A DNA stretch of 26,242 nt from a virus: positions 1 through 26,242 of IMG/VR virus record IMGVR_UViG_3300032286_000447, one strand, 5' to 3'. The notes under the pieces are model-generated. The model was not told the origin of the DNA, searched no databases, and worked only from the letters and a program-made list of their open reading frames with translations. Position numbers and translations under genes: made by a program. How positions within the stretch are numbered: position 1 is the first letter of the stretch; each line of letters starts with the position of its first letter. Positions 1 to 26,242 of the stretch are shown piece by piece.

Positions 1-1790
1 CCACTAGTGCCTGATGTACCACTAGTGCCTGATGTTCCAGTATATCCACTTACCCCAGTGAATCCTGATGTTCCAGTATATCCACTTACCCCAGTGAATC
101 CCGAAGTACCAGTATAGCCTGATATTCCACTAGTACCTGATTCCCCTGTATATCCTGATATACCACTAGTACCTGATGTACCCGAAGTCCCTGATGTACC
201 ACTAGTGCCTGATGTACCACTAGTGCCTGATGTTCCAGTATATCCACTTACCCCAGTGAATCCTGATGTTCCAGTATATCCTGATATACCACTAATACCT
301 GATGTACCTGATGTACCTGAATAGCCACTTACACCGGTATATCCCGAAGTGCCACTTGTACCCGAGTAACCACTAGTACCTGATGTACCTGAGTATCCAC
401 TTACACCTGAAGTTCCCGAAGTACCTGATGCACCTGTATAGCCTGATATACCACTAGTACCTGAAGTACCACTAGCACCAGTATAACCTGATATTCCACT
501 TGTACCTGAAGTACCCGAAGTACCAGTATAGCCTGATATTCCACTAGTACCCGATATACCCGAAGTCCCTGATATTCCACTTGTACCTGAAGTACCACTA
601 GCACCAGTATAACCTGATATTCCGCTAGTACCCGATGTACCTGAGTATCCACTTACACCAGTATATCCCGATATTCCACTAGTACCCGATATTCCACTAG
701 TACCCGATATTCCACTAGTACCCGATGCACCTGTATAGCCTGATATCCCACTAGTGCCTGATGTACCTGAAGTACCAGTATAGCCTGATATTCCACTAGT
801 GCCCGATGTACCTGAAGTACCAGTATAGCCTGATATGCCACTAGTACCTGAAGTACCTGAAGTACCAGTATAGCCTGATATTCCACTAGTACCTGAAGTA
901 CCTGAAGTACCAGTATAGCCTGATATTCCACTAGTACCTGTATAGCCACTGACGCCTGTATAGCCACTGACGCCTGTATAGCCACTGACGCCTGTATAGC
1001 CACTCACTCCTGTATAGCCACTCACGCCTGTATAGCCTGATATTCCACTAGTACCTGAGTAGCCACTTATACCTGAAGCTGTGATTGAACTAGGAGATAC
1101 CCATGAAATATCTCCTGCTCCGTTTGTTGATAACACATATCCACTAGTTCCTCCGGATATATGAATGTTAGATGTATTACCTAAAGTAACATTACTTGTA
1201 TTAGCAAAATTAACACTGCTAGAAACATTTAATGTTGCCGCAGCTAGTGCTCCGGCAGTGGTAATATTTGCTCCGGTAATATTAGCAGTAGTGACAATAT
1301 TGCCTGTTGCAGAAATTGCATTTACTGAAATATTCCCAGTAACGCTAAGATTAGCAGATAAATTAGCGGAATTAGCTATTAAATTACTCAGAGTAGTAAG
1401 TCCGCCAACCAACAGATTACCGGCAATATTGCCATTGCCGTTTAAAATAATATTATCGACGTTAGATATAGTCGAGGGTAAATCAATCCATAAAGTTTGA
1501 GCGCTAGAAGTAATAGAAGCGTCTTGACTACCGTTAGAATCTCTACCTATGCTTAATGTACTTGTATGAACTTGAACACATGCAATATTAGCGGTAACGA
1601 TAACATTACCGGTTGGTCCATTTACGGTAATACCTGCGCCAGGAAGTCTATTTACTGACGAGACCGCTGCACCTTCAAGACCTGTAAAAACTTGTGAAAA
1701 GTTTTCTTGTACTTTCTGAAAAGCCGTCCTTATCGCATCTGCATTCGGATCATCAGGAAAAGTACCAAAGTCTATATTCTGCTGGCTCAT
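1..1790 (-). CDS. Collagen-like tail fibre protein (C-terminus beyond window)
   Basis: Partial CDS: the ATG is at 1790 and the frame stays open to base 1, so at least 596 residues are seen and the C-terminus is missing. The start has a GAGGT ribosome site 9 bases upstream and a GATAAATA promoter at 1815-1822. Residues 1-40 ([20 protein letters not shown], then a FQKVQENF helix) look like the virion-attachment end of environmental phage fibres. Residues 40-235 are Asn/Ile/Gly/Thr-rich beta-type repeats (GNI, ANIT), ending in a [14 protein letters not shown] motif. From about residue 238 on, every third residue is Gly ([15 protein letters not shown]), giving at least 119 Gly-X-Y triplets with Ser or Thr at Y. 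By analogy with phage collagen-like fibres it should form a trimeric shaft carrying a receptor-binding tip. Role as a host-recognition fibre is inferred. Confidence 0.82.
3..1073 (-). repeat. Collagen-triplet coding minisatellite
   Basis: Tandem 9-base-derived units encode Gly-X-Ser/Thr triplets in the fibre gene. Larger blocks recur, for example the 18-base unit encoding GYTGVS, present several times in tandem around 945-1030. Synonymous variation (GGT/GGC/GGA, AGT/TCA) shows that the array is partly diverged and partly freshly expanded. It continues past the left edge. Confidence 0.9.
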
Positions 1791-1814
1791 TCTATCTTTA
1801 CCTCTTTATTATGC

Positions 1815-1822
1815 TATTTATC
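1815..1822 (-). promoter_or_regulatory. Late promoter-like octamer for collagen-like fibre
   Basis: GATAAATA read on the minus strand, one base from the T4 late promoter TATAAATA. It ends 25 bases before the fibre ATG. Expected transcription start is about 6 bases downstream, leaving a short leader with a GAGGT ribosome site. Confidence 0.7.
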
Positions 1823-1879
1823 GTTTTGAGATAACACTATTATAGCCAAAAAATATTCAATTGAACTATTTTTACTTAT

Positions 1880-4261
1880 TTACTTTATCCCTGCTAATTT
1901 CTTCCAATCAGCCACAAAATTTTCATTAACGCCAGTACGCTGACTCTGATTAGCAATTACTGGAATAGTTGTTTGACCAGTTGCTTTTTGCTTATTCAAG
2001 CCACCTGAAATAACTTTAGTCATAAATGCAATGTCTTGCTCAAATCCCGCATCCGTTCCTTTGCCTGGACCTTCACCGATTTGATTAGCCCATTCATTGA
2101 CATTTTGAAATTCATCATCTGTTGCAATTGCCTGATCTTCCTCTGCTTCAGCATTTTCGTCAGCGGCTGTTTCTGCTGCGCCTGAATCAGGAGGATTATC
2201 TTCTGCTACATTGTAAGTCATTTGGTCTTCTGATTCTACTTCATCAACCATTTCTTTGTCATCACAGTGACAATCGCTTTCCATGTAACCACACTCATTA
2301 CATTCTTCCTCATGATTTTCATGGTCGTGATCGTCATGACCATGCTCTTCTTCATAATCTCCGTCACTACCTGAGGTATCACCACCAGTTAATTTTTTCA
2401 TTAATGCCATCATACCATCATGGTCATCAACTACTTCAATACCACCCGGTGCTGTTCTAGGAGTTTCTTCACCGGGTGCAAAACCTTTGCTTTCATCTCC
2501 ACCAAACAAACCTAAGCCTGCTGATTTGATTAAGCCTAACAATTGGTCAGCTTCGCCATCTTGTGCTGATACGCTTACTGAATCAGGTGAGCCTTGCTGA
2601 CCTTTAGAGATAGAAACTGTCATACCTTCATTAACTTCTTTACCTTCTAAGATAGCAGTTAATTGCTTATCCCAAGCTTCAAATGCCATTTCACCAATGT
2701 CACTAGTGTCAGTAAATGTATTACCACCTACACTAAATTTACCACCTTTTGGTGTCTTGGCTAACATGCCAGTGAACGCATTGCCTTCTTCCATACCATC
2801 TTCTTCTAATCCATGAGCACCGTAACTAGCCATTGTGTCAACTACATCATGTTGTGATTCTTCTCCAACATAACCTAAAATAGGTTGTTGACCATAGCAC
2901 TCATCAAGACCACACTTGTACCCTTCATGATACTGTCTTGCTTCTTCCATATCATCATGGCGACAGTTATATGCTTGTTTGCTTAAACCATGTGCTTTAC
3001 CTTCATGATATGCTGCTTTTAAATGATGATCTCTACCTTCTTTAACAGCCTTCTTTTTCTTGTCGGCTGCAGCCTTTTTCATAGATTCTTTCTTGTCACC
3101 ATCTTTGTCTAAATCAATATAGTCTGGCTTAGCGGCTTCTTTAACTGTTTTCTTTTTCATATCGTATTCAATGTCCTTAGCAACTTTTTTACCCGCACGG
3201 TCTGCTTTAATATCTTCAGCACCGCGCTTCTTACCATGTATGCCATCTTTTACTTTTTCATCATATTCAATATCTTTAGCGACTTTCTTGCCTGCTTTTT
3301 CAGCCTTATCATCTTTCTTTGCTGCTGCATCGGCTTTTTTCTTTGCTTCGCTAATAGGACTCATTAAACTATCATTTGGAGGAATATCAGCCTCGTCAGT
3401 TTTTTTACGGAACTTACCTAAAGTTTTTGCAAGATTTGCTTGCTTTTCAGTACTAGCAGGATAATCTTCTTTGTTAGATAGTACTTTATTAGCAAATGAA
3501 GATGTACTCATTCCATGTGATTTTGCTTTTTTAGTGAAAGCACCTGGATGCTTGATAGCACCTTTGATCCACTTTTCATCACCTTCTTCATCTAGTGGCT
3601 CAGTTGTACCAGGCTTTGTTAATTGTACTTGTCCAGTGTTAACTAAATCACCTAATTTTTTAACTTGGTCTGCTGAACCTACTGCAATAGTTTGACCTGT
3701 TTGAGTAGTCATTGTTGCAGGAGGCTTTTGTCCAGCAGGCTGACCAGGCTTTACCATTACTTTCTGTGAAGCACTAGGTGCTGTTGCAGTTGATGTTGTA
3801 GTAGCAGTATTTTCTGCTATTACTTGCTCTACTCTCTCAACCCAATCTTTTAAACTTTTCTTTTTGCTAGCGCCCTCTTCTTTATCTTGAGGAGATTTAT
3901 GTACCGTACCTTTCTTACCCGGTAATGATTTAGGCATTTTACCAATCATAACATTTTGAAGGTCTTTAGCACCAGAGTATCTATCTTTAGTATCTGCTGC
4001 TCCACCTGCTTTCTTAGGACGTCCACGACCGCGTTTATCTGCGCTAGAAGAGGTATCATCATCAGGATCTTGATCAGGATCACCTAACTCATCTGAAGTT
4101 TTTCCATACTTACCTACCTTACCAGCAACTGGTGTGCCTCTTTTCATATTAGGCTTATCACTAAAATCACCAGTCTTACCTACACGGTATGAAGGTGAAT
4201 AGCTTGCTTCTTTAGCCTCATTAAGCTGAGCCATTTTTGATAATAAATCTTTCATGTCCAT
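1880..4261 (-). CDS. Highly charged 793-aa protein, probable prohead-internal or scaffold-type protein
   Basis: I do not recognise a named family. The protein is Lys/Glu/Asp/Ala-rich and low in complexity, with an AT-hook-like KRGRGRPKK at about residues 76-84, a twice-repeated AGKKVAKDIEYD segment near 320-370, and DYIDLDKDGDKKESMKKAA near 380-400. Two Cys/His-rich patches are visible: about 408-470 (YHEG and GYKCGLDECYG elements) and about 640-672 (HGHDDHDH, then CNECGY and CHC), plausible metal sites. The C-terminus ends FVADWKKLAGIK. The N-terminus ends in QLNE before Ala, and PISE-A occurs internally; both fit the [L/I]-x-E cleavage rule of T4-type prohead protease gp21. Start: ATG at 4261 with AAGGA 8 bases upstream, 11 bases after the 208-aa gene. 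Composition and neighbours fit a head-internal or scaffolding protein, but that is inference. Confidence 0.6.
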   Translation of the reverse strand: MDMKDLLSKMAQLNEAKEASYSPSYRVGKTGDFSDKPNMKRGTPVAGKVGKYGKTSDELGDPDQDPDDDTSSSADKRGRGRPKKAGGAADTKDRYSGAKDLQNVMIGKMPKSLPGKKGTVHKSPQDKEEGASKKKSLKDWVERVEQVIAENTATTTSTATAPSASQKVMVKPGQPAGQKPPATMTTQTGQTIAVGSADQVKKLGDLVNTGQVQLTKPGTTEPLDEEGDEKWIKGAIKHPGAFTKKAKSHGMSTSSFANKVLSNKEDYPASTEKQANLAKTLGKFRKKTDEADIPPNDSLMSPISEAKKKADAAAKKDDKAEKAGKKVAKDIEYDEKVKDGIHGKKRGAEDIKADRAGKKVAKDIEYDMKKKTVKEAAKPDYIDLDKDGDKKESMKKAAADKKKKAVKEGRDHHLKAAYHEGKAHGLSKQAYNCRHDDMEEARQYHEGYKCGLDECYGQQPILGYVGEESQHDVVDTMASYGAHGLEEDGMEEGNAFTGMLAKTPKGGKFSVGGNTFTDTSDIGEMAFEAWDKQLTAILEGKEVNEGMTVSISKGQQGSPDSVSVSAQDGEADQLLGLIKSAGLGLFGGDESKGFAPGEETPRTAPGGIEVVDDHDGMMALMKKLTGGDTSGSDGDYEEEHGHDDHDHENHEEECNECGYMESDCHCDDKEMVDEVESEDQMTYNVAEDNPPDSGAAETAADENAEAEEDQAIATDDEFQNVNEWANQIGEGPGKGTDAGFEQDIAFMTKVISGGLNKQKATGQTTIPVIANQSQRTGVNENFVADWKKLAGIK

Positions 4262-4272
4262 TTTTGTGTTCC

Positions 4273-4899
4273 TTATCTATTGAACTTAGCGCCAGTCGCT
4301 GGTTTATTTGGTCTAGTAATCTTACTCATTGGGCTATTGTCGCCCCTAGGGTCTTGAGGTATAACTTTGAATGGATCAAATGCTGGTTGAGTTTTTTGCC
4401 CTGCATAAGGAATATCAATTTCATTATCCTTCATTTGATCTTTAACGCTTGTCAAATATGACTCGCCATATGCTTTGCTAGCCTCTTTACTACCCGGTGC
4501 TGAACCCATTTCGTTTTTAGTCAATAATGGGCTTTCTTTCATTTGGTTAGCATACTCATCTGATTCTGTATTAATACTGTCGTTATAATCAGTATTAACT
4601 AAACGAACCATATCAACATTATATCCACACAACTGTGCTATCTGTTGTACCATAGGCTCTGTAGCTGGGTATCTAAATTTACATTTAATAATAGTTACAG
4701 ATTGATTGCTTAAATTAGGAAAACCATATGGATCTTTTTGAATAGGCGTGGTTGTAGGAGCACTAATATCGATAGGATCAAACTTACTTAGATTGTATTT
4801 GAATAAATCTAAGAAGTTTTTATCAACATCGCCTGCAATTTTAATAGTGCAGTTATATGTATGCACACTTTCAGTGATATATTTTTTAAGGCTTTTCAT
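4273..4899 (-). CDS. 208-aa phage protein with CTS-like N-terminus
   Basis: Function unknown. I recall similar proteins in marine T4-like phages but cannot verify this here. Residues 1-10 (MKSLKKYITE) followed by SV resemble the T4 capsid-targeting peptide and its gp21 cleavage site. The core (about 15-105) contains IKIAGDVD, a TTTPIQKDPYGFPNLSNQ stretch and FRYPATEPMVQQIAQL, which looks like a small alpha/beta domain. The C-terminal half is disordered and Pro/Lys/Asp-rich. ATG at 4899 lies 20 bases after a GATAAATA promoter that overlaps the stop of the upstream gp16-like gene, so it and the 793-aa gene probably form one late transcription unit. Best guess: a capsid-internal or head-assembly protein. 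Confidence 0.6.
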   Translation of the reverse strand: MKSLKKYITESVHTYNCTIKIAGDVDKNFLDLFKYNLSKFDPIDISAPTTTPIQKDPYGFPNLSNQSVTIIKCKFRYPATEPMVQQIAQLCGYNVDMVRLVNTDYNDSINTESDEYANQMKESPLLTKNEMGSAPGSKEASKAYGESYLTSVKDQMKDNEIDIPYAGQKTQPAFDPFKVIPQDPRGDNSPMSKITRPNKPATGAKFNR

Positions 4900-4918
4900 T
4901 GCATGTTCCCGTATCTAG

Positions 4919-4926
4919 TATTTATC
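4919..4926 (-). promoter_or_regulatory. Late promoter-like octamer for the 208-aa/793-aa pair
   Basis: GATAAATA on the minus strand, 20 bases before the ATG at 4899. It overlaps the stop codon of the gp16-like gene (TGA at 4927-4925), showing how tightly signals are packed. Confidence 0.7.
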
Positions 4927-5407
4927 ATTCATCATTCTTTTTAGCTGCTAGAATTTTTAACAACTCATTTCTATCAAGAGCCTTACCTTCACCCAATGGA
5001 GTATTTGCTATTTCTTCTACTGCAGGATTAGTTTTGTGGTCTAAAGCAGCCTTTTTTAATTGTAGTTCTATCATCTTAAGTTTTTTGTTAATTTTAGCTG
5101 TTTTAGCAGTAATGGCATGATTTAGCATATTACTAGCTACACTAAATATTTCACTGCTAAATCTGCTATCTACCTGCATACCTAAGTCCATAAGGTCTTT
5201 ATAACTATTAGTAGCTAAATCAGCTAAACTGTCCATTTCAATATCAGCAACTTCCAATCCTCTCACTTGAGGTAAAGCATTTTCTATTTTTTCTAAATTA
5301 GTTAATGCTTCTTTAGTAACTTCTATTGCATTTTCAGGAATAGGCTTAGATAGAGACTCAATCTCTTCTTGTGGTAGTTCAAATAATTCTTCTAAACGTT
5401 TGGTCAC
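4925..5407 (-). CDS. Probable small terminase subunit (T4 gp16-like)
   Basis: A 160-aa acidic, helical protein. T4 gp16 is about 164 aa, oligomerises through central coiled coils and brings DNA to the large terminase gp17 during head filling. Here the centre (about residues 62-120) reads as two long helices: a YKDLMDLGMQ segment, then AITAKTAKINKKLKMIELQL, the arrangement I associate with marine gp16 proteins. Flanking N- and C-terminal segments look flexible. The start is GTG at 5407 with AAGGA 9-10 bases upstream, two bases after the stop of the GIY-YIG gene. No gp17 gene follows within the window, unlike T4, so the assignment rests on length, helix pattern and the head/tail-gene setting; another helical virion protein is possible. 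Confidence 0.5.
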   Translation of the reverse strand: MTKRLEELFELPQEEIESLSKPIPENAIEVTKEALTNLEKIENALPQVRGLEVADIEMDSLADLATNSYKDLMDLGMQVDSRFSSEIFSVASNMLNHAITAKTAKINKKLKMIELQLKKAALDHKTNPAVEEIANTPLGEGKALDRNELLKILAAKKNDE

Positions 5408-5409
5408 TG

Positions 5410-6063
5410 CTATATATCCTTAGTAAAATAAACTCTTTTGCCATTGACGATTTTCCAACTTTTTCCTTTATTATACCCCATATTACTAGCATTGGCTCGT
5501 ATCCGTTCAGCACGTTTTTTTTCTGCTTCTAATAATTTAGGTGTTTTTGTTTTCTTTTTACCTATCATTCCTAATCTTGCTTTTTCTTTCCTTTCAAGTG
5601 TATAACTGTCGGGCTTACATGCACTTAGTTTCATTCGGTGGGTTTTTTCTTCAGGAGAATATGAAGACCATAATTCTTTTTGAGTGTTTCTTATCTTTTC
5701 AATACTATCATCAGTATGCTTTAACAACCAATTAGGGTGTCCAATTAACTTTTCAGATAAGCGTTTATATCCTTCTTCTCCTAATCCACCCCCATGCCCA
5801 GATTCTGGTCTCATATTAGCCCAATTAGTACTATCAACTACATTCCATAGGGAAGAGTAATAACGACCCATTTGTTCAATTAGCATAGGATCAGTGGTTT
5901 CTAATAATATATAAGTATCTACATTATATCCATATTGTTTGATATGATCCTTCCATTGTTTGCCGGATCCTTTATATCTGTACGGATTTTTAGCCTTAGT
6001 TTGACCTAAATAATTTAGACCAGTGACCTTGTGGGTTTTTTTATATAAAAAATATGTAGTCAT
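5410..6063 (-). CDS. GIY-YIG homing endonuclease (Seg-like)
   Basis: A 217-aa free-standing homing endonuclease. The N-terminal GIY-YIG nuclease domain is seen as YFLYKKTHKVTGLNYLGQTK at residues 4-23 (YFLY and YLG for GIY and YIG), the RYKGSGKQW block with likely catalytic Arg29, and a LIEQMGRYY segment with likely catalytic Glu63. The basic C-terminal half (HTDDSIEKIRNTQKELW, then KARLGMIGKKKTKTP) resembles DNA-binding NUMOD-type helices. It sits between the gp4-like and gp16-like genes with 12-base and 2-base gaps, typical of an intergenic insertion. No good ribosome site precedes the ATG; instead an octamer ACTAAATA (6069-6076) ends exactly 5 bases before it, the same spacing as at the other endonuclease genes here. 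Confidence 0.85.
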   Translation of the reverse strand: MTTYFLYKKTHKVTGLNYLGQTKAKNPYRYKGSGKQWKDHIKQYGYNVDTYILLETTDPMLIEQMGRYYSSLWNVVDSTNWANMRPESGHGGGLGEEGYKRLSEKLIGHPNWLLKHTDDSIEKIRNTQKELWSSYSPEEKTHRMKLSACKPDSYTLERKEKARLGMIGKKKTKTPKLLEAEKKRAERIRANASNMGYNKGKSWKIVNGKRVYFTKDI

Positions 6064-6068
6064 ACTTT

Positions 6069-6076
6069 TATTTAGT
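6069..6076 (-). promoter_or_regulatory. Weak late promoter-like octamer before GIY-YIG gene
   Basis: ACTAAATA on the minus strand, 6 of 8 matches to TATAAATA, separated by 5 bases from the ATG at 6063. Weak alone; notable because the spacing matches that at 12502-12509 and 18197-18204. Confidence 0.35.
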
Positions 6077-6513
6077 TAGGTTTGGTTACCATTTCTAAAT
6101 AAATCCTTTTCTGTAATTACTCTAAAAGTATATCCTTGACTTTTACAATATCCCATGGCTGCGGCCCATTTAGCATGATTTATAGCAACAATCATTCTAT
6201 CTTTTGCAGTAGCTGCTTTGCTTTCTATGATACTTTGTTTTTGTGGTTTTATTTCTACAACTTCTGCTATTTTTTTGCCGAACTTATTTTCATAAACTAC
6301 AAAAAAATCAGGAACATAGATAGTTGGTTTACCTGTGAATGGGTGTTTATATGGAATTCTTAATGCTTCACTAGCCCAATACAATACATTATTATGAGTA
6401 TCACAAAATGTCATAAATGTGAGTTCCCATCCTGAGCGATATTTAGGAGTATGTTTTCCTATATACTTTTGAGGATTTTTAGGAGTATAAAAACCTTGTG
6501 CCCATTTTCCCAT
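6076..6513 (-). CDS. 4: Head completion protein (T4 gp4/gp50 family, nuclease fold)
   Basis: A 145-aa protein; T4 gp4 is 150 aa. It acts late in head maturation, after packaging, before tail joining. Family motifs are seen in order: KYRSGWELTFMTFCD (residues 24-38, with Glu30), LYWASEALRIPYKHP (44-58), YVPDFF (66-71, with Asp69) and VVEIKPQKQ (85-93, with Glu87 and Lys89). Asp69, Glu87 and Lys89 form the PD-(D/E)xK nuclease signature of a TnsA-like fold, so the protein may trim DNA ends or be a relic of such an enzyme. The ATG at 6513 lies next to the upstream stop (TGA at 6517-6515), suggesting coupled translation. The GIY-YIG gene directly downstream separates it from the gp16-like gene. 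Confidence 0.85.
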   Translation of the reverse strand: MGKWAQGFYTPKNPQKYIGKHTPKYRSGWELTFMTFCDTHNNVLYWASEALRIPYKHPFTGKPTIYVPDFFVVYENKFGKKIAEVVEIKPQKQSIIESKAATAKDRMIVAINHAKWAAAMGYCKSQGYTFRVITEKDLFRNGNQT

Positions 6514-6514
6514 A

Positions 6515-6877
6515 TCATTGTACTACATTTCTCGCTACAGGTTGATTGGGTCTAGGTATAATGCTTATTCCATATAAAGAATTTTTTGATTTCAAACTGT
6601 TTAAATAAAAACAAATAATTTTATTCATTTGTAATTTATTACTACTGCCCTGTAGTTCGTCTAATAAATCTAAAACATTTAGTCCGGTTTCAGTTGCTAC
6701 TCTAAATAAAACTGCTGTAAAATTTTGTGCTATACTTTTGGTTTCACATACACTAGAAAAGTATCCATATACAATGTCAAATTGGTCCGCTCCAACCTTT
6801 ACATCAGTAGAATAAAAAGAGTCAAAAATTCTAATAGTTTGATCTATATTGGATCTATTATCTATTATTCTAGCCAC
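6515..6877 (-). CDS. Small conserved virion-associated protein, unknown role
   Basis: A helical protein of about 120 aa. I recall closely similar proteins in marine T4-like phages (ARIIDN, then a FDSFY helix, FTAVLFRVA, KSLYGISIIPRP, ARNVVQ at the end) but know no function. An upstream in-frame GTG at 6886 would give 123 aa, but an AGGTGG ribosome site at 6888-6883 is correctly spaced only for the GTG at 6877, so I prefer that start. Either start overlaps the end of the 90-aa gene upstream, so the two are probably translationally coupled. Placement between tube-fold and head-completion genes suggests a tail or head-tail junction component. Confidence 0.65.
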   Translation of the reverse strand: MARIIDNRSNIDQTIRIFDSFYSTDVKVGADQFDIVYGYFSSVCETKSIAQNFTAVLFRVATETGLNVLDLLDELQGSSNKLQMNKIICFYLNSLKSKNSLYGISIIPRPNQPVARNVVQ

Positions 6878-7142
6878 TAGTTCCACCTATATATGTTACT
6901 TGAGAACCTGCATAAGGATATATACCAACCCCTTTAGGAGATCGTAGTGCTAACATTGTAGGATATCCAGCACCTGGATTAGGTGTAGATTGGCCTACAG
7001 GATATAAAGTAGATAAATTTCTATTATAATTTGGATTATTTCTTAGTGTTACAGATAACCCTGCTATCGATTGTAGAGTATCAGAAGTAATTAACCCCGG
7101 TGTTTTTTGATAGTTATAAGCTACATTTGGATTGTTTAACAT
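6870..7142 (-). CDS. 90-aa small structural-type protein, unknown
   Basis: Not recognised. Asn/Pro/Tyr/Gly-rich (MLNNPNVAYNYQKTPG, then an SDTLQSIAG helix, NPNYNRNLSTLYPVGQSTPN, YPYAGSQVTYIGGTSG) with no charged core, no membrane segment and no cysteine, as in small phage baseplate or tail pieces. The ATG at 7142 has AAAGG upstream. It follows the gp54-like gene by 13 bases and its end overlaps the next gene, so it belongs to the tail operon. Confidence 0.6.
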   Translation of the reverse strand: MLNNPNVAYNYQKTPGLITSDTLQSIAGLSVTLRNNPNYNRNLSTLYPVGQSTPNPGAGYPTMLALRSPKGVGIYPYAGSQVTYIGGTSG

Positions 7143-7155
7143 TGTTATACCTTTC

Positions 7156-8115
7156 TTAATATGAACTCATAAATCCACCAGCAGGCGGAATATAATCACT
7201 ATTTCCTGCAACAGGACTATTATTACCTTTTGGTGTCATTGGACTTATTACCTTATCATATGAGTCATCTAATCCAAATCCTTGAACAATATTACCAGGA
7301 GTTTTACCATCCATAGAGCCTTCATTATAAACTACTGTTTCATAATTTAAATCCATTTGTATATCCATTGTTCCACCACCCTCTGCATAACTATATGTGT
7401 CATGGCTCAAAGAATTAATCATTGGATTAATTAGTGTATAAGCAGTAAAATTATGATAATTAAAGCCAAATATAGTTATATTTTTAAAGAAAGGAATTTT
7501 AACTAAACTAGGATTAGGACTTTCTCCCCAATAACCCCAATTGTTATTCCCAACAATATTATCCGTATTCGTATAAATGTTTCTGTAATTATAGTTAGCA
7601 TCTGTTGCTGATTGCACTGATCCACCGCTACCTTGAGTTGGTTGAGTAATCCCACCTCTAGCACCTTGAAAAACAGCACCAAAATTTGAACCATCTTTAT
7701 AGTAATATGTATAATATGCTTCCCATAAACTGGTAATCATATTATTATTATCATCGTGAAAATTAATAGTAACAGGATTATATTTAATTTTAGTTTGTAC
7801 GATTCTTTTTCTGTTATACTGATTCATTTCAACAGTGTTTATTTGATAACTAGGTAGTTTAACACTTTTAACTACAAGACCAAAGTTATCACCAGTACTT
7901 ATGTTTTGATTGTATGCTCTTTCGTTAATATCAAAATATACATGAAATAGAAATTTAAGTTTAGGTGCTCGTCGATAAACACCGGTTCTAAATATTTTTG
8001 CTGCGTGTTGAGCATCACGCAAATTTGTACCGCTAGCAGAATAGGTTGTGCCGTCATTCAGAGGACCGGATTTACCGGTCCTCTTTTGTAGATTTTGCCC
8101 GTTAGAATTGGCCAT
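7156..8115 (-). CDS. Tail-tube-fold protein, possible baseplate tube initiator (gp54/gp19 family)
   Basis: 319 aa, the length of T4 gp54 (about 320), which caps the baseplate and starts tube polymerisation. Features typical of the tail-tube fold: VVKSVKLPSYQINTVEMNQY (about 81-100), RIVQTKIKYNPVTINFHDDN with LWEAYYTYYY (about 104-137), and a C-terminal ITIFGFNYHNFTAYTLINP with MDIQMDLNYETVVY (about 213-265). The first 45 residues are polar and probably flexible; a loop of Gly/Asn/Gln-rich sequence lies at about 150-195. The gene follows gp19 by 11 bases in the same direction. It could instead be a second tube subunit or a baseplate-hub tube protein; the fold is more certain than the exact role. 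Confidence 0.6.
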   Translation of the reverse strand: MANSNGQNLQKRTGKSGPLNDGTTYSASGTNLRDAQHAAKIFRTGVYRRAPKLKFLFHVYFDINERAYNQNISTGDNFGLVVKSVKLPSYQINTVEMNQYNRKRIVQTKIKYNPVTINFHDDNNNMITSLWEAYYTYYYKDGSNFGAVFQGARGGITQPTQGSGGSVQSATDANYNYRNIYTNTDNIVGNNNWGYWGESPNPSLVKIPFFKNITIFGFNYHNFTAYTLINPMINSLSHDTYSYAEGGGTMDIQMDLNYETVVYNEGSMDGKTPGNIVQGFGLDDSYDKVISPMTPKGNNSPVAGNSDYIPPAGGFMSSY

Positions 8116-8126
8116 GCGTTACCTCA

Positions 8127-8759
8127 TTAGGCTACGCTGGTAGCTGTATCTGTTGGGTTTCTCTGTGGCTGTGCTACTTGTCCTACACCTTCTTCAACTC
8201 CGTTGTATCCTGTTTGGATAGCGTTATCGAATTGTACGGTCAATGCTATTTTGATATCTTCGCTAGTACCATAGTTAACAGTATTATAGTTAACTGCTTC
8301 TAAGTAGCATCCAACTAAATACCAAGTTTCAAGTACTTGTGGTGTTGCAATACCATTTCCACCATCTAATATTTCTAATGTCATTGAAAACTTATAGTCA
8401 CTTGCAGACGCGGCACTGGCTTGTTCTGCCATATCTAATTGCTTTTGAACCTGTGCACCAATTGATCTGGTCACTGCACCAGATGCATCATCACGAATGT
8501 TAATAGACATTGTTTGCCATGTATGCTTACCTGCCATATATACGGTAGAGTTGTATACTGGTAATGTAATTTTAGCGAACGAAAGGTTTGGTCTAGAACA
8601 ATCAACAACTTGGCGTGTTAATTCAAGTCCATCGTTATCACCAAAGTTGAAAAAGTTTAGACGGTATCTAAACTGTAACTTTGGCATCAACAAGGTCTGA
8701 TTACCGGCATTGGTATCGCTTGCTGATAGATTAACTAGTGTTTGTGAGGCTATCGCCAT
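8127..8759 (-). CDS. 19: Tail tube protein (T4 gp19-like)
   Basis: 210 aa. Polymerises inside the sheath as hexameric rings to form the channel for DNA. Landmarks: LQFRYRLNFFNFGDN (about 28-42), LTRQVVDCSRPNLSFAKITL and PVYNSTVYMAGKHTW (about 46-80), MSINIRDDASGAV, and the closing strands FSMTLEILDG, TWYLVGCYLEAVNYNTVNYG and IKIALTVQFDNAIQT. T4 gp19 is 163 aa, so this one has a somewhat longer N-terminus and a disordered tail (VAQPQRNPTDTATS). The ATG at 8759 has AGGAG upstream and a GATAAATA promoter at 8781-8788. It lies directly downstream of gp18, as in T4, but has its own promoter and a hairpin between the two genes, allowing separate expression. Confidence 0.85.
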   Translation of the reverse strand: MAIASQTLVNLSASDTNAGNQTLLMPKLQFRYRLNFFNFGDNDGLELTRQVVDCSRPNLSFAKITLPVYNSTVYMAGKHTWQTMSINIRDDASGAVTRSIGAQVQKQLDMAEQASAASASDYKFSMTLEILDGGNGIATPQVLETWYLVGCYLEAVNYNTVNYGTSEDIKIALTVQFDNAIQTGYNGVEEGVGQVAQPQRNPTDTATSVA

Positions 8760-8780
8760 TTTAATTTCTCCTGTTAATAT

Positions 8781-8788
8781 TATTTATC
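8781..8788 (-). promoter_or_regulatory. Late promoter-like octamer for tail tube gene
   Basis: GATAAATA on the minus strand, 21 bases before the gp19 ATG, followed by an AGGAG ribosome site. Confidence 0.72.
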
Positions 8789-8792
8789 TTTT

Positions 8793-8818
8793 ATTGAGGG
8801 GCATAAATGCCCCTCAAT
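8793..8818 (-). terminator. Hairpin between gp18 and gp19
   Basis: Perfect 11-bp inverted repeat: arms ATTGAGGGGCA (8793-8803) and its complement (8808-8818), with a 4-base loop. It lies 3 bases past the gp18 stop and just before the gp19 promoter. No clear T run follows on the minus strand, so it may be a terminator, an RNA 3'-end stabiliser or a processing site. Confidence 0.7.
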
Positions 8819-8821
8819 TTC

Positions 8822-11800
8822 TTATAGTGCTGCTAACTCACCTGTATTCAAAATACGAACCGGGATGTAGATGAATTCAGCTGCCTTAACAGGCTCAATC
8901 GCAACGTCTACCCAAAGCTCATTTCTATCAATTCTAGCAGGAGTGTTGTTTGATTCATCACATACTACCAGATAATCATAGATACCGCGTTTTGATTGTA
9001 AATCAAGCATCAACGATGTCACTACGTTTGCAATTTGACCTCTAGTAAATGAATCATTAGGTTCAAATACAAACGGTCTTGCTCCAATTGTCAATTGTCT
9101 ACGGATGTAAGCAATTAATCTTGCAACGTTAGTTCTATCCAATGCGCTTTGTGAGTCAAAGCTTGTTTTATTACCATAATTCAATAAACCATTACCGGTA
9201 AAGAATACTAATGGATTTATAAAATTAAGATACAACACATCACGAATCCCTATTCTAGTTTTACTAGTTTGAAATTCGCCGGTAGTTCTGTCTACATAAC
9301 CAATATTAGCTGCGTTGTCAATAACGCCCCTGCGTGTACCTGCTGCTGCTAACCAAGGATAAGCAATAGTATCATTGCGTAAGAAAGTACGCAGCATCAT
9401 ATGCGATGCAGGAACTGCCACTTCGTTACCAGATAAATCAAAAGCCAATCCACTTGGATAGAACAAACCTAAGAAGGTATTGCGTGTTACACACCCTTCT
9501 TCACCTGTGCTTGTCGCACCTGCCGCGTTTGTTGCCCATGCTTGAATATCAGTAGCACTATCAGGTAATCCTAATGGAGTATCACCTAGTATGTAGCCTG
9601 TTTCTCCACGATCAGCATTTAGTACGACCATATTAGGTTGTAATTCAGGATAATTAGGAGTAGCCATTAAGTTAAAGAAATTATCTTCGTCACGGATAGC
9701 TGGATTAGTATCAATTGCGGATCGTAATGATTCTACAACCATTGCTCTTTGAGCTTTTCTACCCATATATGGACTGCCGTTAGACTGTAAGCCACTTGCC
9801 GATACCCATGCATCCCGTTGAGTAGGTAATGATTGATCAGGGAAAGTGGTTGAGTTAAAATAATTAACTCTATATTGTTTAACATTATAACCTGAACGGC
9901 GTGTATTAAATAACAACATCCCTGTTGGATATAGACTTGAACTTGGTGCATCCAAATCTAAATAATTGCTAGATAATAAACTTACTATTGTTGGAATAGG
10001 ATCATCTGCTGGATTAGTATTATTATTAGTTGCCCAACGAGCATCTGCAAATACTATACCGGTATTATTAACTTGATCGGTATTATCTATTAATACCCAC
10101 ATGTTTTCACCATCAACTGATTGCCAACGGGAAATTACAGGATAATCTTCTAAATTACTAGTGTTTATCCATAAATCACCGTACACTAATGCGGTTCCGT
10201 CACTTTGTGTAGTTGGTTCGCTAGCACTTACTATTGGACCAGAAGGATCAGTAGTATTAGACCCAGTTGGGATCGGGAAACCATTGCTATCATAGTTAGT
10301 ATTCTTATAGCCTCTCCAACCAGATGAAGTGTTTATCATAATATCAACTTGATTTACTACACTGTAGAACCAATTTGTATTATTAGCAGGAGCCGCAACA
10401 GGTGCACCTTCGTTTGATGTATAAACAAATTCAACCCAGTTACTTAATTGGGTTGAAAAGTTTATAACAGGTGTGCCGGATACGTAAGCTACAGTAGATA
10501 AACTTCCTCCAGATCCTATTCCAGTCACTTTTAAGGTTAAATTATTTCCAGGAGTAGTTCCACCTAAATTTGCGCCTAAAATAGTAAGTGTATCACCCAC
10601 AATATAGCCGGATCCCTGTCCAGTCACAGCAAAAATATTTGAATACTCCCCTGAGATTATTGAAGCATTGATTTGACCATCTGCACCTGCACCACCCGTA
10701 ACTGCAACAGCATTAAATGAAGTATCTGCAAATGGTCCATATTTAACACAGGTGTCACCAATTGTAAACCCGGCCTCTGCTATTAATCCAGAAGATCTTC
10801 CTGTTGTAATATTTACGTCAGACATAACAATTGCACCACCTTCCGTATGAGTCAATTGTATTGCACCATCAGTTGTTACACTGGCAGTAGTATAATCAAT
10901 TCCAGCGGCTGCCCATGCAGTAACAAAATCTGTAGCATCAGTATTATCAGCTAAACGCATAGTATAAGGATCACTCAATTGTGTGATACCCGGAGAAGTA
11001 ACATATACGTATAAAGTATACGGTCCAGCTGTAAATGATGGACTAGAATTAGTACCAGTAACTACAGTAGGACCAGTAGCAAATCTTTCCCATAAATATA
11101 CAGGGCTAGCAGGTGCCTGATTATTAAAGTTGTACTGACCGTATATAGTTCCTGCAGGAATAGCCTGACCACCTGTAGCATCTAATGCTGCTATTGCTGC
11201 CCAGTCAGTAGGATACAAACTTACATTTTTATTAACCCAAGACGCAGTAACTGCATCATATTGAGAAACAATAGGTTGTAGCCCATTGCCGGCAGATCCA
11301 ACTTTCATCCATACTGAGCCGGTGGGTCTAGGATAGGTTTGTCCAGTTTGCCATAATGGTTGCTGTGCTGATGTTCCCCACTGTAAGGTCGGCGAATAAT
11401 AATCACCGGTGTCGATCCCCATATCGCTAAGTGGTGCACCAGTACCATCCGTCAATGTAATATATTGAGAATCAATTTCGTCAATGCCATTGAATGTAGA
11501 GCTTGTAAAAATACAAAGTTTGCCACTTCTTACACCGGCAGTTACATTAGTTAATCCTAAAGCATTTATAACACCTGCTACACCTGCAACAGTCCCGATA
11601 CCTCCTCCTGAGTTAGGAACTGTAATAGTAATATCAATTGAAGTGCTAGTAACAAGATTCTTTATAGTAAGGGTAAAAGTATTACCGGGAGCCAATGTTG
11701 GATTAGAAACAGTACCTTGTACAGTTGGCCAATCTTTTGACCAAGCTGATAATCCGACAGGTACCCAAGCATTGCCAGTGGTCTTATAAAAGAATTGTTC

Positions 11801-12391
11801 TTGCAATGGTCCGGTTAGTTGATTAGCTATTACTGCGTAGTCTCCAATATTACCGATACTATCAATGGGTGTATACGCACTTATATAAGCGTCATCGGTA
11901 ATAACAATAGGATTTTGTAATGTAAATTGTCCAGTTGTAGCATTAAACTGATATATACCCCAAGTTGAGGTTGTTGTATCTAACCACCATGCGCCATCTT
12001 CAGGTGCACCAACTGGTCGACCTGTTTGACCAACTAAACTAGCTAAATCAATATCTGCTCTTAATACATAACAACGATTAGTTACACCTAATAATGAGTA
12101 TGCTGCTAATAATCCATATTCGTTGAGTTCATAACCCTGAATAGGAGTACCTGCAGTTGTGGTGTAAAAGAACGGATTACCATATAATGTAACAAGATCA
12201 CGTTGGCTTGTTACTTGATATAATTTACCTGCATTTGCTGCTGTAGTAGCAACTGCTACTCCCGTACCAGTTGGATCAGCTTTATTTTGTGCTGTTGCTA
12301 CTAGTACGAAAGGTACGGAACCGGTTGCGGCTGGAAGATATTGACTTTGGTCAATGATTGAAACTTCAACGCCAGGACTTGTTAATGCCAT
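8822..12391 (-). CDS. 18: Tail sheath protein (T4 gp18-like) with very large insertion
   Basis: 1189 aa, against 659 in T4 gp18. The sheath contracts to drive the tube into the host. Residues 1-120 match sheath N-termini (MALTSPGVEVSIIDQS, FVLVATAQNKADPTG, YGLLAAYSLLGVTNRCYVLRADID). Residues from about 800 on match the conserved core (RRSGYNVKQYRVNYFN, LRSAIDTNPAIRDEDNFFNL, NADRGETGYILGD, RLIAYIRRQLTIGARPFVFE, VDVAIEPVKAAEFIYIPVRI), including the C-terminal strand that links subunits. Between them lie about 680 residues of beta-rich, Thr/Gly/Asn/Ser-rich sequence, including a GSGYIVGDTLTILG module near 588-640 and GDLWINTSNLEDYP-type linker modules. These should be outward-facing decoration domains. 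ATG at 12391 with AAGGA upstream; the first gene of its late unit. Confidence 0.92.
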   Translation of the reverse strand: MALTSPGVEVSIIDQSQYLPAATGSVPFVLVATAQNKADPTGTGVAVATTAANAGKLYQVTSQRDLVTLYGNPFFYTTTAGTPIQGYELNEYGLLAAYSLLGVTNRCYVLRADIDLASLVGQTGRPVGAPEDGAWWLDTTTSTWGIYQFNATTGQFTLQNPIVITDDAYISAYTPIDSIGNIGDYAVIANQLTGPLQEQFFYKTTGNAWVPVGLSAWSKDWPTVQGTVSNPTLAPGNTFTLTIKNLVTSTSIDITITVPNSGGGIGTVAGVAGVINALGLTNVTAGVRSGKLCIFTSSTFNGIDEIDSQYITLTDGTGAPLSDMGIDTGDYYSPTLQWGTSAQQPLWQTGQTYPRPTGSVWMKVGSAGNGLQPIVSQYDAVTASWVNKNVSLYPTDWAAIAALDATGGQAIPAGTIYGQYNFNNQAPASPVYLWERFATGPTVVTGTNSSPSFTAGPYTLYVYVTSPGITQLSDPYTMRLADNTDATDFVTAWAAAGIDYTTASVTTDGAIQLTHTEGGAIVMSDVNITTGRSSGLIAEAGFTIGDTCVKYGPFADTSFNAVAVTGGAGADGQINASIISGEYSNIFAVTGQGSGYIVGDTLTILGANLGGTTPGNNLTLKVTGIGSGGSLSTVAYVSGTPVINFSTQLSNWVEFVYTSNEGAPVAAPANNTNWFYSVVNQVDIMINTSSGWRGYKNTNYDSNGFPIPTGSNTTDPSGPIVSASEPTTQSDGTALVYGDLWINTSNLEDYPVISRWQSVDGENMWVLIDNTDQVNNTGIVFADARWATNNNTNPADDPIPTIVSLLSSNYLDLDAPSSSLYPTGMLLFNTRRSGYNVKQYRVNYFNSTTFPDQSLPTQRDAWVSASGLQSNGSPYMGRKAQRAMVVESLRSAIDTNPAIRDEDNFFNLMATPNYPELQPNMVVLNADRGETGYILGDTPLGLPDSATDIQAWATNAAGATSTGEEGCVTRNTFLGLFYPSGLAFDLSGNEVAVPASHMMLRTFLRNDTIAYPWLAAAGTRRGVIDNAANIGYVDRTTGEFQTSKTRIGIRDVLYLNFINPLVFFTGNGLLNYGNKTSFDSQSALDRTNVARLIAYIRRQLTIGARPFVFEPNDSFTRGQIANVVTSLMLDLQSKRGIYDYLVVCDESNNTPARIDRNELWVDVAIEPVKAAEFIYIPVRILNTGELAAL

Positions 12392-12445
12392 TTTATTTTT
12401 CCTTATTGTAAAATTATGAGGTTTACCACCTAGTTTGCATATTAT

Positions 12446-12453
12446 TATTTATT
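12446..12453 (-). promoter_or_regulatory. Possible late promoter for tail sheath
   Basis: AATAAATA on the minus strand in a very AT-rich stretch, 55 bases before the gp18 ATG. It differs from the window consensus only at the first base. Lower certainty because the surrounding sequence is nearly all A/T. Confidence 0.4.
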
Positions 12454-12501
12454 TTATTTTCTAAAAAACATCCATTTAGCCGAACCTTCGAAGGTAAAAA
12501 T

Positions 12502-12509
12502 CATAAATA
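12502..12509 (+). promoter_or_regulatory. Late promoter-like octamer before HNH-type gene
   Basis: CATAAATA on the plus strand, 7 of 8 matches to the T4 late consensus. It ends 5 bases before the ATG at 12515, so the predicted transcription start coincides with the A of ATG and no ribosome site can fit between. Confidence 0.5.
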
Positions 12510-12514
12510 TTAAT

Positions 12515-12868
12515 ATGATACTGAAAAGGCCTATTTGTAATACTTGCAACAAAAATTATTGTGCCATAAATTACAAAAAGAATGACATAACCCACTATCG
12601 TAGAATTTGTGATGGGTGTGGCAAGAACAGGGCTAAGAAAAAGCCTAGAGTTTATAATTGGGAAAAATCAGGATACAAGAAAAAACCCACATGTGATTTA
12701 TGCGGGTTTCGTAGTTTGTTTCCAACTCAAATTACCGTATTTCATATTGACGGTAATTTAGAAAATATTATACTAAGTAATTTGCGTAGTATATGTTTGA
12801 ATTGTGTTGAAGTAGTAAAGAAAAAAGAAGTTACTTGGAAACGAGGTGACTTACAAGTTGACTATTGA
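12515..12868 (+). CDS. Zinc-knuckle HNH-type endonuclease-like protein
   Basis: 117 aa, on the strand opposite to its neighbours. Four Cys-x2-Cys pairs are present: CNTC, CDGC, CDLC and CLNC, enough for two zinc sites. The last half (GYKKKPTCDLCGFRS, TVFHIDGNLENIILSNLRSICLNC) has the His-x-Asp-Gly-Asn ... Asn-Leu pattern of treble-clef HNH nucleases common in T4-like phages. It may be a mobile endonuclease or a degenerate DNA-binding relative. The last 18 bases overlap the 3' end of the dNMP kinase gene in a tail-to-tail arrangement. The gene splits the sheath gene from the kinase, consistent with an insertion. Very basic (many Lys/Arg), no ribosome site. Confidence 0.7.
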   Translation: MILKRPICNTCNKNYCAINYKKNDITHYRRICDGCGKNRAKKKPRVYNWEKSGYKKKPTCDLCGFRSLFPTQITVFHIDGNLENIILSNLRSICLNCVEVVKKKEVTWKRGDLQVDY

Positions 12869-13492
12869 TTGAATTTTTTTATGTAAGTCATCTATTGTCC
12901 CATCATTAGCAATAATATGGTCATACTCTAATCCAACACTACTATATTCACTCGCATGAATACCTAATTGCTCAAGCCGATTCCTCCCAAGAGCCCAACC
13001 CAAATTACCGTTTTCACCTTTATTAAAGTTTATCGCATGTGAATACCACTCAGGGTTTGGACCCCTTTCAACTCTAATAGTAATTCCACCAGCATTTTTA
13101 ATAGCACCTACCTCATTGTAGAATCTACAATCTGTTATCACAATATTATCGGTAGAAGTTCTTAATTTGTTTTCTACTGATGCTACCCAAATATCCGTAT
13201 GAAATGCATCACGACAAACTTCTGTTCCCCAATATTGTAGAATCCAGCGTGGAGTAAGATGAGGGATACCTAAACGTTCTGCCCACCATTGATCAACCTG
13301 TTCACGCCATTCTCTGCTAGACTTAGTAGTGCCCTCTAGCATTTCACGATCCCAATTAAACACTGCTGCTACAGCATCTTTAAGAGAAGCGGCAAAACTT
13401 AATCTTTTAAAACCATGAAATGTAGTTAGATAATCTGCAATAGTGTCTTTGCCAGAATTTATTAACCCGGTAATTCCAATAATAATTTTCAT
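12851..13492 (-). CDS. 1: Deoxynucleoside monophosphate kinase (T4 gene 1 family)
   Basis: 213 aa. Phosphorylates dNMPs to dNDPs to feed phage DNA synthesis, in the cytoplasm. A P-loop GLINSGKDT is at residues 9-17 right after a beta strand; LSFAASLKDAVAAVF (about 31-45) corresponds to the substrate-lid start seen in T4 gp1; WILQYWGTEVCRDAF and IWVASVENKL, then NIVITDCRFYNEVGAIKNAGG (about 115-136) carry the Asp-x-Arg motif; IIANDGTIDDLHKKI closes the domain. T4 gp1 is 241 aa, so this is slightly short but complete. Its ATG overlaps the stop of the upstream HNH endonuclease (ATGA), so translation is probably coupled to it. The AAAGGAG just before the ATG is too close to act ideally. Confidence 0.85.
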   Translation of the reverse strand: MKIIIGITGLINSGKDTIADYLTTFHGFKRLSFAASLKDAVAAVFNWDREMLEGTTKSSREWREQVDQWWAERLGIPHLTPRWILQYWGTEVCRDAFHTDIWVASVENKLRTSTDNIVITDCRFYNEVGAIKNAGGITIRVERGPNPEWYSHAINFNKGENGNLGWALGRNRLEQLGIHASEYSSVGLEYDHIIANDGTIDDLHKKIQSIVNL

Positions 13493-14430
13493 TCTCCTTT
13501 ATGTTTACAATTTTCCCCGTGCCACCTTGAAAAATTCATGTGATCAACTTCTTTATCACAATAATAACATTTTAATTTAAGTGCAGCTAGTTTTTCGGCA
13601 CTTTTTTTCTTGCGCTGTTCATCAGTGTGCTTTTTACCAAAAAAACCATTTTTCTCTCCTACATTAGCAACTTTCTTTTTTAATTCCTGTGCTTTTTCTT
13701 CACCATATAATTCTTCAAATGTTTTTCCTTTATTGATCGGGATCTTACCTTTTCTATTTTTGGATGCACTTTTTTTCCATGCCTCTGATTTTGGTTTGGC
13801 TGCTAACTGCCTAAGCAATAATAATGTTTTTTCACTATGGTGCTTTTTATAGAATCCATTTTTCTCTCCTACATTAGCAACTTTCTTTTTTAATTCCTGT
13901 GCTTTTTCTTCACCATATAATTCTTCATATGTTTTCCCCTTTAGCCTATCACTAGCTCGCTTTTTATATCCATCTGTATGCTGCTTACCAAAAAATGGAT
14001 TATTGGATCCTAAATTTCTTTTTGATGCCCTTAATCTTTCCTCCTCAGTCCAAAAATTTTTAACAGTTTGTGAAAGCTCCTGCTGTAATAATTCATATTG
14101 TCTTCCGATCATTTTGTGATCAGTATATTTGGCTAAAATAACTTGTAGCCCATGAACCATCTTTGCCTTTGCCGTGCCTTGTGTCATTCTAATTAATAAT
14201 TTATGACATATTAAGTGAGCCCTTGGTGTAAGATAGGCAATATTGTCAATATCCTCAGGATCACCTGCAACCCATCCGAGTGGCCCTTTTCTAACACGAT
14301 TGATAAAAAATGATTCTGGAATTATGTGATGTCTATGTTTGGTAGTATGTTTAACTTTTGCGGAAGAATTACCAACTATGTTATAATACCATTTAGTGTA
14401 TTTGTTCTGTAGGAATATTTCTTGATTCAT
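13489..14430 (-). CDS. HNH homing endonuclease with NUMOD3 repeats
   Basis: 313 aa. The N-terminal HNH domain shows HRHHIIPESFF (32-42, His34-His35), Asn63 in DNIAYLTPRAHLICHKLL (62-79) and His72/His76. NUMOD3-type DNA-binding motifs follow: NPFFGKQHT, NGFYKKHHSE and NGFFGKKHTDEQ. A GKTYEELYGEEKAQELKKK segment occurs twice in a 70-codon register (see repeat). The C-terminus has a C-x2-C ... H-x3-C zinc-finger pattern (CYYC, then WHGENC). The gene lies between the hairpin after the cysteine-hydrolase-like gene and the dNMP kinase, whose start it overlaps. There is no clear ribosome site; CATAAGTA (14436-14443) ends 5 bases before the ATG. It probably nicks or cuts phage DNA to spread itself. 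Confidence 0.85.
   Translation of the reverse strand: MNQEIFLQNKYTKWYYNIVGNSSAKVKHTTKHRHHIIPESFFINRVRKGPLGWVAGDPEDIDNIAYLTPRAHLICHKLLIRMTQGTAKAKMVHGLQVILAKYTDHKMIGRQYELLQQELSQTVKNFWTEEERLRASKRNLGSNNPFFGKQHTDGYKKRASDRLKGKTYEELYGEEKAQELKKKVANVGEKNGFYKKHHSEKTLLLLRQLAAKPKSEAWKKSASKNRKGKIPINKGKTFEELYGEEKAQELKKKVANVGEKNGFFGKKHTDEQRKKKSAEKLAALKLKCYYCDKEVDHMNFSRWHGENCKHKGE
13646..13717. repeat. Direct repeat copy A inside HNH endonuclease
   Basis: A 72-base stretch identical to 13856-13927, offset exactly 210 bases (70 codons), so the reading frame is kept. Similarity goes on for about 8 more bases with one mismatch. Confidence 0.9.
13856..13927. repeat. Direct repeat copy B inside HNH endonuclease
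   Basis: Second copy of the 72-base identical repeat. Recombination between the copies would delete 70 codons in frame, removing one NUMOD3 unit. Confidence 0.9.
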
Positions 14431-14455
14431 ACATTTACTTATGTGAACAGGATAA

Positions 14456-14463
14456 GATAAATA
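14456..14463 (+). promoter_or_regulatory. Orphan late promoter-like octamer on plus strand
   Basis: GATAAATA on the plus strand, reading toward the hairpin at 14485-14521 and antisense to the cysteine-hydrolase-like gene. No convincing plus-strand gene follows. Either chance or an antisense/small-RNA promoter. Confidence 0.3.
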
Positions 14464-14484
14464 TACGACTATTAAACATATGGT

Positions 14485-14521
14485 AAGCTCCTGTAATATA
14501 ATATATATCTTACAGGAGCTT
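14485..14521 (-). terminator. 12-bp stem hairpin after the cysteine-hydrolase-like gene
   Basis: Arms AAGCTCCTGTAA (14485-14496) and its exact complement (14510-14521) with a 13-base A/T loop. It lies 16 bases past the stop at 14537 and before the HNH gene. There is no long T run, so it is a possible terminator or RNA-stability element that would insulate the endonuclease gene from upstream transcription. Confidence 0.65.
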
Positions 14522-14536
14522 TACAAAATAAAGTAT

Positions 14537-14929
14537 TTAGGTTAATCTTGGATCAGATAAGATAAACTCTTCTGCTGTTTTAACATCTTGTTCACTTACC
14601 CCTTCCATTGTAAAAATATATTGTGCTTCCTCAACTGATATCGGCACTAGTTTCATATACTCAATACTATTTACAAAATGGCAATTGTCAGGTTCACCTT
14701 GATGAGTACCATCAACATCTACCCACTCTAACTTATCAAATGATTTTACACAACAAACATGGCAAGTTTCAGGTACATATTCTTCTTCAAAATCATCATA
14801 ATAAAACCCAGTCCAAGCGCCTAATGGCAGATTTGTTGTATTATGTAATGCTATTGCATAGGCATCGCACATGCCAGTCCTATACTTAGCTTTATTAACT
14901 GATTCAGTTAATAATTCTTTAATTTTCAT
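14537..14929 (-). CDS. Small cysteine-hydrolase-like protein (papain/NlpC-like signature) with CTS-like N-terminus
   Basis: 130 aa, no firm family. A possible catalytic set is visible: Cys21 in GMCDAYAIAL at a helix start, His57 in TCHVCCV on a strand, and Asp71 or Asp73 in WVDVDG, the Cys-His-Asp order of papain-fold, NlpC/P60 and transglutaminase-like enzymes. The segment after Asp73 (GTHQGEPDNCHF) would be an active-site loop. The first nine residues (MKIKELLTE) followed by SV resemble the T4 capsid-targeting peptide and gp21 cleavage site, and nearly match the start of the 208-aa protein at 4899. ATG at 14929 has AAGG upstream, which overlaps the end of the gp13 gene. It might be a structural-module peptidase or amidase, or a head-packaged effector; function is inferred only. 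Confidence 0.55.
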   Translation of the reverse strand: MKIKELLTESVNKAKYRTGMCDAYAIALHNTTNLPLGAWTGFYYDDFEEEYVPETCHVCCVKSFDKLEWVDVDGTHQGEPDNCHFVNSIEYMKLVPISVEEAQYIFTMEGVSEQDVKTAEEFILSDPRLT

Positions 14930-14930
14930 T

Positions 14931-15716
14931 TTAACCTTGAATCCAAGTCAATGGTTGTGAGTAATCTTGGTATTTTCTCAAATCATCCAATAATGCTTCT
15001 TGTAGGGCCTTAGATTCAGCCTTCATAGCAGTACCATTTAAAGATGTGCCGCCACCTGGACCAGCAATAGTACCAAATTTTTCGCGGGCTTCTCCAATGA
15101 TACCTTTTAGAACTGCTAGAACATAGTCACCAATCCAAACACCAGCACCTGGATCCTGCAATAGAACTTCAACAGGTCTTTGTACATCAGCCCAAACTAA
15201 TATGCGTTCTCCAGTGCCCTTAAAATCTCTAACTACTCTAAGAACTTTAGTAACTGGATCAAAAGTATAATTGACATAACCACCAAACATTCTTGCTGCC
15301 AATTCAACATAACCGGCATAAAAATCATATGTTGCCATACCACCGGTATAGTTGTAATTCAATAGGTAAGTATTGAGAATAGCACTTGAGAAGGGATCAA
15401 AGGATGTAGAACTAGGACCTGTTTCAAGTCCTACTGTTCTACGAAATAGTGCCCTTACATTAATAAATTCTTGAGGTAAGGTGTAAGTGTCTATGTTTTG
15501 AATAACCGTCATTAATGTATACGATTCAGCGGTAGCATTTTGTGCCCGCTGACGATACAGTTTAATGGCATAATTGAATGCAGCCTCATAATGCTGAGGA
15601 TCTAGTTCAATATCTATAATACCATCACCTAATCGTAATCTTAGGTTAGTGAATAATGATTCTTTTAATTCATCTAAGTTTAGATTAGTAGGCGTGGATA
15701 ATATATTTGCGGTCAT
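14931..15716 (-). CDS. 13: Neck protein (T4 gp13-like)
   Basis: 261 aa (T4 gp13 is 309). Forms the collar that closes the filled head and accepts the tail. Visible hallmarks: LRLGDGIIDIELDPQHYEAAF (26-46), a KLYRQRAQNATAESY helix (52-66), TYTLPQEFINVRALFRRTVG, LVWADVQRPVEVLLQDP, then WIGDYVLAVLKGIIGEAREKFGTIAGPGGG (about 194-223), which I recall as a strong signature of marine gp13 proteins, and LTWIQG at the end. The ATG at 15716 lies 23 bases after a GATAAATA promoter and has AGGA upstream. Its partners gp14 and gp15 are encoded about 2.5 kb away on the other strand, so the T4 order 13-14-15 is kept in position but broken by inversion and four intervening metabolic or unknown genes. Confidence 0.8.
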   Translation of the reverse strand: MTANILSTPTNLNLDELKESLFTNLRLRLGDGIIDIELDPQHYEAAFNYAIKLYRQRAQNATAESYTLMTVIQNIDTYTLPQEFINVRALFRRTVGLETGPSSTSFDPFSSAILNTYLLNYNYTGGMATYDFYAGYVELAARMFGGYVNYTFDPVTKVLRVVRDFKGTGERILVWADVQRPVEVLLQDPGAGVWIGDYVLAVLKGIIGEAREKFGTIAGPGGGTSLNGTAMKAESKALQEALLDDLRKYQDYSQPLTWIQG

Positions 15717-15738
15717 TTTTTGTAATCCTGATATATGT

Positions 15739-15746
15739 TATTTATC
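15739..15746 (-). promoter_or_regulatory. Late promoter-like octamer for gp13
   Basis: GATAAATA on the minus strand, 23 bases before the gp13 ATG and just past the MazG-like stop, so gp13 can be transcribed late, independently of the upstream sigma70-type unit. Confidence 0.72.
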
Positions 15747-15750
15747 AGGA

Positions 15751-16185
15751 TTACAGGTCATTCTCTTTTCTATTCTCGCTTTTAGTTACATCAAATACAC
15801 CACCTGGATAGCGACTCATCAACTTATCAACATTGCCCTCAATGACTTTATTAGGGTCAAGCCCAAGTGCCCTACAGGTGTTGATCCAGTACCACATAAT
15901 ATCACCTAATTCACGCTCCATATGAAATAGATTTTCCTTGGTTAGTGGCTTACCTTGAAAAATCATTTTCTTTACGATTTCATTGAACTCACCGCATTCA
16001 GAACTAAGTCCTAATGCCCCTGTAATTAACAAAGGCATATTAACTTGTGGTCCATATTCCTCAATAGAATCATCCCTATTATCAGATAATTGGTCTAGTC
16101 TATTAATAAAATCAGTCAAATAATTACTAGGTCTACTGGTAACTGCCTCTACAAATTCACTATACTTATTTAAGTCCACACTCAT
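15751..16185 (-). CDS. MazG-like nucleotide pyrophosphohydrolase
   Basis: 144 aa. MazG-family enzymes hydrolyse NTPs or related nucleotides to NMP and PPi using Mg2+ held by an E-x2-E ... E-x2-D motif. Here the motif is ECGE in GLSSECGEFNEIVKKMIF (about 60-77) and ELGD in MERELGDIMWYWINTC (about 88-103), followed by a NVDKLMSRYPGGVFD helix-turn typical of the phage MazG-like group. Short N-terminal helices (SEFVEAVTSRPSNY) extend the usual core. Phage versions are proposed to tune nucleotide or alarmone pools. The ATG at 16185 has GGAG 8 bases upstream, within the end of the SGNH gene, so the two are one transcription unit with the 399-aa gene. Confidence 0.85.
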   Translation of the reverse strand: MSVDLNKYSEFVEAVTSRPSNYLTDFINRLDQLSDNRDDSIEEYGPQVNMPLLITGALGLSSECGEFNEIVKKMIFQGKPLTKENLFHMERELGDIMWYWINTCRALGLDPNKVIEGNVDKLMSRYPGGVFDVTKSENRKENDL

Positions 16186-16187
16186 TT

Positions 16188-16916
16188 TTATTTCTCCATT
16201 TGAAATTTATATAATTCTTCTGCGTATAACCTATGAGGTTCGGCACCATGGTGCCCATAGATTGCTCTTGGGTTAGTATATCCCAATTCTGAATATTTAA
16301 TATAAAAAGATTCAGAATTATTATTATAATTATAATAATACTTTTTGTCTATACAGTTCAAATAAAATTTAAGATGTTTAATGTCAGAAAACATGTGGGA
16401 TGTATTACACATTAGGTAATCTATATTTTTGTACTTTAAAAAATATTGTAACTGTAACACTAGATTAGCGCTAGCAACTTCCATATACTCAGGTCTGTTT
16501 ACTATGAACCGCTTATAATCTTCTTGTATGTTTTTTTCTCTATCAGGATATCCGTCATATCCAATATTAATTTGTAAAAAATCAGTTGATGAATTTGAAA
16601 ACCAATCACAATATTTCCCACACTGTTCTTGATGCCACATTGAAAATTCATATAGTGCTTCTATTCTGGAACTTTCAGTCCAACCGATCAAAACAAAAAC
16701 ATCAGTGGTATCGTGTTCAGAAAACCATTCTAGAACACTTCTTGCGATTGCACCATTTGTGTATCCGCATACTGCTATGTTTATAGGAGTATAACCTAAT
16801 TTTTTTGCTAACAGATTACCATAGCTATGACTACGGTTAAAAGGGCTATCATCAACTCCATCAATTTCCGAGCCTACTGTATGGCTACAACCTGCAATTA
16901 AACATATTTTACTCAT
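16188..16916 (-). CDS. SGNH-hydrolase-like protein
   Basis: 242 aa. SGNH hydrolases are serine esterases or acyl-hydrolases. Block I is AGCSHTVGSE (8-17, nucleophile Ser11 after an ICLI strand); a mid-domain VFVLIGWTESSRIE may carry the block III residue; block V is GHHGAEPHRLYAEEL (221-235, with His222/His223 and His228), the pattern phage SGNH proteins show near their C-termini. The region around 170-205 is Tyr/Asn-rich. Such phage proteins may modify surface sugars, but no substrate can be read from the sequence. The gene begins 11 bases after the 399-aa gene and ends 2 bases before the MazG-like ATG. No strong ribosome site precedes the ATG. Confidence 0.7.
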   Translation of the reverse strand: MSKICLIAGCSHTVGSEIDGVDDSPFNRSHSYGNLLAKKLGYTPINIAVCGYTNGAIARSVLEWFSEHDTTDVFVLIGWTESSRIEALYEFSMWHQEQCGKYCDWFSNSSTDFLQINIGYDGYPDREKNIQEDYKRFIVNRPEYMEVASANLVLQLQYFLKYKNIDYLMCNTSHMFSDIKHLKFYLNCIDKKYYYNYNNNSESFYIKYSELGYTNPRAIYGHHGAEPHRLYAEELYKFQMEK

Positions 16917-16927
16917 ATCTTACTCAT

Positions 16928-18127
16928 TTAAAATGCTTTTAAAATTACCATGTGTTCGTTAAACCTTCCTGTAGGAGTAACGGACACAGCCTTAATTTCT
17001 TTAAAGTATTTACGAGCGGCTGGCTTGCTACCCATAATTTCTTTAATCTGTTCTGCTGGTTTACGCAGTGTTTTACATTCACTTTGGGTAGTATCAAACC
17101 CCAATAGCGTGTTACCTTTGACAGTAAAGTATTTACTATATTCATCAGCAATGTAGTGATGAAGTTTACGCCGTGAAGTATCATAAACCCATGCTTCACT
17201 TGCACCATGCAGTTTAGTTGGGTGTAAACTTGTTAGATTAAGTTTAGTAGCCGCATCTACAAATTCACGCAAGTATTTGAGTTTAGATACTTGCTTTTCA
17301 ACTGGAACTGCTTTGCGTTTACGGGGAGCTTTGCTAACCTTTTTAACGGTAACATAACTACCGATTTCGCTAAGAACCAATTCAATAAACTTAATGATGT
17401 TCTTAACTTGCTGTTTACTCAAATGCATGTAACCTTGCACAAGTTGGTCATCTTTGCCTTCTTGTACCTCGGCAAACTCAATGAGTTTTTTATTCCAAGT
17501 TTCAACCATGAAACTAACATGCTGGGGCAATACATTCTTTTTAGCCAATTCATCAATTGGACGGTATGTATGTTTAGTAGGTGCACCTGCTTGAATAAAA
17601 TCATCTAGCAAACCTTCCAATTCACCTGCGGCTTCACTAGCCTTTTCCCGCATGATTTCTTGTACATTGGGCCGATTGACAGCCGGCGCCTCAGACTTAA
17701 CTGGACCACCTGTACGACTAGCCTCTTTGACTTCGGGCTTATAGATTGTATTCAACAACCTACCAATTTCATTGTCCAAGGTCTGTTTTTCATATTCTAC
17801 TAATACTAGACCACGGAGAGTCATACGAGACAACCACCCAATCGTTGGGATGATTTCATTGTCAGCAACACGCCTGATAGTTTTGGCTTCAGTAGTTTTG
17901 GTATTCAAGTCTAGGTACTGTGCCAAAAATTCTTTGGCGTCTTTCTTGCTATAAAATTTGTTGTACCAATTGAATGCTCGGGATAATGCTATACCGCGAT
18001 TATCCTCAGTAGGCTGAATCAGGAACGAAGGCTCTTCACCAAAATATTTGGCATCTTCATCCTTTGGGGTCAGACTACGGACCAAACCAACTTCTTCTAC
18101 GGCTTTCTTGCTAGCTTTCCTAACCAT
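16928..18127 (-). CDS. 399-aa conserved phage protein of unknown function
   Basis: Not assigned to a named family, though I recall related proteins in environmental myoviruses. N-terminal part is helical (GIALSRAFNWYNKFYSKKDAKEFLAQYL); the middle holds Pro/Lys-rich linkers (SKAPRKRKAVPVEKQ) and long helices; the last 120 residues form a distinct domain (LHPTKLHGASEAWVYDTSRRKLHHYIADE, FTVKGNTLLGFD, CKTLRKPAEQIKEIM). It is basic overall. Start choice: a GTG at 18133 is in frame, but AGGAG (18138-18134) touches it and is properly spaced (6 bases) only for the ATG at 18127. It is the first gene after a strong sigma70-type promoter, so it may be made before the late genes. Confidence 0.75.
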   Translation of the reverse strand: MVRKASKKAVEEVGLVRSLTPKDEDAKYFGEEPSFLIQPTEDNRGIALSRAFNWYNKFYSKKDAKEFLAQYLDLNTKTTEAKTIRRVADNEIIPTIGWLSRMTLRGLVLVEYEKQTLDNEIGRLLNTIYKPEVKEASRTGGPVKSEAPAVNRPNVQEIMREKASEAAGELEGLLDDFIQAGAPTKHTYRPIDELAKKNVLPQHVSFMVETWNKKLIEFAEVQEGKDDQLVQGYMHLSKQQVKNIIKFIELVLSEIGSYVTVKKVSKAPRKRKAVPVEKQVSKLKYLREFVDAATKLNLTSLHPTKLHGASEAWVYDTSRRKLHHYIADEYSKYFTVKGNTLLGFDTTQSECKTLRKPAEQIKEIMGSKPAARKYFKEIKAVSVTPTGRFNEHMVILKAF

Positions 18128-18156
18128 GATCACTCCTGTTTACGATCTAAATATCA

Positions 18157-18185
18157 ATGATACACGACCTACCATTTATTGTCAA
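18157..18185 (-). promoter_or_regulatory. Strong sigma70-type promoter for 399-aa/SGNH/MazG unit
   Basis: On the minus strand, a perfect -35 TTGACA (18185-18180), a 17-base spacer and a -10 TATCAT (18162-18157; 5 of 6). Predicted start is near 18150, giving a leader of about 23 bases that contains AGGAG. This should be read by unmodified host RNA polymerase. Confidence 0.8.
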
Positions 18186-18196
18186 GCCTCGTGCAT

Positions 18197-18204
18197 GATA
18201 AATA
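18197..18204 (+). promoter_or_regulatory. Late promoter-like octamer for gp14-gp15
   Basis: GATAAATA on the plus strand, ending 5 bases before the gp14 ATG at 18210. If T4 late geometry applies, transcription starts at the A of the ATG. It lies 12 bases from the opposing -35 box, forming a divergent late/host-type promoter pair. Confidence 0.65.
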
Positions 18205-18209
18205 CATAT

Positions 18210-19901
18210 ATGCCAAGACTTAGCCTCTACCGTTCCAACAAACAAAACGACTATAGATTTTTAGATAGATCCATATCGGAAATGTTAACTGTTGGTGGAA
18301 CTGATTTATATATACATAAATATTTAGGTCCTACTAATCAAGGTGCAAGCGTTGATTATACTCAACCTGAGTATTCTACACTAAATCCTACTAATATACA
18401 AGACCTATTGTTTTTAGAAAACCGTGATAGAACATACGATACTAGTATATATCGGTTACGGGGACATTACAATGTACAAAACTTAGACTTTGATTTAAGT
18501 CAATTTGGATTGTTTTTGAATAATGACATTATCTTTATTACCGTACATTACAATGACATGATTGAACTTATAGGTAGAAAGTTAATGGTAGGTGATGTAT
18601 TAGAATTACCGCATTTACTTGATTACAATCCATTAAAAGAAACAATACCAGTTGCATTAAAAAGATTTTATCAAATAACTGATTCTAATTATGCGAGTGA
18701 GGGATTCTCTGTAACATGGTATCCTCATTTATGGCGCATTAAATGCGAGCCAATGGTTGATAGTCAAGAATTCAGTCAAATACTACAAGAGCCCATTGAT
18801 CAGGATAATTATTTAGGTTTATGGGATAAAGATAAGACTTATCCACCTGGTTATATAATCACGTATGGTGATAAGAATTACGAATCAATTACAGATGTTC
18901 CTGCCGGGGTATATCCGCCAAATCCAACGTATTGGAAATTATCAACTGAACAGAATCTTAAAGACATACTTGCTACGTATAACAAGAATCTTGACATTAA
19001 TAATGCTGCATTACAAGAAGCCGCTAGAATTCTTCCTGAAGCAGGATATAGCCGTAGTAGTTTATATATTTCACCGACATACGGTGAATACGAATCAAAT
19101 GGTGTATTATCAGGGAAGAATGATCAACCTTCTCCTCCTGTTAATGTAGTTACTAGTGCTAGCGGCGAGCCTACCATAGGCACTGTAGGAATGATTCGCA
19201 ATCCTAATTACAAAATTGCAAGCCCTGTAGTTAGAATTTCTAAGAAAGCATTGCAAAGTATATGGGATATAACAGTAGATGCGATAAATGTTTCTACTCA
19301 AATTAATTTAGAAGTGCTACAATTAGCACCAAAAAGAATAGGTAATAATTCAGGACAAGTTGAAGGTGATATGATTCTTTCAGTAGAATCTACGGGCCCA
19401 GTAACTGGACCATATGGTACTTCAGACAACACATATGCAACAAGTGATCAAAATCCAATAGCACCCGGTTTCACAGGTACTGTTACTCCGCAAATGGATT
19501 ACCGTGCTGATTGTGATCCTGCATTTCAATATATTGCTAGATCAAGTCCTAGAACATTTGGTTATAGTGCAGGTTATTTAACAGGTACCGCAATTCCACC
19601 AAATGGATATCCAGTTGGAACAGGTATATCATTCCCACAAAACCCGCAAGTAGGTGATTATTTCTTACGAATAGATTACCTACCGCAATTATTGTATAGA
19701 TGGAATGGTAGATTATGGATAAGAATTTCTGAAAATGTTAGAACTGATACCGGATTTACTGCTTCGGATAAGTCATTATTGTCTGGATTTATCAATGATT
19801 CTAATGTAACTGTATTGACAAATGGTACTACTATCGCTGAAGCACAGCCATTATCTTCTATATTACAACCTCCATTAGACCCTATTCCACCAATTCCATA
19901 A
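18210..19901 (+). CDS. 14: Neck protein (T4 gp14-like), enlarged
   Basis: 563 aa, about twice T4 gp14 (256). With gp13 it completes the neck joining head and tail. The N-terminal 230 residues carry the family pattern: MPRLSLYRSNKQNDYRFLDR, SEMLTVGGTDLYIHKYLGP, DLLFLENRDRTYDTSIYRLR, DLDFDLSQFGLFL-type segments, GRKLMVGDVLELPHL, FYQITDSNYASEGFSVTWYP and CEPMVDSQEF. The C-terminal 300 residues are Pro/Gly/Asn-rich beta-type additions, including a PQVGDYFLRIDYLPQLLYRWNGRLW module. The frame is open upstream to 18048, but that extension would run through both promoters and the start of the divergent gene, so ATG 18210 is chosen. There is no ribosome site before it. gp15 follows after 15 bases. The name gp14 rests on remembered similarity and on T4-like order. 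Confidence 0.7.
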   Translation: MPRLSLYRSNKQNDYRFLDRSISEMLTVGGTDLYIHKYLGPTNQGASVDYTQPEYSTLNPTNIQDLLFLENRDRTYDTSIYRLRGHYNVQNLDFDLSQFGLFLNNDIIFITVHYNDMIELIGRKLMVGDVLELPHLLDYNPLKETIPVALKRFYQITDSNYASEGFSVTWYPHLWRIKCEPMVDSQEFSQILQEPIDQDNYLGLWDKDKTYPPGYIITYGDKNYESITDVPAGVYPPNPTYWKLSTEQNLKDILATYNKNLDINNAALQEAARILPEAGYSRSSLYISPTYGEYESNGVLSGKNDQPSPPVNVVTSASGEPTIGTVGMIRNPNYKIASPVVRISKKALQSIWDITVDAINVSTQINLEVLQLAPKRIGNNSGQVEGDMILSVESTGPVTGPYGTSDNTYATSDQNPIAPGFTGTVTPQMDYRADCDPAFQYIARSSPRTFGYSAGYLTGTAIPPNGYPVGTGISFPQNPQVGDYFLRIDYLPQLLYRWNGRLWIRISENVRTDTGFTASDKSLLSGFINDSNVTVLTNGTTIAEAQPLSSILQPPLDPIPPIP

Positions 19902-19916
19902 ACAAAGGTAATTCAA

Positions 19917-21284
19917 TTGGCACAGTTTTTTTATGATAATCAGATTCGCAGATTTTTAATTCAATTTGCAAAAATATTTTCTAATTGGTATGTGACTAAA
20001 GGGAAAGATCCTGCAGGTAATACAATATATGTTAGAGTACCGATTATGTATGGTGATAGCAGTAGGCAGGCGGCTACTATAATTGCTAACAACTCGGCTA
20101 GTAATTTACCATCAGCACCACTGATAACATATTACATAAGTGGATTAGAATATAATCAAAGTAGAACTCAAAATCCTACATTTGTTGAAAAAACACAAAT
20201 TCGTCAACGGGCATATAATGCTGATTCACAATCATATGAAACTACACAGGGACAAGCATTTACTGTAGAAAGACTAATGCCAGTCCCGTATACATTGCGA
20301 ATCACCGTTGATTTTTGGACTACAAATTATAATCAGAAATTAGAAATTATTGAACAATTAGGCACATTGTTTAATCCAGGATTAGAAATTCAAAGCACCG
20401 ATAATTTCTTAGATTGGACTTCATTAAGTGTAGTATATCAAGATGGATTAACGTTTACTAGCCGTAGTATTCCACAAGGAACAGGAAATCCAATTGATGT
20501 TATGACTTGGAAATTCTATATGCCTATATGGTTAAGCACAACCAGTAAGCTTAAGAAAATGGGAGTTATTGAAAAAATCATTTATAGTATTTTTAAAGGT
20601 TCCGCCATAGAAGATATGCAAGATGATGATTTATTATTAGGAACTAGGCAAAAAATTAGTCCATATGGATATCAAGTACTATTATTAGGTAATAAATTGC
20701 AATTATTACCTGCAAATCAACCATTTGATCCGCCCAATGATGAATTCGCTATACCTCAACCTCCAAATACTTCGCTATATTGGAGTGCATATTTAAATGC
20801 ATATGGAGTAATTAAACCAGGTATATCACAAATATGGTTACAAAATCCATATATGGATACAGAAATTGTAGGAACTATAGTGCCTGATCCACTTGATGAT
20901 AGATTATTAATCTATAATATAGATCCAGACACATTGCCACAAAATACTTTAAATCCCGTAGCTAGTATAATTAATCCACAATTAACTGGTCCTAATGCAG
21001 GGCTACCGGGACCGATTAATGGTAGAAGATATTTAATTGTAGAAGGTATAGGAGGAGATTCTTCTACAGTAGCTTGGGGAAGTCTAAAAGCCAATGCTAA
21101 TGATATAATACAATTTAATAGTAGTTTAGGCGTATGGCAAGTTGCCTTTGATTCAGAAAATACTACTACCACTCAATATGTTACTAATTTAACCACTAAT
21201 ATGCAATATCGTTGGACAGATGGTAATTGGGTAAAAGCAGTTGACGGGTGGTATAATGAGGGTGACTACAGCATTGTAATCTAA
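19917..21284 (+). CDS. 15: Tail sheath stabiliser/completion protein (T4 gp15-like)
   Basis: 455 aa, versus 272 in T4 gp15, the hexameric terminator that caps tube and sheath and contacts the neck. The family N-terminus is visible: FFYDNQIRRFLIQFAKIFSNW (T4 has a YFYN..FRRY....FSN pattern), then VRVPIMYGDSSRQAATI, ITYYISGLEYNQSRTQNP, VERLMPVPYTLRITVDFWTT, QKLEIIEQLGTLFNPGLEIQ, and TWKFYMPIWLSTTSKLKKMG at about 200-219. After about residue 250 a Pro/Asn-rich extension (SPYGYQVLLLGNKLQLLP onward) is added, ending in an RWTDGNWVKAVDGW module. The start is TTG at 19917 with AAAGG 9 bases upstream; no in-frame ATG exists before residue 44. Same transcription unit as gp14. Confidence 0.82.
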   Translation: MAQFFYDNQIRRFLIQFAKIFSNWYVTKGKDPAGNTIYVRVPIMYGDSSRQAATIIANNSASNLPSAPLITYYISGLEYNQSRTQNPTFVEKTQIRQRAYNADSQSYETTQGQAFTVERLMPVPYTLRITVDFWTTNYNQKLEIIEQLGTLFNPGLEIQSTDNFLDWTSLSVVYQDGLTFTSRSIPQGTGNPIDVMTWKFYMPIWLSTTSKLKKMGVIEKIIYSIFKGSAIEDMQDDDLLLGTRQKISPYGYQVLLLGNKLQLLPANQPFDPPNDEFAIPQPPNTSLYWSAYLNAYGVIKPGISQIWLQNPYMDTEIVGTIVPDPLDDRLLIYNIDPDTLPQNTLNPVASIINPQLTGPNAGLPGPINGRRYLIVEGIGGDSSTVAWGSLKANANDIIQFNSSLGVWQVAFDSENTTTTQYVTNLTTNMQYRWTDGNWVKAVDGWYNEGDYSIVI

Positions 21285-21302
21285 TTATTATTATGATATA
21301 AT
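21274..21302 (+). promoter_or_regulatory. Sigma70-type extended -10 promoter for Nudix gene
   Basis: TTGTAA (-35, 21274-21279), 17-base spacer, then TGA-TATAAT (perfect extended -10; hexamer 21297-21302). Predicted +1 is 21309, exactly the A of the Nudix ATG. The -35 box lies in the last codons of gp15. Confidence 0.65.
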
Positions 21303-21308
21303 GTATAG

Positions 21309-21725
21309 ATGAATAATATATCAGCCGGAATATTCTTTTATAGTAAAAACACAGAACGATTCCTGTATTTACTTAGAACTGATACCAAGAATCCTGGCAA
21401 TTGGGGTATTCCTGGTGGCAAAATAGAAGAAGATGAAACTTTATTAGACGGTCTGCAAAGAGAAAGTGTAGAGGAAATTGGATATTGGCCTGAAAATCCT
21501 AAACTAGTACCTATTCAAAAATTTGTAAATAATAATTTTATATATCATACCTTTTTTTCTCAGGTAGAAGAAGAATTCATTCCTGTATTAAATGGAGAAC
21601 ATTGCGGATATGCTTGGGTAGGTGAAGGTCAATATCCCAAACCATTACATCCTGGATTGTTTAGCACTGTTAATTTTGATGTAGTACAAAAAAAGTTAAA
21701 CACATTAATAAAAAAGGGACTTTAA
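21309..21725 (+). CDS. Nudix hydrolase
   Basis: 138 aa. Nudix enzymes cleave nucleoside diphosphates linked to another group X, using Mg2+. The complete Nudix box GX5EX7REUXEEXGU is at residues 37-59: Gly37, Glu43, Arg51-Glu52, Glu55-Glu56, Gly58, preceded by WGIPGG. Ser53 stands at a usually aliphatic position, a mild deviation. The rest (FLYLLRTDTKN before, FIYHTFFSQVEEEF and CGYAWVGEGQYPKPLHPG after) fits a standard single-domain enzyme; the substrate cannot be told. There is no ribosome site; the ATG coincides with the predicted start of its own promoter. The stop lies inside the terminator at 21711-21736. Confidence 0.88.
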   Translation: MNNISAGIFFYSKNTERFLYLLRTDTKNPGNWGIPGGKIEEDETLLDGLQRESVEEIGYWPENPKLVPIQKFVNNNFIYHTFFSQVEEEFIPVLNGEHCGYAWVGEGQYPKPLHPGLFSTVNFDVVQKKLNTLIKKGL

Positions 21726-21738
21726 AGTCCCTTTTTTT
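21711..21738. terminator. Bidirectional rho-independent terminator
   Basis: Perfect palindrome GGGACTTTAAAGTCCC (21716-21731) flanked by A5 on the left and T7 on the right, so on either strand a G/C stem is followed by a U run. It separates the convergent Nudix (plus) and XhlA-like (minus) genes and overlaps the last codons and stop of the Nudix gene. Confidence 0.88.
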
Positions 21739-22048
21739 ATTTTAGCAATTTTGCTACAGTATCAAATCCCATTGAGCCTATTACAACACCTGCTCCCATC
21801 AACATCCAACGCCACTTTTCTAATGCACTAACCTTATCAGTTAATGACTTATGAGAAGCATCATTAGATAGTTGTAGTTCCTTGATTAGCTTGTGAGTTT
21901 CTTCCGCATTTTTGTCAAGGCATTCATGCACTTCCTTCAAGTCAGTTTTTAATTCATTGATTTTTGTTTCAATGTTATTAACTTGAACTTGAAGGACGGC
22001 AATATCAGTATCTGATGTATTAACGGATAATGCTCTAGTATTTGCCAT
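21737..22048 (-). CDS. XhlA/holin-like coiled-coil membrane protein
   Basis: 103 aa. Residues about 14-75 form a heptad-rich coiled coil (IAVLQVQVNNIETKINELKT, then a KEVHECLDKN segment and LTDKVSALEKW). Residues 79-95 (WRWMLMGAGVVIGSMGF) look like one membrane span, followed by a short AKLLK tail. This layout matches hemolysin XhlA-type phage proteins, which work with holins in lysis. A virion or assembly membrane anchor is also possible, since no endolysin is seen nearby. It starts 2 bases after the stop of the 460-aa gene with no own ribosome site, so translation is probably coupled. It ends at the bidirectional terminator. Confidence 0.6.
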   Translation of the reverse strand: MANTRALSVNTSDTDIAVLQVQVNNIETKINELKTDLKEVHECLDKNAEETHKLIKELQLSNDASHKSLTDKVSALEKWRWMLMGAGVVIGSMGFDTVAKLLK

Positions 22049-22050
22049 GA

Positions 22051-23433
22051 TTATGCGTTATTAACTACAACGATTGGGTTAGGTTGTCCATCGTATGTAT
22101 TAGCAGCGTATGCTGTATCAAATGTTGCAATAACATCAGGATTAGCTGTAGTCAATATCGCAGTACCTGTTCCTGAACCAGTTGCAGTTGCAACGAATGA
22201 TACACCAGTTATGTTAGCAGAAGCACCGACTGCTGTCCAGTTTGTAGTACCTACACTAAGAATTGTGTAAGCTGTGCCGGCTGATAGTGACCCAGCAGCT
22301 ACAGTAGTTTCAAATAGTTCTGATTGATAATTATTTACTGACTGTACATATACTGTTGCAGGTGTTGCTGTTGTCGCTGTAATGCTCATTGTATTTGGTG
22401 TTAGTGCAGTATTAGCCACATTAGCAGTTGCACATTGTGCTGTTAATCCGGTTGTTAAACCTGTTACTAAATACTTTTGTTTGCCTTTTTGACGAACAAT
22501 GTAGCCTGCTTCATCATTTGCATAAACAAATGATGCACCTACAAAGTTTGCAGTAGCATTTGCAGCCAATACAGTTACATCGATTCTGGCATTTGCAGTA
22601 TCAGTACCTGTAGTTATTGCTGTTGTTGGACCATATTGTGTATTAGATACGGTGAATGCAGATGCATTTGCAATAGTTTTCACAAAGTATGTTGATCCTA
22701 TAACTAACCCACCTGTGTTTGCATCAACAGTTAATGGAGCACCAACAAACAATGTTTGTGAATTACCGGAAGTACGAATTACATTACCGGTAGCAGTTGT
22801 ATTAGCGATGGCAACAGTAATATAGCCAGTGTTAGTTCCAACAAAACCAACATTTGTATAATCAGTACTGCCGTTAATATTTGCAGAAGCAACTTGAATA
22901 GCAGAGCCAACAGATAATGTATTAGCAAAGTCTGTTCCAGATCCATATACATTCAAGTTACCTGTATCACCATAAAGTGTACCAGTACCATTAATACCAA
23001 TAGCAACTTGTGCTAATATTTGTGAACCATAAATTGTTGTATTACCGCCAACTACACCATAGCTTGCACCAGGATTTGTTGAAGTATTACCTGATTGTGA
23101 TGTAGAATCAGGATTTTGAAAACCCGTGTCTACTACACCGACCGATACCTTCACTGTCACTGGACCAGCAGTTGATAGGTTAACCTTAGTATAACTAGGA
23201 TTAGCACTAGGTACTGTAGCCGATACAGTAAAAGTATTAGCTGTTAGTACTTCTAGAATCCAATATGTTGTACCTGCTGTTAGTCCACCTGTTGTAGTAG
23301 TAACTACAAAAGGCATTCCTGCGATAACATTAAGTGTATTTAAATTTTCACTAACTGTAACAACTTCAGTTGTACCGTTTGTTGCGGTTAATGTTAACAT
23401 TACCGCTTTGGCAATCTTTAAAGGGCGTCCCAT
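22051..23433 (-). CDS. 460-aa Thr/Ala/Val-rich virion structural protein
   Basis: Not a named family. Begins MGRPLKIAKA, a start I recall from environmental phage structural proteins. The body is nearly all beta-type sequence rich in Thr, Ala, Val, Asn and Gly, with repeated modules of the form GLTAGTTYWILEVLTANTFT (about 49-68) and GLVIGSTYFVKTIANASAFT (about 240-260), that is G-L-x-x-G-[ST]-T-Y then T-A-x-x-F-T-V, plus GSLSAGTAYTILSVGTTNWT near the end. A GTGTLYGDTGNLNVYGSGT block resembles the module in the 185-aa neighbour. A short KQKGKQKYLV element lies near 315-323. Likely a decoration, head-fibre or tail-surface protein. ATG at 23433 has AAGGAG upstream and a structured 78-base leader. 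Confidence 0.6.
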   Translation of the reverse strand: MGRPLKIAKAVMLTLTATNGTTEVVTVSENLNTLNVIAGMPFVVTTTTGGLTAGTTYWILEVLTANTFTVSATVPSANPSYTKVNLSTAGPVTVKVSVGVVDTGFQNPDSTSQSGNTSTNPGASYGVVGGNTTIYGSQILAQVAIGINGTGTLYGDTGNLNVYGSGTDFANTLSVGSAIQVASANINGSTDYTNVGFVGTNTGYITVAIANTTATGNVIRTSGNSQTLFVGAPLTVDANTGGLVIGSTYFVKTIANASAFTVSNTQYGPTTAITTGTDTANARIDVTVLAANATANFVGASFVYANDEAGYIVRQKGKQKYLVTGLTTGLTAQCATANVANTALTPNTMSITATTATPATVYVQSVNNYQSELFETTVAAGSLSAGTAYTILSVGTTNWTAVGASANITGVSFVATATGSGTGTAILTTANPDVIATFDTAYAANTYDGQPNPIVVVNNA

Positions 23434-23511
23434 TTGTTTTTCTCCTTATTATGTGTGGGTTCTAGCCACTACGCGGCGGGGACCGCATAAACTCTCACCA
23501 TGAGAATGTAT
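23434..23511 (-). promoter_or_regulatory. Structured, GC-richer 5' leader of the 460-aa gene
   Basis: Between the GATAAATA promoter and the ATG there are about 78 bases, with a 7-bp hairpin (ATTCTCA and its partner around a TGG loop), a second 6-bp hairpin (ATGCGG with CCGCGT) and a 4-bp GTGG/CCAC hairpin, then AAGGAG. Other late leaders here are only about 15-20 bases. Confidence 0.5.
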
Positions 23512-23516
23512 GATTA

Positions 23517-23524
23517 TATTTATC
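23517..23524 (-). promoter_or_regulatory. Late promoter-like octamer for 460-aa/XhlA-like unit
   Basis: GATAAATA on the minus strand, 84 bases before the ATG at 23433 and 15 bases past the stop of the 185-aa gene. Confidence 0.65.
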
Positions 23525-23538
23525 TTTTTTGCGTAGTT

Positions 23539-24096
23539 TTAGTTGTTAGGTCCGCCGGCTGATGGCGTTGTTAAAACACCACTAGTGCCTGTATTAGCAT
23601 GTGCAGCACCCAATTCCGTAATAGTAAATGGTGCAGATGTTACGCCGCTTACTTCCACAAAAGATACTATATTTCCTTGACCTACAATAATACTATTTGC
23701 AACCGTATTAGAAGGAATAATTGTACTATTGGCAGTAGCCACAGTGTAGGCAACGCCATATGGGTTATATCTAGCTGTTGCTCCACTAATTGCTACTGCT
23801 GCATTTGCAGTTAATGTTAAACTTGTATTATTAGCAATTGCTTTAACAATCCCAACAGTATTGCCGCTAGTATTACCTATCCAAGCTCCAATATTTAATT
23901 GAGTAGTAAATGCAGTTCCTGAACCGGTGACTGTATTACTATTAGTAGCACAGGTCACAGTTCCAGTTAATGCGACATTTGGAAAACTAGTCGTATATTG
24001 AATAGGACTACTAGTAGTTGATATCATGACTTTATCTGTAGAGATATTTCCTGATGTTGCTACTGCTGAACTTGCGGTATATGCGTATGATGCCAT
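23539..24096 (-). CDS. 185-aa Thr/Ala/Ser-rich virion structural protein
   Basis: Not a named family. Begins MASYAYTASSAVATSGNIST. The centre (about 43-110) is a beta-module of the type GTVTCATNSNTVTGSGTAFT, then LNIGAWIGN, VGIVKAIANNTSLTLTANAA, of the general form G-T-V ... V-T-G-S-G-T-x-F ... G ... I ... T-S-L-T-L, seen in phage fibre and decoration proteins. The C-terminus is flexible and Gly/Pro-rich. It has one Cys and almost no charge. ATG at 24096 follows a GATAAATA promoter by 20 bases, with an AGGA ribosome site. It lies between a fibre gene and the 460-aa structural gene, suggesting a small surface or fibre-associated protein. Confidence 0.6.
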   Translation of the reverse strand: MASYAYTASSAVATSGNISTDKVMISTTSSPIQYTTSFPNVALTGTVTCATNSNTVTGSGTAFTTQLNIGAWIGNTSGNTVGIVKAIANNTSLTLTANAAVAISGATARYNPYGVAYTVATANSTIIPSNTVANSIIVGQGNIVSFVEVSGVTSAPFTITELGAAHANTGTSGVLTTPSAGGPNN

Positions 24097-24115
24097 TTTC
24101 TTATTTCCTGTCTAG

Positions 24116-24123
24116 TATTTATC
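24116..24123 (-). promoter_or_regulatory. Late promoter-like octamer for 185-aa gene
   Basis: GATAAATA on the minus strand, 20 bases before the ATG at 24096, directly after the stop of the propeller fibre. Confidence 0.72.
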
Positions 24124-26242
24124 TTATAGTCTACCCACAGCGATTTCAATGATACCTTCGCCTGAGAAGTTTTCTAATGCCTTACCAATTACTGTACCTA
24201 TAATAGGAGTATGAGTAGGGCGTGCATAACCATTTCCACCACTTACCATCATATCGCCTTTGTGAATTATACCTCTTACTTTACAAGGAACTCTACCTTG
24301 TAATGCTATAGGAAGTGCTATACCTTGACAAGTTGCATTCATTACATATGCAGGATTAGATGATACTACCCCTGCTACTTTTATTGTTTCATCAGTAGCT
24401 ATAGTAACTTCTTTATCTCCACCAAACTCTAACACAGTACCCGGTTCATATTCAGTGTCCGCTTCGTAGTATTCTGCCAAGTCAGCATATGTGGCATTTA
24501 ATCTAGAACCTGCACTTAAAGACCAGTTGCCTGTAATTGTTCCTGTTGTTGAATTTGCACCGGTTGTTAAAATTGTAGTATTAACAACTCCGGTTGAAAA
24601 ATTACTAATAAAGTATCTAATTACATTATTGCTACCACCATTTGCTACATAAACAAATCTACCCGTGGGGTCTACTGTTATACCTACCGGATTAGATCCA
24701 CTAGGAATTGCAGTTGTAATACTAGTTAATCCACCGATTGATTGGTTAATACTAAATTGGCTTACGGAGTTAGCACCACCATTTGTTACATAAACAAATC
24801 TACCAGTGGGGTCTACTGTTATGTCATTTGGAGTACTTATAGTAGAAACTGGACTTGTAATACTAGTTAATTCGCCAGTTGATTGATTAATACTAAATTG
24901 GCTTACGGTGTTGCCACCACTATTTGTTACATAAACAAATCTACCTGTGGGGTCTACAGTTACCTTTATTGGACTAAGTCCTCCAGTAGGAATCGCAGTT
25001 GTAATACTAGTTAATGCGCCAGTTGATTGGTTAATACTAAATTGGCTTACTGAATTGCCACCACCATTTGCTACATAAACAAATCTACCGGTGGGGTCTA
25101 CCGTTATTCCTCTAGGAGTATTTCCACTATTAATTGGACTTGTAATACTAGTTAATGCGCCAGTTGATTGGTTAATACTAAATTGGCTTACTGTATTGCT
25201 AGTACCATTTGTTACATAAACAAATCTACCTGTAGGGTCTACTGCTATACCTGTCGGATTAATTCCTCCAGTAGAAACTGGACTTGTAATACTAGTTAAT
25301 CCACCGATTGATTGGTTAATACTATATTGGCTTACATTTCCACTATCAAAATTTGCTACATAAACAAATCTACCTGTGGGGTCTACAGCTATTCCTCGAG
25401 GAGCAGTTCCACTAGTAATTGCAATTGCAATACTCGTTAATTCGCCAGTTGATTGATTAATACTAAATTGGCTTACGGAGTTGGCACCATTATTTGTTAC
25501 ATAAACAAATCTACCCGATGGATCTACTGTCGTGTAATACGGACTAGATTCGGTAGAAGCAGTAGTCGAAGTACTAACCAATGCACCCGTACCTGAATTT
25601 ATTATTCTTTCGGGTACTACTGTAGGATAAGGACTCTGTAAAAATTTTCCATATAATACATTGCCACTTATTGAATTAGCACCCAATAAATTACCTGATA
25701 AATTACCTAATATAGTACCTGCAAAAGTTACATTACCGGCAAGATAACTATTACCTGATGCTACAAATAACGAATATGGGTTAGTAATCGTAGCATTTGT
25801 ATTAGCAACTGGTGCACCTGCAATATAAAAGGTAGATGCATTAGTAAATGTAACGGTTGCATTTGCTGCCGCTAAGTTCGGCGCTGCTATTGCGTGTATT
25901 GCTGCATTAGCTATAGTCGCACTGGCTGCGGCTGAATTGTCCGTATATGTAGAGAATATTGCACGGATACCCAAATTACCTGTTATAGTTGATACATTAG
26001 CATTACCCGTGGCATTGCCTGATGCCGTATGGTTGTTTGCAATTATTGTGTTACCATTAACAGTAGTAATATTACCAGTTGTCGCAATTAATGTTGTTGT
26101 ACCTAAGTTGTTTACATTAGCATTACCACTAATATTTGCTGTACCAGTGATGTTAGCACCAGTACCAGTAATAGTCATGGTTGTATTACCAACTGCTGTA
26201 ATAGTTACATTACCATTTGCTGTTGGAATGTTAACATTGCTA
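24124..26242 (-). CDS. Tail fibre with YVTN beta-propeller and conserved C-terminal domain (N-terminus beyond window)
   Basis: Partial CDS: the frame is open from the right edge to the stop at 24124, so an internal Met at 26178 is not the true start. At least 706 residues are seen. The N-terminal visible part has Asn/Ile/Thr/Gly repeats (ITGTANISGNANVNNLG), like those in the collagen-like fibre. Seven repeats of about 47 residues follow, each with D-P-[TS]-G-R-F-V-Y-V-[TA]-N and VSQFSINQS, the YVTN-type blade of lactonase-like beta-propellers; seven make a closed ring. The last 125 residues (YADLAEYYEADTEYEPGTVL, VAGVVSSNPAYVMN, LQGRVPCKVRG, KGDMMVSGGNGYARP, IIEIAVGRL) form a C-terminal domain common on environmental phage fibres, similar to Peptidase_G2-type chaperone domains. 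Probable receptor-binding fibre; an enzyme role for the propeller is unproven. Confidence 0.82.
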   Translation of the reverse strand, partial: SNVNIPTANGNVTITAVGNTTMTITGTGANITGTANISGNANVNNLGTTTLIATTGNITTVNGNTIIANNHTASGNATGNANVSTITGNLGIRAIFSTYTDNSAAASATIANAAIHAIAAPNLAAANATVTFTNASTFYIAGAPVANTNATITNPYSLFVASGNSYLAGNVTFAGTILGNLSGNLLGANSISGNVLYGKFLQSPYPTVVPERIINSGTGALVSTSTTASTESSPYYTTVDPSGRFVYVTNNGANSVSQFSINQSTGELTSIAIAITSGTAPRGIAVDPTGRFVYVANFDSGNVSQYSINQSIGGLTSITSPVSTGGINPTGIAVDPTGRFVYVTNGTSNTVSQFSINQSTGALTSITSPINSGNTPRGITVDPTGRFVYVANGGGNSVSQFSINQSTGALTSITTAIPTGGLSPIKVTVDPTGRFVYVTNSGGNTVSQFSINQSTGELTSITSPVSTISTPNDITVDPTGRFVYVTNGGANSVSQFSINQSIGGLTSITTAIPSGSNPVGITVDPTGRFVYVANGGSNNVIRYFISNFSTGVVNTTILTTGANSTTGTITGNWSLSAGSRLNATYADLAEYYEADTEYEPGTVLEFGGDKEVTIATDETIKVAGVVSSNPAYVMNATCQGIALPIALQGRVPCKVRGIIHKGDMMVSGGNGYARPTHTPIIGTVIGKALENFSGEGIIEIAVGRL
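24600..25560 (-). repeat. Seven tandem beta-propeller repeats, about 141 bases each
   Basis: The core encoding GRFVYV recurs near 24655, 24795, 24937, 25080, 25225, 25366 and 25508, 140-146 bases apart, with high DNA identity between units. The first unit (near 25508) has DPSGRF and the last ends in VIRYFISNFS in place of VSQFSINQS, marking the ends of the propeller. Confidence 0.88.

Follow-up and report, generated by a model that had tools for sequence, protein, structure and literature searches.

The window analysed here is the whole of an IMG/VR viral fragment of 26,242 bases, which carries a cluster of contractile-tail genes encoding tail tubes, a sheath, a sheath stabiliser, and a head-closure protein. 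Encoded in the same tail gene cluster is a tail-fibre gene that contains a seven-bladed β-propeller, referred to here as the ring (Table 1). The nearest relatives of the sheath are those of the jumbo phages Phosso, PA5oct-like phages, and Atu_ph07 (42 to 45% identity). The sheath is made up of 1189 aa (8822-12391, minus strand) and aligns with known sheaths over only about 60% of its extent, apparently owing to large insertions. Another tail protein rich in repeats (3-1790, minus) is collagen-like (Collagen, E=6.8e-53); its long repeats read Ser-Gly-Thr/Ser-Gly-Tyr-Thr-Gly, and its 3' end is cut by the contig edge. A putative homing endonuclease with NUMOD3 (13489-14430, minus) is flanked by a deoxynucleotide monophosphate kinase gene and further genes of the tail cluster. 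A 217-aa protein (5410-6063, minus) appears GIY-YIG endonuclease-like by eye, with no Pfam match at 0.001, and the head-closure family protein (6076-6513, minus) contains a TnsA-like endonuclease domain (phrog_218, PF08722). Downstream of the fibre gene are two Thr/Asn/Ala-rich proteins (22051-23433 and 23539-24096, both minus), each of which is also carried by relatives of the locus; the latter has a weak tail-fibre PHROG match and the former has no match.

The 5' end of the fibre gene is cut by the contig edge, so its own N-terminus lies off the contig and is visible in the orthologues. Five relatives (L004, L005, L006, L008, and L009) have the gene at the same locus, followed by the same downstream genes. 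Their full-length products are 927 aa from the ATG in L004, L005, and L008, 889 aa in L006, and 1584 aa from the ATG in L009, and all five share the N-terminus MAIIQISK(I/L)QQRSGNIVDLPQLDEAEFGWA (start sequence MAIIQISKIQQRSGNIVDLPQLDEAEFGWATDSKQLYIGK). These orthologues, together with the contractile-tail neighbours, bear out the original prediction that the ring sits in a tail-fibre gene between a shaft and a conserved C-terminal domain. As to the fibre-type N-terminus on which that prediction depended, an N-terminal region and a shaft are present in the full-length orthologues, but the N-terminal part matches no curated fibre family. An AlphaFold2 (AF2) model of all 705 visible residues did not resolve the shaft or the C-terminal domain, where pLDDT stayed under 50, and the shaft had no confident monomer fold.

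Table 1. Features of the tail-fibre gene and its seven-bladed ring, in window coordinates.
Feature	Position	Strand	Basis
Tail-fibre gene, last on the contig, 705 aa seen	24124-26241	minus	open frame, full-length orthologues
Shaft segment, repetitive, Asn/Thr/Gly/Ala-rich	25627-26241	minus	present in ring-less alleles too
Exchanged segment	24577-25740	minus	DNA homology with ring-less L004, L005, and L008 ends at both edges
Neck linker FLQSPYPTVVPERI into the ring	25588-25641	minus	alignment; recurs in relatives, e.g., KSPYPIVAP, QSNYSVVSP
Ring, closed seven-bladed YVTN/Lactonase-type β-propeller including N-terminal velcro strand	24601-25590	minus	Pfam, AF2, Foldseek/VIA
Blade 1	25411-25551	minus	motif repeats
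Blade 2	25267-25410	minus	motif repeats
Blade 3	25126-25266	minus	motif repeats
Blade 4	24982-25125	minus	motif repeats
Blade 5	24841-24981	minus	motif repeats
Blade 6	24700-24840	minus	motif repeats
Blade 7, closing	24607-24699 (24559-24699 as motif repeat)	minus	motif repeats, AF2; positional orthologue of blade 7 in L009b and L011
Conserved fibre C-terminal domain (~145 aa), Peptidase_G2-like	24127-24570	minus	identity in relatives, profile scores
YADLAE motif	24472-24489	minus	unchanged throughout the family and in genes of PA5oct-like phages and Atu_ph07

The C-terminal domain is 89 to 93% identical to that of the window in L004, L006, L009, and L011 and 56% identical in L017; in the comparison of ring-less alleles, the values are 85% for L004 and L005 and 94% for L006. 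It is a domain common to annotated fibres: it matches phrog_19602, "tail fiber protein" (E=4.3e-10), and homologous C-terminal ends are found in genes of PA5oct-like phages, Atu_ph07, and CP220-like phages. In the PA5oct-like phage PAC2, the gene with the matching domain is annotated as a baseplate wedge/tail pin. The Peptidase_G2 model (PF11962) scores 21.5 bits in the window and 30.7 bits in L017 against a cut-off of 25, and a PDB profile search with the domain returned nothing significant. Peptidase_G2 is presumably a self-cleaving intramolecular chaperone, as the family name implies. If the C-terminal domain were such a chaperone, the matured fibre would have the ring at its tip, which we treat as a lead and not as a result. 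The YADLAE motif is a candidate site of assembly or processing.

The ring is defined by exactly seven copies of DP[ST]GRFVYV in the fibre gene (residues ~219-547), at spacings of 47, 48, 47, 48, 47, and 47 aa, and Tandem Repeats Finder independently returned a repeat with a period of 141 nt between 24629 and 25530 (score 990). The seven-bladed Pfam family Lactonase (PF10282) matches it with 205.4 bits (E=1.8e-60) against a curated cut-off of 21.7, and NHL and related propeller models also match. The seven blades of about 47 residues that had first been noted are thereby confirmed, but calling them near-identical was too strong, as they are 49 to 81% identical to each other in protein and 61 to 86% in DNA. 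An AF2 model of the ring, built with 28 related viral rings, contains 28 strands (seven times four) and is closed by velcro with a pLDDT of ~97, in agreement with the closed seven-blade ring that had been expected. The ring does occupy the span originally assigned to it, 24600 to 25560, but reaches slightly further, to about 25590, because an N-terminal strand (residues 221-229 of the visible protein) completes the last blade. An extra eighth blade in some blade searches is read as this N-terminal closing half-blade; motif counts give seven, or fewer where the motif is degenerate. The nearest solved folds (Foldseek/VIA) are the YVTN S-layer protein 1l0q and the 6-phosphogluconolactonases 6nau/1ri6, and seven-blade rings, including designer rings, match the window ring structurally at Z 38 to 41.

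Variation in the ring is concentrated in its loops. Among close relatives, the mean column entropy is below 1 bit in all segments except the D-A and B-C loops, where it reaches 1.7 to 1.9 bits, as anticipated from the hypervariable loops of the original prediction. By established propeller topology, these two loops share one face of the propeller when the four strands of a blade are antiparallel. The core has a dN/dS of ~0.1-0.2 in most comparisons, rising to 0.5 for L011 by position. Loop values span about 0.7 to 2.1 over all comparisons, with ~1.6-2.1 for window pairs compared by blade position and ~1.1 by nearest blade, where the interval of 0.83 to 1.67 spans 1. As the nearest-blade value is not convincingly above 1, relaxed constraint is possible, and diversifying selection on the loops is suggested by the sequences but not proven. 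Positive selection was accordingly not accepted. As to a diversity-generating retroelement, no reverse transcriptase (RVT_1) match came up in the 21 related viral records, all of which are linear and many of which are fragments.

The ring is a modular part of the fibre, and close relatives have none, one, or two. There is no ring at the same locus in L004, L005, L008, or L006, and these ring-less alleles have additional shaft where the ring would sit. The shaft of the window is 80 to 82% identical in protein to those of L004, L005, and L008, and DNA homology to these three (blastn) runs from 26242 to 25740 at 85 to 86%, breaks, and resumes at 24576, so that the gap encloses exactly the ring. 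No Lactonase match was found in the 200-kb record behind L004. Two complete rings are present in the single 1584-aa fibre of L009 and at least parts of two in L010 and L011, and L002, L010, and L011 represent partial or other ring alleles. A second ring could also lie beyond the contig edge in the fibre of the window. The ring had been described as a fibre head, which is the wrong word, since a conserved domain of ~145 aa follows it in all alleles and a fibre may hold two rings; it is an internal bead. The presence of none, one, or two rings among close relatives suggests that these phages swap rings to change what they stick to.

A scan of viral contigs with the ring alignment returned 35 loci on ~30 contigs, and in these other contigs the ring is found in fibre-like genes with different ends. 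The view that such a propeller is unusual in a phage fibre is not supported by this search, and the ring had already been annotated as "Lactonase"/"COG3391" and placed in phrog_19989. The kinds of C-terminal domain beside the rings are Gp53-like, Peptidase_S74, Gly-rich, and Peptidase_G2-like, and the neighbours at the loci looked at include tail-fibre, sheath-stabiliser, virion structural, portal, terminase, or endolysin genes. Blade arrays almost always come in multiples of seven (7, 2x7, 3x7, and 4x7), which supports closed seven-blade rings. Most arrays contain one ring, those of L003 and L009 contain two, that of L027 three, and those of L025 and L028 four; the exceptions to the rule of seven are a split 3+4 array in L040 and one ring in L033 with only six detectable blades. 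The four-ring arrays belong to fibre-like genes of 1790 aa (L025:3160-8529) and 1918 aa (L028:3619-9372), in which the consecutive seven-blade rings are joined by a conserved linker, GSSITYGA...NNLLPPPTFHGGTG. On a 62-kb contig, about five seven-blade rings extend across two adjacent genes (L045:5197-11776). Among cultured phages, tblastn with the ring gave only weak matches of at most 29% identity, several of them to records that lack annotation or may derive from a host. The open-access literature yielded no account of YVTN rings as swappable parts of phage fibres, which is no proof that none exists.

It had been proposed that the blades were amplified recently, perhaps after this phage lineage captured a bacterial YVTN gene. 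Such proteins are common in bacteria, and blades 1 to 6 of the window are mostly nearest one another, which would fit a recent amplification. However, the bacterial relatives (from Variovorax, Rhizobacter, Geothrix, and others) form rings of 7 or 14 blades that are at most 49% identical to that of the window, compared with ~70% for its phage relatives, and in two trees a branch separates 29 phage modules, taken together, from the bacterial rings. The support for this branch, 87 and 94, is not starred, so a single phage origin is neither shown nor rejected. Blade 7 of the window is closest to the blade in the same position in L009b and L011, and nearly every intact relative, in different phages, already has seven blades per ring. 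Synonymous distances are 0.18-0.56 among blades 1 to 6 and 0.66-1.0 from these to blade 7, compared with 0.4-0.5 between phages over core codons. The prevalence of seven blades and the blade distances together are better fitted by an old ring, the inner blades of which were probably homogenised or shuffled, and we regard recent amplification following bacterial capture as very improbable.

For the function of the ring, we favour, as probable, a fibre with an exchangeable YVTN-type bead that acts as the receptor-contact module of a trimer. The phage would be a large myovirus and a distant relative of the jumbo phages PA5oct, Atu_ph07, and Phosso, and the gene would encode one of its tail or baseplate fibres, with the seven-bladed ring as an exchangeable bead between the repetitive shaft and the conserved C-terminal domain. 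The fibre is likely a trimer in which three rings would surround the axis, like the propeller platform of the phi11 receptor-binding protein. Contact with a glycan or protein on the host surface would be made through the face that carries the D-A and B-C loops, and a change in the loops, or the swap, loss, or doubling of a ring, may alter adsorption and host range. The ring sequence, its confident predicted fold, its modularity, its quantisation in sevens, the bias of variation to its loops, and its tail-gene context are observations on which this reading builds, and that the loops set receptor choice is plausible. Propellers in the receptor-binding proteins of phi11, PRD1 (P2), and phiKZ (gp131C) make this a known kind of part (PMC4901313). 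As the ring is internal and not at the tip, it could instead be a spacer, a structural stiffener that sets the reach and stability of a long fibre and whose loops vary because they are unconstrained. The tandem rings of some fibres (4x7 in L025 and L028), the extra shaft of ring-less alleles, and a loop dN/dS near 1 are consistent with this role, but nothing in such a role would call for a closed seven-blade ring that varies on one face only. Here the loops vary between blades, with strong conservation on the opposite face; we therefore think a spacer unlikely. An enzymatic role on the host envelope, as a lactonase or in polysaccharide modification, seems very unlikely to us, even though Lactonase is the best Pfam family, the fold is near the 6-phosphogluconolactonases 6nau/1ri6, and fibres of eCIS have been reported with lactonase domains (PMC12923769). 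Of the 347 residues in the ring region, none is His, Cys, or Trp, just 4 are Glu, and 1 is Lys. This composition argues against a lactonase-type enzyme, and the near seven-fold sequence symmetry of the ring would leave little room for a unique catalytic pocket.

The receptor-contact bead can be extended to a broader proposal, which we offer tentatively and with more doubt than belief. YVTN rings may be mobile receptor-binding cassettes of environmental tailed phages, which would acquire and lose them, double them, or line up four in a row on fibres whose N- and C-termini are unrelated. Shuffling and gene conversion, with no diversity-generating retroelement involved, would diversify one face a blade at a time, and the ring may come to lie at the tip once a C-terminal chaperone has removed itself. 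A seven-fold repeat with one conserved and one variable face could obtain diversity by blade-by-blade recombination, no retroelement being seen. Should the ring govern adsorption, the presence of none, one, or two rings at one locus amounts to a natural experiment in host-range change, and phrog_19989, now of unknown function, would gain one.

That family matches the ring with E=4.3e-21, and two UniProt entries from uncultured Caudovirales phage, A0A6J5SZJ1 and A0A6J5R6I7, have the same ring by sequence; A0A6J5SZJ1 also has the same fold (TM-score 0.93, 1.3 Å). Both are annotated by domain only, as COG3391 or "Lactonase, 7-bladed beta propeller," and the searches made found no allele comparison or fibre role for them or for phrog_19989. 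The best sequence relative of known structure is the archaeal S-layer YVTN propeller 1L0Q (E=4.9e-27), which has the same fold (Z 38.8, 31% identity) but belongs to a cell-surface layer protein with PKD domains and not to a phage. Bacterial YVTN proteins mostly have a signal-peptide or lipobox-like start in place of fibre parts (by eye) and fall on a separate side of the tree. The fibres of eCIS resemble that of the window in having propeller/lactonase modules in phage-tail-derived fibres, but eCIS are not phages and their propellers are joined to collagen-like shafts (PMC12923769). In gp45 of Staphylococcus phage phi11, a stem is followed by a propeller platform and then by C-terminal domains (PMC4901313). 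Like the window ring, this propeller has four-stranded blades and velcro closure and is internal in the chain; it differs in having five blades, an α-helical stem, and a proposed GlcNAc pocket (PMC4901313). Neither phi11 gp45 nor phiKZ gp131C had a sequence match to the window ring in the PDB search. The phiKZ protein (4GBF) forms a seven-bladed propeller at the periphery of the baseplate and has been proposed to be a receptor-binding domain or an enzyme (PMC4901313, PMC6115969), but its propeller is a C-terminal domain, whereas that of the window is an internal, swappable bead.
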